Source of the DNA: Tamlana sp. I1 | GTDB taxonomy: Bacteria; Bacteroidota; Bacteroidia; Flavobacteriales; Flavobacteriaceae | DNA: 64,000 bases | Direction of reading: 5' to 3' | NCBI RefSeq assembly: GCF_015355625.1 | Contig: NZ_JACLAF010000005.1 | Coordinates: 124,001-188,000, forward strand | Part shown: piece by piece, positions 1-64,000 of the stretch | How positions within the stretch are numbered: the first letter of the stretch is position 1 | Layout: each line of letters starts with the position of its first letter | Program-made: the position numbers and the translations under genes | Notes under the pieces: generated by a model | The model's database searches: none | Seen by the model: only the letters and a program-made list of their open reading frames with translations | What the model was told of the DNA's origin: nothing

Positions 1-116
1 AAACTGTTTCGGAAGAATTTATGCGTGTGAGTGAAGACAATTCGAGGGTTAAAACAGAGCTTTCTAAAATTAAAAAGCTTTTGAAAAAATTATCTAAAAA
101 AACAGAAGATGAATAA
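1..116 (+). CDS. C-terminal end of an upstream gene, probably the inner-membrane partner of the efflux operon
   Basis: An open frame enters from the left edge (codons start at position 3) and stops at TAA 114-116. The visible tail is very charged and lysine-rich (LSKIKKLLKKLSKKTEDE), as expected for a cytoplasmic C-terminus. It overlaps the next ATG by eight bases, so the two genes are translationally coupled. In Bacteroidota the gene before a NodT-type outer-membrane factor is usually an RND permease. That identity is inferred from position only, since no diagnostic domain lies inside the window. Confidence 0.65.
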   Translation, partial: TVSEEFMRVSEDNSRVKTELSKIKKLLKKLSKKTEDE

Positions 117-1560
117 GATAAAAGCAACTGTAAAACAGTTTAAAAATATAGGTCTGCTTAGTATTATTCTGCTAACCACCCTGTATTCTTGCGTACCAAC
201 TTTAGAGGTAATGCAAGAAAATAAGGAAGTACCAGAGCAGTTTAAAAACCAAGCTACCGACACCGTAAATACCGCGAAGGTTAAGTGGAATGATTATTTT
301 ACCGATGTGTATTTAAGTGCGTTAATTGAAGAAGCTCTTAAAAATAATCAGGAGTTAAATATTACTTTGCAAGAAGTTGAAATAGCAAGAAACGAAGTGC
401 GTGCCAAAAAAGGGGAATATTTACCTTTTGTTGATGTACGTGGTGGTGCCGAAGTTGAAAAAGTGGGGCGTTATACTAGCCAAGGTGCTAGCGACGCTAA
501 TAATGATATTAGGCCTGGGGAAGAATTCCCTGAACCATTAGGAAATTATGGTATCGGACTAGAAGCCAGATGGGAATTAGACATTTGGAAGAAGTTACGC
601 AACGCTAAAAAAGCTGCTTACAAACGTTATATTTCTTCAGTTGAAGGTAAAAACTTTTTGGTTACAAATCTTATTGCTGAAATCGCGAATTCTTATTATG
701 AATTGTTAACGCTAGACAATCAATTAAGTATTGTTCAGGAGAATATAAAAATTCAAAGTAATGCTTTGGAAATTGTAAGACTTCAAAAAGTAGCAGCACG
801 CGTTACTCAATTGGCGGTTACACGCTTTGAAGCCGAAGTATTGCATACCAAAAGTCTTCAATTTGATATTCAACAAAAGATTACTGAAACAGAGAATAAA
901 ATCAACTTTTTGGTAGGGCGTTATCCGCAGCCTATCGAACGCAGTTCAGAATCCTTTTACGATTTAATACCAGATCAACTTTTGGTTGGTGTTCCAGCAC
1001 AATTGTTAGATAATCGTCCTGATATTAGAGAAGCAGAACTGGAATTGGAAGCTGCTAAATTGGATATAAAAGTTGCTAAAGCTCGGTTTTATCCATCAGT
1101 AGGAATTTCAGCAGGCGTTGGTTTTGATGCATTCAAGCCTTCATTATTATTAAAAACGCCAGAATCGATATTTTACTCTTTAGTAGGAGATATTGCAGGG
1201 CCATTAATTAACAGAAACGAAATAAAAGCTTTGTATTTTAACGCGAGTGCAAAACAAATTCAAGCCGTTTATAATTATGAGCGTACTGTTTTAAACGCCT
1301 ATTTGGAAGTTGCAAACCAACTTTCTAATATTAGTAATTTGGAGCAAAGTTTTAATTTGAAATCTAAAAAAGTAGATGCTTTAACGCAGTCTATAAATAT
1401 TTCAAACATACTTTTTAAATCGGCAAGAGCAGATTATATGGAAGTGTTATTAACCCAACGTGATGCTTTAGAATCTAAATTCGAATTGGTTGAAACCAAA
1501 AAAGAGCAAATGAATGCCATGGTTAACATGTACCGTGCTTTAGGTGGTGGTTGGAATTAA
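109..1560 (+). CDS. TolC/NodT-type outer-membrane efflux lipoprotein
   Basis: A 483-residue outer-membrane factor of a tripartite efflux pump, forming the exit duct across the outer membrane. The N-terminus is a lipoprotein signal with lipobox LYSC (Cys about residue 28). Two related halves typical of the OEP family follow, with the family signatures LDNRPDIREAELELEAAK near residue 300 and YMEVLLTQRDALESK near residue 445. The ATG at 109 overlaps the stop of the preceding gene, so it is the last gene of an efflux operon and is followed directly by a hairpin terminator. The substrate cannot be predicted. Confidence 0.9.
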   Translation: MNKIKATVKQFKNIGLLSIILLTTLYSCVPTLEVMQENKEVPEQFKNQATDTVNTAKVKWNDYFTDVYLSALIEEALKNNQELNITLQEVEIARNEVRAKKGEYLPFVDVRGGAEVEKVGRYTSQGASDANNDIRPGEEFPEPLGNYGIGLEARWELDIWKKLRNAKKAAYKRYISSVEGKNFLVTNLIAEIANSYYELLTLDNQLSIVQENIKIQSNALEIVRLQKVAARVTQLAVTRFEAEVLHTKSLQFDIQQKITETENKINFLVGRYPQPIERSSESFYDLIPDQLLVGVPAQLLDNRPDIREAELELEAAKLDIKVAKARFYPSVGISAGVGFDAFKPSLLLKTPESIFYSLVGDIAGPLINRNEIKALYFNASAKQIQAVYNYERTVLNAYLEVANQLSNISNLEQSFNLKSKKVDALTQSINISNILFKSARADYMEVLLTQRDALESKFELVETKKEQMNAMVNMYRALGGGWN

Positions 1561-1603
1561 AACTTGCAAAAATTAGAGTTAGTCAATTAATTTTTCTATG
1601 AAG

Positions 1604-1639
1604 AATCCTCTTAAGTGTAATGCTTAAGAGGATTTTTTT
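1604..1639 (+). terminator. Rho-independent terminator after the efflux gene
   Basis: AATCCTCTTAAG (1604-1615) and CTTAAGAGGATT (1623-1634) form a perfect 12-bp stem with a 7-base loop. Five more T residues follow (1635-1639). It lies 43 bases after the efflux gene stop. Confidence 0.88.
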
Positions 1640-2124
1640 GGTTCAAAGGTTGGTTTGGTAAATAGGTGCTGTACTTAATCGTAATTGGTTATTTTAATAA
1701 TTAATAGGCTTTTAATTCTAAATACGTATATGGGTTTTTAGTTACTAATTTTAGGGTGTACGATTTTTATGAAAAAACCAAGCGAAGTCGTGAACATTTG
1801 CATTAAAATGTCTGTTATTTTTCCACCCAAACAACTTGTTTACCTAGTCTATTCACGAAAGCATAAAATATAACTTCTCGACTGCGAAATCGAAGACCCT
1901 ATTAACTGCCTAAATCATTCATGCTATTGGAATTTATAAAAGATATCAATACAAGATTTTATAAAAAATGGATTTAGTTTAGATTTTTCGAAAACATTAA
2001 TAAAACTTGCTCCTCCTTTCATTTTGAAGGGAGGAAAATTTCGATTTAATCGAAATTAGGAGGGTTAAAAACATAAGAGCTTTCATCTTCCTAACAATAG
2101 TGTTTAAAAACCTGAAGGGTCTCG
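1640..2124. other. Non-coding stretch between convergent efflux operon and metK
   Basis: No supported gene is seen here. The only clear structure is at 2007-2067, a CCTCC...GGAGG inverted repeat that encloses a small perfect palindrome (TTTCGATTTAATCGAAA). It resembles the GGAGG-type repeats found later in the window at 17482, 40759, 43216 and 55127. A half copy of a CCTGAA(A/G)GGTCT palindrome lies at about 2109-2122. Confidence 0.5.
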
Positions 2125-2159
2125 AAAAAAAAAGTCTTGCAACTCAAATTGCAAGACTT
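2125..2159 (-). terminator. Rho-independent terminator of metK
   Basis: On the minus strand AAGTCTTGC and GCAAGACTT form a 9-bp stem (2132-2140 with 2151-2159). A run of T, read as the A tract at 2125-2131 on the plus strand, follows. It begins 26 bases after the metK stop. Confidence 0.85.
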
Positions 2160-2184
2160 TTATATAGGTTAAGTGTATTTTGGT

Positions 2185-3438
2185 TTACAATCCAAAAACA
2201 CTTTTTACTTGGTCAACATAATCCAATTTTTCCCATGTAAATAATTCTACATCAAGGGTAATGGTTTCACCATGTGGTTGTGTAAATGTTTTAGAAACTG
2301 TTTCGTTTTTACGTCCCATGTGTCCGTAAGCTGCAGTTTCACTATAAATAGGAGCACGTAGCTTCAAACGTTCTTCAATAGCAAAAGGACGCATATCAAA
2401 AATTTCGGTTACTTTTTCAGCAATTTCACCATCGGTCATATTAAACGGGCATGTTCCGTAAGTATCAATAAAAATTCCCATAGGTTCAACCACACCAATC
2501 GCGTAACTTACTTGTACTAAAACTTCATCGGCAACACCTGCAGCAACAAGGTTTTTAGCAATATGTCTCGTCGCATAAGCAGCGCTTCTATCAACTTTAC
2601 TTGGGTCTTTACCAGAGAATGCACCGCCACCGTGGGCACCTTTTCCGCCGTAAGTATCAACAATAATTTTTCGTCCAGTTAAACCAGTATCACCATGAGG
2701 ACCTCCAATTACGAATTTCCCTGTTGGGTTAATATGGTATTTAATATCGTTGTTAAATAACTTTTGAAGGGATTCTGGAAGTTTGGCAATAACACGCGGA
2801 ATTAATATCTCAACAATATCTTTTCTAATTTTTGCTAACATGGTTTCATCATCAGCAAAATCGTCATGCTGCGTTGAAACAACGATGGCATCAATACGTT
2901 GCGGGATATTATCATCGCTATATTCAATAGTAACCTGACTTTTAGAATCTGGTCTTAAATAGGTGATCTCTTTATTTTCGCGTCTTAAATCAGCTAATTC
3001 TCTTAAAATTAAGTGCGATAAATCTAAAGCTAAAGGCATGAAATTCTCAGTTTCATTGGTGGCATAGCCAAACATCATGCCTTGGTCGCCAGCACCTTGT
3101 TGTTCTTTGCTACCGCGATCTACACCTTGATTAATGTCTTCCGATTGCTCATGAATAGCCGATAAAACACCACATGAGTTACCATCGAACATGTATTCGC
3201 CTTTGGTGTAGCCAATTTTATTTATGGTATCTCTTGCAATTTTTTGAACATCTAAATAGGTTGTCGATTTTACTTCTCCAGCAAGCACAACTTGGCCTGT
3301 TGTTACAAGAGTTTCACAAGCTACTTTCGATTCGGTATCGAATGCTAAAAAGTTATCAATTAAAGCGTCGCTAATTTGATCTGCTACTTTGTCTGGATGC
3401 CCTTCAGAAACACTTTCTGAAGTGAATAAATAAGCCAT
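2185..3438 (-). CDS. metK: S-adenosylmethionine synthetase
   Basis: Makes S-adenosylmethionine from methionine and ATP in the cytoplasm. The 417 residues match the usual family length of about 385-420. The N-terminus [20 protein letters not shown], the [12 protein letters not shown] loop and the glycine-rich [19 protein letters not shown] segment are the classic MetK signatures holding the ATP, Mg and K ligands. The gene is monocistronic, with its own terminator. Its 5' leader (3439-3575) contains a SAM-II-like riboswitch, so product feedback on expression is likely. Confidence 0.97.
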
Positions 3439-3457
3439 AGTAATTTTAAATTATAGT

Positions 3458-3567
3458 AAGATTTGACGATAACGTCGAAGGAAGTTTGCACTGCCTTTAG
3501 CATTTTTGATTATGTTGAAAATTGTTCAGCATAAAGAGGTTGCAATCAGTCAAATCTTTCCTCTGTT
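3458..3567 (-). promoter_or_regulatory. SAM-II-type riboswitch (long-loop variant) in the metK leader
   Basis: On the minus strand, P1 is AGAGG (3567-3563) with CCTCT (3539-3535). The enclosed loop is AAAGATTTGACTGATTGCAA, close to the conserved SAM-II core GAUUU..C.G..UUGCAA. An extra hairpin (TTATG.TGAA / TTCA.CATAA) follows, then AAAAATGCTAAAGGC carrying the conserved GCUAAA. The tail TGCAA can pair with TTGCA of the loop as the pseudoknot. Ten bases of the core, AAGATTTGAC (3558-3549), are exactly complementary to GTCAAATCTT (3467-3458), about 20 bases before the metK ATG. This offers a mutually exclusive expression platform. Class assignment is from consensus memory. Confidence 0.78.
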
Positions 3568-3577
3568 GTTTTGTGCT

Positions 3578-3586
3578 GCAAAAGTA
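3578..3586 (-). promoter_or_regulatory. metK promoter, Bacteroidetes -7 element
   Basis: TACTTTTGC on the minus strand matches the Bacteroidetes -7 consensus TAnnTTTG. Transcription would start near 3571, a few bases before P1 of the riboswitch. No convincing -33 TTG was located. Confidence 0.5.
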
Positions 3587-3676
3587 AAAAAATAAAAGAA
3601 AATGAACATCTATTTTTTATTTTTTAAGATATAATTGGTAATTAAGATTTTTTTGCGAATATTTGTCTCGTCTAAA

Positions 3677-3739
3677 ATGAAAAATCAAATTATTTATATC
3701 ATTTCTGTTGGTGTCAATGTGATAATCTCACAAGGCTAG
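3677..3739 (+). CDS. ilv leader peptide (attenuation)
   Basis: A 20-codon open frame reads MKNQIIYIISVGVNVIISQG and then TAG. Nine of the 20 residues are Ile (6) or Val (3), the end products of the operon that follows. It sits 64 bases after the A-rich region upstream of metK and 34 bases before a strong terminator hairpin, with ilvD starting at 4048. Composition, size and position match ilvL/ilvB-type leader peptides that sense charged tRNA by ribosome stalling. The upstream context TCTAAAATG is A-rich, as usual in this phylum. The sequence supports this well, but it has not been shown experimentally. Confidence 0.78.
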   Translation: MKNQIIYIISVGVNVIISQG

Positions 3740-3802
3740 GGAATGCTATAATTTAATCAAAATAAATTTTTAAAAGCTTTCCCGGAATGGAAGGCTTTTT
3801 TT
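3739..3802 (+). terminator. ilv attenuator: terminator with competing antiterminator
   Basis: The terminator stem AAAGCTTTCC (3773-3782) pairs with GGAAGGCTTT (3789-3798) and is followed by more T (3799-3802). GGGAATGCT (3739-3747), which begins on the last base of the leader stop codon, can pair with AGCTTTCCC (3775-3783) with one mismatch. It would then block the terminator. A ribosome stalled on the Ile/Val codons (last pair ATA ATC at 3722-3727) leaves 3739-3747 free. A ribosome at the stop codon covers it. TGTGA/TCACA (3718-3732) is a further hairpin inside the leader. Confidence 0.75.
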
Positions 3803-3851
3803 ATGCATTATTTTTCATTTTTGAACATCATAAAAAAACGGGTTTAAACAG

Positions 3852-3880
3852 TTGTTGTTCAGTGTGTTGAATTATTTTTG
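3852..3880 (+). promoter_or_regulatory. Possible second ilvD promoter downstream of the attenuator
   Basis: TTG (3852-3854), 18 bases, then TATTTTTG (3873-3880) fits TTG-N18-TAnnTTTG. It lies after the attenuator, so it would give attenuation-independent basal transcription with a long leader of about 160 bases. This is a motif match only. Confidence 0.35.
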
Positions 3881-4047
3881 TTGGTTGTGAATTTAACTAG
3901 AAAAAATAAAGATTAACCCGTATAATAGACTAATAAATTATTTTCGAAACTTATTTTGAAGTTTTTTGAATAATTGTCATCAAAAAGTTTAAAACACTTA
4001 GAAAAATAATAAAAATTAAGATAAAGCATAAAATTATTAGCAGTCAT

Positions 4048-5730
4048 ATGAAAGAACTTAATAAACATAGTAAAAGGCTAACTCAGGATGAATCTCAGCC
4101 AGCATCTCAAGCCATGTTATATGCAGTAGGATTAACCGATGAAGATATGAGCAAAGCTCAAATTGGAATTGCTAGTACTGGTTACGATGGAAATCCTTGT
4201 AATATGCATTTAAATAATTTAGCTGCTGAAGTTAAAATTGAGTGTAATATAGCTGGTTTAGTAGGTTTAGGTTTTAATACAATTGGTGTTAGTGATGGTA
4301 TTTCTATGGGGACTTCTGGAATGAATTATTCCTTAGCGTCTCGTGATATCATTGCCGATTCTATTGAAACGGTTATGAATGCTCAAAGTTACGATGCCTT
4401 GGTGTCTATCGTAGGTTGCGATAAAAATATGCCAGGTGCCGTAATTGCGATGTTACGTTTAAACCGTCCGTCTATCATGATGTATGGTGGTACCATTGCT
4501 TCTGGAAAATACAAAGGAAGAAAATTAAATATTGTTTCGGCTTTCGAGGCTTTAGGACAAAAAGTAGCGGGCGAAATTGAAGAAGAAGAATACAGAGAAA
4601 TTATAAAACGTGCCATTCCAGGAGCAGGAGCTTGTGGTGGGATGTATACAGCAAATACCATGGCTTCGGCTATAGAATGTATGGGCTTTGCGTTACCTTA
4701 TAACTCATCTATTCCTGCTGAAAATCCGAATAAATTATCGGAAAGTGAAAGAACCGCGAGAGCGATTAAAAATCTTTTAGAATTAGATTTAAAACCATTA
4801 GATATTATTTCTAAAAAATCGATTGAAAATGCCATTGCTTTGGTAAATGCTTTAGGAGGTTCTACAAATGCCGTACTACACTTTTTAGCCATTGCACATG
4901 CTGCAGATATCGATTTTACATTAGAAGATTTTCAACGTGTTAGTGACAATACGCCGTTAATAGCCGATTTAAAACCTAGTGGAAAATACCTTATGGAAGA
5001 TGTTCATGGTATTGGAGGAACGCCTGCGGTTATGAAATATTTATTAGATAATGGCTATTTACATGGCGATTGTATGACGGTTACTGGTAAAACTTTAGCT
5101 GAAAACTTAAAAGATGTTGAGCCACTCGTTTTTGAAAACGATCAAGATGTTATTTTTCCAAAAGATAAAGCATTAAAATCTTCAGGAAACTTACAAATCC
5201 TTTACGGAAACTTAGCTGAAGAAGGAGCTGTTGCAAAAATATCTGGAAACGAAGGTTTATTATTTGAAGGAAAAGCTGTGGTTTATGATGGCGAACAAGC
5301 TGCAAACACAGGAATTTCTAATGGCGAAGTAGAGCGAGGTGATGTCGTCGTCATCCGTTATGTTGGTCCTAAAGGTGGCCCAGGGATGCCAGAAATGTTA
5401 AAACCAACCTCTTTAATTATGGGTGCTGGTTTAGGAAAATCTGTAGCTTTAATTACAGATGGTCGTTTTTCTGGAGGAACACACGGGTTTGTAGTAGGTC
5501 ACATAACGCCAGAAGCACAAGAAGGTGGAGCTATTGGTCTTTTAAAAACAGGCGATAAAATTAGAATTAGTGCCGAAGATAATTCAATCAACGTATTACT
5601 TTCTGATGAAGAATTAGCCGAAAGAAAAGCGCAATGGGTGCAACCACCATTAAAACACAAAAAAGGAATATTATATAAATATGCAAAATCTGTAGCATCT
5701 GCTTCTAAAGGATGTGTTACCGATGCATAA
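4048..5730 (+). CDS. ilvD: Dihydroxy-acid dehydratase
   Basis: Dehydrates 2,3-dihydroxy-isovalerate and 2,3-dihydroxy-3-methylvalerate to the keto acids of Val and Ile; an Fe-S enzyme of the IlvD/Edd family. The 560 residues equal the usual length. Visible landmarks are the Fe-S and substrate cysteines in NPCNMH (about residue 52), [10 protein letters not shown] (about 124) and [14 protein letters not shown] (about 195), plus the C-terminal [22 protein letters not shown] signature region. It is the first gene of ilvDBNCA, behind the Ile/Val leader. A short REP separates it from ilvB. Confidence 0.97.
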
Positions 5731-5743
5731 ATAGTGAATCTTT

Positions 5744-5770
5744 TCATTTCCGTGAAAACGGGAATCTCAA
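5744..5770. repeat. Short palindromic REP copy 1 (ilvD-ilvB spacer)
   Basis: CATTTCCGTGAAAACGGGAATCT is a degenerate copy of the palindromic family ATTCTCGCGAAGGCGGGAAT. Related copies lie at 28551, 31790, 33126 and 36577. It occupies most of the short spacer within the operon. Confidence 0.6.
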
Positions 5771-5782
5771 TAAATGGGAATT

Positions 5783-7513
5783 ATGAAAACACAAACATTA
5801 AAAACAAAAAAAGTGGCAAATAAAATAGAGCGAATTACTGGTTGCGAAGCCGTTGTTAGGTCTTTAATAGCTGAGGGTGTTGATATTCTTTATGGATATC
5901 CAGGAGGTGCTATTATGCCTGTTTATGATGAATTATTTAAATTTCAAGATCAAATTCATCATGTATTAACGCGTCATGAGCAAGGGGCAGCACATGCTGC
6001 TCAAGGTTATGCACGTATATCTGGAAAAGTTGGTGTAGCCATAGCGACTTCGGGTCCTGGTGCTACTAACCTTATTACAGGAATTGCCGATGCTCAAATA
6101 GATTCTACACCTTTAGTATGCATTACAGGGCAAGTAGCGTCACATTTGTTAGGTAGCGATGCCTTTCAAGAAACCGATATCGTTGGTATTTCTACGCCTG
6201 TAACCAAATGGAATTGTCAAGTCACTAAATCTGAAGATATTCCTGCAGCCATTGCCAAAGCGTTTTATATCGCTAGAAGCGGTCGCCCAGGACCTGTGTT
6301 AGTCGATATTACTAAAGATGCACAGTTTGGCGAATTAGATTTTAACTACGAAAAATGTAAAGGAGTAAGAAGTTATAATCCTATCCCAAAAACAAGTCAG
6401 GAAGCGGTTAACGCTGCCGCGGAATTAATTAACGCCGCTAAAAAACCAATGATTGTTTGGGGACAAGGTGTTATTTTAGGTCAGGCTGAAGCCGAATTAA
6501 AAACGGTTATCGAAAAAGCTGGAATTCCTTCTGCTTGGACAATTTTAGGTGCTTCTGCATTACCATCAACACACCCATTAAATATCGGTATGGTTGGTAT
6601 GCACGGTAATTATGCGCCAAATAAATTAACTAACGAATGTGATGTGTTAATCGCCATCGGGATGCGTTTTGACGACCGTGTTACTGGCGATTTATCAACT
6701 TATGCAAAGCAAGCTAAAGTGGTTCATTTTGATATTGATCCTGCAGAGATTGATAAAAATGTAAAAACGGATGTAGCTGTTTTAGGAAATTCAAAAGAAA
6801 GCTTAGCCATGTTAGCTGAAGCTTTAAACGAGAATTCTCATGAAGCTTGGTTAAAAGAATTTAAAGACCTTTATACTATAGAATACGATGCCGTAATTAA
6901 TGGAGATCTTAATCCAACGAAAGAAGGATTAACCATGGGCGAGGTTATCAAGCAAATTAATATTCAATCTAAAGGTAATGCAGCTATTGTTTCAGATGTG
7001 GGACAACATCAAATGATTGCTTGTCGTTATGCCGATTTTAATGTGTCTAAAAGTAATATTACTTCTGGCGGATTAGGCACCATGGGCTTTGCACTTCCAG
7101 CAGCGATTGGCGCTAAAATGGCAGCACCAGAACGTGAAGTTGTAGCTATAATTGGCGATGGAGGTTTTCAAATGAATATTCAAGAATTAGGAACTATTTT
7201 TCAGCAAAAAGTGCCTGTAAAAATTGTCATTTTAAACAACGAATTTTTAGGTATGGTACGTCAATGGCAACAGTTGTTTTTCGATAAGCGCTATGCGTCT
7301 ACCGAAATGACAAATCCAGATTTTGTTACCATTGCAAAAGGCTATCATATTGAAGGAAAACGCGTTTCAAATCGTAAGGATATGGAAGCAGCTGTTAAGG
7401 AAATGATTGAGTCGAAAGAGTCGTATTTCTTAGAAGTTTGTGTAGAAAAAGAAGATAATGTATTTCCAATGATTCCTTCGGGGGCATCGGTTTCAGATGT
7501 ACGATTAAGCTAA
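5783..7513 (+). CDS. ilvB: Acetolactate synthase, large catalytic subunit
   Basis: Condenses pyruvate with pyruvate or 2-ketobutyrate, the first common step of Val and Ile synthesis, using ThDP, Mg and FAD. It has the three ThDP-enzyme domains in order: GYPGGAIMPVYDEL with the catalytic Glu (in LTRHEQGAAH) at the N-terminus, the central FAD domain, and the ThDP/Mg motif GDGGFQMNIQEL with NNEFLGMVRQWQ near residue 470. I chose ATG 5783 (576 residues) over ATG 5774 because the first three codons of the longer form abut the REP. It works with ilvN, 13 bases downstream. Confidence 0.95.
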   Translation: MKTQTLKTKKVANKIERITGCEAVVRSLIAEGVDILYGYPGGAIMPVYDELFKFQDQIHHVLTRHEQGAAHAAQGYARISGKVGVAIATSGPGATNLITGIADAQIDSTPLVCITGQVASHLLGSDAFQETDIVGISTPVTKWNCQVTKSEDIPAAIAKAFYIARSGRPGPVLVDITKDAQFGELDFNYEKCKGVRSYNPIPKTSQEAVNAAAELINAAKKPMIVWGQGVILGQAEAELKTVIEKAGIPSAWTILGASALPSTHPLNIGMVGMHGNYAPNKLTNECDVLIAIGMRFDDRVTGDLSTYAKQAKVVHFDIDPAEIDKNVKTDVAVLGNSKESLAMLAEALNENSHEAWLKEFKDLYTIEYDAVINGDLNPTKEGLTMGEVIKQINIQSKGNAAIVSDVGQHQMIACRYADFNVSKSNITSGGLGTMGFALPAAIGAKMAAPEREVVAIIGDGGFQMNIQELGTIFQQKVPVKIVILNNEFLGMVRQWQQLFFDKRYASTEMTNPDFVTIAKGYHIEGKRVSNRKDMEAAVKEMIESKESYFLEVCVEKEDNVFPMIPSGASVSDVRLS

Positions 7514-7526
7514 ATAAAGAAAAGAC

Positions 7527-8060
7527 ATGAATGAAGATATAAAAACATTTACGATTTCTATTTACACCGAAAATAACATCGGTTTATTAAATCGTATTTC
7601 AGCAATTTTTCAACGCAGACATATTAATATTGAAAGTTTAACCACATCGCAGTCTGAAATCGATGGGGTAAATCGTTTTGTTATTGTTGTGAATATGACA
7701 GAAACAAACGCGATAAAAATTGTGAAGCAAATTGAAAAACAAGTTGAAACAATTAGAGCCTATTATCATACAGAAGAAGAGACTATCTTTACCGAATCTT
7801 GTATGTTTAAAATCAAGTCTGATTTGTTGTTCAATGAGCCTCAAATTCAAAACATCATAAAAGAAAGTAATACACGAATTGTAACGGTAAATAAAGAGTT
7901 TTTTGTACTTGAAAAATCAGGAAGAAGAAACGAAATAGAGTCTTTACGTCGCGATTTAAATGTTTTTGGTATCATGCAATTTGTGCGTTCAGGACGTATT
8001 GCAGTAACCAAAGATGAAATGAAAATAACCGAATTGCTTACAGCATTCAATAATCAATAA
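7527..8060 (+). CDS. ilvN: Acetolactate synthase, small regulatory subunit
   Basis: Regulatory partner of IlvB. The N-terminal ACT domain (residues 5-80, FTISIYTENNIGLLNRISAIF and RRHINIESLT) binds valine in this family. The second ALS_ss_C domain covers about residues 85-160. The 177 residues match the usual 160-180. It lies between ilvB (13-base gap) and ilvC (16-base gap), which fits co-translation with the catalytic subunit. Confidence 0.95.
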   Translation: MNEDIKTFTISIYTENNIGLLNRISAIFQRRHINIESLTTSQSEIDGVNRFVIVVNMTETNAIKIVKQIEKQVETIRAYYHTEEETIFTESCMFKIKSDLLFNEPQIQNIIKESNTRIVTVNKEFFVLEKSGRRNEIESLRRDLNVFGIMQFVRSGRIAVTKDEMKITELLTAFNNQ

Positions 8061-8076
8061 TAACAATTAATTAAAA

Positions 8077-9552
8077 ATGGGAAATTATTTTAACACACTA
8101 TCGTTAAGAGATAAATTAGATCAATTATCGAAGTGTAGATTCATGGACACTTCAGAGTTTGCTGATGGGGTGAATGCATTAAAAGGAAAGAAAATAGTTA
8201 TCGTAGGATGCGGTGCTCAAGGTTTAAACCAAGGGTTAAACATGAGAGATTCTGGATTAGATATTTCTTATGCTTTACGTGGTGCTGCAATTTCTGAAAA
8301 ACGTCAGTCTTTCTTAAATGCTTCCGAAAACGGATTTACTGTAGGAACTTACGAAGAATTAATTCCAACAGCAGATTTAGTTTTAAACTTAACGCCAGAT
8401 AAACAACATACAAATGTGGTTAAAGCGGTGATGCCTTTAATGAAAAAAGGGGCAACTTTAGCATATTCTCATGGTTTTAATATTGTTGAAGAAGGTATGC
8501 AAATTCGTGAAGATCTTACTGTAATCATGGTAGCACCTAAGTCGCCAGGATCAGAAGTTCGTGAAGAATATAAAAGAGGTTTTGGTGTACCAACATTAAT
8601 TGCAGTACACGAAGAAAACGATCCAGAAGGAAAAGGTTGGGCTCAAGCTAAGGCTTACGCTGTTGCAACTGGTGGTGATAAAGCAGGTGTGTTAGCATCA
8701 TCTTTTATTGCTGAAGTAAAATCGGATTTAATGGGTGAGCAAACCATTCTTTGTGGGTTGTTGCAAACAGGTTCTATCCTATGTTTTGATAAAATGGTTG
8801 AAGAAGGTATCGATCCAGGTTACGCTTCAAAATTAATTCAATACGGATGGGAAACAGTAACTGAAGGTCTTAAATATGGTGGTGTAACTAACATGATGGA
8901 CCGTCTTTCTAACCCTGCAAAAATTAAAGCTTTTGAATTATCAGAAGAATTAAAAGAGATTATGCGTCCGTTATTCCAAAAACATATGGACGATATTATT
9001 GAAGGTCGTTTTTCTGCTGGAATGATGGCAGATTGGGCTAACGATGATAAAGATTTATTAGGATGGAGAGCAGCAACAGCTGAAACTGCATTTGAAAAAA
9101 CGCCTGCTGGAGATGTTCAAATTACAGAGCAAGAGTACTACGATAACGGTGTATTAATGGTTGCTATGGTTAGAGCTGGTGTAGAATTAGCTTTTGAAGC
9201 GATGGTAGATTCAGGAATTATTGATGCTTCTGCTTACTACGAATCGTTACACGAAACACCATTAATTGCAAATACGATTGCAAGAAAGAAATTATACGAA
9301 ATGAACCGTGTAATCTCTGATACAGCTGAGTACGGATGTTACTTATTCGATCATGCATGTAAGCCTTTATTAAAAGACTTCATGAAAACGGTTGACACAA
9401 GTGTAATCGGGAAGCCATATTCATTAGACAACGGAAAAGGTGTTGATAATGCCAAATTAATCGCGGTTAATAAAGCGTTAAGAGCACATCCAGTTGAAAA
9501 AGTAGGTGAGTTTTTAAGAGCATCTATGACGGCTATGAAGCCAATCGTATAA
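8077..9552 (+). CDS. ilvC: Ketol-acid reductoisomerase, class II
   Basis: Isomerises and reduces acetolactate or acetohydroxybutyrate with NADPH. At 491 residues it belongs to the long class II form, like E. coli IlvC, and not the short class I form of about 330 residues. The Rossmann motif [20 protein letters not shown] lies near residue 43, and [20 protein letters not shown] and the duplicated C-terminal helical knot domain follow. Codon use is very regular and A/T-ending, as in highly expressed genes of this genome. It is the fourth gene of the operon. Confidence 0.97.
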
Positions 9553-9562
9553 TTAAGATCCT

Positions 9563-10828
9563 ATGAGTGCGGAAAACAAAATATATTTTCCCAAAATAAG
9601 TGATATAAAGCAAGCTGCCGATACTATTAAAAAAGTATCGGCAGTTACTGCTTTAAGTCCTAGCCTAAGATATTCAAAACAATTTGATGCGAATATTCTT
9701 TTAAAGCGCGAAGACTTACAGCAAGTGCGCTCTTATAAAATTAGAGGGGCTTATAATAAAATAAGCTCGCTAACAAAAGAGCAGGCTAAAAACGGTGTGG
9801 TTTGTGCAAGTGCTGGAAATCATGCCCAGGGCGTAGCTTTGTCTTGTAAATTATTACAGATAAAAGGCACTATTTACATGCCGGCTCCTACACCAAACCA
9901 AAAGGTGGAGCAGGTTAAAATGTTTGGTGAAGATTTTATCGACATTCAACTTGTTGGCGATACTTTTGATGATGCCAATCATGCAGCCATGTTGGAATGT
10001 GAGCAATTAGGCAAAACATTTATACATCCGTTTAACGACCCAAAAGTTATTGAAGGTCAGGCCACCATTGCCTTAGAAATTCTAGAACAAACAGAAACGC
10101 CTATCGATTATGTGTTTATCGCAATTGGTGGTGGCGGATTAGCAGCTGGTTTGTCTACCGTTTTTAAAGCATTATCTCCAAACACAAAAATTATAGGTGT
10201 CGAGCCGGAAGGCGCACCATCTATGACGGTTTCTATTCAAAATAATAGAAATACCGAATTAGAACATATTGAAAAATTTATTGATGGCGCCGCAGTAAAA
10301 CGTGTGGGCGATTTAACTTTTGCCATCTGTAAAGAAAATCTTGATGCCACTGTAACCGTGCCAGAAGGCAAAGTTTGCGAAACCATTTTAGAGCTTTATA
10401 ATAAAGATGCCATTGTGGTAGAACCTGCAGGCGCATTAAGTATTTCGGCATTAGATTTTTATGCTGAAGACATTAAAGGTAAAAACGTGGTGTGTGTGGT
10501 AAGCGGTAGTAATAATGATATTACCCGAACCCCAGAAATTAAAGAACGCGCCTTATTATACGCCAATTTAAAGCATTATTTTATTATTAATTTTCCGCAG
10601 CGCGCAGGAGCTTTAAAAGAATTTGTTGTCGATATTTTAGGTGAAAATGATGATATCACCTATTTTCAGTACGCTAAAAAAACCAATCGTGAAAACGGTT
10701 CGGCAGTGGTTGGCGTGCAATTAAAATCGGCATCAGATTTAGAACCACTTATTACAAAAATGAAGCAGCGTAATTTTTATGGCGATTATTTAAATGATAA
10801 GCCCGATTTATTTCAGTTCCTTGTTTAG
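9563..10828 (+). CDS. ilvA: Threonine dehydratase (biosynthetic)
   Basis: PLP enzyme that converts threonine to 2-ketobutyrate, the entry to isoleucine synthesis. The PLP lysine is in VRSYKIRGAYN (about residue 58). SAGNHAQGVALSC and the phosphate-binding GGGGLAAGLS follow. The C-terminus (about 335-421) is a single ACT-like regulatory domain (FPQRAGALKEFV), shorter than the double domain of E. coli IlvA (514 residues) and typical of the 400-420 residue form. It is the last gene of the ilv operon, and no clear terminator follows. Confidence 0.93.
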   Translation: MSAENKIYFPKISDIKQAADTIKKVSAVTALSPSLRYSKQFDANILLKREDLQQVRSYKIRGAYNKISSLTKEQAKNGVVCASAGNHAQGVALSCKLLQIKGTIYMPAPTPNQKVEQVKMFGEDFIDIQLVGDTFDDANHAAMLECEQLGKTFIHPFNDPKVIEGQATIALEILEQTETPIDYVFIAIGGGGLAAGLSTVFKALSPNTKIIGVEPEGAPSMTVSIQNNRNTELEHIEKFIDGAAVKRVGDLTFAICKENLDATVTVPEGKVCETILELYNKDAIVVEPAGALSISALDFYAEDIKGKNVVCVVSGSNNDITRTPEIKERALLYANLKHYFIINFPQRAGALKEFVVDILGENDDITYFQYAKKTNRENGSAVVGVQLKSASDLEPLITKMKQRNFYGDYLNDKPDLFQFLV

Positions 10829-11281
10829 AATGGTTTTATTCCGGAATTTATAGTGTTCAAAATGCTTTTTAAAAGTCAATTTGAATATATAATTAATGGA
10901 AACTCAGCATTGTTAGTTTTGGATTGCTTTTTATGGCCTATCGAAAATTTATCGTAAAATTTGAAGTGAAAACACCGTAAAATTTCAGGTTGTTTGAGCT
11001 AAACTAATTTTTAAATTTGCTTCTAATTATTATGGCGAGTTTCTGAAATTTAGGTGTCGAGCGAAAAATTTAGATAAAGGTTCGTAAGCCTAGATTTTTT
11101 TGGTTCGTTTTTTCATCAATGGAAAAAATGAACAACATTAGTTAGAACGAGAATTCTCCGAAATCGTTTTCGTTTCAATCCTTCAAATTATCAAAGGTTT
11201 ATCTGTTAGTTTTAGGTTATATTTCTTTACTTTGAGGTAAATTGTAATTAGTTTTATTTCTTAAAAATGTTATAAGATTTG
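10829..11281. other. Non-coding spacer with a multi-hairpin element
   Basis: No supported gene lies in this 450-base stretch. A structured segment runs from about 10971 to 11135. ACACCGTAAAATTTCAG (from about 10970) pairs with CTGAAATTTAGGTGT (ending about 11057). Later GTTCGTTTTTTC and GGAAAAAATGAAC (11103-11133) form a second hairpin. I recall similar sequence as a dispersed flavobacterial repeat, but only one copy is present here, so repeat status is unproven. Confidence 0.4.
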
Positions 11282-11321
11282 GATGCAATTTCAAGAAGCT
11301 ACTAACAACAAACAAAACACT

Positions 11322-12914
11322 ATGAAAACTGCTTTTCAAGAAATACCCGAAGCATATAAAATAAAACAGCTTTTACATCAATCTACTTACCTTGTAAATG
11401 GCGAATTAAAAAGCTGGGAAGGTGAGACGGCTGAGGTTTACTCAACCATATCTTCCACTGCAGAATATAAACAAACGCTTTTAGGAACCATTCCGCAGTT
11501 AGGCGAAAAAGAAGCTTTAGAAGTGCTTGATTCAGCTACTTCTGCTTACGATAATGGTAAAGGTTTATGGCCTACTATGAAAGTGGCCGACCGTATTGCA
11601 TGCATGGAAACTTTTGTGGAACAAATGAAAACCAAGCGTGAAGAAGTTGTAAAACTTTTAATGTGGGAAATTGGGAAGAATTTGCCAGATTCTGAAAAGG
11701 AATTTGATAGAACAGTCGATTATATTTACGATACGATTGAAGCCTACAAACAAATCGATAGAGACTCTGCTAAATTTGAAAAAAACTCTGGCGTTTACGC
11801 ACATATTCGTCGTGGCCCATTAGGAGTTGTTTTATGTTTAGGACCTTATAATTACCCTTTAAACGAAACCTTTGCGCTGTTAATTCCAGCATTAATTATG
11901 GGGAACCCTGTAATTTTTAAGCCTGCAAAGCACGGTGTTTTATTAATATCGCCGCTTTTAGAAGCGTTTCAAAGCAGTTTTCCAGAAGGCGTTGTAAATG
12001 TTATTTACGGTCGCGGTCGTGTTTTGGCTACACCAATCATGAAATCTGGAAAGATTGATGTGTTGTCTTTAATAGGAAACAGTAAGTCTGCAAACGCGCT
12101 TCAAGGTCAGCACCCAAAAGGGAACAGACTGCGTATGGTTTTAGGTTTAGAAGCTAAAAATCCAGCCATTGTTTTACCAGATGCCGATTTAGATTTAGCG
12201 GTTGAAGAATGTATCGCAGGAACCCTGTCTTTTAACGGACAACGTTGTACAGCGCTTAAAGTATTGTATGTTCACGAATCGGTGGTTGAAGAATTTAACA
12301 GACGATTTGCGTATAAAGTCGATCAGCTTAAATTTGGAAACCCTTGGGAAGAAGGCGTTAAATTAACACCGCTTCCAGAGGTTGAAAAACCTGCGTTTAT
12401 TCAAGAATTAATTGATGATGCTACAGCAAAAGGCGCAAAAGTAATTAATAAAAAAGGAGGTGAAACCAGCGAAAATTATATTTTTCCAGCCGTTTTATAT
12501 CCTGTAACAAAAGATATGCGTGTCTTTACTGAAGAGCAATTTGGTCCTGTAGTTCCTGTAATTTCTTTTTCAGATATTGAAGAGCCTTTGGATGATATGG
12601 CCGAATCTGATTACGGACAACAAGTAAGTTTGTTTGGGAAAAACATTCATACTTTATCACCGTTAATTGATACTTTAGTAAACTTAGTATGTCGTGTGAA
12701 TTTGAACAGTTCTTGCCAACGTGGTCCAGATGTGTATCCGTTTACAGGGCGTAAAGATTCTGCTTTTGGTACTTTAAGTGTGCATGATGCGCTGCGTTCT
12801 TTCTCAATAAGAACCTTTGTGGCTTCAAAAGACAACGAATATAATAATGCCATTTTAACTGAATTGTTAGAGAAGAAAACCTCTAACTTTATAAGTACCG
12901 ATTATATCTTGTAG
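11322..12914 (+). CDS. gapN: NADP-dependent glyceraldehyde-3-phosphate dehydrogenase (non-phosphorylating), GAPN-type
   Basis: Aldehyde dehydrogenase superfamily enzyme predicted to oxidise glyceraldehyde-3-phosphate to 3-phosphoglycerate, making NADPH. Landmarks are [18 protein letters not shown] (about residue 170), the catalytic Glu region [14 protein letters not shown], the catalytic Cys in [14 protein letters not shown] (about 305) and [13 protein letters not shown] 11322 (530 residues) is preferred over ATG 11283, because the extra 13 residues are polar, unlike family N-termini, and AACAAAACACT precedes the inner ATG. It stands alone between two long spacers. Substrate preference is inferred from similarity to plant and bacterial GAPN. 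Confidence 0.85.
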
Positions 12915-13080
12915 AAATGATTAACGATTTTATTTATTATGATAAATAAAATGATAGTTCGGGGCGTTTTCAACAGGAAACGGCATCGATAAGAATTAAT
13001 GTAATCAGTATTTTTTTACATAGAAAACCGCTGAATAAAAAAATATAAACTAATTTTATAAAACCTTAAAATTTTATAAA

Positions 13081-13581
13081 ATGAACCAGTTTAAATTTTT
13101 ATTCAGCGTTTTTTGTTTAACCCTATTATTAAGTTGCGGTAACAAAGAAAAAAAGAAGTCAAATAGTGCTTTTGATACTAAAAGTGAAACGGTAGCCACA
13201 GATACTTCAATAAATACCGTTGAAATCACCGCCAGCGATGCCATGCAATTCAATACTAAAAAGATTGTTGTTCAGGCAGATAAAAAAGTAAAACTTACTT
13301 TAACGCACACCGGTAAAATGGCAAAAAATGTGATGGGCCACAACTTTGTATTGCTTAAAAAAGGAGTCGATTTAGTCGCATTTGGTAATAAAGCATCAAC
13401 AGCTGTAGATTCAGAATACATTCCAGACGATGGTGACGACGTTATTGCGCACACTAAATTAATAGGCGGTGGCGAAAGCACAACTATAGAATTTGACGCT
13501 CCAGAACCTGGAACATACGATTTTTTATGCAGTTTTCCAGGGCATTTTGCCATCATGAAAGGCAAGTTTATTGTTGAATAA
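13081..13581 (+). CDS. Azurin-like blue copper lipoprotein
   Basis: Periplasmic electron-transfer cupredoxin anchored as a lipoprotein. The signal peptide ends at lipobox LLLSC (Cys 19), followed by a lysine-rich linker. The azurin domain spans about residues 45-166. The type-1 copper ligands are visible: His in MGHNFVL (about 89), then Cys, His and Met in CSFPGHFAIM (about 150-159). The Gly ligand next to the first His is less certain. It stands alone, with no cytochrome neighbour. The redox partner is unknown. Confidence 0.9.
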   Translation: MNQFKFLFSVFCLTLLLSCGNKEKKKSNSAFDTKSETVATDTSINTVEITASDAMQFNTKKIVVQADKKVKLTLTHTGKMAKNVMGHNFVLLKKGVDLVAFGNKASTAVDSEYIPDDGDDVIAHTKLIGGGESTTIEFDAPEPGTYDFLCSFPGHFAIMKGKFIVE

Positions 13582-13762
13582 GGCCTGATTTATGTCTTTT
13601 TTGTTGATAAGCAATTGTTAACCATAAGTAATCATTTAATAGAATTAAAAATTTGTTGAAATATTAAGATATTATTGCTTGTAAATCGGAGATATTAATA
13701 ATTTTTATAAAAATTAAATGATGAAAGTCAATTATATCCTGCAAAAGTTATAGTTTTACGGT

Positions 13763-13834
13763 ATGAAGATTTTAAAAAATAAAATACGTTGTTCTACACC
13801 CGGTTTGTCTGCACGCAGTCGTCGCAGATTCTAA
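13763..13834 (+). CDS. Arg-rich leader peptide of the arginine operon (candidate)
   Basis: A 23-codon open frame starts with ATG at 13763, ends ARSRRRF and then TAA. Five residues are Arg, four of them within the last six codons (CGC AGT CGT CGC AGA TTC). It lies 233 bases before the first gene of a 12-gene arginine/proline operon. Position and composition parallel the Ile/Val leader of the ilv operon in this window and suggest ribosome stalling on uncharged tRNA-Arg. The downstream attenuator is less clear than in ilv. Confidence 0.6.
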   Translation: MKILKNKIRCSTPGLSARSRRRF

Positions 13835-13972
13835 TACAATAAATTAGCATAAAACCCAAAAACGTAATTTTAATTTTTTTTCATAGTGTCCAAAAATAAT
13901 TTCATAGCATTTCAAAATAACGTTAATTTAGTAGAAGTTAACACTCATACTGTGCGCCGTACTTTTTTTCGT

Positions 13973-13999
13973 CGCCCGTAAGGGTGTGTTTCATTTTTT
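13973..13999 (+). terminator. Weak terminator-like hairpin in the arg operon leader
   Basis: CGCCC (13973-13977) pairs with GGGTG (13982-13986) around a GUAA tetraloop, and TGTTTCATTTTTT follows. The 3' arm GGGTGT (13982-13987) is also exactly complementary to ACACCC (13795-13800) inside the Arg leader frame, giving a possible long-range competing pair. The stem is only five base pairs, so confidence is limited. The rest of the 13582-14067 spacer shows no gene. Confidence 0.35.
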
Positions 14000-14067
14000 G
14001 AACTAGGTGTGTCCAGTTCAGCTATTAAAAAAAAGAGTAATAAATGACAAACAATATATACTAGGAA

Positions 14068-14715
14068 ATGAAGGTTGTAATAGCCGATAAGTCACATGTG
14101 AAATTCGCAGAAATCATCTGCGAAACCATTGCATCTTCCGCCGCCATAAGGGGTACGGGGATTGCTAGACGTTCCCCAGAATATATTGCTACTAAAATGG
14201 AAAATGGAAATGCAGTCATCGCCTTAGATCAAGGTAATTTCGCAGGATTTTGTTATATAGAAAAGTGGGGGCACGGTAAGTTTGTGGCCAATTCAGGCCT
14301 GATTGTGCATCCCGATTATAGAGGGATCGGATTAGCTAAGCTTATCAAGCATAAGGTTTTTGAACACTCTAGAGCAAAATTTCCAGACGCCAAAATTTTT
14401 AGTATTACCACAGGGTCTGCGGTTATGAAAATGAATAGCGACTTAGGTTATAAACCTGTGGTTTTTTCCGAGTTAACCGACGATCAAACCTTTTGGGATG
14501 GTTGTCAAACTTGTAAAAACTATGACGTTTTAACGCGAACAAACCGCAAGATGTGTTTGTGTACGGGTATGTTATACGACCCCCATGCGAAAGACAAAGA
14601 CATCAAGCCTATAAAAAATAGTGTGTTTGCCAGATTAAAACGAATTAAACGCGCTCTGTTTTTAAAATCTGAAAAGAATAACGATTCAGGGCAAACTAAC
14701 AATGACACAAATTAA
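14068..14715 (+). CDS. GNAT N-acyltransferase with Cys cluster, candidate first enzyme of arginine synthesis
   Basis: First gene of the arginine operon, 215 residues. The GNAT fold is shown by VNSGLIVHPDYRGIGLAKL-like residues 75-92, including the acyl-CoA loop RGIGLA. After the fold comes a cysteine cluster (C146, C149, C163, C165: CQTC and CLC), which could bind metal, and a basic C-terminal tail. No classical argA or argJ is visible in an otherwise complete operon, so this or the next gene probably acylates glutamate. Acetyl or succinyl as donor cannot be told from sequence. Confidence 0.75.
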   Translation: MKVVIADKSHVKFAEIICETIASSAAIRGTGIARRSPEYIATKMENGNAVIALDQGNFAGFCYIEKWGHGKFVANSGLIVHPDYRGIGLAKLIKHKVFEHSRAKFPDAKIFSITTGSAVMKMNSDLGYKPVVFSELTDDQTFWDGCQTCKNYDVLTRTNRKMCLCTGMLYDPHAKDKDIKPIKNSVFARLKRIKRALFLKSEKNNDSGQTNNDTN

Positions 14716-14716
14716 A

Positions 14717-15289
14717 ATGAATACATTACTAGATATCGATGCTGAAATCGATCAGCTTATAGAACAAGCTGAAGCCTTTTGCGAGAAAGAAGGTGTCGAA
14801 ATCAAATTGGTTTACAAACTTTCCAATAAATCATTAGAAATCATCTCCGAAAGATCTAAAGCACTGCCTACATTGTATTATGTAAGTGTAGAAATGCTTA
14901 AAAAACGTGCCGAAAACGGATGTTTTATCTTAAAGAAAGATGATGAAATTATTGGACACATCTTTGTTCATGAGCACCAAGTGAAAGAACATTTTGTATA
15001 TGAGCGCTCATCATTATGGGTGGATAGCACGTATAGAAATTGCAATTTAGGCTTGTTGTTAATGGCTAGAATGACCGAGTTTTTTAGTGAAACTTTTCTC
15101 ATTTCAATCGCGCAAACTCCTAAAGTACATCAGTATAATGAGTTGCTTGGTATGACCCATGTGACTTTATCAAAAATGTCGGCTCAACTTGTACAAGAGC
15201 TTGAGAAATTAGGGAAATTACGTGATGAATTGAATTATAGATATTATGTAAATGCCTGTTTTGCTTCAGAAATAGGTCAGTTAAAATAG
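14717..15289 (+). CDS. Second GNAT-family acyltransferase in the arginine operon
   Basis: A 190-residue protein with a GNAT-like core (residues about 65-150: GCFILKKDDEIIGHIFVHEH, then LWVDSTYRNCNLGLLLMARM with a weak acyl-CoA loop). I chose ATG 14717, just after the preceding stop. ATG 14702 would overlap the preceding gene by 14 bases. It lies 31 bases before argG. The acyl-CoA loop RNCNLGLL is poor compared with the canonical QxxGxG/A pattern, so it may be a partner or sensor of the first GNAT rather than a full enzyme. Confidence 0.7.
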   Translation: MNTLLDIDAEIDQLIEQAEAFCEKEGVEIKLVYKLSNKSLEIISERSKALPTLYYVSVEMLKKRAENGCFILKKDDEIIGHIFVHEHQVKEHFVYERSSLWVDSTYRNCNLGLLLMARMTEFFSETFLISIAQTPKVHQYNELLGMTHVTLSKMSAQLVQELEKLGKLRDELNYRYYVNACFASEIGQLK

Positions 15290-15320
15290 AATAGAAAATT
15301 AGTTATATAAATAGAGTAAA

Positions 15321-16499
15321 ATGAAAAAATTAGTAATAGCATACAGTGGTGGATTGGATACGTCATACTGTGCAGTAAGTTTATCAAAAGAATATGATGT
15401 GCACGCCGTAAGTGTAAACACCGGTGGTTTTACTAAAGAAGAAATTAGTCACATAGAAAGTAACGCCTACAAAATGGGTGTAACGACCTATAAAAATATT
15501 GATGCAGTAGCGACTTTTTATCAAAAAGTAGTGAAGTATTTAATTTTTGGAAATGTATTAAAAAATAACTCATACCCATTATCTGTAAGTGCTGAGCGTA
15601 TCATTCAAGCGATTGAAATTATTGAATACGCTAAAAGTATCGATGCCGAATATATTGCTCATGGTAGTACAGGTGCAGGAAACGATCAAGTACGTTTTGA
15701 TATGATTTTCCAAACTTTGGCACCAAATATCAAAATTATTACGCCAATTAGAGATGAGAAATTAACCAGACAACAAGAAATCGACTATTTGAAAGAAAAT
15801 GGTATCGATATGAACTGGGAAAAAGCAAAATATTCTATCAATAAAGGGCTTTGGGGAACTAGTGTTGGTGGTGCTGAAACCTTAACTTCAGAAAAACCAT
15901 TACCAAGCGAAGCTTATCCGTCTCAGTTAAAGCATACCGACGAAGAGAAAGTAAAATTAACTTTTGATAAAGGGGAGTTAACAGCTGTAAATGGCGTTGA
16001 AAACGATCCTGAAATTAATATTGAAGTATTAAATACTTTAGCATCGGTTTACGCAATTGGAAGAGATATTCACGTAGGTGATACGATAGTAGGTATTAAA
16101 GGACGTGTTGGTTTTGAAGCGGCTGCGGCATTAATTACTATTAAAGCTCACCATTTATTAGAAAAGCACACGCTTACAAAATGGCAGTTGCAACATAAAG
16201 AATATTTATCGAGTTTCTACGGTATGCATTTGCACGAAGGACAGTATTTAGATCCTGTAATGCGCAATATTGAAGCGTTTTTACAAAGCAGTCAAGATAA
16301 AGTAACAGGCGATGTGTTTGTAACTTTAAAACCGTATCACTTCTCTGTAGATGGTATTAAATCGAATCATGATTTAATGAGTGCGAAGTTTGGAAGTTAC
16401 GGTGAAGAAAACAAAGCTTGGACGGCTGACGATGCAAAAGGTTTCATTAAAATATTAGGGAATCAGAATAAAATTTATCAACAAGTAAATTCAAAATAA
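15321..16499 (+). CDS. argG: Argininosuccinate synthase
   Basis: Joins citrulline and aspartate with ATP. The N-terminal PP-loop AYSGGLDTSY (residues 7-16) is diagnostic. IAHGSTGAGNDQVRF follows near residue 112. The 392 residues are close to the usual 400. Its stop overlaps the argC start (TAATG), so the two are translationally coupled. Third gene of the arginine operon. Confidence 0.97.
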   Translation: MKKLVIAYSGGLDTSYCAVSLSKEYDVHAVSVNTGGFTKEEISHIESNAYKMGVTTYKNIDAVATFYQKVVKYLIFGNVLKNNSYPLSVSAERIIQAIEIIEYAKSIDAEYIAHGSTGAGNDQVRFDMIFQTLAPNIKIITPIRDEKLTRQQEIDYLKENGIDMNWEKAKYSINKGLWGTSVGGAETLTSEKPLPSEAYPSQLKHTDEEKVKLTFDKGELTAVNGVENDPEINIEVLNTLASVYAIGRDIHVGDTIVGIKGRVGFEAAAALITIKAHHLLEKHTLTKWQLQHKEYLSSFYGMHLHEGQYLDPVMRNIEAFLQSSQDKVTGDVFVTLKPYHFSVDGIKSNHDLMSAKFGSYGEENKAWTADDAKGFIKILGNQNKIYQQVNSK

Positions 16500-17476
16500 T
16501 GATTCAAGTTGGAATTGTAGGAGGCGCAGGTTATACGGCAGGAGAGTTAATTAGATTACTAATTAATCACCCCAATGCCGAAATTAACTTTGTCTTTAGT
16601 ACAAGTAATGCAGGAAACCCAATCAGTAAAATACATCAAGATTTAGTAGGGTCGTTAGATTTAAAATTTACCGATACCGTTAATGCAAATGTCGATGTGT
16701 TGTTTTTATGTTTAGGTCACGGAAATTCAGTGAAGTTTTTAGAAGCCAATACTTTTTCTGAAAACACCAAAATCATTGATTTAGGAAACGATTTTAGACT
16801 GGAAGCCGATAAAGTTTTTAAAGGAAAAACGTTTGTTTATGGTTTACCTGAATTGCAAAGAGAAGCGATAAAAACTGCAAATTATGTTGCAAATCCAGGC
16901 TGTTTTGCAACGGCGATTCAGTTGGCATTATTGCCATTGGCTGAAGCGAATTTGCTAAATAACGACGTGCATGTAAATGCCGTAACTGGTGCAACAGGTG
17001 CGGGAACCTCATTATCTCCAACCTCGCATTACGCGTGGCGCGATAATAATTTTTCGTATTACAAACCGTTTACGCATCAGCATTTAGGGGAAATTAACCA
17101 ATCGGTGAAACAATTACAAAATGGTTTTTCTTCGGAAATCCTTTTTATGCCAAACCGAGGGAATTTTTCTAGAGGGATTTTTGCAACGGTTTATACCGAT
17201 TTTGAAGGCACGCTTGAAGAAGCAAATGCATTATACAAAGCCTTTTATAAAGATGCTGAATTCACTTTTGTTTCGGACGATTTTTTACATCTAAAACAAG
17301 TAGTGAATACCAATAAATGTTTAATCCATTTGCATAAACACAACGGAAAACTTTTAGTTACAAGCATGATTGATAACCTTTTAAAAGGGGCGTCTGGACA
17401 AGCGGTTCAAAACATGAACTTAATGTTTGGTTTAGAAGAAACCACAGGATTAGGATTAAAAGCAACGTATTTTTAA
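16499..17476 (+). CDS. argC: N-acetyl-gamma-glutamyl-phosphate reductase (or N-succinyl form)
   Basis: NADPH-dependent reduction of acyl-glutamyl phosphate to the semialdehyde. The Rossmann motif GIVGGAGYTAGELIRLL starts at residue 5. The catalytic Cys is in VANPGCFATAIQL (about residue 137), and AVTGATGAGTSLSPTSHY and the His of PFTHQHLGEI follow. The 325 residues match the family. The start codon shares a base with the argG stop. A large repeat-filled spacer separates it from proC. Confidence 0.95.
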   Translation: MIQVGIVGGAGYTAGELIRLLINHPNAEINFVFSTSNAGNPISKIHQDLVGSLDLKFTDTVNANVDVLFLCLGHGNSVKFLEANTFSENTKIIDLGNDFRLEADKVFKGKTFVYGLPELQREAIKTANYVANPGCFATAIQLALLPLAEANLLNNDVHVNAVTGATGAGTSLSPTSHYAWRDNNFSYYKPFTHQHLGEINQSVKQLQNGFSSEILFMPNRGNFSRGIFATVYTDFEGTLEEANALYKAFYKDAEFTFVSDDFLHLKQVVNTNKCLIHLHKHNGKLLVTSMIDNLLKGASGQAVQNMNLMFGLEETTGLGLKATYF

Positions 17477-17481
17477 ATCCC

Positions 17482-17549
17482 CTTCTAACCTCCCCAAAGG
17501 GGAGGAACTCCGTATGAGTTCCCCTCCTTTGGAGGAGTTAGGGGAGGAG
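17482..17549. repeat. CCTCC/GGAGG cruciform repeat in the argC-proC spacer
   Basis: CTAACCTCCCC...GGGGAGGAACTC (left) and GAGTTCCCCTCC...GGAGTTAGGGGAGG (right) are inverted copies around CGTAT. Each arm is itself palindromic. Related single arms lie at 17669, 40759, 43216, 54369, 55127 and 55218. Confidence 0.75.
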
Positions 17550-17560
17550 CATAACAGTGG

Positions 17561-17649
17561 TGCGTTAGGGATAGTAGTGGAAAGCTTTTGGCGAGTATGC
17601 GCAGCGAGCCAAAACTTGTAACGGATAGCCCGACCCTTGGGTAACGCCC
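17561..17649 (+). repeat. Dispersed structured element, copy A
   Basis: The element begins TGCGTTAGGGAT.GTAGTGGAAAGC, has a variable stem (TTTTGGC...GCCAAAA) and ends GCCCGACCC...GGGTAACGCCC. Copies B, C and D (26493, 36684, 55014) share the same 5' and 3' blocks with different middle stems. All lie on the plus strand in spacers. It resembles in my memory the Rfam Flavo-1 motif, which has not been verified here. Confidence 0.6.
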
Positions 17650-17668
17650 AAAAAGTAATAGTATTAAT

Positions 17669-17697
17669 GTCCCTCTTTCGGAGGGGTTAGGGGAGGA
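17669..17697. repeat. GGAGG-type palindromic repeat just before proC
   Basis: TCCCTCTTTCGGAGGGGTTAGGGGAGG. Its last GGGAGG (17691-17696) lies seven bases before the proC ATG and so looks like a strong Shine-Dalgarno site, rare in this phylum. Confidence 0.65.
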
Positions 17698-17703
17698 AAA
17701 ATT

Positions 17704-18498
17704 ATGAAAATAGCCATTATTGGAACTGGAAATTTAGGCAGTTCGATTGCCAAAGGTTTAATTGGAAACAAGTCGTTTGAAACCCTGTATTTAAGCGATA
17801 AAAACACCACAAATGTAGATGCCTTTAGCAGTATTTCTAATGTTAATATAACGAATGACAACCTTTTAGCGGTAAAAGCATCTGAAATGGTTATTTTTGC
17901 ACTTCAGCCTAAACATATTACACAGGTTTTGGAAAGTGTGGCATCTGTAATTACAGAAAATCATACCGTTATTTCAGTAGCAGCAGGGGTTGAAATTTCT
18001 AGAATTGAAAGCATTTTAGGAAGCGATAAAAATATTATTCGTGTGATGCCAAATACGGCGATTTCGATTGGAAAATCGATGACTTGTATTGCAGCGAATG
18101 AAAAAGGACAGGCTAGAGTGGCCTTGGCTCAAGATGTTTTTAATCAATTGGGAACAACTTTGGTTATTCCTGAAGACCAAATTCAAGCGGCAACGGTTAT
18201 TTGTGCTAGTGGTATTGCCTTTTGGATGCGCTTGGTAAGAGCAACAACACAGGGTGCGATTCAACTAGGTTTCGAGGCGCACGAGGCTCATAAATTAGCT
18301 TTACAAACTTGCTTTGGCGCTGCAAGTTTACTAATAGAATCGGGAAAACATCCTGAGGAAGAAATAGATCGCGTAACCACACCAAGCGGTTGTACCATTG
18401 AAGGTTTAAATGAAATGGAACACCAAGGTTTAAGTTCGTCGCTTATTAAGGGGATTGTAGCCTCTTTTGAAAAAATTAACCAATTAAAAAACAATTAA
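17704..18498 (+). CDS. proC: Pyrroline-5-carboxylate reductase
   Basis: Last step of proline synthesis, NAD(P)H-dependent. The N-terminus MKIAIIGTGNLGSSIAKGL is the Rossmann dinucleotide-binding loop. The C-terminal signature region VTTPSGCTIEGLNEME (about residue 222) holds the conserved TTPGG/S-type motif of ProC. The 264 residues are typical. It lies inside the arginine operon, two bases before argD. Ectopic GGAGG from a repeat precedes its start. Confidence 0.95.
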   Translation: MKIAIIGTGNLGSSIAKGLIGNKSFETLYLSDKNTTNVDAFSSISNVNITNDNLLAVKASEMVIFALQPKHITQVLESVASVITENHTVISVAAGVEISRIESILGSDKNIIRVMPNTAISIGKSMTCIAANEKGQARVALAQDVFNQLGTTLVIPEDQIQAATVICASGIAFWMRLVRATTQGAIQLGFEAHEAHKLALQTCFGAASLLIESGKHPEEEIDRVTTPSGCTIEGLNEMEHQGLSSSLIKGIVASFEKINQLKNN

Positions 18499-18500
18499 TT

Positions 18501-19667
18501 ATGCCATTATTTAACGTTTATCCGCTATACGACGTAACGCCTGTTTCAGGAAAAGGTGTTTATGTTTATGATGACAAAGGTGCTGAGTATTTAGATTTAT
18601 ACGGTGGGCATGCCGTGATTTCTATAGGACACGCGCATCCTAAATATGTTGAAGCTATTTCGAATCAGGTGGCAGAATTGGGGTTTTATTCAAACGCCAT
18701 TCAAAACCCGTTACAAGTACAATTGGCCGATAAAATTGAAGCCCTTTCGGGGTGTAAAGATTACGAATTGTTTTTGTGTAACTCTGGTGCCGAAGCCAAC
18801 GAAAATGCTTTAAAATTAGCATCGTTTAAAACAGGGAAATCTAGAGTTATTGCGTTTAAAAATGGTTTTCACGGACGTACTTCGGCGGCTGTTGCAGCAA
18901 CCGATAATCCAAGCATCGTGGCACCAATTAACGCGCAACAAGCGGTTACTTTTTTAGATTTAAATGATATTGCTGGCGTGCAAGCCGAATTGGAAAAAGG
19001 TGATGTTTGTGCCGTAATTCTTGAATTTATTCAAGGTGTTGGTGGTTTAGACCAAGGGACGGCCGAGTTTTTTGAACAAGTGGATGCCCTTTGTAAAGCG
19101 AATAATACGCTTTTTATTGCCGATGAGGTGCAATCGGGTTACGGACGTTCAGGTAAGTTTTTTGCTTTTCAACATTATAATGTAACACCAGACATTATAT
19201 CGATAGCAAAAGGTATGGGCAACGGTTTTCCTATTGGTGGGATTTTAATTCACCCCAATATAGAAGCTAAATTTGGTTTGTTAGGAACCACGTTTGGTGG
19301 TAATCACTTAGCATGTGCTGCAGGTTTATCTGTTTTAGAGGTTATTGAAGACCAAAAACTTATAGACAATGTGAATGTGATGTCTGAGTACTTTATAAAA
19401 ATCGCTAAAACCATTCCGCAGATAAAAGCTATTAAAGGAAGAGGTTTAATGCTTGGATTAGAATTTGACTTTGAAGTTGGCGACTTAAGAAAACGCTTGA
19501 TTTACGAAAATCATATTTTTACTGGTGGTGCTTCAAATAAAAAATTAATAAGAATATTACCTCCGCTAACTGTTAGAAGAGAACATATAAACATGTTTTT
19601 TGAAGCCCTAATAGAAGTGTTGGCAGAGATAGAACCTGCAGAGGAACTGCAGGTGCAAAAAATTTAA
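18501..19667 (+). CDS. argD: Acylornithine aminotransferase
   Basis: PLP class III aminotransferase making N-acyl-ornithine from the acyl-glutamate semialdehyde. Landmarks are NSGAEANENALKLA (about residue 95), FHGRT (about 124), the DEVQSGYGRSG cofactor Asp region (about 210) and the PLP lysine in SIAKGMGNGFPIGG (about 238). The 388 residues match ArgD. Whether the acyl group is acetyl or succinyl follows from the ArgF' type further down the operon, which suggests succinyl. Confidence 0.93.
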   Translation: MPLFNVYPLYDVTPVSGKGVYVYDDKGAEYLDLYGGHAVISIGHAHPKYVEAISNQVAELGFYSNAIQNPLQVQLADKIEALSGCKDYELFLCNSGAEANENALKLASFKTGKSRVIAFKNGFHGRTSAAVAATDNPSIVAPINAQQAVTFLDLNDIAGVQAELEKGDVCAVILEFIQGVGGLDQGTAEFFEQVDALCKANNTLFIADEVQSGYGRSGKFFAFQHYNVTPDIISIAKGMGNGFPIGGILIHPNIEAKFGLLGTTFGGNHLACAAGLSVLEVIEDQKLIDNVNVMSEYFIKIAKTIPQIKAIKGRGLMLGLEFDFEVGDLRKRLIYENHIFTGGASNKKLIRILPPLTVRREHINMFFEALIEVLAEIEPAEELQVQKI

Positions 19668-19677
19668 AAAATATACA

Positions 19678-20874
19678 ATGAACACATTATTAACTATAGA
19701 AACTAGAAATGCGGTATTGCTGAAAATGGCTGTGCTATTAGAAGAGGAACGAGAAGCTATAATTAATATTAATAAAGAAGATTTAGAAGCCTATAAAGGT
19801 GATGATATTTCAATGTTCGACCGTTTAAAAGTAGACGATTCGAAAGTTGATGAAATGATTAAATCGGTAACCCATTTGGCGTCTCAAGAAGATCCTGTTG
19901 GGGTAGAGCGTTTTGCGTTTAAACACGATAATGGGATGCAAGTTTATAACAAAACAGCATCTTTTGGAACCGTGTTAATTATTTACGAATCGCGTCCAGA
20001 TGTAACCGTTGAGGCTGCAGGAATTGCTTTTAAATCTGGAAATAAAATTTTATTAAAAGGAGGTAAAGAATCTTTACGTTCTAACTTAAAAATTGTTGAA
20101 TTATGGCACGAAGCTCTAAAAGCGAATGGTGCTTCTACCGATTGGGTAGAATATTTACAATTTAACAGAGAGGAAACTCAAGCCTTTTTAGAGAACCCAA
20201 CCCAAAAAGTAGATTTAATGGTTCCAAGAGGTGGCGAGCGTTTAATCGCTTTTGTGAAAAAACACGCCAATTGCCCCGTTATTATTAGTGGTAGAGGAAA
20301 TAATTTTGTTTATGTGCACCCTAAAGCCGATTTAGATATTGCTATGGATGTAATTATCAACGGAAAAACAGCAAAAATTTCTGCTTGTAATGCGGTAGAT
20401 AAAGTTTTAATCGATAAAAATCTTCCAAATAAAGAAGCATTTATAAAACGTTTAATTTCAAAATTAAAGGAATTTAATGTTGAAATTTTAGGCGATGCTG
20501 AAACTTCTAAATTCGATGAAATTTCTCAGTTTGAGTCTGACGACATTTGGTATGAAGAATTCTTAGATTACAAAATTGTAGTTGGTGAGATTGATTCTGT
20601 TGAAGCTACTATTGCGATGATTAATAAGTATTCTGGTGGGCATTCATCATCAATAATTACTACCGATGAAGCTGTTGCTAAGACCTTTATGGAAAATGTA
20701 GATACTGCTGCAGTTTATCACAATGCATCTACACGTTTTACCGATGGTAGCCAGTTAGGTTTAGGTGGCGAGTTGGCTATTAGTACAGATAAATTACACC
20801 AACGTGGACCAATAGGTTTACAGCATTTGGTAACCAATAAATGGTATGTTCATGGGAATGGACAAATTAGATAA
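19678..20874 (+). CDS. proA: Gamma-glutamyl phosphate reductase
   Basis: Reduces glutamyl-5-phosphate to glutamate semialdehyde for proline. Aldehyde-dehydrogenase fold of 398 residues (family about 415). YESRPDVTVEAAGIAFKSGN (about residue 102) and LKGGKES are ProA signatures. The catalytic Cys is in KISACNAVDKVLID (about 240). GLGGELAISTDKLHQRGPIG near the C-terminus is also typical. It is followed two bases later by proB, the reverse of the usual proBA order. Confidence 0.95.
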   Translation: MNTLLTIETRNAVLLKMAVLLEEEREAIININKEDLEAYKGDDISMFDRLKVDDSKVDEMIKSVTHLASQEDPVGVERFAFKHDNGMQVYNKTASFGTVLIIYESRPDVTVEAAGIAFKSGNKILLKGGKESLRSNLKIVELWHEALKANGASTDWVEYLQFNREETQAFLENPTQKVDLMVPRGGERLIAFVKKHANCPVIISGRGNNFVYVHPKADLDIAMDVIINGKTAKISACNAVDKVLIDKNLPNKEAFIKRLISKLKEFNVEILGDAETSKFDEISQFESDDIWYEEFLDYKIVVGEIDSVEATIAMINKYSGGHSSSIITTDEAVAKTFMENVDTAAVYHNASTRFTDGSQLGLGGELAISTDKLHQRGPIGLQHLVTNKWYVHGNGQIR

Positions 20875-20876
20875 GT

Positions 20877-21641
20877 ATGCTTAAAAAAAAACGCATTTTA
20901 TTAAAAGTAGGGTCTAATACACTTACCAAAGAAACCGATAATATTTCTAGAGGTAAAATTGAAGATATCGCAAGTCAGATTGCCCAACTTCAAGACACTT
21001 GCGAGTTTATTATTGTGAGTTCTGGCGCTATTGCTGTGGCAAAACAATTTGTAAAACTGGAAAGTCAGCGTGAAGAATTGTTTGTAAAACAAGCCTTGGC
21101 TTCTATTGGTCAGCCACATTTAATTCGTATTTATCAGGAAATTTTCAGAGAGTATGGTTTGCTAAGTTCGCAGTGTTTACTGTCTTATTCAGATTTTGAA
21201 AAACAAGAGAGTAAAACCAATATTGTAAACACCATTAATGTTTTGGTGAACAATAATTACATCCCTATTATTAATGAAAATGATACCGTAGCCACCGATG
21301 AAATTAAATTTGGTGACAACGATAAATTAGGCGCATTAACCGCATCGCTTCTAGGGGTCGATTTATTTATAATTGCCACCAACACCAACGGCATTTATAC
21401 CAAAGCGTCTATGAAAAATAACGCCCCAGAAACGATTGAAGAAGTTGAAGATTTTGAGGCCTTAAAAACAGAAGTAGTAAACTCCAAGTCGTCGCATGGT
21501 AGTGGGGGTATGGCTTCAAAAATTGAAGCAGCTTCATTAGCAAAAAATGCACAAATAGAAACTTGGATTGTAAACGGACTTGAAGATCATTTCATTTTAA
21601 ATGCGATGGAAAATAAAGTGCCGTTTACTAAAATAAAATAA
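20877..21641 (+). CDS. proB: Glutamate 5-kinase, short form without PUA domain
   Basis: Phosphorylates glutamate at the start of proline synthesis. The amino-acid kinase fold is complete: KVGSNTLTKE near the N-terminus, IIVSSGAIAVAKQ (about residue 55), NENDTVATDEIKFGDNDKLGA (about 138), then HGSGGMASKIEAA (about 205). At 254 residues it lacks the C-terminal PUA domain of E. coli ProB (367 residues), which has been linked to ProB regulation and assembly. The start is two bases after proA. Confidence 0.92.
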   Translation: MLKKKRILLKVGSNTLTKETDNISRGKIEDIASQIAQLQDTCEFIIVSSGAIAVAKQFVKLESQREELFVKQALASIGQPHLIRIYQEIFREYGLLSSQCLLSYSDFEKQESKTNIVNTINVLVNNNYIPIINENDTVATDEIKFGDNDKLGALTASLLGVDLFIIATNTNGIYTKASMKNNAPETIEEVEDFEALKTEVVNSKSSHGSGGMASKIEAASLAKNAQIETWIVNGLEDHFILNAMENKVPFTKIK

Positions 21642-21649
21642 GGAATTTA

Positions 21650-22588
21650 ATGAAGAATTATACATCCATAAACGATATTGATAACATCCAATCATGGATT
21701 TCTGAAGCTAAAGAAATTAAAGCAAATCCGTTAAAAGATGTTGCCTTAGGAAAACATAAAACTCTAGGCTTGTTGTTTTTTAATTCAAGCTTACGTACCC
21801 GTTTAAGCACCCAAAAGGCAGCTTTAAATTTAGGCATGGATCCTATTGTAATGAATGTTTCTGGCGACGCTTGGGGCATTGAGTTTGGCGATGGAACGGT
21901 AATGAATGGCAGTACTGCCGAACATATTAAAGAAGCTGCGGCTGTGGTTTCGCAATACTGCGATATTATTGCAGTTCGTGCATTTCCTACATTAACCGAT
22001 AAAGAAAAAGACGAAAGCGAGCATGTTTTAAAAGCCTTTGTAAAATACGCTTCTGTGCCTATTGTTAATATGGAAAGTGCTACTGGGCACCCATTACAAG
22101 GGCTTACCGATGCATTAACGATTTCAGAGCACGCTAAAACCTCTAAGCCTAAAGTGGTTTTAAGTTGGGCACCTCATGTTAAAGCTTTACCACATGCTGT
22201 TGGAAATAGCTTTGTGCAGGCCATGCAAAAAATGGACGTCGATTTTGTAATTACAAATCCAGAAGGCTATAATTTAAGTCCGGAAATCACTAAAGATACC
22301 CCCATTTCTCACAATCAAGACGAGGCTTTAAAAGACGCCGATTTTGTGTATGTGAAAAACTGGAGCTCGTATGAAGATTATGGGAAAGTTTTAAATACCG
22401 ACCCGAATTGGATGATTACTAAAGAAAAAATTGGAGATGCTAAGTTTATGCATTGTTTGCCAGTTAGACGAAATGTTATTGTGGAAGATGCTGTTTTAGA
22501 TAGCGATAATTCTCTAGTTATCCAACAGGCCAATAACCGTACGTATGCTGCGCAATTGGTGCTTAAAAAAATATTAAAAAATTTATAA
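21650..22588 (+). CDS. argF': N-succinylornithine carbamoyltransferase (ArgF'-type)
   Basis: Carbamoylates N-acylornithine. The carbamoyl-phosphate loop is SSLRTRLSTQ (residues about 46-55), where ornithine enzymes have STRT. Other landmarks are SATGHPLQGLTDA, the WAPHVKALPHAVGNSF loop and the HCLPVRRNVIV motif. These match the Bacteroides fragilis succinylornithine enzyme as I recall it, more than the acetylornithine enzyme of Xanthomonas or classical ArgF. The operon therefore probably runs on N-succinyl intermediates. The substrate is inferred from similarity. Confidence 0.88.
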   Translation: MKNYTSINDIDNIQSWISEAKEIKANPLKDVALGKHKTLGLLFFNSSLRTRLSTQKAALNLGMDPIVMNVSGDAWGIEFGDGTVMNGSTAEHIKEAAAVVSQYCDIIAVRAFPTLTDKEKDESEHVLKAFVKYASVPIVNMESATGHPLQGLTDALTISEHAKTSKPKVVLSWAPHVKALPHAVGNSFVQAMQKMDVDFVITNPEGYNLSPEITKDTPISHNQDEALKDADFVYVKNWSSYEDYGKVLNTDPNWMITKEKIGDAKFMHCLPVRRNVIVEDAVLDSDNSLVIQQANNRTYAAQLVLKKILKNL

Positions 22589-22591
22589 ATG

Positions 22592-22650
22592 GCTTTAGCC
22601 TTTAGTTATTCGCCTATAAGTGCTAATAGCTAAAAGCTAACGCCTAACAA
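22592..22650. repeat. Imperfect inverted repeat in the argF'-argB spacer
   Basis: GGCTTTAGCCTTTAGTTATT and TAATAGCTAAAAGCTAACGCC face each other. Similar TTAGC/AAAGCTAA-rich sequence fills the cysD-cysN spacer at 41741-41836. Confidence 0.5.
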
Positions 22651-22657
22651 CGATACA

Positions 22658-23434
22658 ATGGAAAAGTTATCCATAGTTAAAATTGGCGGAAACGTTATAG
22701 AAAACAAAGAAGCTTTAACGGCTTTTTTAGAGCATTTTTCTCAATTAGAAGGCAAGAAAATTTTAGTGCATGGCGGCGGGAAGCGTGCCACTCACATCGC
22801 TTCAAAATTAGGAATTGAATCTAATATGATAAATGGCCGACGTGTTACCGATGCCGAAACTTTAGAAGTGATTACCATGGTTTATGGTGGTCTTGTAAAT
22901 AAAAATATTGTAGCACAATTACAAGCCTTGCAAATTGATGCGCTTGGTTTAACAGGGGCGGATATTAATAGTATTGCTTCCGAAAAACGCCCTGTAAAAG
23001 ACATCGATTACGGTTTTGTGGGCGATGTTAAAAAAGTAAATGCTGAGGGTATCAATAAATTGATTCAAGCCGATTTTACGCCTGTATTTTGTGCAATTAC
23101 GCATGATGAAAACGGACAATTATTTAATACCAATGCCGATACGATTGCTTCTGAATTAGCCATCGGATTATCAAAACTGTTTCAAGTTGAATTGTATTAT
23201 TGTTTTGAAAAAAATGGTGTTTTAAGGTCTGTTGAAGATGATGATTCGGTAATTGAAGACATCAATTCTAAAACCTATGCGAGTTTAAAAGCAGAGGGCA
23301 TTATCGCTGATGGCATGCTTCCTAAATTGGAAAATTGCTACCATGCCTTAACCCAAGGCGTTTCAAAAGTAATCATAGGCAACCCGTCTGTAATCAGTAA
23401 TAAAGATCAAAAATTCACAACCTTATGTCTGTAA
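22658..23434 (+). CDS. argB: N-acylglutamate kinase
   Basis: Phosphorylates N-acylglutamate. Amino-acid kinase fold: KIGGNVIENKE at the N-terminus, VHGGGKRATHIASKLGI (about residue 38), the LGLTGADINSI substrate segment and GMLPKLENCYHAL near the C-terminus. The 258 residues match short ArgB enzymes. The last ten bases overlap argE, so translation of the two is coupled. Confidence 0.93.
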   Translation: MEKLSIVKIGGNVIENKEALTAFLEHFSQLEGKKILVHGGGKRATHIASKLGIESNMINGRRVTDAETLEVITMVYGGLVNKNIVAQLQALQIDALGLTGADINSIASEKRPVKDIDYGFVGDVKKVNAEGINKLIQADFTPVFCAITHDENGQLFNTNADTIASELAIGLSKLFQVELYYCFEKNGVLRSVEDDDSVIEDINSKTYASLKAEGIIADGMLPKLENCYHALTQGVSKVIIGNPSVISNKDQKFTTLCL

Positions 23435-24492
23435 TAGATCAGTTAACACAAGATGCCATAGCTTTACTTAAAAAGCTTATCGAAACGCAGTCGTTTTCTT
23501 CCGAAGAAGAACCTACGGCAAAGCTTATCGAAGACTGGTTTACAAAACATAATGTCGATTTTAAACGCACCAAAAACAACATTTGGGCGCTAAACAAACA
23601 TTTTGATGCCAGCAAGCCAACGCTGTTATTAAATTCGCATCACGATACGGTAAAACCTAATTCGGCATACACCAAAGACCCGTTTAAAGCCATTGTTGAA
23701 GACGGCAAATTATACGGTTTGGGCAGTAACGATGCTGGTGGGTGTTTGGTGTCGCTTTTGGCAACATTTGTACATTATTACAATCACGAAAATTTAAAAT
23801 ATAATTTAGTTATTGTCGCTTCCGCGGAAGAAGAAAGCAGTGGTCCAAATGGGCTAAATAGTATGCTTTCCATAATCCCGAAAGTAGATGTGGCCATTGT
23901 AGGCGAACCCACTTTAATGAATTTAGCCGTTGCCGAAAAAGGCTTAGTCGTTTTCGATGCTGTTGTTGAAGGAACGCCAAGTCACGCAGCACATCCAAAC
24001 GATAATAACGCCATTTATAATACGATTGAAGTGTTGCAATGGTTTAAAGATTTTAAATTCGAAAAAGGCTCCGATGCTTTAGGCGATGTAAAATTAACCG
24101 TGACTCAAATTAATGCAGGATCGCAGCATAATGTGGTTCCTGGTCACGTCGATTTAGTGATTGATGTACGGGTTAACGATGCCTATACCAATGCAGAAAT
24201 TGCCAAGATTTTACAAGAAAATGCGCCCGTTACAAAAATTACACCACGTAGTTTGCGTTTAAATTCGTCGTCCATTCCAATGAGTCACGATTTGGTAAAA
24301 GCGGGAATCGCTATGGGAAGAAGTACGTATGGGTCTCCAACATTATCCGATCAAGCAGTGTTAACCTGCTCGTCATTAAAATTAGGACCTGGGGATAGTA
24401 CGCGCTCGCATTCAGCTGACGAATTTATTTATGTACATGAAATTGAAGAAGGTATTAAAATATATGTTGAATTACTTGGGAAGGTGATTTGA
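23425..24492 (+). CDS. argE: M20-family N-acylornithine/N-acylcitrulline deacylase
   Basis: Zinc-dependent M20 peptidase-fold hydrolase that removes the acyl group late in the arginine pathway. Metal ligands are visible: NSHHDTVKP (His and Asp, about residues 72-75), GLGSNDAGG (Asp about 103), the catalytic EE in VASAEEESSGPNGL (about 135) and GEPT. LTCSSLKLGPGDSTRSHSADE near the end holds the last His ligand. With an ArgF' of succinylornithine type, the substrate is probably N-acylcitrulline. 355 residues. Confidence 0.88.
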   Translation: MSVIDQLTQDAIALLKKLIETQSFSSEEEPTAKLIEDWFTKHNVDFKRTKNNIWALNKHFDASKPTLLLNSHHDTVKPNSAYTKDPFKAIVEDGKLYGLGSNDAGGCLVSLLATFVHYYNHENLKYNLVIVASAEEESSGPNGLNSMLSIIPKVDVAIVGEPTLMNLAVAEKGLVVFDAVVEGTPSHAAHPNDNNAIYNTIEVLQWFKDFKFEKGSDALGDVKLTVTQINAGSQHNVVPGHVDLVIDVRVNDAYTNAEIAKILQENAPVTKITPRSLRLNSSSIPMSHDLVKAGIAMGRSTYGSPTLSDQAVLTCSSLKLGPGDSTRSHSADEFIYVHEIEEGIKIYVELLGKVI

Positions 24493-24576
24493 GAGGTGTA
24501 GAGTTGCGAAGTTAGGGAGTTGTGTAGTTATAATGTTACAAAGTAGCAAAGTTAGGGGGTTACAAAGTTACAAAGT

Positions 24577-25010
24577 AGGACGGGAGACAGGAGACGGAAG
24601 ATTAATTTGTAGTTTCAATGATGGTTCTTAATTCTCGATTAAACAAATCAACAAATAAACGTTTCAACATAAAAAGGATTAGGACGGAAGACAGGAGACG
24701 GAAGATTAATTTGTAGTTACAATGATGGTTCTTAATTCTCGGTTAAACAAATCAACGAATAAACGTTTCAACATAAAAAGGAGTAGGACGGGAGACAGTA
24801 GACAGGAGACGGGAGAATCAAGAGACAAGATTCAGGAGTTAAGTTGATAGATTCTTGATGTTTTAATAAAAGTTTTTAATTGACGATTAAACGATTCAAC
24901 GAATAAACGTTTCAACATAAAAAGGATTAGGACAGGAGACGGAAGATTAATTTGTGGTTTCAATGATGGTTCTTAATTCTCGATTAATCAATTCAACAAA
25001 TACACAATTC
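24577..25010 (+). repeat. Tandem array, 104-bp period, argE-argH spacer
   Basis: Units start with AGGACGGGAGACAGG-like sequence at 24577, 24681, 24785 and 24929. Each continues GAAGATTAATTTGTAGTT, ATGATGGTTCTTAATTCTCG and CAACGAATAAACGTTTCAACAT. The first two spacings are exactly 104 bases. The third unit is diverged and 144 bases long, and the fourth is cut short. The preceding 24493-24576 has small TACAAAGT direct repeats. No gene is seen in 24493-25047. There are no unique spacers between short repeats, so it is not CRISPR. Confidence 0.85.
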
Positions 25011-25047
25011 AACGAACAAAAAGATAAACGAATAAACAACAATAAAA

Positions 25048-26322
25048 ATGAAACTCTGGGACAAAGGCATATCAATCGATAAAAAAATTGAGCAATTTAC
25101 AGTTGGGAACGATAGAGAAATAGATATTCATATAGCGAAATACGATGTTATTGCATCGCGTGCGCATGCGATTATGCTTCAAAAAATCGGGATTCTTTCA
25201 GAAGTAGAATTGGAGAAATTGCTTTCTGGACTTCAGGTTTTAGCCGATCAAATTGAAGCAGGAACGTTTGTTATCGATGCACAATTTGAAGATGTACATT
25301 CCAAAATCGAATATGAGCTTACAAAGTCTTTAGGCGATGTTGGGAAAAAAATTCACACCGCACGTTCTAGAAACGACCAAGTTTTAGTCGCACTTCATTT
25401 GTATTATAAAGAAGAATTATCGGTAGTAAAAGATAAGACCAAAACGCTTTTTAATACATTATTAAATCAAGCCGAAACTTATAAAGACAAGGTGCTTCCT
25501 GGTTATACGCATTTACAAGTGGCTATGCCATCCTCATTCGGATTATGGTTTTCTGCCTACGCAGAACTTATGATTGATGATGTGTTTTTGCTTGATGCAG
25601 CTATTAAAACTGTCGATCAAAATCCTTTAGGTTCTGCAGCGGGTTATGGAAGTTCGTTTCCAATAGATCGCGAATTAACCACTAACGAAATGGATTTTGC
25701 AACCCTAAAATACAATGTGGTGGCAGCCCAAATGGGACGTGGTAAAAACGAGCGTACTATTGCTGCGGCTTTAGGTGGTTTAAGTAACACCATGGCGCGT
25801 TTTGCAATGGATGTGTGCTTGTATATGAGTCAGAATTTCGGGTTTATCTCTTTTCCAGATGAGTTAACTACCGGTAGTAGCATCATGCCACATAAAAAGA
25901 ATCCAGATGTATTTGAGTTAATTCGTGGAAAGTGTAACAAAATCCAAGCTTTACAAAGTGAAATGATTTTAATAACCAATAATTTGCCATCTGGTTACCA
26001 TCGCGATTTTCAACTGTTAAAAGAAAATATGATTGCTGCCTTTGAAGAAATTAAGGATATTTTAGATATTTTCAACTATTCCATTCAGCAAATTATCGTG
26101 AAGGATATAGACATCAACGACGATAAATACAAATACTTATTTACGGTAGATAATATTAATACTTTGGTTGTAGAAGGCCAAACCTTTAGAGAAGCTTACC
26201 AAAAAATTGGTGGACAAGTTCAAGACGGTACATATGTTCCAGATACCTCAAAAAAGCACACCCATGCAGGGAGTATTCACAATTTGTGTTTAGATAAAAT
26301 TCGAGGAAAGTTTCCTAGTTAA
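25048..26322 (+). CDS. argH: Argininosuccinate lyase
   Basis: Splits argininosuccinate to arginine and fumarate. The fumarase/aspartase superfamily signature GSSIMPHKKNPDVFELIRG lies at about residue 283. HTARSRNDQVLVALHLY (about 107) and GYTHLQVAMPSSFGLWF (about 152) hold substrate residues. The 424 residues are slightly below the usual 460. It ends the arginine operon, separated from argE by the tandem array, and is followed by a terminator. Confidence 0.95.
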   Translation: MKLWDKGISIDKKIEQFTVGNDREIDIHIAKYDVIASRAHAIMLQKIGILSEVELEKLLSGLQVLADQIEAGTFVIDAQFEDVHSKIEYELTKSLGDVGKKIHTARSRNDQVLVALHLYYKEELSVVKDKTKTLFNTLLNQAETYKDKVLPGYTHLQVAMPSSFGLWFSAYAELMIDDVFLLDAAIKTVDQNPLGSAAGYGSSFPIDRELTTNEMDFATLKYNVVAAQMGRGKNERTIAAALGGLSNTMARFAMDVCLYMSQNFGFISFPDELTTGSSIMPHKKNPDVFELIRGKCNKIQALQSEMILITNNLPSGYHRDFQLLKENMIAAFEEIKDILDIFNYSIQQIIVKDIDINDDKYKYLFTVDNINTLVVEGQTFREAYQKIGGQVQDGTYVPDTSKKHTHAGSIHNLCLDKIRGKFPS

Positions 26323-26398
26323 ATAAAATGTAAGTGAATTCAAGAATGTAGAAAGTGTTAATTCTATTTTTTATTTGTACACTTAATGAAATAATACT

Positions 26399-26427
26399 AA
26401 AGCCGCTTTGTTTAAGCGGCTTTTTTA
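26399..26427 (+). terminator. Terminator of the arginine operon
   Basis: AAAGCCGCTT and AAGCGGCTTT form a 10-bp stem with loop TGTTT (26399-26423), followed by TTTT. Confidence 0.88.
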
Positions 26428-26492
26428 TGGTTTTTGTTTTAGGTTGAATGTTTTTGCTTTAAAGCTGAAAATATAAGATTGAAAATGAGTTC

Positions 26493-26576
26493 TGCGTTAG
26501 CGATTGCAATGGAAATCCTTTTAGGAGGTACGAATAAAAGATTGTAATGGAAAGCGCGACCCCTAGGGTAACGCCC
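26493..26576 (+). repeat. Dispersed structured element, copy B
   Basis: Contains TGCGTTAGCGATTGCAATGGAAA at the 5' end and GGAAAGCGCGACCCCTAGGGTAACGCCC at the 3' end, with a middle that differs from copies A, C and D. Confidence 0.55.
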
Positions 26577-26642
26577 AAATAGAGTACAATATGAACTATC
26601 TGTTGTACTTTAAAGAATTTTATCAGAGTACTTAAAGATGTG

Positions 26643-27312
26643 TTCTCGATACAACGCTCCTAAGGTCGCGTCACTCGAACTGACACGTCGTTTTTGTCAC
26701 TTCGAGTGATTCCGTTTGTTTCGGAATCGTATCGAGAAGCATTTTCATGATGAGATGAATTTTTGTCTTTCTAACTAAATGATTTTAAACAGGAAAAGGT
26801 TCTCGATACAACGCTCCTAAGGTCGCGTTACTCGAACTGACATGTTGTTTTTTGTCACTTCGAGTGATTCCGTTTTTCAGGAATCGTATCGAGAAGCATT
26901 TTCATGATGAGATGAATTTTTGTTTTAATAGCTAAATGAGTTTAAACAGGAAAAGGTTCTCGATACAACGCTCCCAAGGTCGCATCACTCGAACTGACAT
27001 GTCGTTTTTTGTCACTTCGAGTGATTCCGTTTTTCAGGAATCGTATCGAGAAGTATTTTCAAGATGAGATGAATTTTTGTTTTATTGGCTGAATGAGTTT
27101 AACATGAATAAGTTCTCGATACAACGCTCCCAAGGTCGCATCACTCGAACTGACACGTCGTTTTTGTCACTTCGAGTGATTCCGTTTTTTTCGGAATTGT
27201 ATCGAGAAGTATTTACATGATGAGATGAATTTTTGTCTTGCTAGCTAAATGAGTTTAAACAGGAAAAGGTTCTCGATACAACGCTCCTAAGGTCGCGTTA
27301 CTCGAACTGACA
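26643..27312. repeat. Tandem array of 157-bp hairpin-forming units
   Basis: Units start with TTCTCGATACAACGCTCC at 26643, 26800, 26957, 27113 and 27270. That gives four full units (156-157 bases) and a 43-base partial one. Each unit holds two nested inverted repeats: TTCTCGATAC with GTATCGAGAA, and TCACTCGAACTGACA with TGTCACTTCGAGTGA (one mismatch). An AT-rich linker (ATGAGATGAATTTTTGT...GAGTTTAAACAGGAAAAGG) follows. The array fills the spacer between convergent argH and leuB. Confidence 0.92.
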
Positions 27313-27340
27313 GTAAACAAAACCAAAAAGCATTAAATTA

Positions 27341-27367
27341 AAAAAACGCATGTAAACATGCGTTTTT
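27341..27367 (-). terminator. Bidirectional terminator after leuB
   Basis: AAAAAACGCATGT and ACATGCGTTTTT form a perfect stem (27342-27353 with 27356-27367) around AA. A runs on one side and T runs on the other allow it to act in either direction. It lies 49 bases past the leuB stop. Confidence 0.85.
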
Positions 27368-27415
27368 AAGGACTTTCTATATTTAGTTTAATGGTTTGTT
27401 GACTAACTCAAATAA

Positions 27416-28534
27416 TTAAATAATAGTAGACTGCCCTAAATGTATATTTGTAAAGTTTAGATTGGTTTCGTCTGGGTTATGAATAAAATCTTCAATAAAA
27501 TCGCCAACTTTAGTCGTGCTAATATTGTCGTATTTATTGTTTAAATCTGGTGTTGTAATATGAAGCTTTAACGATTTGTCAACCCCTTCACGTACACGAT
27601 TGGCTTCTTCATCTAATCCGAAGTGGTCTAACAACATCGCTGCCGATAAAATAGAAGCTATAGGGTTTGCAATGCCTTTATTTGCGGCTTTGGTATACGC
27701 ACCGTGAATAGGCTCGAACATAACGTGTTCGTCGCCAATAGAAGCCGAAGCTAATAATCCAATAGAACCAACAATAACACTGGCTTCTTCCGAAAGGATA
27801 TCACCAAACATATTTTCGGTTAAAATCACATCAAACTGCCTTGGGTTGATGATTAAATCCATTGCAGCATTATCAATATATGTGTAATGTACTTTTACAT
27901 CGGGATATTGCTGAGCAATTTCTTTAACCACGCGGCGCCAAAGTCTAGAGCTTTCTAAAACATTCGCTTTATCAACTAAAGTCAGTTTACGTTTTCTAGA
28001 TTGTGCAGCTTTAAAAGCAGCATGTGCGATGCGCTCTATTTCGAAACGGTGGTATTCACAAACATCGGATGCAGTGTTGCCATCCTCGCTAAGGTGTCTT
28101 TCTCCAAAATAAATACCGCCTGTTAATTCTCTATAAATAACCAGGTTGGTGTCTTTAATTTGTTTTGCTTTTAATGACGATTTATTCGACAAATCATCAT
28201 AAGCAATTACGGGTCTGATGTTGGTGTGTAAACCAAGGGCTTTACGAATACCTAAAAGTCCTTGTTCTGGACGAATTTTTGCATCCGGATCCTCGTCGTA
28301 TTTGGTATTGCCAATGGCGCCAAATAATACGGCGTCTGCCTTTTTACAAATTTCGATGGTTTCTTCGGGTAACGGAGAACCAGTTTTTTCTATGGCAATA
28401 GCACCTACTAAGGCTTTTTCGAAAGTAAATATGTGGTCGAATTCCATAGCAATAGCCTTCAAAACCTTAACGGCTTGAGCTGTAACTTCTGGTCCGATTC
28501 CATCGCCGGATAAAACGCCAATATTTAATTTCAT
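27416..28534 (-). CDS. leuB: 3-isopropylmalate dehydrogenase
   Basis: Third enzyme of leucine synthesis, NAD and Mg/Mn dependent. Landmarks are VLSGDGIGPEVTAQAVK (residues about 7-23), the substrate motif ELTGGIYFG (about 136), LVDKANVLESSRLWR (about 190), the MFGDILSEEAS motif (about 248) and EPIHGA near residue 285. 372 residues, standard length. Transcribed after leuA across a 45-base spacer that contains a REP copy. Confidence 0.96.
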   Translation of the reverse strand: MKLNIGVLSGDGIGPEVTAQAVKVLKAIAMEFDHIFTFEKALVGAIAIEKTGSPLPEETIEICKKADAVLFGAIGNTKYDEDPDAKIRPEQGLLGIRKALGLHTNIRPVIAYDDLSNKSSLKAKQIKDTNLVIYRELTGGIYFGERHLSEDGNTASDVCEYHRFEIERIAHAAFKAAQSRKRKLTLVDKANVLESSRLWRRVVKEIAQQYPDVKVHYTYIDNAAMDLIINPRQFDVILTENMFGDILSEEASVIVGSIGLLASASIGDEHVMFEPIHGAYTKAANKGIANPIASILSAAMLLDHFGLDEEANRVREGVDKSLKLHITTPDLNNKYDNISTTKVGDFIEDFIHNPDETNLNFTNIHLGQSTII

Positions 28535-28550
28535 CGATTTATATTTTTTT

Positions 28551-28572
28551 ATTCCCGAGAAGTCGGAAATCT
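28551..28572. repeat. Short palindromic REP copy 2 (leuA-leuB spacer)
   Basis: ATTCCCGAGAAGTCGGAAATCT, degenerate form of the ATTCTCGCGAAGGCGGGAAT family. Confidence 0.5.
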
Positions 28573-28579
28573 CTTTTAA

Positions 28580-29755
28580 TTATGCCGAAATAATGTCTTT
28601 ATAAATTCTGCTGCTTTCGATTATTTTATGGATGTCATCATCGTCAACTTCCTTCTTTTTATCAGCGAAATCTAAGAAATTGGTATAGATTTCGTCTAAT
28701 TGAAGTTTGGTTAATTCGTAGCCCACTTTTTTAGCTCTGTAGGCTAAAGCAGCTCTTCCACTACGTGCCGTTAATACAATAGCCGATTCGGTAACTCCAA
28801 CATCTTTAGGGTCCATGATTTCGTAAGTTTCACGATTTTTAATCATCCCATCTTGATGAATTCCAGAACTGTGAGCAAAGGCATTTGCCCCAACAATCGC
28901 TTTGTTTGGTTGGGTGTAAATCCCCATACTGTCTGAAACCAATTGGCTAATGCCGTAAAGCATTTCGGTTTTAATGCCGGTATCAAGGTTTAAGTAAGGG
29001 TGTTGTTTAAGAATCATAACCACTTCTTCTAAAGCGGTATTTCCTGCACGTTCACCAATACCATTTATAGTACATTCAATTTGTCGGGCGCCATTAATAA
29101 CACCTTCAATAGAGTTTGCTGTTGCCAAACCTAAATCGTTATGGCAGTGGCATGATAAAATAGCTTTATCAATTCCGGTTACGTTTTCCTTTAAATATTT
29201 AATTTTCGCACCGTATTCACTTGGTAAACAGTATCCCGTTGTATCTGGAATGTTTAAAACGGTTGCACCTGCTTTAATTACGGCTTCGCAAACACGTGCT
29301 AAATATTCGTTATCGGTACGGCCTGCATCTTCAGCGTAAAATTCTACATCTTCAACAAAAGTTTTAGCATAAGAAACGGCTTTTACAGCACGTTCGATAA
29401 TGGCGTCTTGTGTCGAGTTGAATTTGAATTTAATATGCGATTCAGAGGTTCCAATTCCTGTATGAATTCGTGCTTTTTTAGCACCCTTTAAAGCATCGCC
29501 TGCAACTTTTATATCGTTTTCTACAGAACGTGTTAAACCACAAACCGTAGCATTTTTTACAAGTTTAGAAATTTCTACAACCGATTTAAAATCTCCAGGA
29601 CTAGATACCGGGAAACCAGCTTCAATAACGTCAACGCCTAAAAAATCAAGCTGTTCAGCTATAATTAATTTTTGTTCAGTATTAAGCTTACAGCCAGGGA
29701 CTTGCTCGCCGTCTCTAAGGGTTGTATCAAAAATTTGGACTTTGTTATCAGACAT
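28580..29755 (-). CDS. leuA: 2-isopropylmalate synthase lacking the C-terminal regulatory domain
   Basis: Condenses acetyl-CoA with 2-ketoisovalerate. The TIM-barrel catalytic domain is intact: [13 protein letters not shown] (metal Asp, about residue 10), [12 protein letters not shown], the [12 protein letters not shown] metal His pair (about 201) and [14 protein letters not shown] (about 235). The protein ends at 391 residues, just after the linker subdomain. Classical LeuA is about 510-520 residues, so the leucine-binding dimer domain is missing. The frame ends at a clean stop with no domain remnant after it. leuC and leuD are not in the window. LeuA-like activity is inferred from the leuB neighbour. 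Confidence 0.88.
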
Positions 29756-29904
29756 TGTATTAATTTAGATTTTCGTATTGTTTTACGAATGTATATTTTG
29801 GTTTTGAAAAAAATGAGTTCTACATTTGTTTTTTACGATGTTAAACACAGGGATAATCTATTTAAAAAACTGATAAACAACAGTTTACGTATGTTTTTAT
29901 AACT

Positions 29905-31455
29905 ATGACAAGAGAGCAAAAAGATAATTTGTTTGTTTTAATTAAGTCACTTTCTAAATCTGAAAAAAGACAATTTAAACTTTATGTAGGAAGATTAGGG
30001 GTGAACGAAGATTCAAAATTTTTGATGCTTTTCAATATTTTGGACAAATTAACGGTTTATGATGAAGCCGTTATTTTGAAAAAAGGGATTGTTAAAAAGC
30101 AACAATTGTCTAATTTAAAAGCGCATTTGTACAAACAGATTTTAATTAGTTTACGATTAAACCCGTCGCATCAAGATATTCGTATTCAAATTCGAGAGCA
30201 GTTAGATTTTGCAACCATTTTATACCACAAAGGACTTTATAAACAAAGTTTAAAAATATTAGATAAAGCTAAAAATTTAGCCATTTCTAATGAAGAAAAA
30301 AATGCAGCCTACGAAATTGTCGAACTCGAAAAAGTTATAGAATCACAATACATAACACGCAGTCTTAATAATAGGGCCGATCAATTATCTATTGAAGCTA
30401 AAGAATTAAGCCGCCAGAATGTTTTGGCAAGCAAACTGTCTAACCTTTCGCTTCAGTTATATGGTCAGTTTTTAAAAACAGGCTATGTTAAAAACAAAGC
30501 TGAAACCACAAGGATTACCGAATACTTTAATGCCCGTTTGCCAAAATTCGACATTCACGAATTGGGTTTCAGAGAAAAATTATGGCTGTATAAAGCCAGA
30601 TTATGGTACAGCTTTTTAACTCAAGATTTTTTAGCTTGTTATAAATATTCTAAGAAATGGGTAGAATTATTCTACCAAAATAAAGACATGATTCTTTTAA
30701 ATCCCGTGTTTTTCCTTAGGGGAAATCATTATTTATTAGAGTCGCTTTATTATTTAAGACAGTATGATAAATTCAAATTTGCCTTATCTCGATTTGAAGC
30801 TATTATTCAAGAAAAATGGTTTCCTTTAGATGATAATATCGATGGATTGTCTTTCCTTTTTATTTATAATAATAAATTCAATTTACATTTTATTGAAGGT
30901 AGTTTCGATGAAGGTTTGCCTTTAGTTGATGAGGTTTTAGAACGTTTAAAAAAGTATAAGGACCGTATAGACGAGCATCATATCATGGTGTTTTACTATA
31001 AAATTGCCAGCATGTATTTTGGCGCCGGCGATAACCGAAAATGTATTTATTATTTAGAGAAAATTATAAGTAATAAATCGCTTCAAATGCGTGAAGATTT
31101 GCTGTGTTTTTCAAGAATTTTAAACTTGGTTGCGCATTACGAGGCTGGCTTAGATTATAATTTAGATGTTTTAATTAGAAGCACTTATAAGTTCCTAATT
31201 AAAATGGAAGATTTATATGAAGTCCAAAAGGAGTTTATTAAATTTTTACGTGGTTTAGGCGATATTTATCCGCATGAAGTACGCAACGAATTTATAAAGT
31301 TGCATAGAAAATTAAAGGAATATGAAAACGACCCGTACCAAAGTCGCGCCTTTTTATATTTAGATATTATTTCTTGGTTAGAGTCTAAAATCGAAAATAA
31401 ACCTATCGGTATCATCATTCGAAATAAGTTTAACGAGATGAAAGAGAATTCATAA
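29905..31455 (+). CDS. Unknown all-helical (TPR-like) protein
   Basis: A 516-residue soluble protein with no signal peptide or membrane segment. It is rich in Leu, Lys, Tyr and Phe. Repeated helical pairs such as FATILYHKGLYKQSLKILDKA and YYLEKIISNKS suggest tetratricopeptide-like repeats over most of its length. The N-terminal 90 residues (SLSKSEKRQFKLYVGRLG) look like a separate helical domain. It is divergent from leuA with a 149-base shared upstream region. I do not recognise a function. Confidence 0.7.
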   Translation: MTREQKDNLFVLIKSLSKSEKRQFKLYVGRLGVNEDSKFLMLFNILDKLTVYDEAVILKKGIVKKQQLSNLKAHLYKQILISLRLNPSHQDIRIQIREQLDFATILYHKGLYKQSLKILDKAKNLAISNEEKNAAYEIVELEKVIESQYITRSLNNRADQLSIEAKELSRQNVLASKLSNLSLQLYGQFLKTGYVKNKAETTRITEYFNARLPKFDIHELGFREKLWLYKARLWYSFLTQDFLACYKYSKKWVELFYQNKDMILLNPVFFLRGNHYLLESLYYLRQYDKFKFALSRFEAIIQEKWFPLDDNIDGLSFLFIYNNKFNLHFIEGSFDEGLPLVDEVLERLKKYKDRIDEHHIMVFYYKIASMYFGAGDNRKCIYYLEKIISNKSLQMREDLLCFSRILNLVAHYEAGLDYNLDVLIRSTYKFLIKMEDLYEVQKEFIKFLRGLGDIYPHEVRNEFIKLHRKLKEYENDPYQSRAFLYLDIISWLESKIENKPIGIIIRNKFNEMKENS

Positions 31456-31490
31456 TAAAAGCCTAAAAAGTAAAATAACGGCCCAAAAAT

Positions 31491-31522
31491 TTGGATATTA
31501 ACTTTTTCTACACGAATATTTG
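31491..31522 (+). promoter_or_regulatory. Promoter of the methionine operon
   Basis: TTG (31491-31493), 21 bases, then AATATTTG (31515-31522), one mismatch from TAnnTTTG. It would start transcription near 31529, about 24 bases before the SAM-I aptamer. Confidence 0.4.
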
Positions 31523-31552
31523 CATTCACAAAGTTCAAAAACTTACTGAAAT

Positions 31553-31650
31553 GTTATCAAGAAAGGCAGAGGGATTAGACCCAATGAAGCCTTAGCAACC
31601 CTTTACCCGTAAAGAAGGTGCTAAATTCTACCCTTTATCGGATAGATAAC
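31553..31650 (+). promoter_or_regulatory. SAM-I (S-box) riboswitch upstream of the methionine operon
   Basis: P1 is GTTATC (31553-31558) with GATAAC (31645-31650). The core carries AAGAAAGGCAGAGGGATTAG, CCCAATGAAGCCTTAGCAACC and AAGGTGCTAAATTC, matching the S-box consensus blocks (GAGGGA, GAA.CC..GCAACC, GGTGC.AA). The metY start is 190 bases further on. No clear terminator follows the aptamer, so the expression platform is uncertain. Confidence 0.92.
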
Positions 31651-31789
31651 GACATGAAATTACCGTCTGTAGTTTCTAAATTCTTTTTAACATTTTTCTA
31701 TTAGGTTTGGGTACGCGGATATAACGCGCATTTAGCTTTTGGTTTACAAAGAAAATCAGAAAATTATATGTTCTGTGTCCTTTGAAATT

Positions 31790-31815
31790 TTCATTCTCGC
31801 GAATATGCGGGAATC
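31790..31815. repeat. Short palindromic REP copy 3 (before metY)
   Basis: TTCATTCTCGCGAATATGCGGGAATC, a good copy of the family, 25 bases before the metY start. Confidence 0.6.
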
Positions 31816-31839
31816 AATATTAACTAAAAAATTAGAAAA

Positions 31840-33114
31840 ATGAGTACACAAAAATTAGCAACAAACGCCTTACATGCAGGACACGATTATGCAGCCAACG
31901 GCGGAACCAGAGCGGTTCCAATTTATCAAACATCATCCTATGTTTTTAACGATTCGGATCATGCGGCAAACTTATTTGCATTAAAAGAACTTGGGTTTAT
32001 TTACACCCGATTAAACAATCCAACAAATCAAATTTTACAAGACCGTTTGGCAGCTGTAGAAGGCGGTATTGGTGCTGTGGTTTTTGCATCTGGAACATCG
32101 GCAATTTCAACAGGATTACTAACCTTATTAAAGGCGGGCGACCATATTGTGGCATCTAGTAGCCTTTATGGTGGGACATACAATTTATTAAGCGTAACTT
32201 TGCCGCGTTTAGGCATTACTACCACGTTTGTAGATGGGTCTGAACCAGATAATTTTGCAGCAGCTGTTCAAGAGAATACAAGAGCATTTTTTGTTGAATC
32301 TTTAGGGAATCCGAAATTAGATGTTTTAGATATTGAAGCAATTGCGGTACATTCAAAAGCAGCAGGAGTGCCTTTTATTGTTGATAATACTGTGGCAACA
32401 CCAGCCTTGTTAAATCCGATTAAACACGGCGCGAATATCGTAATTCATTCGCTAACCAAATATATTGGCGGTCAAGGAACCTCGTTAGGAGGTGCTATTA
32501 TTGATGGTGGAAATTTTGATTGGGCAAACGGGAAATTCCCTGAGTTTACAGAGCCTTCAGCTGGATATCATGGACTTGTATATCACGAGGCTTTAGGAGC
32601 TGCAGCTTATACTTTCAAATTAATTTTGGAAGGTTTAAGAGATTTTGGTGGCGCTTTAAGTCCGTTTAACGCGTTTCAAATCTTACAAGGTTTAGAAACT
32701 TTGCCAGTTCGTATTAAGCAACACAGTGAAAATGCTTTGGAATTAGCAAAATGGCTGGAAGCACGTGAAGATATTGCTTGGGTAAATTATCCAGGTTTAG
32801 AAAGTAATAAATATAAGGCTTTAGCCGATAAATATTTGCCGAAAGGACAGAGTGGTATTATCACTTTCGGACATAAAGGTGGTTTTGAAGCAGCCAAAAA
32901 AATTGCCGATAACACGAAGTTATTTTCATTATTGGCGAATATTGGAGATACAAAATCTTTAATTATTCATCCCGCAAGTACAACACACCAACAGCTGGAT
33001 GAAACCGAACAAGCATCGGCAGGAGTTTCGGCAGATTTAATTAGATTGTCTGTTGGTATTGAAGATATCGAAGATTTAAAAGTCGATTTAATTGAAGCTT
33101 TTAATAGCATTTAA
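31840..33114 (+). CDS. metY: O-acetylhomoserine sulfhydrylase (PLP)
   Basis: Cys/Met metabolism PLP-fold enzyme, 424 residues, the length typical of MetY. It would make homocysteine from O-acetylhomoserine and sulfide. YTRLNNPTN (about residue 51), VVFASGTSAIS, SSLYGGTYNLL (about 107) and the PLP lysine in IVIHSLTKYIGGQG (about 200) are visible. IIHPASTTHQQL lies near the C-terminus. The gene is directly downstream of the SAM-I riboswitch. The next gene encodes the enzyme that makes its substrate. Confidence 0.93.
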   Translation: MSTQKLATNALHAGHDYAANGGTRAVPIYQTSSYVFNDSDHAANLFALKELGFIYTRLNNPTNQILQDRLAAVEGGIGAVVFASGTSAISTGLLTLLKAGDHIVASSSLYGGTYNLLSVTLPRLGITTTFVDGSEPDNFAAAVQENTRAFFVESLGNPKLDVLDIEAIAVHSKAAGVPFIVDNTVATPALLNPIKHGANIVIHSLTKYIGGQGTSLGGAIIDGGNFDWANGKFPEFTEPSAGYHGLVYHEALGAAAYTFKLILEGLRDFGGALSPFNAFQILQGLETLPVRIKQHSENALELAKWLEAREDIAWVNYPGLESNKYKALADKYLPKGQSGIITFGHKGGFEAAKKIADNTKLFSLLANIGDTKSLIIHPASTTHQQLDETEQASAGVSADLIRLSVGIEDIEDLKVDLIEAFNSI

Positions 33115-33125
33115 AAAAAATACGT

Positions 33126-33150
33126 GGTTCTCACGAAAGTGCGAATCTCA
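33126..33150. repeat. Short palindromic REP copy 4 (metY-metX spacer)
   Basis: GGTTCTCACGAAAGTGCGAATCTCA, degenerate copy. It lies in the region that an ATG at 33092 would translate, which argues against that start. Confidence 0.5.
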
Positions 33151-33169
33151 ACTAAAAAAAAATAAATCA

Positions 33170-36100
33170 TTGGAGCAACCATTACAACATATCATTATTA
33201 AAGACTTCGTTACTGAAAGTCAGGTGGTAAATGCCGAAATAAATTTAAGCTATCAAGTTTTTGGTAAGCCTATTGGCGAGGCACCTATAGTTTTGGTAAA
33301 CCATGCCCTAACAGGAAACAGCCATGTGGCTGGAAAAGGTGGCTGGTGGAGTGATTTAATTGGAGATGATAAAGTTATCGACACTAAATTATACACCGTT
33401 TTAGCCTTTAATATTCCAGGTAATGGTTTTGATGGTTTTGTGATTGATAATTACAAAGATTTTGTAGCTAGAGATATTGCAAAGTTATTTTTAACAGGAT
33501 TGGAGCGCTTAAAAACAGGAAAGTTGTTTGCTGTTATTGGTGGGTCGCTAGGTGGCGGAATTTCTTGGGAAATGGCTGTTATTAAGCCCGATTTAACCGA
33601 GCATTTGGTTGTTGTGGCTACCGATTGGAAATCGACCGACTGGCTTATTGCCAACTGTCAAATACAGGAGCAGTTTCTGTTAAATTCGAAACATCCTGTA
33701 CACGATGCTAGAATGCATGCCATGTTGTGTTACCGCACACCAGAATCGTTTAAAGAGCGTTTTCACCGTTCGAAAAATGACGATTTAGAGATTTTTAATG
33801 TAGAAAGTTGGTTGCTGCATCACGGCGAAAAACTGCAAGAACGTTTTCAGTTGTCGGCTTATAAATTAATGAATCAGTTGCTAAAAACCATTGATGTAAC
33901 TAAAGGAAGAACCGATAATTTCAACGTGTTGGATAATATTCAAGCCAACATTCATATTATTGGTGTGGATTCCGATTTATTTTTTACTGCTGAAGAAAAT
34001 AGAGAAACACAAAAACAATTGGCCTTAACACATCCTAATGTGACTTATAACGAGATAAATTCGGTACACGGTCACGATGCGTTTTTAATGGAATACGACC
34101 AATTGGAAAAAATTATAGAAGGCATTTTTGTGCCAAATTCTAAAAGAAAAAGAATGAAAATATTAAAATTTGGAGGGAAGTCTTTAGCTAACGGAAAAGG
34201 GTTAAATACCGTGCTTTCCATCATTGAAAATAAAGTTAAAAGTGGCGATCGTATTAGTGTTGTAGTATCAGCAAGAGGTAAAGCAACCGACGAATTGGAG
34301 GCTATTTTAAATAAAGCTGTAAAAGGCGAGTCTTATACGGCGGCTTTAGATGCTTTTAAGGCTTACCAAAGTGAACCTTCTAAAAGCGTGGATTTTTCTG
34401 AAGCGTTTTCAACCTTAGACAAGCTTTTTGAAGGTGTTAGTCTGTTGGGCGATTTCTCCAAAAAAACAAAAGATAATATTTTGGCCCAAGGCGAATTATT
34501 ATCGGTTAAATTAATTAGCACAATTTTAAACGAACGCGGAATTAATGCGAACGCAACAGATTCTCGCGAATTAATTAAAACCGATGAAGCCTTTGGAAAT
34601 GCGCAACCTTTAGCGAAGCTATCAAAGGAAAATACTCAAGCTTATTTTAAAAAGCATAAAGATGCGGTGAACATCATTACAGGTTTTATTGCCTCGAATT
34701 TAAAAAATGAAACCACAACTTTAGGTAGAAATGGGAGTAATTATACAGCCGCTTTAATCGCTAATTTTCTTGATGCCGAAGAGCTTCAAAACTATACCCA
34801 TGTTAACGGGATTTATACGGCAGATCCAGATTTAGTAGCCGATGCTCAAAAAATTAGAGAATTGTCTTTTAGTGAAGCCAACGAATTAGCAAATTTTGGG
34901 ACTTCGGTTTTACATGCTAAAACCATTATTCCTTTAGTTGAAAAAAACATCAGTCTTCGTATTTTAAATACATTCAACGCCGATGATGAAGGTACGCTAA
35001 TTACAGCACGACCAAGTACTAAAGAAGTAACTTCCTTATCGGTTTTAGATAATGTGGCGCTTTTAAATTTTGAAGGTCGAGGTTTACTAGGGAAAATTGG
35101 TGTAGATGCAAGAATATTTAAGGCTTTAAGTAATTATGGTATTAGTGTAAGCATTGTATCTCAAGGCTCGTCGGAGCGCGGTATTGGCTTAATTATTAAC
35201 GCCGACCAAGCCACGCAAGCTGTTATTGCTTTAGAGCGTGAGTTTGAAAGTGATTTCTATTCGCAAGACGTTAATAAAATTGATGTGGTTGATGATGTGT
35301 CTGTCATTTCAATTGTTGGTATTGAATTGAGTTCTTTCCATAAACCATTTAATGCGCTTATAAAAAACCAAATCACCCCGTTGTTATTTAACAATACGGT
35401 TACGGGGAAAAACGTGAGTTTGGTGGTTAAAAAAGACCAGTTACATAAAGCGGTTAATGTAATTCATGGAGAGGTTTTCGGTATTTCAAAAAAGATAAAC
35501 ATCGTTGTTTTTGGTCATGGTGGTGTAGGCGGAGCCTTAATCAATCAGATTTTAAAATCTAAAGACGATATTGAAAAACGCAAAGGCATCAACTTAAATA
35601 TGTTTGCTATTGCCAATTCTAAAAAGTTACTTTTAAATAAAAATGGGGTTGATGCAAACTGGGAAGAAGCTATAAAAACAACCATGACTTCAAGTTCTAT
35701 TGAAGATATTATTGCTTTTGCAAAAGCACATCATTTAGAAAATTTAATCGCTGTTGATAATACAGCAAGTCCTAAGTTTTACGAAAATTATGTGCCACTT
35801 ATTGAAGCCGGTTTCGATTTGGTGTCTTCAAATAAAGTCGCCAATACCGTATCGCACGATTTTTATAAAGCATTACGCGTAAAGTTAAAAGAAAACAATA
35901 AGCAATATTTATATGAAACTACGGTTGGTGCAGGTTTACCGTTAATTGATACGATTAAATTACTGCATGAATCGGGCGAGAACATTACCAGAATTCGCGG
36001 TGTGTTTTCTGGAACATTAAGTTATTTATTCAATAATTTTTCTGTTGAAGACAAACCGTTTAGCGAAATTATTCAGGAAACAATTGATAAAGGCTTTACA

Positions 36101-36568
36101 GAACCAGATCCGCGTGAAGATTTTTCAGGAAATGATGTGGCTAGAAAATTACTGATTTTAGCCAGAGAATTAGATTTACAAAATGAATTTGAAGATGTAT
36201 CAGTTCAGAATTTAATTCCAGAGGCTTATCAAAACATTACTGTGGATGAATTTTTAGCGCAGTTAGATGTTTTAGACGACCAATATCAGGAAATTAAAAA
36301 TAATCAGAAACCAGATCATGTATTGCGTTATGTAGGTGATTTGTCTGGCGATTTATCGCAAGATAAAGGCAAGTTAGAAGTAAAATTAGTGTCTATTCCT
36401 GAGGATAGTACTTTGGGCCACGTTAAAGGATCGGATGCTATTTTTGAAATTTTCACTGAAAGTTATGGGGAACAGCCTATCGTTATTCAAGGCGCAGGTG
36501 CAGGCGCCGAAGTAACTGCAAGAGGTGTGTTTGGTGATATTTTAAGGTTATCTAAGCACATAAATTAA
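33170..36568 (+). CDS. metX-thrA: Trifunctional-type fusion: homoserine O-acetyltransferase (MetX) - aspartokinase - homoserine dehydrogenase
   Basis: One frame of 1132 residues joins three enzymes. Residues 1-325 are a MetX alpha/beta hydrolase: NHALTGNSH (about 44), nucleophile elbow GGSLGG (Ser about 126), acid in GVDSDLF (about 266) and base in VHGHDAFL (about 300). Residues 329-765 are an aspartokinase with ACT repeats, and 770-1132 are homoserine dehydrogenase (VFGHGGVGGA, SSNKVANT, TTVGAGLP, GFTEPDPREDFSGNDVARK). The kinase motifs are altered: KFGGKS for KFGGTS, GRNGSN for GR(N/G)GSD, THVNG for TDVDG. I chose TTG 33170, because ATG 33092 overlaps metY and reads through a REP. The fusion feeds O-acetylhomoserine to metY. 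Confidence 0.9.
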   Translation: MEQPLQHIIIKDFVTESQVVNAEINLSYQVFGKPIGEAPIVLVNHALTGNSHVAGKGGWWSDLIGDDKVIDTKLYTVLAFNIPGNGFDGFVIDNYKDFVARDIAKLFLTGLERLKTGKLFAVIGGSLGGGISWEMAVIKPDLTEHLVVVATDWKSTDWLIANCQIQEQFLLNSKHPVHDARMHAMLCYRTPESFKERFHRSKNDDLEIFNVESWLLHHGEKLQERFQLSAYKLMNQLLKTIDVTKGRTDNFNVLDNIQANIHIIGVDSDLFFTAEENRETQKQLALTHPNVTYNEINSVHGHDAFLMEYDQLEKIIEGIFVPNSKRKRMKILKFGGKSLANGKGLNTVLSIIENKVKSGDRISVVVSARGKATDELEAILNKAVKGESYTAALDAFKAYQSEPSKSVDFSEAFSTLDKLFEGVSLLGDFSKKTKDNILAQGELLSVKLISTILNERGINANATDSRELIKTDEAFGNAQPLAKLSKENTQAYFKKHKDAVNIITGFIASNLKNETTTLGRNGSNYTAALIANFLDAEELQNYTHVNGIYTADPDLVADAQKIRELSFSEANELANFGTSVLHAKTIIPLVEKNISLRILNTFNADDEGTLITARPSTKEVTSLSVLDNVALLNFEGRGLLGKIGVDARIFKALSNYGISVSIVSQGSSERGIGLIINADQATQAVIALEREFESDFYSQDVNKIDVVDDVSVISIVGIELSSFHKPFNALIKNQITPLLFNNTVTGKNVSLVVKKDQLHKAVNVIHGEVFGISKKINIVVFGHGGVGGALINQILKSKDDIEKRKGINLNMFAIANSKKLLLNKNGVDANWEEAIKTTMTSSSIEDIIAFAKAHHLENLIAVDNTASPKFYENYVPLIEAGFDLVSSNKVANTVSHDFYKALRVKLKENNKQYLYETTVGAGLPLIDTIKLLHESGENITRIRGVFSGTLSYLFNNFSVEDKPFSEIIQETIDKGFTEPDPREDFSGNDVARKLLILARELDLQNEFEDVSVQNLIPEAYQNITVDEFLAQLDVLDDQYQEIKNNQKPDHVLRYVGDLSGDLSQDKGKLEVKLVSIPEDSTLGHVKGSDAIFEIFTESYGEQPIVIQGAGAGAEVTARGVFGDILRLSKHIN

Positions 36569-36576
36569 AAGATTTT

Positions 36577-36602
36577 TTCATTCTCGCGAAGGCGGGAATC
36601 TA
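36577..36602. repeat. Short palindromic REP copy 5 (best match)
   Basis: TCATTCTCGCGAAGGCGGGAATCT, close to a perfect palindrome and the reference copy for the family in this window. Confidence 0.65.
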
Positions 36603-36683
36603 TAAAGGTCTTGTTAGAAACCTAGAAGTTCAACGAGTAAAAAAAACAGTAAGATTGGCTTAAAAACCAACTTGGCAGATAAG

Positions 36684-36794
36684 TGCATTAGGGATTGAAG
36701 CGGCATCCTTTTTTTGCTGCCGCCAATGGCAAAAAAAGATATAGAAGAAAGCCCGACCTATATCCTGAACTAAATTCAGGTTATAGGGAATGCC
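36684..36794 (+). repeat. Dispersed structured element, copy C
   Basis: TGCATTAGGGATTGAAGCGGCATCC, then a hairpin TTTTTTTGC...GCAAAAAAA, then AGAAAGCCCGACCTATA, a hairpin CCTGAA...TTCAGG, and TATAGGGAATGCC. The block order matches copies A, B and D. Confidence 0.6.
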
Positions 36795-36822
36795 AAAATA
36801 AGAATGATTAAAAAGAATAAAA

Positions 36823-37989
36823 GTGAGCAATAAGAAATTTGAAACATTAGCAATTAGAACACAGGTAGAAACGTCTCAGTTTTCGGAACATTCGGTGCCG
36901 TTGTATTTAACATCGGGCTTCGTTTTTGATGATGCCGAGGAAATGAGAGCCTCGTTTGCCGAAGAAAAACAACGCGATTTATACAGCCGTTACAGCAACC
37001 CAAACGTTAATGAGTTTGTAGATAAAGTGTGTTTAATGGAGGGTGCAGAAGCTGGTTTTGCCTTTGCAAGTGGTATGGCTGCGGTGTTTTCAACATTTGC
37101 CACACTTCTAGATGCGGGCGATCATGTAATATCTTGTAGTTCGGTTTTTGGAGCGACACATGGTTTGTTTACTAAATATTTTCCGAAGTGGAATATTGAG
37201 TGTTCATATTTTAATGTGAATGAAGTCGATAAGATTGAGAGCTTAATTCAGCCAAACACCAAATTTATTTATGCTGAAACACCTACTAATCCGGGGGTTG
37301 ATGTTTTAGATTTAGATTTACTAAGCGCGATATGTAAAAAACACAATTTACTTTTAGTGATTGATAACTGTTTTGCGACGCCTTATTTGCAAAATCCAAT
37401 AAAACATGGCGCCGATTTAGTAATTCATTCAGCCACAAAATTAATGGACGGCCAGGGGCGTGTACTTGGTGGTGTTACGGTTGGGAAAAAGGAGTTGATT
37501 CGTGAAATTTATTTGTTTTCAAGACTTACAGGACCTGCTATGAGCGCATTTAACGCTTGGGTGTTATCAAAATCTTTAGAAACTTTAGCGGTTAGAACCG
37601 ATAGACATTGTGAGAGCGCTTTTAAATTAGCGACTTATTTGGAGGCGCACCCTAAAGTGAAATGGGTTAAGTATCCTTTCTTGAAATCGCATCCGCAATA
37701 CGAGGTGGCTAAAAAACAGATGAAATTGGGCGGAAATATTATCGCTTTTGAAGTTGAAGGCGGTATTGAAGGTGGAAGAGCCTTTTTTGATGCCATAAAA
37801 ATGTGTTCGTTATCGGCTAATTTAGGGGATACAAGAACCATTGTAACACATCCTGCAAGTACCACACACGCCAAAGTAGAGCCAGAAGTTAAGGCTGCTG
37901 CTGGGATTACAGATGGAATGGTGCGAATTTCGGTAGGTTTAGAGCATGTAGATGATATTATTGCCGATTTAGAACAAGCCTTAGCTTAG
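36823..37989 (+). CDS. metZ: Trans-sulfuration family PLP enzyme, O-succinyl/acetylhomoserine sulfhydrylase-like
   Basis: A 388-residue member of the same PLP family as metY but of the shorter MetB/MetZ type. YSRYSNPNVNEF (about residue 54), FAFASGMAAVFSTF, SSVFGATHGLF (about 107) and the PLP lysine in IHSATKLMDGQG (about 206) are visible. It starts with GTG at 36823; an ATG upstream at 36804 reads into a stop. It is the last gene of the SAM-I methionine operon, probably making homocysteine directly from an O-acylhomoserine. Cystathionine synthase or lyase activity cannot be excluded. Confidence 0.87.
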   Translation: MSNKKFETLAIRTQVETSQFSEHSVPLYLTSGFVFDDAEEMRASFAEEKQRDLYSRYSNPNVNEFVDKVCLMEGAEAGFAFASGMAAVFSTFATLLDAGDHVISCSSVFGATHGLFTKYFPKWNIECSYFNVNEVDKIESLIQPNTKFIYAETPTNPGVDVLDLDLLSAICKKHNLLLVIDNCFATPYLQNPIKHGADLVIHSATKLMDGQGRVLGGVTVGKKELIREIYLFSRLTGPAMSAFNAWVLSKSLETLAVRTDRHCESAFKLATYLEAHPKVKWVKYPFLKSHPQYEVAKKQMKLGGNIIAFEVEGGIEGGRAFFDAIKMCSLSANLGDTRTIVTHPASTTHAKVEPEVKAAAGITDGMVRISVGLEHVDDIIADLEQALA

Positions 37990-38010
37990 TAATTTAACAA
38001 AAGACTTTAA

Positions 38011-38039
38011 TTGGTTAACCAATTATTCCGTAATTTTGC
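38011..38039 (+). promoter_or_regulatory. Alginate lyase promoter with overlapping palindrome
   Basis: TTG (38011-38013), 17 bases, then TAATTTTG (38031-38038), an excellent Bacteroidetes promoter. The -33 region is embedded in the perfect 12-bp palindrome TTGGTTAACCAA (38011-38022), a candidate operator. Confidence 0.7.
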
Positions 38040-38040
38040 G

Positions 38041-38070
38041 GCGCTTTTATTCTAACTATAAAAGCGCTTT
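38041..38070 (+). terminator. Perfect hairpin between metZ and alginate lyase
   Basis: GCGCTTTTAT (38041-38050) and ATAAAAGCGC (38058-38067) form a 10-bp stem, followed by TTTATTATG. It may end the methionine operon. If transcription starts from the promoter just upstream, it would instead sit at the very 5' end of the lyase mRNA. Confidence 0.55.
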
Positions 38071-38073
38071 ATT

Positions 38074-39063
38074 ATGAAGAAAAAATCTTTTATACTAGTA
38101 GTATTTGTTTTGTTTTTTGGATTGTTTAGTTGCAGTTCAAACGAAGATATTCATGAGGATAATCAGGATGAAAAACCTGTAGTTCCAGACGAGGAAGAAG
38201 ATGAAGTTCCAGATGTTGATGATGAGCCAGACGATGCGATTTTTCCTGATTTTGATTTATCTACTTGGAATTTAAGTATCCCAGAAGATAAAGGTGATGG
38301 CACTGCACTTACCATTACGGTTGCAGAGTTAAACAATAATTATCAAAACAGTAAATATTTTTATCCGAGTACCGATGGCGGGATGGTTTTTAAATGTCCT
38401 ATTGATGGCGCTAAAACATCATTAAACACTTCATATACACGTGTTGAATTTCGTGAAATGTTAAGAGGAACAAACACGAGTATAAAAACCCAAGGGGTTA
38501 ATAAAAACAATTGGGTTTTTGGTACAGCACCCGAAGCAGATAAAAAAGCTGCCTTTGGTTACGATGGCGAAATGCGTGCTACCTTAGCTGTAAATCATGT
38601 AACTACTACAGGAGATAATGGTCAAGTAGGGCGTGTAATTGTAGGGCAGATTCATGCTAATGATGATGAGCCTGTTCGTATTTATTATAGAAAATTACCA
38701 AATAACACATTGGGTTCTATCTATTTTGCTCACGAACCTACCGATGGCAATGGTAGCGAACAGTGGCACGAAATGATTGGGTCTAGAAGTAATAGTGCAT
38801 CAAACCCGTCTAATGGGATTGCGCTTAACGAAAAGTTTAGCTACATCATTCATGTTGAAGGCGATGCTTTAACGGTAACCATTTCTAGAGAAGGGAAAGC
38901 CGATGTGGTTAAAACGGTAAATATGCAAAGTAGCGGATTTAACGTTAGCGGCCAATACATGTATTTTAAAGCTGGCGTATACAATCAAAATAATTCTGGT
39001 AATGCAGATGATTATGTACAAGCTACTTTTTATGCTTTAGAAAAATCGCATACTACTTATTAG
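38074..39063 (+). CDS. Alginate lyase, PL7 family lipoprotein
   Basis: Predicted surface or periplasmic lipoprotein that cleaves alginate by beta-elimination. Lipobox FSCSS (Cys about 20) is followed by an acidic Asp/Glu linker to about residue 60. The PL7 jelly-roll domain then carries YTRVEFREML (about 131, the RxELRE-type motif), VIVGQIHA (about 190, QIH motif) and YFKAGVYNQ (about 306, YFKAGxYxQ). All three catalytic-site motifs are present. It stands alone with its own promoter, without SusC/SusD neighbours. Confidence 0.92.
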   Translation: MKKKSFILVVFVLFFGLFSCSSNEDIHEDNQDEKPVVPDEEEDEVPDVDDEPDDAIFPDFDLSTWNLSIPEDKGDGTALTITVAELNNNYQNSKYFYPSTDGGMVFKCPIDGAKTSLNTSYTRVEFREMLRGTNTSIKTQGVNKNNWVFGTAPEADKKAAFGYDGEMRATLAVNHVTTTGDNGQVGRVIVGQIHANDDEPVRIYYRKLPNNTLGSIYFAHEPTDGNGSEQWHEMIGSRSNSASNPSNGIALNEKFSYIIHVEGDALTVTISREGKADVVKTVNMQSSGFNVSGQYMYFKAGVYNQNNSGNADDYVQATFYALEKSHTTY

Positions 39064-39125
39064 TTCAAAATTCTATTATAGGTTTGGTATTTTATTCATA
39101 AATAATGACCTGTTTATAATTTATT

Positions 39126-39161
39126 AAAACATCATGAGGATATTTTCCATGATGTTTTTTT
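39126..39161 (+). terminator. Terminator of the alginate lyase gene
   Basis: AAAACATCATG (39126-39136) and CATGATGTTTT (39148-39158) form an 11-bp stem with further T after it. Confidence 0.85.
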
Positions 39162-39196
39162 ATTTATAAGATGTTTAAAATATCTATCTTAGCACC

Positions 39197-39616
39197 ATGC
39201 TATCTAAGAAAACCAAATACGGATTAAAGGCCCTTACGTTTATTGCGAGAAGCGAGGGTGATACGCCTTTACAGGTTGGCGAAATCGCTAAAAGTGAGCA
39301 AATTCCGCAGAAATTTTTAGAAAGTATTCTATTAACACTTAGAAAATCTGGCATTTTAGGCTCGAAAAAAGGCAAACACGGTGGTTATTATTTAAGACAA
39401 GATCCTTCGGAAATTAAAATGACCGAGGTAATGCGTGTTTTGGAAGGGCCAATTGCTATGGTACCTTGTGTGAGTTTAAACTACTACGAAAAGTGCGACG
39501 ATTGTGTTGATGAAAACTTATGCAGTGTGAATAAATTGATGCTTCAGGTTCGTGATAGTACACTTAATGTCTTCAGAAATACCACTTTAGCAGATTTGTC
39601 GCATACCGATTTATAA
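39197..39616 (+). CDS. Rrf2-family transcriptional regulator
   Basis: A 139-residue winged-helix regulator. The N-terminus MLSKKTKYGLKALTFIARSE and the recognition region QIPQKFLESILLTLRKSGIL, GSKKGKHGGYYL are typical of Rrf2/CymR/IscR proteins. The C-terminal half has four cysteines (VPCVS, KCDDCVDENLC) that could bind a cluster or sense thiols. It sits just before the sulfate assimilation operon and probably controls it, by analogy with CymR-like regulators of cysteine metabolism. Confidence 0.88.
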   Translation: MLSKKTKYGLKALTFIARSEGDTPLQVGEIAKSEQIPQKFLESILLTLRKSGILGSKKGKHGGYYLRQDPSEIKMTEVMRVLEGPIAMVPCVSLNYYEKCDDCVDENLCSVNKLMLQVRDSTLNVFRNTTLADLSHTDL

Positions 39617-39727
39617 GAATTTCTTAAAATAAATCCAGATTTAATCGTTTTTTTCAACTTTCATCTTCAAAATAATTCAATATCCTAAAAAATTAGAGAT
39701 TATTCTTTTTTATGTTATAAAATGTAT

Positions 39728-39735
39728 TACTTTTG
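39728..39735 (+). promoter_or_regulatory. Promoter of the sulfate assimilation operon
   Basis: TACTTTTG is a perfect TAnnTTTG -7 element, placing the start near 39741. No clear -33 TTG is seen, which may point to activator dependence. Confidence 0.6.
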
Positions 39736-39736
39736 T

Positions 39737-39760
39737 AATCCCTACTAAATTGATAGGATT
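39737..39760 (+). promoter_or_regulatory. Candidate operator (Rrf2 site) at the cys operon start
   Basis: AATCC...GGATT arms with inner CCTA(N9)TAGG form an imperfect dyad covering the predicted transcription start. The adjacent Rrf2 gene makes it a plausible binding site. Inference from symmetry and position only. Confidence 0.4.
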
Positions 39761-39778
39761 AATATAATACAACGACAA

Positions 39779-40036
39779 ATGATTGCGCAAATGTTAGTAA
39801 AAGATAAAGAAAAGTCTACATACAAAGAAGACAGTGCAAGTGAAAAACCAATTAGAAGCATAGTAAAATCGCTTAGTTGGAGAACTATTGGAACTTTAGA
39901 CACGATTTTAATTTCGTGGTTAGTAACAGGAGAGTTAACTTTGGCTTTTTCGATAGGTTCTATCGAATTAGTTACAAAAATGGTGTTGTACTTTTTCCAC
40001 GAGAGAGTTTGGAATTCTATTAAGTGGGGAAAATAA
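39779..40036 (+). CDS. DUF2061 small membrane protein
   Basis: An 85-residue protein with a charged N-terminus (to about residue 25) and then SIVKSLSWRTIGTLDTILISWLVTGELTLAFSIGSIELVTKMVLYFFHERVWN. The RTIGTLDT and YFFHERVW motifs are those of DUF2061, with two membrane segments. First gene of the cys operon, 12 bases before cysH, so a role in sulfate or sulfite handling is likely but unknown. A second in-frame ATG at 39791 is possible. Confidence 0.8.
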   Translation: MIAQMLVKDKEKSTYKEDSASEKPIRSIVKSLSWRTIGTLDTILISWLVTGELTLAFSIGSIELVTKMVLYFFHERVWNSIKWGK

Positions 40037-40048
40037 ATAGAGATTAAT

Positions 40049-40669
40049 ATGTTTACAGAAAATCAAATACAAGAATTAAACGAAGCTTATAAAGATGCTG
40101 CGCCTAGCGACATCATTAAAAAAGCCTTCGAACTTAATAATGAAGCGGTAGTTACTACAAATTTCAGACCTTACGAAGCTGCTATTTTACACGCTGTAAA
40201 TGCAGTGCAGTCTGAAATTCCTGTAGTTTGGTGCGATACTGGTTATAATACGCCACAAACCTATAAGCATGCCGAGCAAGTTATTAAAGATTTGGCTTTA
40301 AATGTATTTTTATACGTGCCAAAACAAACGGCGGCACATCGCGATGTGGTTATGGGTATTCCAAGTGTTGATGCTCCAGAACACGCTTTGTTTACAGAGC
40401 AAGTAAAACTTGAGCCTTTTACAAGAGCCATGGCAGAGCACAAGCCAAAAGTATGGTTTACAAACTTGCGTCAAGGACAAACCGCATTTAGAAATAGCAT
40501 TGGCATTTTTAGTTTAAGCAAAGATGGCGTTTTAAAAGTGAGTCCGTTTTACTTTTGGTCTGATGAAAAATTAGACGGCTATTTAAAAGAAAACAACTTG
40601 CCAAACGAATTTAAGTATTTCGATCCAACAAAAGCATTAGAAAATAGAGAGTGTGGTTTACACGCTTAA
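40049..40669 (+). CDS. cysH: Phosphoadenosine phosphosulfate reductase-like protein
   Basis: Reduces activated sulfate to sulfite. The C-terminal catalytic motif ECGLHA is present, and VVWCDTGYNTPQTYKHAE corresponds to the DTGYLFPETY motif. No CC...CxxC pair for a 4Fe-4S cluster is seen, which by the usual rule points to PAPS and not APS as substrate. The N-terminal loop reads TTNFRPYEAAILH where E. coli has SSSFGIQAAVSLH, so the clade is divergent. At 206 residues it is shorter than E. coli CysH (244). No APS kinase gene is in the window. Confidence 0.85.
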   Translation: MFTENQIQELNEAYKDAAPSDIIKKAFELNNEAVVTTNFRPYEAAILHAVNAVQSEIPVVWCDTGYNTPQTYKHAEQVIKDLALNVFLYVPKQTAAHRDVVMGIPSVDAPEHALFTEQVKLEPFTRAMAEHKPKVWFTNLRQGQTAFRNSIGIFSLSKDGVLKVSPFYFWSDEKLDGYLKENNLPNEFKYFDPTKALENRECGLHA

Positions 40670-40676
40670 TTTAGTT

Positions 40677-40800
40677 TACAGTTGCGGTTAACAGTAAGCA
40701 GTCACAGTTAACAGTTACAGTGACGATATTAAAAACAATAACAAATAACAAACTCTTAACCCGCCCGAGTAAGAGTTCCCCCTTCGGGGGTTAGGGGGCT
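40677..40800. repeat. Repeat-filled cysH-cysD spacer
   Basis: TTAACAGT-type direct repeats (40677-40725) are followed by a CCGAGTAAGAGTTCCCCC / GGGGGTTAGGGGGC palindromic repeat (40759-40800) of the GGAGG family. Its purine run AGGGGGC ends eight bases before the cysD ATG. Confidence 0.6.
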
Positions 40801-40807
40801 TTTTATT

Positions 40808-41713
40808 ATGAAGAAAGATACATCAAATATCAATTCACTAGAAAACGAAGCGATATACATTATGAGAGAGGTAGCTGCACAGTTTGAAAAGCCTGTGTTG
40901 TTATTTTCTGGAGGAAAAGATTCAATTACTTTGGTAAGATTAGCTGTAAAAGCATTTTATCCTGCAAAAGTACCTTTTCCATTAATGCATATCGATACAG
41001 GGCATAACTTTCCAGAAACCATCGAATTTAGAGATCGTTTATGTGAAGAATTAGGCTTAGAATTGATAGTAAGAAATGTTCAAGATTCTATTGATGAAGG
41101 TAAAGTAAAAGAAGAATCTGGTCGTTATGCGAGTAGAAACATGTTGCAAACAACCACACTTCTTGATGCTATTGAAGAATTTAAATTTGATGCTTGTATA
41201 GGTGGTGCGCGTCGTGATGAAGAAAAAGCACGTGCTAAAGAACGTATTTTTTCTGTTCGTGATGATTTCGGACAATGGGATGAAAAGAACCAACGTCCTG
41301 AATTATTCGATATGTTAAATGGTGATATCGAGCATGGTCAAAATGTTCGTGTATTCCCAATTTCAAACTGGACAGAGTTAGATGTTTGGTCGTATATCGA
41401 AAAGGAAAACATTGAAATTCCTTCAATCTATTTCGCTCACAAACGTAAAGTATTCTTAAGAGACGGTATGATTTGGTCTGCTGAAGATGAAGTGGTTTAC
41501 AGAGATGACCATGAAGAAGTGATTGAAGAAATGGTACGTTTTAGAACTGTGGGTGATATGAGTTGTACAGCCGCTGTTTTATCAGAAGCATCAACCATTA
41601 CCAAAGTTGTTGAGGAAATTAGAGATTCAACAATTTCAGAACGTGGTGCTCGTATCGATGATAAAAGATCGGAAGCAGCCATGGAGAAACGTAAACAACA
41701 GGGGTATTTTTAG
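40808..41713 (+). CDS. cysD: Sulfate adenylyltransferase subunit 2
   Basis: Catalytic subunit of ATP sulfurylase, which makes APS with CysN. The PP-loop FSGGKDSITLVRLA (about residue 31) is diagnostic. HIDTGHNFPETIEFRD, CIGGARRDEEKARAKERIFS (about 134) and the C-terminal GDMSCTAAVLSEASTI follow. 301 residues, standard length. The start has an ectopic G-rich stretch from the upstream repeat. Confidence 0.96.
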   Translation: MKKDTSNINSLENEAIYIMREVAAQFEKPVLLFSGGKDSITLVRLAVKAFYPAKVPFPLMHIDTGHNFPETIEFRDRLCEELGLELIVRNVQDSIDEGKVKEESGRYASRNMLQTTTLLDAIEEFKFDACIGGARRDEEKARAKERIFSVRDDFGQWDEKNQRPELFDMLNGDIEHGQNVRVFPISNWTELDVWSYIEKENIEIPSIYFAHKRKVFLRDGMIWSAEDEVVYRDDHEEVIEEMVRFRTVGDMSCTAAVLSEASTITKVVEEIRDSTISERGARIDDKRSEAAMEKRKQQGYF

Positions 41714-41740
41714 AAATTTGCCTTTGCAAATTTCGCTCTA

Positions 41741-41836
41741 AGCTTTTGGCAATTGGCCTTTAGCAAAATTAAAAAGAATTTATAATAGGTTATGGTAGCT
41801 AGCCAAAAGCTAAAAACCAATAACCAACAGCCAAAA
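41741..41836. repeat. Inverted AT-rich repeat in the cysD-cysN spacer
   Basis: GCTTTTGGCAATTGGCCTTTAGC on the left and AGCTAGCCAAAAGC plus AAAAACCAATAACCAACAGCC on the right. The right part is the same family as the repeats flanking the four-helix-bundle gene at 51128 and 51679. Confidence 0.5.
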
Positions 41837-41840
41837 TAAA

Positions 41841-43088
41841 ATGGAAGTATTAAAAATTGCAACAGCAGGAAGTGTAGATGATGGGAAAAGTACCTTAATC
41901 GGACGTATTCTTTACGATACAAAATCATTAACAACAGATAAGTTAGAAGCTATTGAAAAAACAAGTAAACAACGTGGATACGATTACTTAGATTTTTCAT
42001 TAGCTACAGATGGTTTAGTTGCAGAAAGAGAGCAAGGTATTACCATTGATGTAGCTCATATTTATTTTTCAACTAAAAAGAAAAGTTATATCATCGCCGA
42101 TACACCGGGTCACGTAGAATATACACGTAACATGGTAACTGGTGCTTCAACATCGCAAGCGTCTATCATCTTAATCGATGCTAGAAAAGGGGTGATCGAG
42201 CAAACAAACCGTCACTTTTTTATCAATAACTTATTACGTATTAAAGACGTGGTAGTAGCGATAAACAAGATGGATTTAGTTGATTATTCGGAAGAAACTT
42301 ATAATAAAATTAAAGCAGATTTTTCAGAATTAATGAGCAAGCGTGATTATCAAGATCAAAAAATCACGTTCATTCCTGTAAGTGCTTTAAAAGGAGATAA
42401 TGTTGTAAACAAAACCGATAAAATGCCTTGGTATAAAGGAGAGGCTTTATTGGAGCATTTAGAGCAATTAGATAAAAAAGATATTTACAACGTTGGTACG
42501 CCGCGTTTCCCAGTGCAGTATGTAATCCGTCCTAAAACTGAAGATTTTCACGATTTTAGAGGCTATGCTGGAAAAGTTTACGGAGGGAATTTAAGCGTTG
42601 GAGATGATATTGTGGTACTTCCATCACAAACGAAATCGAAGATTAAAGATATTTATTTCTACGATGAAAAGTACGAAACAGCTTCAAGACGTTCTTCGGT
42701 AACCATTACTTTAGAGAACGATATTAATGTAAGTCGTGGCGATATGATTGTAAAAGCAGACGATCTTCCAGTTATCGACAAGCAATTTACAGCTAACGTA
42801 TGTTGGATGGATGCGACTAACTTAACAGCTGGAGGTAAGTATATTGTGCAACACGGTGTTAATAAAGTATTGGCTAAAGTAGATAAGATTAACCATAAAA
42901 TTCACCCAGATTATTCAGGGATTGAAGAAGGTGCAACCTCTTTAGGCGTAAACGATATTGCATCGGTAAGCTTTAAATTAAACAAACCAATTTTTTACGA
43001 TCAGTTTAAAAACCACCGTACTAATGGGTCTTTCATTTTAATCGACCCACAGACTAATAATACGGTAGGCGCTGGATTTATCCAGTAA
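41841..43088 (+). CDS. cysN: Sulfate adenylyltransferase subunit 1 (GTPase)
   Basis: Regulatory GTPase of ATP sulfurylase. EF-Tu-like G motifs: G1 AGSVDDGKSTLIGR (residue 9), REQGITIDVAHIYF (G2, about 61), DTPGHVEYTRNMVTGAS (G3, about 88) and NKMD (G4, about 145). Two beta-barrel domains follow. At 415 residues it ends without a C-terminal APS kinase (CysC) domain, so APS kinase must be elsewhere if CysH uses PAPS. Confidence 0.95.
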   Translation: MEVLKIATAGSVDDGKSTLIGRILYDTKSLTTDKLEAIEKTSKQRGYDYLDFSLATDGLVAEREQGITIDVAHIYFSTKKKSYIIADTPGHVEYTRNMVTGASTSQASIILIDARKGVIEQTNRHFFINNLLRIKDVVVAINKMDLVDYSEETYNKIKADFSELMSKRDYQDQKITFIPVSALKGDNVVNKTDKMPWYKGEALLEHLEQLDKKDIYNVGTPRFPVQYVIRPKTEDFHDFRGYAGKVYGGNLSVGDDIVVLPSQTKSKIKDIYFYDEKYETASRRSSVTITLENDINVSRGDMIVKADDLPVIDKQFTANVCWMDATNLTAGGKYIVQHGVNKVLAKVDKINHKIHPDYSGIEEGATSLGVNDIASVSFKLNKPIFYDQFKNHRTNGSFILIDPQTNNTVGAGFIQ

Positions 43089-43215
43089 AGAAAAGCTTCC
43101 TAGCTCCCGAAAGGGAATTAGCTAGGTAGGTAAAACCAAACAGACCAAACAACTTATAAAGTTTAAATATTTTATAAGTATTGAAAAATAAAACCATTAA
43201 CAATATTCTTACTCT

Positions 43216-43280
43216 GCCCGAGTAAGAATCCCTCCCTAAGCCTGCATTGAGCGCAGTCGAAATGGGGAGGTTAGGAGGGG
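43216..43280. repeat. GGAGG-type repeat before the sulfite reductase gene
   Basis: CCCTCCCTAAGCCTGCATTG..GCAGTCGAAATGGGGAGGTTAGG is the reverse complement of the element at 55127-55175, with few differences. The terminal AGGAGGGG (43273-43280) lies seven bases before the downstream ATG. Confidence 0.7.
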
Positions 43281-43287
43281 CTATTGT

Positions 43288-45378
43288 ATGCAAACATTTA
43301 GATCAGAAATAGAGAACCCAATTGTAGAGAAGGATATCATTGAATTAGCTAGAAAAATCGAGCTTTTCAACAATGGTAAAATTGATGAGGAAAAATTTAG
43401 AAGTCTTCGTTTGGCTCGTGGTGTTTACGGTCAGCGTCAAGAAGGCGTACAAATGATTCGTATTAAGATTCCTTACGGAAAACTTAAAAGTAATCAGTTA
43501 CGTAGAATTTCTGAGGTTTCTGATGAATATTCTCGTGGTCGTTTACACATCACAACCCGTCAAGATATTCAAATTCACTATGTGGATTTAAATAGAACTC
43601 CTGAGCTTTGGGCAGAATTAGAAAAAGATGAAGTTACGGTTCGTGAAGCTTGTGGTAACGTGGTAAGAAACGTAACAGCTTCAGAAACGGCTGGAATCGA
43701 TGTTAACGAACCTTTCGATGTATCGCCTTACGCTGATGCTATTTTTAAATTCTTTTTACGTAACCCAATCTGTCAAGAAATGGGACGTAAATTTAAAGTG
43801 TCTTTCTCGTCTACAGACGAAGATACTGGGCTGTCTTACTTACACGATATCGGGTATATCGCTAAAGTGAAAGATGGTGTTCGCGGATTTAAAGTTATGG
43901 TAGCTGGTGGACTTGGGTCACAACCACGTCATGCCGATGTATTGTATGATTTTGTTGAAACCGATAAAATCATTCCAATCATGGAAGGAGTTTTAAGAGT
44001 TTTCGATCGTTTTGGTGAGCGTAAAAGTCGTGCTAAAGCCCGTATGAAATTCTTAGTGAAAGATATCGGTTTAGAGGCTTTCAGAGCATTGATTGATGAA
44101 GAACAAAAAGCGATTGAGTTTAAATCGGTAGCTATTGATGCTGATGCTTATGTACCTTCAAAACCAGTTTCGGTTGAAGCGCCTCAAGTTGACATAAAAG
44201 ACCAAGCGGCATTCGATTTATGGAAATCTACAAACTTAATTCCGCAAAAACAGGAAGGGTATGTAGCGATTGGTATTAAAGTGTTATTAGGTGATTTTTA
44301 TACCGATAAAGCACGTTTATTAGCTGATTTAATTGATAAGTACGCTGCTGGTGAAGTACGTTTAACATTACGTCAAAACATCGTTATTCCTTTTGTTAAG
44401 GAAGATTTAGTACCGTTTTTCTACACCGAATTAGAAAAATTAGGATTCGTAGAAGCGGGATATAATAAAGCGGTAGATATTACAGCTTGTCCTGGAACAG
44501 ATACTTGTAATTTAGGAATTGCGAGTAGTACAGGAATTGCCGATGAATTAGAACGCGTTATCAAAGCAGAATACCCACAATATCTTAAAAACGATGATGT
44601 TGTTATCAAGATTAGTGGTTGTATGAATGCTTGTGGTCAACACAATATGGCCAATATTGGTTTCCAAGGGATGTCGGTTCGTACGCCAGATAAATTAGTT
44701 GCCCCTGCTTTACAAGTGTTACTTGGTGGTGGTAATTTAGGAGATGGTAATGCTACTTTTGCAGATAAAGTGGTGAAAGTACCAAGTAAAAGAGGTCCTG
44801 AAGCTTTAAGAAGAATCTTAAACGATTTTGAAGCCAATGCTAACGGTAAGAAGTTTGTTGAGTATTACAAGGAAACTGGAGATCGTTATTTCTACGATTT
44901 ATTAAATGATTTACAAGATGTGTCTAATTTAACTCCAGAAGATTTTATCGATTGGGGAACACAAGAAGAATACGTTAAGGAAATTGGAGTTGGAGAATGT
45001 GCCGGTGTAGTTATCGATTTAATTGCGACTTTATTCTTAGAAAGTGAAGAAAAAATTGATAATGCTAAAGAATCATTCGATAATAAGGTGTATTCAGGTG
45101 CTATTTATTACGCTTATCAATCGCTAGTTAATTCCGCGAAAGCGTTATTATTAGCCGATAATGCGAAAACAAATACACATGCAGGAATCATTAAAGATTT
45201 TGATGAATTGTTTGTAGCTAGCGGAAAAATTAATTTAGGTGTTTCTTTCTCTGATTTGATATATCAAATCAATAAATTTGCACCCACTGAAGAATTTGCA
45301 ACGAAATACATTGAGAATGCAAATGAGTTTTTACAAAAAGTAAGAGCGTTCAGAAATTCAGAAACGGTTGCTGTATAA
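43288..45378 (+). CDS. sir: Ferredoxin-type sulfite reductase with C-terminal HEPN-like domain
   Basis: Six-electron reduction of sulfite to sulfide with siroheme and a 4Fe-4S cluster. The duplicated NiR/SiR halves span about residues 45-555. TTRQDIQIH (about 92) and the cluster/siroheme cysteines CPGTDTC (about 398) and SGCMNACGQH (about 445) are present. The last 130 residues (from about ECAGVVIDLI, 570) form an extra helical domain resembling HEPN, with AIYYAYQSLVNSAKALLL. Standard SiR is about 570 residues. Electron supply probably comes from the ferredoxin-NADP reductase in the same operon. Confidence 0.93.
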   Translation: MQTFRSEIENPIVEKDIIELARKIELFNNGKIDEEKFRSLRLARGVYGQRQEGVQMIRIKIPYGKLKSNQLRRISEVSDEYSRGRLHITTRQDIQIHYVDLNRTPELWAELEKDEVTVREACGNVVRNVTASETAGIDVNEPFDVSPYADAIFKFFLRNPICQEMGRKFKVSFSSTDEDTGLSYLHDIGYIAKVKDGVRGFKVMVAGGLGSQPRHADVLYDFVETDKIIPIMEGVLRVFDRFGERKSRAKARMKFLVKDIGLEAFRALIDEEQKAIEFKSVAIDADAYVPSKPVSVEAPQVDIKDQAAFDLWKSTNLIPQKQEGYVAIGIKVLLGDFYTDKARLLADLIDKYAAGEVRLTLRQNIVIPFVKEDLVPFFYTELEKLGFVEAGYNKAVDITACPGTDTCNLGIASSTGIADELERVIKAEYPQYLKNDDVVIKISGCMNACGQHNMANIGFQGMSVRTPDKLVAPALQVLLGGGNLGDGNATFADKVVKVPSKRGPEALRRILNDFEANANGKKFVEYYKETGDRYFYDLLNDLQDVSNLTPEDFIDWGTQEEYVKEIGVGECAGVVIDLIATLFLESEEKIDNAKESFDNKVYSGAIYYAYQSLVNSAKALLLADNAKTNTHAGIIKDFDELFVASGKINLGVSFSDLIYQINKFAPTEEFATKYIENANEFLQKVRAFRNSETVAV

Positions 45379-45403
45379 TTATATAGCAGGATAAAAAATA
45401 AGA

Positions 45404-46168
45404 ATGAGTTTAAAAACCCCAAAATTAACAGTTGTAGGCGCAGGTCCAGGCGATGAAGATTTAATTACCCTTAAAGCTATTAAGGCGATTGAATCGGCAG
45501 ACGTGATTTTATACGATGCGCTTATAAACGAGTCTTTACTTAAGTACGCGTCGGAAGGAATAGAGTGTATTTTTGTAGGGAAACGTAAGGGGTGTTATGC
45601 GTTTCAGCAAGAGCAAATTAACGATTTAATTGTTGCTAAAGCTAAAGAAAAAGGACATGTAGTACGCTTAAAAGGTGGTGATCCATTCATTTTTGGTCGC
45701 GGTGCCGAAGAGATTGATTATGTGAGACAATTTGGTCTAGAAACCTTTGTGGTTCCTGGAATATCATCATCAATTGCTGCGCCAGCCTATCAAGGAATTC
45801 CACTAACAAAACGTGGGGCTTCCGAAAGTTTTTGGGTGATTACAGGCACCACTAAAAAGCATCAAATTTCTAGCGATGTCGCACTTGCAGCGAAATCGTC
45901 GGCAACGGTAGTGATTTTAATGGGAATGAGTAAGTTGGATGATATTGTAAAAATATTTTCAGCAGAAAATAAACAAGATGTTGCCATCGCCATCATTCAA
46001 AACGGGACAAGACCCGATGAAAATGTGGGCATTGGAACCATTGGAACCATTCAAAAAATAGTAGCAGAAAAGCAATTAACCTCGCCTGCCATTATTGTTA
46101 TTGGCGATGTGGTTAAAGAACGGGTTCAATTATCTTCTGTCGTAGCAGAAGTCAATCAAAATCTGTAA
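45404..46168 (+). CDS. cobA: Uroporphyrinogen-III C-methyltransferase
   Basis: Methylates uroporphyrinogen III twice with SAM to precorrin-2, the route to siroheme for sulfite reductase. The N-terminus VVGAGPGDEDLITLKAIKAI and the RLKGGDPFIFGRGAEEID motif (about residue 88) are diagnostic, and VPGISSSIAAPAYQGIPLTKRG follows. 254 residues, the single-function form. It is followed by the dehydrogenase gene after two bases. Confidence 0.95.
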   Translation: MSLKTPKLTVVGAGPGDEDLITLKAIKAIESADVILYDALINESLLKYASEGIECIFVGKRKGCYAFQQEQINDLIVAKAKEKGHVVRLKGGDPFIFGRGAEEIDYVRQFGLETFVVPGISSSIAAPAYQGIPLTKRGASESFWVITGTTKKHQISSDVALAAKSSATVVILMGMSKLDDIVKIFSAENKQDVAIAIIQNGTRPDENVGIGTIGTIQKIVAEKQLTSPAIIVIGDVVKERVQLSSVVAEVNQNL

Positions 46169-46170
46169 TT

Positions 46171-46806
46171 ATGCTAGCCGACAACGATAAAATAACGAGT
46201 TCTAACTCAGGTTTCCCTACGGGGGAAGAAGGGGAACGAAATAATTTATATCCTATTTTCTTAAAAGCAAAAAGCCTAAGTGTGCTTATTGTAGGAGGAG
46301 GGTATGTTGCAGAAGAGAAGCTAACGTTTCTTTTAAAATCGAGTCCCGATGCTAATGTGACTCTGGTTTCTAAAATGTTTAGAGAGGAAACCATTGCCTT
46401 AGCAAAAAAGGGAAACGTTACGTTAATTGAAGACAAATACAAAAAAAAGTATTTAAAAGGCAAACATATTGTGGTGGCAACAACCAATAAGCCTAAAGTT
46501 AATATTAAAGTACATAAGCATTGTAGAAAGGCAAGCATTTTAGTAAATGTAGCCGATAATCCACCGTATTGCGATTTTTACATGGGTGGTATTGTTACCA
46601 AAGGCAACGTAAAAGTGGCCATTTCTACAAACGGAAAATCGCCAACAACAGCAAAGCGTTTACGTCAGTTTTTCGAGGATGTTATTCCTGAAAATGTAGA
46701 CGATTTGGTGAAGAATTTAAACGAATATAGAAAAACAATAAAAGGTGATTTCGAACAAAAAGTTGAAAAGCTTAACGAATTCACAAAAGGATTAATTGAG
46801 AAATAA
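46171..46806 (+). CDS. Precorrin-2 dehydrogenase / siroheme chelatase (CysG N-domain type)
   Basis: Oxidises precorrin-2 to sirohydrochlorin with NAD and may insert iron. NAD-binding VLIVGGGYVAEEKLTFLL (about residue 38), then VVATTNKPKVN and NVADNPPYCDFYMGGIVTKGNVKVAIST (about 125). The first 27 residues (SSNSGFPTGEEGERNN) derive from a TTCCC..GGGGGAA repeat-like palindrome at 46208-46236 and look like a repeat insertion or a long start; the conserved part begins at NLYPIFLK. 211 residues. Confidence 0.88.
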   Translation: MLADNDKITSSNSGFPTGEEGERNNLYPIFLKAKSLSVLIVGGGYVAEEKLTFLLKSSPDANVTLVSKMFREETIALAKKGNVTLIEDKYKKKYLKGKHIVVATTNKPKVNIKVHKHCRKASILVNVADNPPYCDFYMGGIVTKGNVKVAISTNGKSPTTAKRLRQFFEDVIPENVDDLVKNLNEYRKTIKGDFEQKVEKLNEFTKGLIEK

Positions 46807-46823
46807 AGTAAAAGTAGCATACA

Positions 46824-47876
46824 ATGATTAAAACAGATATACTTATCATAGGAGCAGGACCAACTGGATTATTTACAGTTTTTGAAGCAGGTTTGTTAAA
46901 GCTTAAATGCCATTTAATTGATGCATTACCACAAGCTGGTGGACAATGTTCGGAGATTTATCCTAAAAAGCCTATTTATGATATTCCTGGTTTTCCAGAA
47001 ATTTTAGCTGGCGATTTAACTAAAAACTTGTTAGAACAAGGTAAGCAATTCGAACCTGGGTTTACTTTAGGTGAGCGTGCTGAAACTATAGAAAAACAAG
47101 AAGATGGTTCTTTTATTGTAACTACAAATAAAGGTACAAAACACCACGCGCCTGTAGTCGCTATCGCAGGAGGTTTAGGGTCTTTCGAGCCTAGAAAACC
47201 AGCCATCGATGGTATTGCAGATTACGAAGATAATGGTGTAGAGTACATTATTAAAGATCCTGAATTTTACAGAGGTAAAAAAGTGGTGATTTCTGGAGGT
47301 GGTGATTCTGCCCTAGATTGGAGTATCTTTTTAACCGATGTGGCTTCAGAAGTAACTTTAATTCACAGAAGAAATGAATTTAGAGGCGCTTTAGATTCTG
47401 TTGAAAAAGTAGGGGAATTAACCAAACTAGGTAAAATCAACTTAATTACACCAGCAGAGGTTACAGGATTACATGGCGATGGTAAAATTGAAGCGGTAAC
47501 TGTTGTAAAAGATGGTGAAGCAACACAGATTGAAACCGATCACTTTATTCCTTTATTCGGATTATCTCCAAAATTAGGTCCTATAGGAGACTGGGGATTA
47601 GAAATCGAGAAAAATGCGATAAAAGTTGACAATTCCTTAAACTACCAAACAAATATTCCAGGTATATTTGCCATTGGAGATGTAAATACATATCCAGAAA
47701 AATTAAAACTGATTCTTTGTGGTTTCCACGAGGCAACATTAATGTGTCAAGCAGCCTATAGAATTATCAATCCAGGGAAAAAGTATGTGTTAAAATACAC
47801 AACAGTAAGTGGTATTGATGGTTTCGATGGTTCTCGTAAAGAAGCTCCAAAAGCAGTTGTTCAAGCTATTAATTAG
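46824..47876 (+). CDS. Ferredoxin-NADP reductase, thioredoxin-reductase-like
   Basis: FAD/NADPH oxidoreductase of 350 residues. The FAD motif is IIGAGPTGLFTVFEAG (about residue 7), the NADPH motif VVISGGGDSALDWSIFL (about 155), and the C-terminal FAD motif GIFAIGDVNTYP (about 285). It lacks the CxxC redox pair of true thioredoxin reductase, which fits the TrxR-like FNR group. Its place in the operon suggests it reduces ferredoxin for sulfite reductase. Confidence 0.9.
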   Translation: MIKTDILIIGAGPTGLFTVFEAGLLKLKCHLIDALPQAGGQCSEIYPKKPIYDIPGFPEILAGDLTKNLLEQGKQFEPGFTLGERAETIEKQEDGSFIVTTNKGTKHHAPVVAIAGGLGSFEPRKPAIDGIADYEDNGVEYIIKDPEFYRGKKVVISGGGDSALDWSIFLTDVASEVTLIHRRNEFRGALDSVEKVGELTKLGKINLITPAEVTGLHGDGKIEAVTVVKDGEATQIETDHFIPLFGLSPKLGPIGDWGLEIEKNAIKVDNSLNYQTNIPGIFAIGDVNTYPEKLKLILCGFHEATLMCQAAYRIINPGKKYVLKYTTVSGIDGFDGSRKEAPKAVVQAIN

Positions 47877-47893
47877 ATAAAACAATCTAACCT

Positions 47894-48640
47894 GTGACAA
47901 AAAGTTATAATGTTTGCTTAAAGGATACCGTAAAAACATTTACGAAGCGCTTATTTTATGCCTTGTTTGATGAAGAACAAGCTAAAGATCGCGAAGCTTA
48001 TTTAAAAAAAACATTTCTAAAAATTCTTTCTAAATTGTCTGTTGAAGACGGCGAAGAAAAATGGAAAGCCTTTAAATCGGAACTTCCAGAAATTAGAAGA
48101 GTTTTAGATTTAGACGCTATAGCTTTTGAGTGTAACGACCCAGCGTCTCACAGTTTAGAGGAAATTTACATGGCCTACCCAGGGTTTCATGCCATTTCAA
48201 TTTATAGGTTAAGTCATGCACTTTATAATTTAAATGTGCCTATTTTACCAAGAATGATGAGTGAGTACATTCATGGTATTACAGGAATTGATATTCATCC
48301 TGGAGCTACTATTGATGAGTCTTTTTACATCGATCACGGTACAGGAATTGTAATTGGTGAAACATCTATTATAAAAAAGAATGTCAAGATTTATCAAGGG
48401 GTAACGCTTGGAGGGCTTCAAGTTTCTAAAGACTTGGCGTCAACCAAAAGACACCCAACTATTGAAGAAAATGTAACTATTTATGCCAATGCAACCATTT
48501 TAGGTGGCGATATTGTTATTGGCGCTAATAGTATAATAGGAGCCAACGTTTGGATTACCCAATCTGTTCCAGAAAACTCGTTGGTTACTTATCAAACCGA
48601 AATAAAAATCAGACCACGAAAAAATGGCATACGAGCATAG
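47894..48640 (+). CDS. epsC: Serine O-acetyltransferase
   Basis: Acetylates serine to O-acetylserine, the carbon precursor of cysteine. Left-handed beta-helix hexapeptide repeats lie in the C-terminal half (GIDIHPGATIDESFYIDHGTGIVIG, GVTLGGLQV). The catalytic His and Asp are in IDHGTG (about residue 150). N-terminal helical domain from residue 1 to about 120. Starts with GTG at 47894. The last 17 bases overlap cysM, coupling the two cysteine genes. Confidence 0.92.
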   Translation: MTKSYNVCLKDTVKTFTKRLFYALFDEEQAKDREAYLKKTFLKILSKLSVEDGEEKWKAFKSELPEIRRVLDLDAIAFECNDPASHSLEEIYMAYPGFHAISIYRLSHALYNLNVPILPRMMSEYIHGITGIDIHPGATIDESFYIDHGTGIVIGETSIIKKNVKIYQGVTLGGLQVSKDLASTKRHPTIEENVTIYANATILGGDIVIGANSIIGANVWITQSVPENSLVTYQTEIKIRPRKNGIRA

Positions 48641-49514
48641 TATCATTGGCCAAATAGGAAATACACCATTAGTAGAAGCAACGCACCTAATTTCTAAAAA
48701 AGGGGTGCGTTTGTTTTTAAAATTAGAAGGCAATAACCCTGGCGGAAGTGTAAAAGACCGTGCCGCTTTTAACATGATTAATGAAGCCTTAAAACGTGGT
48801 GACATTAAAAAAGGAGGCACTCTGGTTGAAGCTACTAGTGGAAATACCGGTATTGCTTTAGCTTTTATTGCTAGGCTGTTAGGCTTAAATATGGTACTTA
48901 TCATGCCTGAGAACTCTACCGAAGAGCGTGTTAAAACCATGCGTGCTTATGGTGCTGAGGTTATTTTAACGCCTGCCGATATTGGTATTGAAGGTTCTCG
49001 TGATTTGGCTTTTAAACTTCGTGATGAAAAAGGCTATGTCCTTTTAAATCAGTTTGAAAATCTTGACAATTGGAAAGCGCATTATAAAACGACTGGTCCT
49101 GAAATTTGGGAGGCTACCAATCATAAAATCACACATTTTGTCTCTGCTATGGGAACAACCGGAACGATAACGGGGGTGTCTACATTCTTAAAAGAGCAAA
49201 ATAAAAACATTACCATTGTTGGCGCTCAGCCTGCCGATGGTGCAAAAATTCCAGGGATTAGAAAATGGTCACCAGAATACGTGCCTAAATTTTTTGAACC
49301 TAAAAAAGTTGACATTGTTGTCGATGTCTCGGAAGAAGATGCCAAACAAACAACCATTAATTTAGCAAAAGAAGAAGGAATATTTGCTGGAATGAGTAGT
49401 GGAGGAGCTGTTTTTTGTGCCTTAAAAATTGCCGAAACTATCGAAGAAGGTATTATTGTGGCCATTATCTGCGATAGAGGCGATCGCTATTTATCATCTA
49501 CTTTATTTGAATAG
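48624..49514 (+). CDS. cysM: Cysteine synthase B
   Basis: PLP enzyme that makes cysteine from O-acetylserine and sulfide. The PLP lysine is in NPGGSVKDRA (about residue 41), the substrate loop in EATSGNTGIALA (about 68) and the phosphate-binding loop in GTTGTITGV (about 173). At 296 residues it matches CysM rather than CysK (about 310-320). It overlaps the acetyltransferase gene and closes the cys operon before the metH riboswitch. Confidence 0.95.
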   Translation: MAYEHSIIGQIGNTPLVEATHLISKKGVRLFLKLEGNNPGGSVKDRAAFNMINEALKRGDIKKGGTLVEATSGNTGIALAFIARLLGLNMVLIMPENSTEERVKTMRAYGAEVILTPADIGIEGSRDLAFKLRDEKGYVLLNQFENLDNWKAHYKTTGPEIWEATNHKITHFVSAMGTTGTITGVSTFLKEQNKNITIVGAQPADGAKIPGIRKWSPEYVPKFFEPKKVDIVVDVSEEDAKQTTINLAKEEGIFAGMSSGGAVFCALKIAETIEEGIIVAIICDRGDRYLSSTLFE

Positions 49515-49590
49515 CACTTAAAGATTTTTAGTTTTTTTATCCATAGCGGTCTGAGCTGGAAATTAAGTAGGAAAACAAAAATATAGTTAG

Positions 49591-49598
49591 TACTTTTG
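49591..49598 (+). promoter_or_regulatory. Promoter of the metH operon
   Basis: TACTTTTG is a perfect -7 element. It predicts a start near 49605, about 19 bases before the SAM-I aptamer. Confidence 0.6.
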
Positions 49599-49623
49599 TG
49601 CGCTAGTTCATTAACGTATTAAT

Positions 49624-49798
49624 GTTATCAAGAAAGGTAGAGGGATTAGACCCAGAGAAACCTTGGCAACCCTTTATCTTGTAAAGAAGGTGCTACGTTC
49701 TACTGCTTGTGCTGAGTTTATTTCAGGAATCAATCAGACAGATAACGAATAGTATTTATTTACTTTTCTTGATGATATTATAGACTTTAAATAATATC
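49624..49798 (+). promoter_or_regulatory. SAM-I riboswitch and start-proximal hairpin of metH
   Basis: Aptamer 49624-49746: P1 GTTATC with GATAAC, core AGAAAGGTAGAGGGATTAGA, CCCAGAGAAACCTTGGCAACC and AAGGTGCTACGTTC. P3/P4 are longer than in the 31553 copy. Downstream, GATATTAT (49774-49781) pairs perfectly with ATAATATC (49791-49798), ending six bases before the metH ATG. There is no T run, which suggests control of translation. Confidence 0.9.
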
Positions 49799-49804
49799 AA
49801 ACAA

Positions 49805-50818
49805 ATGTCAGACATACAACAGGCTTTAAAAGAGCGCATTTTGGTTTTAGATGGTGCTATGGGTACCATGTTACAAGCCTATAAATTCACCGAAGAAGAT
49901 TTTCGTGGTGAGCGTTTTAAAGATTACCCAACGCCTTTGCAGGGTAATAACGATTTGCTTTCTATCACGCAGCCTGAAGCTATAAAAACCATTCACGCCA
50001 AATATTTTGAAGCTGGAGCCGATATTGTTGAAACCAATACCTTTTCGGGAACCACGATTGCTATGGCCGATTATCAAATGGAAGATTTGGTTTACGAACT
50101 CAACTACGAGTCAGCTAAAATAGCCAAGGAAGTTGCCGATAAATTCACCGCTAAAGAACCACACAAACCACGTTTTGTAGCAGGTTCAATCGGGCCAACA
50201 AACCGTACAGCAAGTATGTCGCCAGATGTTAACGATCCTGGATATAGAGCGGTTACTTTTGATGAATTACGCATCGCGTACAAACAACAAGTGGAAGCTT
50301 TAATGGATGGTGGTGCCGATTTGCTATTAGTTGAAACCGTTTTTGATACTTTAAACGCCAAAGCAGCCTTGTTTGCAATTGAAGAAGTAAAGGACGAGCG
50401 CAATATCGATATTCCTATCATGTTAAGTGGTACGATTACCGATGCTTCTGGACGAACACTTTCAGGGCAAACGGCCGAAGCTTTTTTAATTTCAGTATCT
50501 CATATTCCTTTATTGTCTGTCGGATTTAATTGTGCTTTAGGTGCTAATTTATTACAACCACATTTAGAAGCGATTGCTAATAAAACCGATTTTGCTATTT
50601 CAGCACACCCTAACGCTGGTTTACCAAATGCTTTTGGGGAATACGATGAAACACCAGAGGAAATGGGCGAGCAAATTGAAGAATATCTAAAGAAAAATTT
50701 AATAAATATTATTGGTGGCTGTTGCGGAACATCACCAGAACATATTAGCGTTATTGCAAAATTAGCTGCTAAATATAAGCCACGCCGTCATGCTGAACTT
50801 GTTTCAGCATCTCATTAA
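49805..50818 (+). CDS. metH1: Methionine synthase N-terminal module (homocysteine S-methyltransferase domain)
   Basis: Zinc-dependent homocysteine-binding barrel, first of the two genes that together replace single-chain MetH. Zn cysteines lie in [10 protein letters not shown] (about residue 244) and [11 protein letters not shown] (about 309). [10 protein letters not shown] at the N-terminus and [12 protein letters not shown] are typical. After the conserved part the protein ends [11 protein letters not shown], which is translated from a palindromic repeat. 337 residues. Partner of the gene at 51717. Confidence 0.93.
50786..50814. repeat. Palindromic repeat translated as [10 protein letters not shown]
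   Basis: GTCATGCTGAACTTGTTTCAGCATCTC, with imperfect dyad ATGCTGAA/TTCAGCAT, supplies the last codons of metH1. I recall the same sequence as a common dispersed repeat in Bacteroidota. Only one copy is in the window. Confidence 0.65.
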
Positions 50819-50829
50819 GCAGAGAAGAA

Positions 50830-51126
50830 ATGATATTAGAAGTAGCCATATTAAACATAAAGGAAGGACTTTCAGCTGAGTTTGAAATCAATTTCAAAAA
50901 AGCAGAAAAAATCATTTCATCAATGAAAGGCTATGTCTCACACCAATTAAAAAAATGTGTAGAGCAAGACGATAAATATATTTTATTAGTAAACTGGGAA
51001 ACAATAGAAGATCATGAAATCGGATTTAGACAATCTGAGGAATATCTAGAATGGAAAGCATTATTACACCATTTTTACGAACCGTTTCCAACAGTAGAAC
51101 ATTATAAGTTGGTTGAAGAATTGTAG
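50830..51126 (+). CDS. Antibiotic biosynthesis monooxygenase (ABM)-like small protein
   Basis: 98 residues with the ferredoxin-like ABM fold: MILEVAILNIKEGLSAEFEINFKKAEKIISSMKGYVSHQL, LLVNWETIEDHEIGFRQSEEYLEW, then HHFYEP. ABM proteins are dimeric quinol- or heme-type small oxidases or simply stress proteins. It lies 11 bases after metH1 in the SAM-I operon, so it is likely co-transcribed. Its link to methionine is unknown. Confidence 0.82.
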   Translation: MILEVAILNIKEGLSAEFEINFKKAEKIISSMKGYVSHQLKKCVEQDDKYILLVNWETIEDHEIGFRQSEEYLEWKALLHHFYEPFPTVEHYKLVEEL

Positions 51127-51127
51127 T

Positions 51128-51165
51128 TGCTGGTTATTGGTTATTGGTTTTTGGTTGATGGTTGA
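51128..51165. repeat. GGTTATTGG-type repeat, left flank of the four-helix-bundle gene
   Basis: TGCTGGTTATTGGTTATTGG, then TTTTTGGTTGATGG. It faces the CCAAAAACC array at 51679-51712 in inverted orientation. The four-helix-bundle gene lies between them. Confidence 0.6.
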
Positions 51166-51312
51166 ATAGTATGGGAGTGAAAAGTAATAAGAACTAATAA
51201 TGTATTAATCAAAATGAATAATGAAGTGATTTATGTTTTTTGCGTTTTTACGTAAGGAATAATTTTTTTAACAAATGGAAAAGTTTAAATCAGTTCAAGA
51301 AATAAATAAGAA

Positions 51313-51669
51313 ATGAATTCATATACTGAACTAGATGTTTGGAAGTATTCGAGAGAATTGGTTAAGTTAATTTATGTGTTAACAAAATCATTTCCAAACG
51401 AAGAATTATATGGTTTAACAAACCAAATAAGAAGATCTGTTGTATCTGTGCCTTCAAATATTGCAGAAGGCATAGGAAGACAATCAAATAAAGAGACCAT
51501 TCACTTTTTATATATAGCTAAAGGCTCATTGCAAGAAGTAGAAACACAATTATATTTGTCTTTTGATTTGGAATATATTTCAGAAGCAGAATTAAAAAAT
51601 ATCTTGGGAACTGTAATTTCAAGTAAAAAGCTGTTAAACGGTTTTATTAATTATTACAAAAAACTATGA
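51313..51669 (+). CDS. Four-helix-bundle protein (S23 / 23S rRNA IVP family)
   Basis: 118 residues: [21 protein letters not shown], then [20 protein letters not shown] (about residue 37), then [17 protein letters not shown]. These are the hallmarks of the family found in 23S rRNA intervening sequences and beside diversity-generating retroelements. It lies between the metH halves and is flanked by inverted GGTTTTTGG/CCAAAAACC repeats, so it looks like an inserted cassette. No IVS rRNA or reverse transcriptase is nearby. Function here unknown. Confidence 0.9.
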
Positions 51670-51678
51670 TTGACGAAG

Positions 51679-51712
51679 CGAACCAAAAACCAAAAACCAA
51701 AAACCAAAAACG
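51679..51712. repeat. CCAAAAACC tandem repeat, right flank
   Basis: Three CCAAAAA units plus a terminal CCAAAAACG (AACCAAAAACCAAAAACC...). It occupies the bases right before the metH2 start and would be translated as QKPKTKNQK if ATG 51666 were used. Confidence 0.75.
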
Positions 51713-51716
51713 ATAT

Positions 51717-54365
51717 ATGAAGCTTTCAGGACTGGAACCCCTCGTTCTGAACGAAAATAGCAATTTTATAAATGTAGGAGAACGTACTAATGTAGCGGGG
51801 TCCCGTAAATTTCTTCGATTAATTAAAGAAGAAAAGTACGATGAAGCTTTGGATATTGCACGTCATCAAGTAGATGGAGGTGCGCAAATTATTGATATTA
51901 ATTTCGATGACGGATTAATTGACGGTAAGGAGGCCATGATTCGTTTCTTGAATTTAATTGCTGCCGAGCCCGATATTTGTCGTGTGCCTATCATGATTGA
52001 TAGTTCGAAATGGGAAATTATCGAAGCTGGTCTTCAAGTGGTGCAAGGAAAATGCGTGGTTAACTCCATTTCATTAAAGGAAGGAAAAGAAAAATTCGTT
52101 CAAGAAGCCAAATTAATAAAACGTTATGGTGCCGCTGTAATTGTTATGGCTTTTGATGAGGTTGGTCAAGCCGATAATTACGAGCGTCGTATTGAAATTG
52201 CAAAACGTTCGTATGATATTTTAGTTAATGAAGTAGGTTTCCCTTCTGAAGATATTATTTTCGATTTAAACATATTTCCTGTAGCAACAGGAATGGAAGA
52301 ACACCGCAGAAACGCTATCGATTTTATTGAAGCCACACGTTGGGTTCGTGAGAACTTACCAAATGTAAGTGTGAGTGGTGGGGTGAGTAACGTATCGTTT
52401 TCGTTTAGAGGAAATGATGGTGTTCGTGAGGCGATGCACTCGGTGTTTTTATACTACGCCATTCAGGCTGGTATGAATATGGGGATTGTAAACCCAGCAC
52501 TTTTAGAGGTTTATGATGATATTCCTAAGGATTTATTAGAGCATGTTGAAGATGTGATTCTAGACCGTCGTGACGATGCTACCGAGCGTTTATTAGATTT
52601 TGCTGAAACCGTAAAAGGATCAAAAACAGAAAAAGGAGTCGATTTAACTTGGCGTGAAAACCCATTGCAAGATAGAATCACTCATGCTTTAGTAAAAGGT
52701 ATCGATGCTTTTATTATTGAAGATATTGAACAAGCCAGACAAGAAGCTGAAAAACCCATCGATGTTATTGAAGGTCATTTAATGATCGGGATGAATGTTG
52801 TTGGTGATTTATTTGGAGCAGGAAAAATGTTCTTGCCTCAGGTAGTGAAATCGGCACGTGTGATGAAAAAAGCCGTGGCTTATTTAAATCCGTTTATTGA
52901 AGCTGAAAAAACAGACAAACAAGAACCTGTTGGTAAAATATTAATGGCCACAGTAAAAGGTGATGTACATGATATTGGTAAAAATATCGTGAGTGTTGTT
53001 TTGGCTTGTAATAACTACGAGATTGTAGATATGGGGGTTATGGTGCCACCAGAAAAAATTATTGAAACTGCTATAAGCGAACGTGTAGATGCTATCGGGT
53101 TATCAGGATTAATTACACCATCGCTTGATGAAATGGTGTACTTAGCTAAGGAAATGCAGCGTCAAAATTTCAAATTGCCTTTACTTATTGGTGGGGCAAC
53201 GACATCAAAAGCACATACGGCTGTAAAAATTGATACGCAGTATAACAATGCTGTAGTACATGTAAATGATGCATCGAGAGCGGTAACCGTTGTTGGTGAT
53301 TTACTGAACAAGAAAACATCGCACGAATACGTGGCGAAAATGAAGGCCGATTATGATGATTTTAGAACCAAGTTTTTAAAGCGAGGTAAAGAAAAATCAT
53401 ATATCTCTATAGAAGAAGCCCGCAAAAGAAAATATAAAATTGATTGGGAAACCTCTGAAATTGTAAAACCTAACGAATTAGGGATTCAGATGTTGAAACA
53501 AATTAGTTTAAAGGACTTAGAGCCTTTTATAGATTGGAGTCCGTTTTTTAGAAGCTGGGATTTACACGGAAAATTTCCAGATATTTTGACCGATGAATTG
53601 GTTGGTGAGCAAGCGACTATTATGTATGCTGAAGCTCAGGAAATGATTAAAGAAATCATAGCCAAACAATCCTTAAAAGCAAAAGCTGTTTTTGGCTTGT
53701 TTGAAGCCAATTCGATAAATGATGATGATATTTCTATTCAGAAAAAAGGTGAGGAAATCGCTGTTTTTAGAACGTTGCGTCAGCAATTAAAGAAACGCGA
53801 AGGGATTCCTAATCATGCTTTAGCCGATTTTATTGCACCTAAAGAATCTGGTAAAAAGGATTACATGGGTGCATTTTGTGTGGGTATTTTTGGAGCACAA
53901 GAATTAGCTGATAGCTATAGAGCTAAAGACGACGATTATAACGGTATTATGGCTCAAGCTATTGCTGATCGTTTTGCTGAAGCTTTCGCGGAATATTTAC
54001 ACAAGCAAATACGAACGAAACATTGGGGTTATGCTGCTAATGAAGATTTAAGTAACGACGATTTAATTAAAGAAACTTACAAAGGTATTCGTCCGGCGCC
54101 AGGTTACCCAGCATGTCCAGATCATTTAGAGAAGGAAACCATTTGGGAATTGTTAGATGTTGAAAAAATAATAGGTGTTACCCTTACCGAAAGTTTAGCC
54201 ATGTGGCCAGCAGCAGCTGTTTCTGGTTACTATTTTGGAAATCCAGAAGCTAAATATTTTGGTTTAGGTAAAATTACCGACGACCAAGTCACCGATTATT
54301 GCGAACGTAAAGGGATTACTAAGGAGAAAGCTAGAAAGTGGTTGCACGCTAATATTGCAGAGTAG
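51717..54365 (+). CDS. metH2: Methionine synthase, folate/B12/activation modules
   Basis: Cobalamin-dependent methyl transfer from methyl-folate. Domains in order: pterin-binding ([16 protein letters not shown], residue about 15, then [14 protein letters not shown]), B12-binding (DVHDIGKN with the cobalt His, about 417; [26 protein letters not shown]), and the SAM-binding activation domain ([12 protein letters not shown], about 793). It lacks only the homocysteine barrel, encoded by metH1. I chose ATG 51717 (882 residues), since ATG 51666 would translate the CCAAAAACC repeat. Confidence 0.95.
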
Positions 54366-54730
54366 AAGCCCCATCTAACCTCCCCGAAGGGGAAGAACAC
54401 TCGAGTGAAAAGAAAAAAGTATAAAATAATAACATATATCCCGTAACAGTTTCCCTCTTCTGGAGCGATTAGTTGAGGCTTATGATGTTGACCATTGTAA
54501 TGGTTTTGTTATAAGATAAGTTTTTTAGACCTTTCAGGTTTTAAAAACCTGAAAGGTCTTATACAGGAGAGACGCGCGTTGGGGGTGACAATGGAAAACC
54601 AAGAAAAAGTATAATTGCTAATTAAAAGTCTCTTTTTGTTAAAGAAAAGGCTTTTAACTTAACAATTAATTTTTATTAAACTAACGAATTGGATAGAATG
54701 AAATAAGAATATTGCAGTAAAAATAGAATC

Positions 54731-54817
54731 ATGAAAAAACTTAGAACAGAGATCATTTTCTTTATTCAGCTTTTGATGCTTACCCTTACTGCTTTAACGG
54801 TAGCTTATTTCACATAA
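54731..54817 (+). CDS. Possible 28-residue single-span membrane peptide
   Basis: ATG 54731 to TAA 54815-54817. It begins MKKLRTEIIFF and continues with a Leu/Thr-rich hydrophobic stretch ending AYFT, a positive-inside N-terminus plus one membrane span. It is in an A-rich context (GAATCATG). It has no known family and sits in repeat-rich sequence, so it may be spurious. Confidence 0.35.
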   Translation: MKKLRTEIIFFIQLLMLTLTALTVAYFT

Positions 54818-55013
54818 TAGATTAACATCATAGAACTTTGTTCTGTGATTTGGGTTAAAAGTGGTTGAGAAACGGCGTTAATTTAAAAAGAGACTGTCAG
54901 GTTGAGCTTGTCGAAACCTTTAATATTTATACGATATTAGATATTTCGAAAGGCTTAATATGACATAGACCTTTCAGGTTTTTAAAACCTGAAAGGTCTA
55001 TTGCAGGAGTAGC

Positions 55014-55113
55014 TCGCGTTAGGGATTGCAGTGGAAAGCCCACAGCGAGGTACGAGCGCGGACTTGCAACGTAAAGCCCGACCTCCCGATAGCTATCGGG
55101 ATTGGTAACGCCC
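55014..55113 (+). repeat. Dispersed structured element, copy D, with upstream palindrome
   Basis: TCGCGTTAGGGATTGCAGTGGAAAGCC, middle stem, AAAGCCCGACC, TCCCGATAGCTATCGGGA hairpin, TGGTAACGCCC. It is preceded by the 33-bp CCTTTCAGG palindrome (54967-54999). A similar palindrome plus CGCGTTGGGG at 54527-54590 looks like a truncated fifth copy. Confidence 0.65.
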
Positions 55114-55126
55114 AAATTTTAGAAAA

Positions 55127-55175
55127 CACCTAACCTCCCATTTCGACTGCGCGCAATGCAGGCTTAGGGAGGAAA
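55127..55175. repeat. GGAGG-type repeat, mirror copy of 43216-43280
   Basis: CCTAACCTCCCATTTCGACTG, then GCAATGCAGGCTTAGGGAGG. It is the reverse complement of the element before the sulfite reductase gene. The two are inserted in opposite orientation. Confidence 0.7.
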
Positions 55176-55261
55176 ACTAGAAAGAAAAGAAAAAAGTATA
55201 AAATAATAACACATATCCCGTAACAGTTTCCCTCCTTTGGAGGGATTAAGGGAGGCCTCTT

Positions 55262-56218
55262 ATGAAAGTAACAGATCACATTAAAAAAGCAAACGGTAAA
55301 ACATTATTTTCTTTTGAAGTTATTCCGCCTCAAAAAGGAAAAAACATTCAAGATTTATACAATAATATCGATCCGTTAATGGAGTTTAATCCGCCATTTA
55401 TAGACGTCACGACTTCTAGAGAAGAATATGTGTATGTCGATAGAGGTAATGGTTTATTGGACAAGCGCATCACGCGTATGCGTCCGGGAACCGTGGGTAT
55501 TTGTGCGTCTATCATGCATAAATATAAGGTGGATGCCATTCCGCACTTGCTTTGTGGTGGATTTACTAAAGAAGAAACCGAATATGTGTTGGTGGATTGC
55601 CATTATTTAGGGATTGATAATGTGGTGGCTTTACGTGGTGATGCAAGAAAAGACGAATCGTATTTCGTGCCAACCGAGGGCGGAAACGCTTTTGCTAGCG
55701 AATTGGTTCAGCAAATTTCAAATTTGAATAAAGGACAGTATCTCCATGACGATATTAAAGTAGAACACAATTACGATTTTTGTGTGGGTGTTGCTGGATA
55801 TCCTGAAAAACACATGGAATCTCCGTCCTTAAATACCGATTTAAAACGCTTAAAAGCTAAGGTGGATGCGGGAGCTGATTATGTGGTGACCCAAATGTTT
55901 TTTGATAATAAAAAGTACTTTGAGTTTGTAGATAAAGCACGTGAAATTGGTATTACGGTGCCTATTATTCCGGGAATCAAACCGATTGCTGTAAAACGTC
56001 ATTTACAAATATTACCTCAAGTTTTTAAAATTGACTTGCCAGAAACGTTAATTGAAGCCGTAGAAGGGTGTAAGGATAATAAAGCCGTGCGCCAGGTGGG
56101 CATAGAATTTGCCATTCAGCAGTCTAAAGAATTAAGAGATGCAGGTGTGCCATTTTTACATTATTATTCTATGGGAAAAAGTGATAATGTACACGCTATA
56201 GCTAAGGCATTGTTTTAA
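55262..56218 (+). CDS. metF: 5,10-methylenetetrahydrofolate reductase
   Basis: FAD enzyme that supplies methyl-tetrahydrofolate to MetH. FSFEVIPPQKGKN (about residue 17, with the catalytic Glu), DVTTSREEY, ALRGDAR (about 120), the VGVAGYPEKH motif (about 172) and TQMFFDNKKYFEF (about 217) are standard. 318 residues. It is separated from metH2 by the repeat region. GGGAGG from a repeat ends six bases before its ATG. Confidence 0.96.
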   Translation: MKVTDHIKKANGKTLFSFEVIPPQKGKNIQDLYNNIDPLMEFNPPFIDVTTSREEYVYVDRGNGLLDKRITRMRPGTVGICASIMHKYKVDAIPHLLCGGFTKEETEYVLVDCHYLGIDNVVALRGDARKDESYFVPTEGGNAFASELVQQISNLNKGQYLHDDIKVEHNYDFCVGVAGYPEKHMESPSLNTDLKRLKAKVDAGADYVVTQMFFDNKKYFEFVDKAREIGITVPIIPGIKPIAVKRHLQILPQVFKIDLPETLIEAVEGCKDNKAVRQVGIEFAIQQSKELRDAGVPFLHYYSMGKSDNVHAIAKALF

Positions 56219-56253
56219 AATTAACTTACATTTGCGGTTTACAAAACCCATTG

Positions 56254-57351
56254 ATGAAGTTTTATTTTACCTGCTTTTTTTGCTTAGTTTTTATTGTTGG
56301 TTTTTCACAAGAAAAAACAAAAACATCAACACTTGATATTAGTTATTTTCGAGGGAATATTGCCGAACACAATTCAGACATCGCGCATTTAATTCAAGGG
56401 CATCCTGAAGGCTTTATTTTAAGTTGGAACAGGAAAACTTTTGGGTTTAACGACTGGGAACAACGCTACAATTATCCGGATTACGGGGTGACTTACGCTT
56501 ACCAAAACATGAAGAATGATGTTTTAGGAAACGTGGCTTCGCTGTATGCTCATTACAATTTTTACTTTTTTAAGCGCAACTTAATGTTTCGTTTGGGGCA
56601 GGGTTTAGGCTATACCGAAAATCCATACGATAAAGAACAAAACTACCGCAATATCGCCTACGGTACACATTTAATGAGTAGTACTTTTGTAATGTTAAAT
56701 TATAAAAAGGAACGCATTTTTGATAGGTTTGGTTTGCAGGCAGGGTTTTCCTTAATACACTACTCTAACGCGAATGTGAAAGCGCCCAATGCGAGTACTA
56801 ATTCTATTACGCTTAATTTAGGTTTGGTTTATAATATTGATGAACAACCTTTGGAATACCAACATACGTTAGCCGAAAACGACGGCAAATTCACAGAACC
56901 CATAAAATTCAATTTGGTTTTTAGAACGGGTATTAATGAAAGTGATGTTGTAGGTAGCGGACAGTTTCCGTTTTATGTGTTTTCAGGTTATGCTGATAAA
57001 CGTATTACCAGAAAAAGTGCTTTGCAATTAGGAACCGATGTGTTCTTTTCAAATTTCTTAAAAGAATTAATTTACTATAAATCTGTTTCATTCCCTGAAG
57101 AAAATGTTTCGGGAGATGAAGATTATAAACGGGTTGGAATTTTTGCTGGCCACGAGCTGTTTATAAACAAAACGTCTATTGTCACTCAGTTTGGGTATTA
57201 TGTGTATTACCCTTACGATTTTGAAGGTCAGACTTATTTAAGATTGGGATTAAAGCGTTATTTTGGTAAAAAATGGTTTGCTGCAGTAACTTTAAAATCG
57301 CACGGAGCCAAGGCTGAAGCGGTAGAATTTGGAGGAGGAATTAGGTTATGA
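56254..57351 (+). CDS. PagL-like acyloxyacyl hydrolase, outer-membrane beta-barrel
   Basis: 365 residues with a signal peptide (FYFTCFFCLVFIVGFSQ) and alternating beta strands. The HYSNANVKAPN segment (about residue 171) matches the His-Ser pair of PagL lipid A 3-O-deacylases, and the C-terminal strand FGGGIRL is barrel-like. About twice PagL length, as in Bacteroidota members. I chose ATG 56254, since the TTG three bases earlier adds one residue only. It overlaps the next gene by four bases (ATGA). Confidence 0.78.
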   Translation: MKFYFTCFFCLVFIVGFSQEKTKTSTLDISYFRGNIAEHNSDIAHLIQGHPEGFILSWNRKTFGFNDWEQRYNYPDYGVTYAYQNMKNDVLGNVASLYAHYNFYFFKRNLMFRLGQGLGYTENPYDKEQNYRNIAYGTHLMSSTFVMLNYKKERIFDRFGLQAGFSLIHYSNANVKAPNASTNSITLNLGLVYNIDEQPLEYQHTLAENDGKFTEPIKFNLVFRTGINESDVVGSGQFPFYVFSGYADKRITRKSALQLGTDVFFSNFLKELIYYKSVSFPEENVSGDEDYKRVGIFAGHELFINKTSIVTQFGYYVYYPYDFEGQTYLRLGLKRYFGKKWFAAVTLKSHGAKAEAVEFGGGIRL

Positions 57352-58094
57352 GAAAAATAGTTTACATCGTATTTTTAATGATAGCTTTTGCTTGCGATAG
57401 CGAATCTGCCAACGATTGTTTTCAAACGGCAGGCACCATTATTCAAAAAGAAATTCAAGTTGATGTTTTTGATAAAATTTTTGTAAATCGAGATATCGAG
57501 CTTGTAATAAAGGAAGGTCCCGAACAAAAAGTACTTATTGAAACAGGTAAAAATTTAATGCCAGATGTTACTGCTGAAGTTTTGGAAGGGAAATTAACTT
57601 TAACCGATAACAACACTTGTAATTATGTACGCGATTACGGCATTACTAAAGTTTATATTACGTCGCCTAACCTTACTGAAGTTAGAAGTTCTACGCAGTT
57701 TGACATCCGTTCCGATGGCGTTTTAACCTATCCAACGATTGCCTTTTTGTCTGAAGATTATGGTGTGCCAGGCTCTTATACAAACGCCAATTTTTATCTA
57801 ACTATCGATAACGATAATTTGCGTTTTGTATTTAATAACCTGTCTAATGCTTATGTAACTGGACAAACAAATGCTTTGAATGTGTTATTAGCTTCGGGAA
57901 CCTCGCGTTTTGAAGGTCGCGAACTCGTAGCCCAAAAAATAAACGTTAATAACCGAAGTGCTAACGACATTATAATAAACCCGCAACAGGAAATTAAAGG
58001 TAAAATCTCTGGTACGGGCAATGTTATTTCTGTTAATAAACCTGCAATTGTTGAGGTTGAAGAAGTTTATAAAGGGCGATTAATTTTTGAGTAG
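57348..58094 (+). CDS. DUF2807 (head GIN) lipoprotein
   Basis: 248 residues. Signal with lipobox AFAC (Cys 16). The rest is a repetitive beta structure: FDKIFVNRDIELVIKEGPEQKVLIETGKNL is the typical DUF2807 start, followed by VRSSTQFDIRSDG and ISGTGNVISVNKP. The family is a putative auto-transporter adhesin head domain widespread in Bacteroidota, with no defined activity. It is coupled with the PagL-like gene. Confidence 0.85.
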   Translation: MRKIVYIVFLMIAFACDSESANDCFQTAGTIIQKEIQVDVFDKIFVNRDIELVIKEGPEQKVLIETGKNLMPDVTAEVLEGKLTLTDNNTCNYVRDYGITKVYITSPNLTEVRSSTQFDIRSDGVLTYPTIAFLSEDYGVPGSYTNANFYLTIDNDNLRFVFNNLSNAYVTGQTNALNVLLASGTSRFEGRELVAQKINVNNRSANDIIINPQQEIKGKISGTGNVISVNKPAIVEVEEVYKGRLIFE

Positions 58095-58152
58095 GTTTAT
58101 AGTGAAGACAGACTGTAAATTTAGACATAAAAAAACTTTACTTCGTAGACCA

Positions 58153-58313
58153 ATACCAATTATGATTTAAAAGGGGGCCTAAATAATTTGGAATATATTG
58201 GGTTCATATGAAATACAAAATCAAAGCATAGCTGCGCTACGGTTTTATTTTTTATTGAAATATGAGTTTAATAGAAACAAATTATAGGGTTCATTTTAGG
58301 TTATAATTGGTAT
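58153..58313. mobile_element. MITE-like element with 11-bp perfect terminal inverted repeats
   Basis: ATACCAATTAT (58153-58163) and ATAATTGGTAT (58303-58313) are exact reverse complements. The 161-base interior is non-coding and contains GCATAGC.GCTACGG and paired GGTTCAT/CATATGAA motifs. I recall near-identical interior sequence as a dispersed flavobacterial repeat. No target-site duplication is evident. Confidence 0.6.
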
Positions 58314-58346
58314 AGTTCAAATAACAGAAGTAAAGGCTTTTATGGT

Positions 58347-58943
58347 TTATAATATTGGGGATTCCGTGAAGTTAGTTTCAAATCTTAATACAATATCATC
58401 TTTGGCTTTGATAGTTCCCATTAACCTTTTTGGAGGTGTTAGGTTAAAGCTAGATAGTTTTAATTTTGTGTTTCCTGCAAGGGTTACATTTCCTTTTTTT
58501 ATGTCCACATTAAAATCTAACGGTATCGTTTTACTGGTTCCTGCAATGACCAAATTGCCTATGGCCTGGACAGCAAATTGACCATTTCCTTTAGGGGTTA
58601 CATTGGTCACTTCGCTTAAGGTAAATAAAATGTATTTGTATTGATCTGATTTTAGCGTCTCCGTTGCTGTTTCAGTTATTCCTAGTTTTACTCCCTTTAA
58701 ACTTTCGGCTGATACAGTAAGTGATAAGTGGGTAATGTCACTAGACTCTAAATCATTAAAACGAATAGAACCATTTTTAGTTTTAGCATCTACTTTCCAA
58801 CCATGCAGATTAGAACTTCCAAATACTGTAAGATGCGATTCTTGATTTTCAAGCTGTAACATTTGTGCTTGAGAGAAATTCATAGTAAAACCTACTACAA
58901 CGATTAAGCTTACTAGTCTATTTATAATATTTTGCGTATTCAT
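58347..58943 (-). CDS. YceI-family protein (secreted)
   Basis: 198 residues with a signal peptide (LIVVVGFTMNFSQA). The lipocalin-like YceI barrel follows: ESHLTVFGSSNLHGWKVDAKTKNG and LDFNVDIKKGNVTLAGNTKLKLSSFN. The family binds polyisoprenoid or amphiphilic molecules in the periplasm. It is transcribed alone, convergent with the DUF2807 gene. Its start ATG is at 58943. Confidence 0.87.
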   Translation of the reverse strand: MNTQNIINRLVSLIVVVGFTMNFSQAQMLQLENQESHLTVFGSSNLHGWKVDAKTKNGSIRFNDLESSDITHLSLTVSAESLKGVKLGITETATETLKSDQYKYILFTLSEVTNVTPKGNGQFAVQAIGNLVIAGTSKTIPLDFNVDIKKGNVTLAGNTKLKLSSFNLTPPKRLMGTIKAKDDIVLRFETNFTESPIL

Positions 58944-59210
58944 GAGTTAATGGGTTTAGATTATGATGCAAATATCTAAACTTTGAAATTATCATATTAT
59001 GATTTTTATCATGTTTTAGTTGTTATATTCGTAATTTAAGATAAATTTTTCTCTTATTTTTGAGAATTACATAATTTAAAGTCTTTTTTAATTTAAGCAC
59101 TGTGTGTTAATGGTTTATAAGATAAGCTATTTGTATTGTTTTTGAAATGACAACAAGTGGAAATAAAATGAATGTAAAATCAGTTTGCCATGACAAGTAT
59201 TGGAGCGTAA

Positions 59211-59236
59211 AATATAAACAAAATTGTTTATATTTG
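59211..59236 (+). promoter_or_regulatory. Promoter and palindromic operator of the AbiEii module
   Basis: AATATAAACA (59211-59220) and TGTTTATATT (59225-59234) are exact inverted arms around AAAT. TATATTTG (59229-59236) matches TAnnTTTG and overlaps the right arm. Transcription would start near 59242, next to the GTG at 59241, so the mRNA is probably leaderless. This is a typical layout for an autorepressed antitoxin. Confidence 0.65.
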
Positions 59237-59240
59237 TACT

Positions 59241-59732
59241 GTGAATAAGTTTATAGAGAAATACAAAGGCATTCACCCTGGTTTTATACTTGAAAGGGAG
59301 TTGCAAAAACGTATGATTCGTCAGCGTCCATTTGCCTTATCCATAAATGAACACCCACAAACACTTAATGCTATAATAAAAGGAAAAAGAAGTCTAAATA
59401 TTCCTCTAGCGTTAAAAATTGAAGAAAAGTTAGGTATAGAGGAAGGCACTTTCTCTATACTCCAAACTTTTTATGATATTGTTTCAACAAAGAAAAAAAT
59501 CAGCTCTAATACCCCTAACTTATCCGTTTTAAGAAAGGCGCTATTTTGGGATACCGATATTTCAAAAATAGATTGGAACAGGCAATTTAAGGCTGTTATT
59601 CATAGAGTTTTTGAACGTGGTAACGACACTGAAAAAAATGAAATTCGCCGTTTTTATGGTGTGAAGAAAGTGGAAGCTGTACTATCTGCTAAAACAAGAG
59701 CACCCTATTCAGTTTCTCATTTAAAAACTTAA
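59241..59732 (+). CDS. HigA/XRE-like antitoxin with DUF6922-like C-terminal domain
   Basis: 163 residues. The N-terminal helix-turn-helix (residues 8-75) has HigA hallmarks: IHPGFILERELQKR, then NEHPQTLNAIIKGKRSLNIPLALKIEEKLGI. The C-terminal part (about 95-163, LFWDTDISKIDWNRQFKAVIHRVFERG) resembles DUF6922 and is not in standard AbiEi. It starts with GTG at 59241. It lies nine bases before an AbiEii-type toxin gene and probably neutralises it and represses the promoter. Confidence 0.78.
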   Translation: MNKFIEKYKGIHPGFILERELQKRMIRQRPFALSINEHPQTLNAIIKGKRSLNIPLALKIEEKLGIEEGTFSILQTFYDIVSTKKKISSNTPNLSVLRKALFWDTDISKIDWNRQFKAVIHRVFERGNDTEKNEIRRFYGVKKVEAVLSAKTRAPYSVSHLKT

Positions 59733-59741
59733 TATTTGTAG

Positions 59742-60398
59742 ATGCTTCATTATAATACCGTAAATGATTTACTAAAAAAGGTCTTGACTCTATTAATGTC
59801 TGCTAAGGAATTTGAATCGTTTAGATTAGTTGGAGGAACAGCTTTAAGTTTGCAAATAGGACATCGAGAATCTATTGATATAGATTTATTTAGTGACCTC
59901 CCATATGGGACAATTGATTTTGATGTTATACAAAGTTTTTTGGAATATAATTTTGCTTACGTAGACCACTTGAAAGTTGTTCCCGTGGCTTTGGGGAAAT
60001 CCTATTTCATAGGAACAGATTCCGAAAACACCATAAAACTAGATGTATTTTATACTGACCCATTTATCCAATTGCCACTTATTGAAGATGGTGTTCGAAT
60101 GGCTACTCTGGAAGAAATTTCAGCCATGAAACTAGATGTCATCCAAAGAGGTGGCAGAAAAAAAGATTTTTGGGATTTGCATGAGTTATTCAATTTTTAT
60201 AGTTTAAATATCATGTTGGATTTGCACAAACAGCGTTATCCCCACACCCATGAACATAAATTAATTCTAAAGAATTTGATTGAATTCGAAAATGCTGATG
60301 ATGACTTTGACCCCATTTGTTTTTTAGGAAAGCACTGGGAGTTTATAAAAGAGGATATTACGGATATACTAAATATTTATATTAAAAATAAAACCTAA
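59742..60398 (+). CDS. AbiEii/AbiGii-family nucleotidyltransferase toxin
   Basis: 218 residues. The nucleotidyltransferase core is FRLVGGTALSLQIGHRESIDIDLFSD (residues about 27-52; GG, then DxD). IKLDVFY holds a further Asp, and EISAMKLDVIQRGGRKKDFWDL (about 126) holds the conserved K..R..KD..D motif. All the family's catalytic positions are present. It works as the toxin of a type IV-like AbiE system in phage defence or plasmid maintenance. The partner antitoxin is of a different type from canonical AbiEi. Confidence 0.85.
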   Translation: MLHYNTVNDLLKKVLTLLMSAKEFESFRLVGGTALSLQIGHRESIDIDLFSDLPYGTIDFDVIQSFLEYNFAYVDHLKVVPVALGKSYFIGTDSENTIKLDVFYTDPFIQLPLIEDGVRMATLEEISAMKLDVIQRGGRKKDFWDLHELFNFYSLNIMLDLHKQRYPHTHEHKLILKNLIEFENADDDFDPICFLGKHWEFIKEDITDILNIYIKNKT

Positions 60399-60481
60399 GT
60401 AAGTCCGTTTAGTCTCTTTTTTGAATAAAAAAACATCTTCTAGATGTCTGATATTGTTAATATATGCTATAACCAAAAAAG

Positions 60482-60514
60482 AAACCCGCAACTAAAATGT
60501 TTAGCTGCGGGTTT
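60482..60514 (-). terminator. Bidirectional terminator between the AbiEii gene and ackA
   Basis: AAACCCGCA (60482-60490) and TGCGGGTTT (60506-60514) form a 9-bp stem. On the minus strand it is followed by CTTTTTTGG, on the plus strand by ATTATG, so it mainly ends ackA. Confidence 0.8.
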
Positions 60515-60567
60515 ATTATGTAGGATTGCTCTATGCTACAAAATGATGTAAAATCAGTTTGAGATGA

Positions 60568-61755
60568 TTAATTTTCGAATAAATCAACCGATTGTTTTGC
60601 GATTTCTAGTTCTTCATTAGTTGGAATCACTAAAATTTTAGCTTTTGATGTAGGCAAGTTAATCTCACGAATCTCACCAGATCGTTTCGCGTTTTCTTCT
60701 TTGTTTAATTCTAATCCGAAGAAATCCATATCTTCACATACCATTTCTCGAACCAAATCAGAATTTTCACCAATTCCAGCCGTGAAAACGATAGCATCTA
60801 ATCCGTTTAATACCGCAGCGTAGCTACCAATGTATTTTTTAATGCGGTAAGTGTTCATGGCTAATGCTAATTGACAATCTGTATTGCCCTTTTCAGCTTC
60901 AGCTTGAATATCTCTTAAATCGCTATATCCTGTTAAACCAAGCATACCACTTTTCTTTTGTAAAAGGGTGTTGATCTCATCTAAAGAATAATTCAGCTTT
61001 TTAGCTAAATAGAAGATGATGGATTGATCGATATCACCAGAACGCGTTCCCATAATTAACCCGTTAACAGGGGAGAAGCCTAATGAGTGATCGATACATT
61101 TTCCGTCTTTTACAGCCGACATGCTACAACCATTACCTAAGTGAATGGTAATGACATTTGAAGCTTTTTTGCCTAAATATTCGGTAGCTTTTTCTGAAAC
61201 ATATTTATGACTGGTGCCATGGAATCCGTATAAACGAATGCTATGTTCGTCTGAATAGGCTTTAGGAATCGCATATAAATACGCTTTCTCAGGAATAGAT
61301 TGGTGGAAAGCCGTATCGAAAACCGCCACTTGCTTTGCGTTAGGGAAAATAGCTTCAGCGACTTCAATACCCTCTAAATTTGCAGGGTTGTGAAGCGGTG
61401 CTAATGAAATTAAAGCTTTTATTTTTTCTTTAACTTCTGTGGTAATTTCAGTGGTGTCACTAAAATATTTTCCGCCGTGTACCACACGATGTCCTACTAC
61501 AGCAATATCGTCGGTCGATTTAATAATGCCCGTTTCGGCATCTAATAATTGTTTTGCTACTAACTCTAATCCTACTTTGTGATTAGGGATAGCAGTGACA
61601 AGATCTACAGAATCTTTGTCGGTTTTATATTTAAAAATGGCATCATCTAAACCAATACGTTCAATAATTCCTGAACATAAAATGGTTTCTTCTGGCATTG
61701 AAATTAATTGATACTTTAGGGATGAACTCCCAGAATTTAAAACTAATACTTGCAT
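60568..61755 (-). CDS. ackA: Acetate kinase
   Basis: Makes ATP and acetate from acetyl phosphate. VLVLNSGSSSLKYQL at the N-terminus, GHRVVHGG (about residue 87), FDTAFHQSIP (about 146) and the HLGNGCSM adenine/phosphate motif (about 206) are standard. I chose ATG 61755 (395 residues). The longer frame to 61821 overlaps pta and adds a Tyr/Ser-rich tail. It starts two bases after the pta stop. Confidence 0.96.
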   Translation of the reverse strand: MQVLVLNSGSSSLKYQLISMPEETILCSGIIERIGLDDAIFKYKTDKDSVDLVTAIPNHKVGLELVAKQLLDAETGIIKSTDDIAVVGHRVVHGGKYFSDTTEITTEVKEKIKALISLAPLHNPANLEGIEVAEAIFPNAKQVAVFDTAFHQSIPEKAYLYAIPKAYSDEHSIRLYGFHGTSHKYVSEKATEYLGKKASNVITIHLGNGCSMSAVKDGKCIDHSLGFSPVNGLIMGTRSGDIDQSIIFYLAKKLNYSLDEINTLLQKKSGMLGLTGYSDLRDIQAEAEKGNTDCQLALAMNTYRIKKYIGSYAAVLNGLDAIVFTAGIGENSDLVREMVCEDMDFFGLELNKEENAKRSGEIREINLPTSKAKILVIPTNEELEIAKQSVDLFEN

Positions 61756-61757
61756 TG

Positions 61758-63848
61758 TTATATATCTTGAGCTTGAATAGCTGTTATTATTACTGTACTG
61801 TAAATATCGTCGGCAGTACAACCTCTACTTAAATCGTTAACCGGTTTGTTTAAACCTTGTAACATTGGGCCAATGGCTAAAGCGCCGGTTTCTCTTTGTA
61901 CGGCTTTGTAGGTGTTATTTCCTGTGTTTAAATCAGGGAAAATTAACACACTTGCTTGTCCGGCAACTTCAGAATCTGGTAATTTACTTTTACCAATACG
62001 CATGTCTACAGCTGCATCATACTGGATTGGGCCTTCAATTTTTAAGTTTGGAGCCTTTTCTTTTGCGATTTCGGTAGCGGTTCTCACTTTATCAACTTCT
62101 TCTCCTTTACCTGAAGATCCAGAAGAATAAGATAATAAGGCTACTTTAGGTTCTACACCAAAGTTTTGAGCCGTTTCAGCCGAAGAAATTGCAATTTCTG
62201 CTAACTGTTCAGCATTTGGGTTTGGGTTGATGGCACAATCACCAAAAATAGATACACGATCTTCTAAACACATAAAGAATACAGAAGACACAATATTTAC
62301 ACCTGGTTTTGTTTTAATAAATTGTAACGCAGGTCTTAAAGTGTGTTGTGTGGTGTGAACTGCACCAGAAACCATACCGTCGGCATGACCTTTATAAATC
62401 ATCATGGTTGCGAAATATGAAACATCGCACATGGTATCTTTAGCCATTTGAAGGTTTACATTTTTATGTTTTCTTAGTTCGTAAAACGTGTTGGCGTAAT
62501 CTTCATAATGTTCCGATTGTTGCGGTGTAACCACATTAACATCCTTTAAATCTAAAGGAATATCGTTTCTAGTAATAATTTCTTGAATTTTATCTTTTTC
62601 ACCAATTAAAGTTAAATCTACCACATGGGCATCAATTAATCGGGCTGCTGCTTTTAAAACACGCTCGTCGTAACCTTCTGGTAAAACAATGTGTTTTTTG
62701 TTTTTTAAAGCACGTTGCAATAAATTATATTGAAACATTCTTGGTGTGAAAATTTCAGATTTAAAGGTGATTAAATCATTTGCCAATTTATTGGTATCCA
62801 CGTGTTTTTCAAAAGTAGCAATAGCCGTTTCTATTTTTTCAACATTATCGGCGTAAATTTTAGTTCTAATTTTACCAATTTTGTTGGTGATAGAGAAAGT
62901 ACCTTCTTTAGCGCTAATAATTGGCACCACGCTTGAAAGTCCTTCTACTAACCGTAAAATAGTGTCTTCTGGAATTAAACCTCCAGTAAGTACAATGCCT
63001 GATACTTTAGGGTAGTTTTTGGAAATGTGCGCTTGCATACCCCCTAAAAGAATGTCGGCTCTATCGCCAGATGTAATAATTAAACAGTCGTCTTTTATAT
63101 GGTTTAAGAAATTACGCAATTGCATGGTACCAAGAATGGCACTATCCACTTGATTGTTTAGCATATCTTTACCAAGAAGTACTTCGCCATCCACTTGTTT
63201 AATGATTTCCTTGATGGTCGGGTTGGCTAAACTTGGAATTTTAGGGATTACAGTAATATCGGTATTTCCTCCAATTCTGTCTTTTAAAAGTGCTTTTAAG
63301 TCCTTAACATTTTCTGGAGCGACTTTATTAGCCATGATTGACAGTACGTCTACTTCTTCTTTAAAAGTATCGTAGGCCAATTGCATATTGTCTGCAATTT
63401 CAGAAATAATTAAATTATCGCCACGCGACACAAGAATGACTGGCAAACTTAAGTTTTTGGCGATAAGCGTATTGATGTCTAGTTCTATGCTTGAATTTTC
63501 ATGTGAAAAATCGGTGCCTTCAACTAAAATAAAATCAAAGCGTTCTTCTAGATATTTATATTTTCTAATAACTTCATCAATCACTTCTCCCGATTTTCCT
63601 TTGTTGTATAAATCAAGGACTTCACTTCGTTTAAAAGCGTATGTTTTTTTGTAGTTAATATCAATTTCAAAATAAGAAACCACTGTGTTGATGTGGTTGT
63701 CTGTTTCACCTTCTTCAGTGTCTTCAATTATAGGTCTGAAGTATCCTACTTTTGCTGTCTTTCCTAGTAACATGCGCATTAAACCTAATACGATAACAGA
63801 TTTTCCGCTGTTAGGTTCAATAGTTGCTACATAAATACCTTTACTCAT
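61758..63848 (-). CDS. pta: Phosphate acetyltransferase, long form
   Basis: Interconverts acetyl-CoA and acetyl phosphate. 696 residues in three parts: N-terminal BioD-like P-loop domain (ATIEPNSGKSVIVLGLM, residues 8-24), DRTGG domain (about 215-325) and catalytic PTA domain from about 370 (LPEGYDERVLKAAARLIDA, GDCAINPNPNAEQLAEIA). Same layout as E. coli Pta (714). First gene of the pta-ackA operon. Confidence 0.95.
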   Translation of the reverse strand: MSKGIYVATIEPNSGKSVIVLGLMRMLLGKTAKVGYFRPIIEDTEEGETDNHINTVVSYFEIDINYKKTYAFKRSEVLDLYNKGKSGEVIDEVIRKYKYLEERFDFILVEGTDFSHENSSIELDINTLIAKNLSLPVILVSRGDNLIISEIADNMQLAYDTFKEEVDVLSIMANKVAPENVKDLKALLKDRIGGNTDITVIPKIPSLANPTIKEIIKQVDGEVLLGKDMLNNQVDSAILGTMQLRNFLNHIKDDCLIITSGDRADILLGGMQAHISKNYPKVSGIVLTGGLIPEDTILRLVEGLSSVVPIISAKEGTFSITNKIGKIRTKIYADNVEKIETAIATFEKHVDTNKLANDLITFKSEIFTPRMFQYNLLQRALKNKKHIVLPEGYDERVLKAAARLIDAHVVDLTLIGEKDKIQEIITRNDIPLDLKDVNVVTPQQSEHYEDYANTFYELRKHKNVNLQMAKDTMCDVSYFATMMIYKGHADGMVSGAVHTTQHTLRPALQFIKTKPGVNIVSSVFFMCLEDRVSIFGDCAINPNPNAEQLAEIAISSAETAQNFGVEPKVALLSYSSGSSGKGEEVDKVRTATEIAKEKAPNLKIEGPIQYDAAVDMRIGKSKLPDSEVAGQASVLIFPDLNTGNNTYKAVQRETGALAIGPMLQGLNKPVNDLSRGCTADDIYSTVIITAIQAQDI

Positions 63849-63921
63849 GTTGTTTGTTTTCTAATTTAACAATGGTTAATTAATTCTAATTTTATTTAAA
63901 ATGAATGAATTATAGATTGCT

Positions 63922-63948
63922 AAAGGATTAATTCCTTTGGCAAAATTA
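63922..63948 (-). promoter_or_regulatory. pta-ackA promoter with adjacent dyad
   Basis: TAATTTTGC on the minus strand (63948-63940) is a perfect -7 element. The dyad AAAGGATTAATTCCTTT (63922-63938) covers the predicted start and could be an operator or a 5' hairpin. No clear -33 TTG was seen. Confidence 0.5.
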
Positions 63949-64000
63949 GTAGGTAGTTGTTTAGCTAAAGATGATATTTGTCATAATCGAATTTTAAGAT

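Follow-up and report, generated by a model that had tools for sequence, protein, structure and literature searches.

A short reading frame rich in isoleucine and valine codons, followed by an antiterminator and an intrinsic terminator that share one segment, stands before the ilv operon of Tamlana sp. I1, and comparison of its sequence with those of relatives leaves us highly confident that it is a classical ribosome-mediated transcription attenuator. Similar units were found before ilvD in 90 distinct upstream regions, where region 2 fits its own terminator arm better on average than the arms of other loci. Here 'the window' is the whole stretch of 64,000 nucleotides that was analysed, and positions are counted from its first letter.

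Leader frame and alternative RNA structures before ilvD

The leader is encoded on the plus strand and is flanked by divergent metK (2185-3438, minus) and by ilvD. No plus-strand frame of at least 100 amino acids in 1560-4048 would need the terminator, metK being divergent. The features are as follows.

3635-3665, plus: predicted promoter P1, with TTG at 3635-3637, a 20-nt spacer and a -7-type box AATATTTG at 3658-3665
3677-3739, plus: leader peptide frame MKNQIIYIISVGVNVIISQG, with ATG at 3677, 20 sense codons and stop codon TAG at 3737-3739
3694-3751, plus: outer helix, 3694-3711 with 3736-3751, from the minimum free energy fold
3718-3732, plus: hairpin within the leader, TGTGA-TAATC-TCACA, covering the last Ile codons, from a 22-sequence comparison
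3739-3747, plus: region 2, GGGAATGCT, the 5' side of the antiterminator, pairing with 3775-3783
3775-3783, plus: region 3, AGCTTTCCC, the shared segment that is the 3' side of the antiterminator and most of the terminator 5' arm
3772-3802, plus: intrinsic terminator, stem 3772-3782/3789-3799, loop 3783-3788, T run 3796-3802, -12.9 kcal/mol
4048-5730, plus: ilvD, NCBIfam match over the curated cut-off
5774-7513, plus: acetolactate synthase large subunit, NCBIfam acolac_lg over the curated cut-off
7527-8060, plus: probable small subunit of 177 amino acids, from position and sequence
8077-9552, plus: ilvC, NCBIfam match over the curated cut-off
9563-10828, plus: ilvA, NCBIfam match over the curated cut-off

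The operon spans 4048-10828 on the plus strand and, since it includes ilvA, makes isoleucine besides valine. The 177-amino-acid protein has no NCBIfam match at 1e-30, and we read it as the probable small subunit, ilvN. The genes for ilvD, the acetolactate synthase large subunit, ilvC and ilvA agree with the original prediction that the attenuator controls the ilv operon, but that control may be partial, because a conserved promoter-like module follows the terminator.

Other RNA elements occur in the window. A SAM-II riboswitch (3487-3569, minus) lies before divergent metK, which places RNA switches of two different kinds next to each other in opposite orientation; there are also two SAM (S-box) riboswitches (31551-31652 and 49622-49748, plus) and three members of the Flavo-1 RNA family, whose function is unknown (17549-17639, 26491-26565 and 36683-36762, plus).

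Direct reading of the window bears out the predicted coordinates of the leader: 9 of its 20 residues are Ile or Val, and the frame ends at the first base of region 2. The predicted pairing of regions 2 and 3 with a single mismatch is likewise found, 8 of the 9 positions being paired and T3744:T3778 mismatched, and this helix alone amounts to -9.3 kcal/mol. The terminator had been placed at 3773-3798; it is present, but each arm of its stem has one base more, AAAAGCTTTCC (3772-3782) pairing with GGAAGGCTTTT (3789-3799) with one G-U pair and a loop of 6 nt. It was missing from the output of a simple consensus terminator scan, in our reading because the start of the T run is taken up by four A-T pairs that close the stem at its base. 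Folding of 3739-3788, in which the 3' terminator arm is absent, gives the antiterminator at -10.2 kcal/mol with a small inner hairpin, and the terminator is favoured when the 3' arm is present or region 2 is covered. Single-sequence folding energies are modest relative to shuffles, with z = -2.36 for 3660-3802 (2 of 200 shuffles equally good) and z = -1.28 for 3739-3802 (20 of 200).

Two further structures involve the leader itself. In 22 sequences, the hairpin TGTGA-N5-TCACA is paired in 96.4% of cells, and two-sided changes affect 2 of its 5 pairs although it lies within a coding sequence; by eye L133 has a GCGA/TCGC version of it. The outer helix is weaker than the other parts (75.5% of cells paired, two-sided changes at 6 of 15 pairs). 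For the two jointly, 5 of 500 shuffles match the count of pairs with two-sided changes. From this comparison, the hairpin is probably a pause or protector element, and the outer helix, as folded, can sequester region 2 within the leader (1:2 pairing) if the ribosome is absent.

The geometry fits both outcomes claimed for it, judged from positions: the stop codon ends at 3739, where region 2 starts, and the last Ile codons occupy 3722-3727, the length of a ribosome footprint being taken from general knowledge. From this arrangement we infer leader translation, the ribosome footprint, termination and the amino-acid response. RNA polymerase would initiate just 5' of the frame, and a ribosome would load and translate the Ile/Val-rich peptide. 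With ample charged tRNA-Ile and tRNA-Val, the ribosome would reach the stop codon and cover region 2, leaving region 3 available for the terminator, and transcription would end near 3802. Under shortage of isoleucine (or valine), the ribosome would stall on Ile/Val codons, chiefly ATA ATC at 3722-3727, and its footprint would stop just 5' of region 2; regions 2 and 3 would then pair, the terminator would be blocked and the polymerase would continue into ilvD. Were the ribosome absent, region 2 would be held by the leader and the terminator would form.

Recurrence and coupled change in relatives

We collected 233 ilvD upstream regions from 80 named loci, 34 loci of a genus and family search and 119 fetched stretches. 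Of the 199 genomes covered by the family search, 152 gave an ilvD match with E no higher than 1e-200; 30 of these were used as loci, and stretches were fetched for 119 of the other 122. Removal of duplicates, short regions and regions containing N left 228 unique regions, of which the genus and family set contributed 149. To be called, a unit needed a frame of 9-40 codons that begins with ATG, in which Ile and Val numbered five or more and made up no less than 30%, and a T-tailed hairpin no more than 80 nt from the end of that frame.

An Ile/Val leader with a terminator was detected in 90 of the 228 upstream regions (66 of 149 in the genus and family set), so the comparison upstream of ilvD that the original prediction had proposed does find conserved Ile/Val leader codons. 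In 74 of the 90 units (58 of the 66) there is also an antiterminator helix with no fewer than 5 pairs; near the stop codon it is absent in the other 16, several of which, by eye, have region-2 sequence within the last codons. Ile codons often lie directly 5' of region 2 across the leaders, also by eye. No unit was called in 228 reverse complements or 1,140 dinucleotide shuffles, and a chance frame is rejected on these controls. The same detector set to frames of other residues returned one region each for Leu, Ser/Thr and Asn/Gln and none of 228 for Lys/Arg, Phe/Tyr, Asp/Glu or Ala/Gly. By these criteria 138 of the 228 regions have no unit, including the close relatives L001, L002, L004 and L009. 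Inspection by eye indicates that leader and terminator are both lost in L009 and both decayed in L001, and that L002 keeps the terminator with a shortened leader. The detector overlooks real cases, as in L083, a member of the genus whose leader and terminator are visibly intact in the alignment.

The terminator arm takes two main, unrelated forms, CCTTCC (62 loci) and CCTGTATC (22 loci), with others in 6 loci, and the segment after the stop codon changes with it: GGGAATG-like where the arm is CCTTCC, TGATACAG-like where it is CCTGTATC. Across the 90 loci, region 2 scores 16.06 on average against its own arm and 12.54 against the arms of other loci (0 of 2,000 permutations as high), and the preference for the own arm holds within both classes (0 of 2,000 permutations for CCTTCC, 1 of 2,000 for CCTGTATC), permutations that do not remove shared ancestry. 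Scores across classes are low (12.07 and 9.77). The class switch, together with the separate sequences in Saprospiraceae (L043, L057 and L062) and in a genome titled Ignavibacteriae (L020), would be difficult to account for in the absence of function. From stop codon to terminator loop, the RNA also folds better than versions shuffled after the stop codon in 74 of 90 loci (z < -1; mean z -2.46).

Comparison establishes the elements, their order, their recurrence and their coupled changes at the level of sequence. That relatives share the leader codons, the terminator and the antiterminator, with changes that match one another, supports the attenuator reading of the window. Compensatory changes had been anticipated in both stems; region 2 and the terminator arm are coupled, but the terminator helix itself, paired in 87.9% of cells in 22 sequences (alignment A1), shows covariation no better than shuffles in this close set.

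The recurrence and coupling of terminator and antiterminator also argue against a leader that works through translational coupling or re-initiation, or through Rho, and not as an RNA switch, a reading we consider very improbable. Passages of PMC4833913 propose re-initiation for short frames near genes in many groups including Bacteroidetes, with distances peaking at 10-16 nt, whereas the leader stop codon lies 308 nt from ilvD.

The TTG at -33 is presumably an element of P1, whose transcript is predicted from its boxes to start near 3670, about 7 nt 5' of the leader ATG; GAATATTTGT, in the P1 region, is conserved in six of six genomes of the genus. Passages of PMC9723704 give the flavobacterial -7 box as TAnnTTTG at -12 to -5 and describe Shine-Dalgarno sequences as absent. 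In 48 of the 90 leaders a [TA]AnnTTTG box is found no further than 45 nt from the ATG, the other 42 having none, and in 31 of the 48 its end lies 8-12 nt 5' of the ATG. This distance yields predicted untranslated regions of about 4-8 nt, and leader mRNAs probably begin a few bases 5' of the AUG.

Other amino-acid operons, codon use and tandem units

Little work on attenuation in Flavobacteriia was known to the original prediction, and the papers searched do mention it only in passing, but it is not rare. Among the best 30 matches per gene in 41-genome samples, a His-rich leader with a terminator precedes hisG in 28 of 30 upstream regions (HHH or more in 26 of them) and a Trp-rich leader with a terminator precedes trpE in 23 of 30 (WWW in 22); an Ile/Leu/Val leader with a terminator precedes leuA in 0 of 30. 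In the window's own genome, the His leader (L241) reads MTFIHTHHHFQICSQAK and the Trp leader (L400), which was read separately, MKTILNNTWWWCFRN, each with a terminator. His and Trp leaders were found in no reverse complements and in none of 300 shuffles per gene, and there were no His leaders at trpE, no Trp leaders at hisG and neither kind at 151 ilvD upstream regions. By the same criterion, an antiterminator accompanies only 4 of the 28 his and 2 of the 23 trp leaders. As the collected homoserine dehydrogenase loci end short of the gene start, a Thr leader was sought in the window's own genome, where L401, upstream of a gene containing homoserine dehydrogenase, has a Thr-rich short frame, MNLFNQNTALSNSFSLKGTVTFFGTTTNITTLWGC; no T-tailed terminator was found with it, and its mode of control is possibly different.

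Riboswitches, too, typically show alternative hairpins that end in a terminator. On that ground the window's RNA could be a metabolite-binding riboswitch or a T-box RNA with an accidental short frame, but we give this reading very little credence. No Rfam family, leader families included, reaches its gathering score over 3600-4060, and the best sub-threshold match on the plus strand is itself a leader-peptide family, Phe_leader (RF01859; 3686-3804, E 0.0088), at 28.6 bits against a gathering score of 55 and with Ile/Val residues in the window, not Phe. The frame is moreover Ile/Val-rich in relatives and residue-specific, other residue sets giving 0 or 1 of 228, and His and Trp leaders stand before his and trp genes.

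The leaders that we read as attenuators differ from the ilvD genes in codon use. Of the 264 Val codons counted over the 90 leaders, 40.5% are GTC; the corresponding shares are 9.7% for ilvD genes from 114 loci and 4.8% for seven genes of the window. Other C-ending codons show no comparable rise from ilvD to leaders (ATC 16.2% in leaders vs 22.1% in ilvD, AAC 30.3 vs 31.4%, AGC 13.7 vs 11.7%); ATT (75.8 vs 58.9%), TCA (37.7 vs 20.7%) and GTG (23.9 vs 19.5%) are also raised. Both arm classes are rich in GTC (34.9% and 56.9%), and the codon appears once or more in 78 of 90 leaders. Matches to tRNAs numbered 38 for the window's own genome and 37 for a closed genome from this genus, some of them read inside a neighbouring locus; in each list the only tRNA-Val found is a single gene with anticodon UAC. 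tRNA-Ile(GAU) was found in neither list; the lists are therefore incomplete, the missing tRNAs probably being those of rRNA operons. In the same two genomes Thr, Gly, Pro, Ser and Leu each have more than one isoacceptor, including a GNN anticodon, unlike Val.

Passages of PMC1183508 set out the theory that the codons used in leaders are those on which starvation has the strongest effect. GTC would, we infer, have been chosen as a slow codon; its excess may stem from a requirement of RNA structure. The over-use of GTC with a single tRNA-Val found offers a direct test of the theory as stated in those passages.

Two complete units in series occur in 10 of 229 upstream regions (L008, L020, L029, L031, L144, L148, L157, L179, L202 and L204), with the CCTTCC-type unit first and the CCTGTATC-type second in 8 of the 10. 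At the same looser settings, none of 908 shuffles contained two units, nor did any of 229 reverse complements, one of which has a single unit. The window's own upstream region (L081) has one unit only and is not among the tandems. Tandem attenuators of Salmonella mgtCBR, described in passages of PMC3641672 as a singular example, resemble these regions in having two short frames with attenuation in one leader; there the signals are different, ATP and proline, whereas both flavobacterial leaders are Ile/Val-rich, each with its own terminator. Among the papers listed in a search for tandem attenuators with leader peptides, none appears from its title and abstract opening to concern an amino-acid operon. 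Whether attenuators in series make a response sharper could be tested on these naturally occurring tandems.

A promoter-like module and the regulatory context of the attenuator

Between the terminator and ilvD lies a module (3808-3960) whose three boxes are conserved in 21 sequences and are also present in L009, which lacks the attenuator.

3821-3833, plus: box A, TTGAACATCATAA, in the conserved module 3' of the terminator
3888-3897, plus: box B, TGAATTTAAC, 8 of 10 columns invariant in 21 sequences
3939-3946, plus: box C, TATTTTCG, the -7-like element of predicted promoter P2, with a predicted start near 3951

By eye, the position of box C reads TAnnTTTG in the more distant relatives L180, L203 and L220. 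Scored strictly, as TTGAACATCRTAA matched at no fewer than 11 of 13 positions, box A is present in 66 of 151 ilvD upstream regions (1 of 151 after shuffling) and also precedes leuA in 18 of 30 regions (0.58 per 30 after shuffling). At leuA it stands about 50 nt before TATANATTCG, itself matched at no fewer than 9 of 10 positions in 23 of the 30 regions (2.3 per 30 after shuffling). Allowing one mismatch, box A occurs in the window only at 3821-3833 (plus) and at 29833-29845 (minus) before leuA; two or more matches arise in 3 of 100 shuffles of the window. The module on the plus strand and the box TTGAACATCRTAA at 29833-29845 on the minus strand point to a possible branched-chain amino-acid regulon. 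A palindrome-like part of the module, WACTGNTNATCAGTT, is little above shuffles (leuA 24 of 30 vs 17.1; ilvD 118 of 151 vs 88) and we make no claim for it.

A sequence model of the module (R1) finds ilvD in six of six genus genomes and the window's own leuA upstream region at E 0.043; a second search with a limit of E 1 did not return that region, and 5 of 30 leuA loci were found at E < 0.1. Other weak matches have no visible link to amino-acid genes. Because box A misses the leuA box in the R1 alignments, the model is no evidence for a module common to leuA, and the evidence for a shared box rests on the box counts in ilvD and leuA upstream regions and in the window.

A frame with ATG at 3803 in the terminator tail, ending 'LNIIK...', at first looked like a conserved second leader peptide. 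It was rejected and is read as a DNA site, because L001, L004 and L009 keep the box without the start codon and the box recurs before leuA.

These boxes suggest a second promoter, P2, with a regulator site common to leuA, and if it exists its transcripts could bypass the attenuator. It is possible, if somewhat doubtful, that most operon mRNA comes from P2, that a DNA-binding branched-chain amino-acid regulator acts at P2 and leuA, and that the attenuator is functional but minor, tuning read-through from P1; this would be compatible with the best explanation. Box A is present with or without an attenuator, the loose form (12 of 13 degenerate positions) occurring in 109 of 151 genus and family upstream regions against 174 of 3,020 shuffled; strict boxes are common to ilvD and leuA, and box C resembles a -7 element. 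Against a minor role, P2 itself is predicted, with no conserved TTG at the usual distance, and the whole-module model finds the leuA region poorly. Box A and the attenuator occur together in 59 regions, the box only in 50, the attenuator only in 8 and neither in 34, a co-occurrence above expectation (odds ratio 5, p 1e-4, uncorrected for ancestry) that suggests both are in use.

None of the parts of the window's attenuator is a novel element type, and the mechanism is already known. As described in passages of PMC1183508, the trp, his, ilvGMEDA, ilvBN, leu, thr and pheA attenuators of E. coli and Salmonella likewise combine a control-codon leader, an antiterminator and terminator and a matching operon. 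The window differs from them in having Ile/Val codons without Leu, a predicted start a few nucleotides 5' of the leader AUG although the group lacks Shine-Dalgarno sequences, an antiterminator that starts at the leader stop codon itself and a conserved promoter-like module 3' of the terminator.

In the same family, passages of a 2021 Flavobacterium psychrophilum transcriptome study (PMC9723704) report 'strong clues' of leader-peptide attenuation before amino-acid operons of the same kinds; 'ilv' occurs 0 times in its main text, and those passages contain no structures or tandem units. Outside Proteobacteria, PMC11857589 and PMC10272879 concern an attenuator or upstream frame before the branched-chain operon ilvBNC of Corynebacterium glutamicum, in another phylum and before another operon. 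Short frames of Bacteroides thetaiotaomicron are called reminiscent of leader peptides in passages of PMC7366714. The best-ranked literature matches, in a search that left subscription papers mostly outside, included no ilv, his or trp attenuator in Bacteroidota. A comparative attenuation study by Lopatovskaya, Seliverstov and Lyubetsky, cited in PMC4833913 and dated 2010, may conceivably have predicted the ilvD attenuator already.

We tentatively propose, as a joint reading that we hold to be possible but not probable, a coherent and largely undescribed attenuation regulon in Flavobacteriaceae (ilv, his, trp and perhaps thr) that would be adapted to translation without Shine-Dalgarno sequences. 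In it, leader mRNAs would start about 4-8 nt 5' of the AUG for immediate ribosome loading; valine would be sensed mainly at rare GUC through wobble of the single tRNA-Val(UAC), making the leader ribosome hypersensitive; and stacked Ile/Val attenuators would multiply the response in some lineages, with P2, under a branched-chain regulator common to leuA, bypassing the switch.

The comparison points to well-supported and widely recurring ribosome-mediated attenuation in Bacteroidota, a mechanism that the papers searched mention only in passing. Its occurrence in bacteria without Shine-Dalgarno sequences raises the question of tight coupling between ribosome and polymerase there. For the organism, the attenuator would very probably let the cell make the isoleucine and valine enzymes only under shortage of these amino acids.
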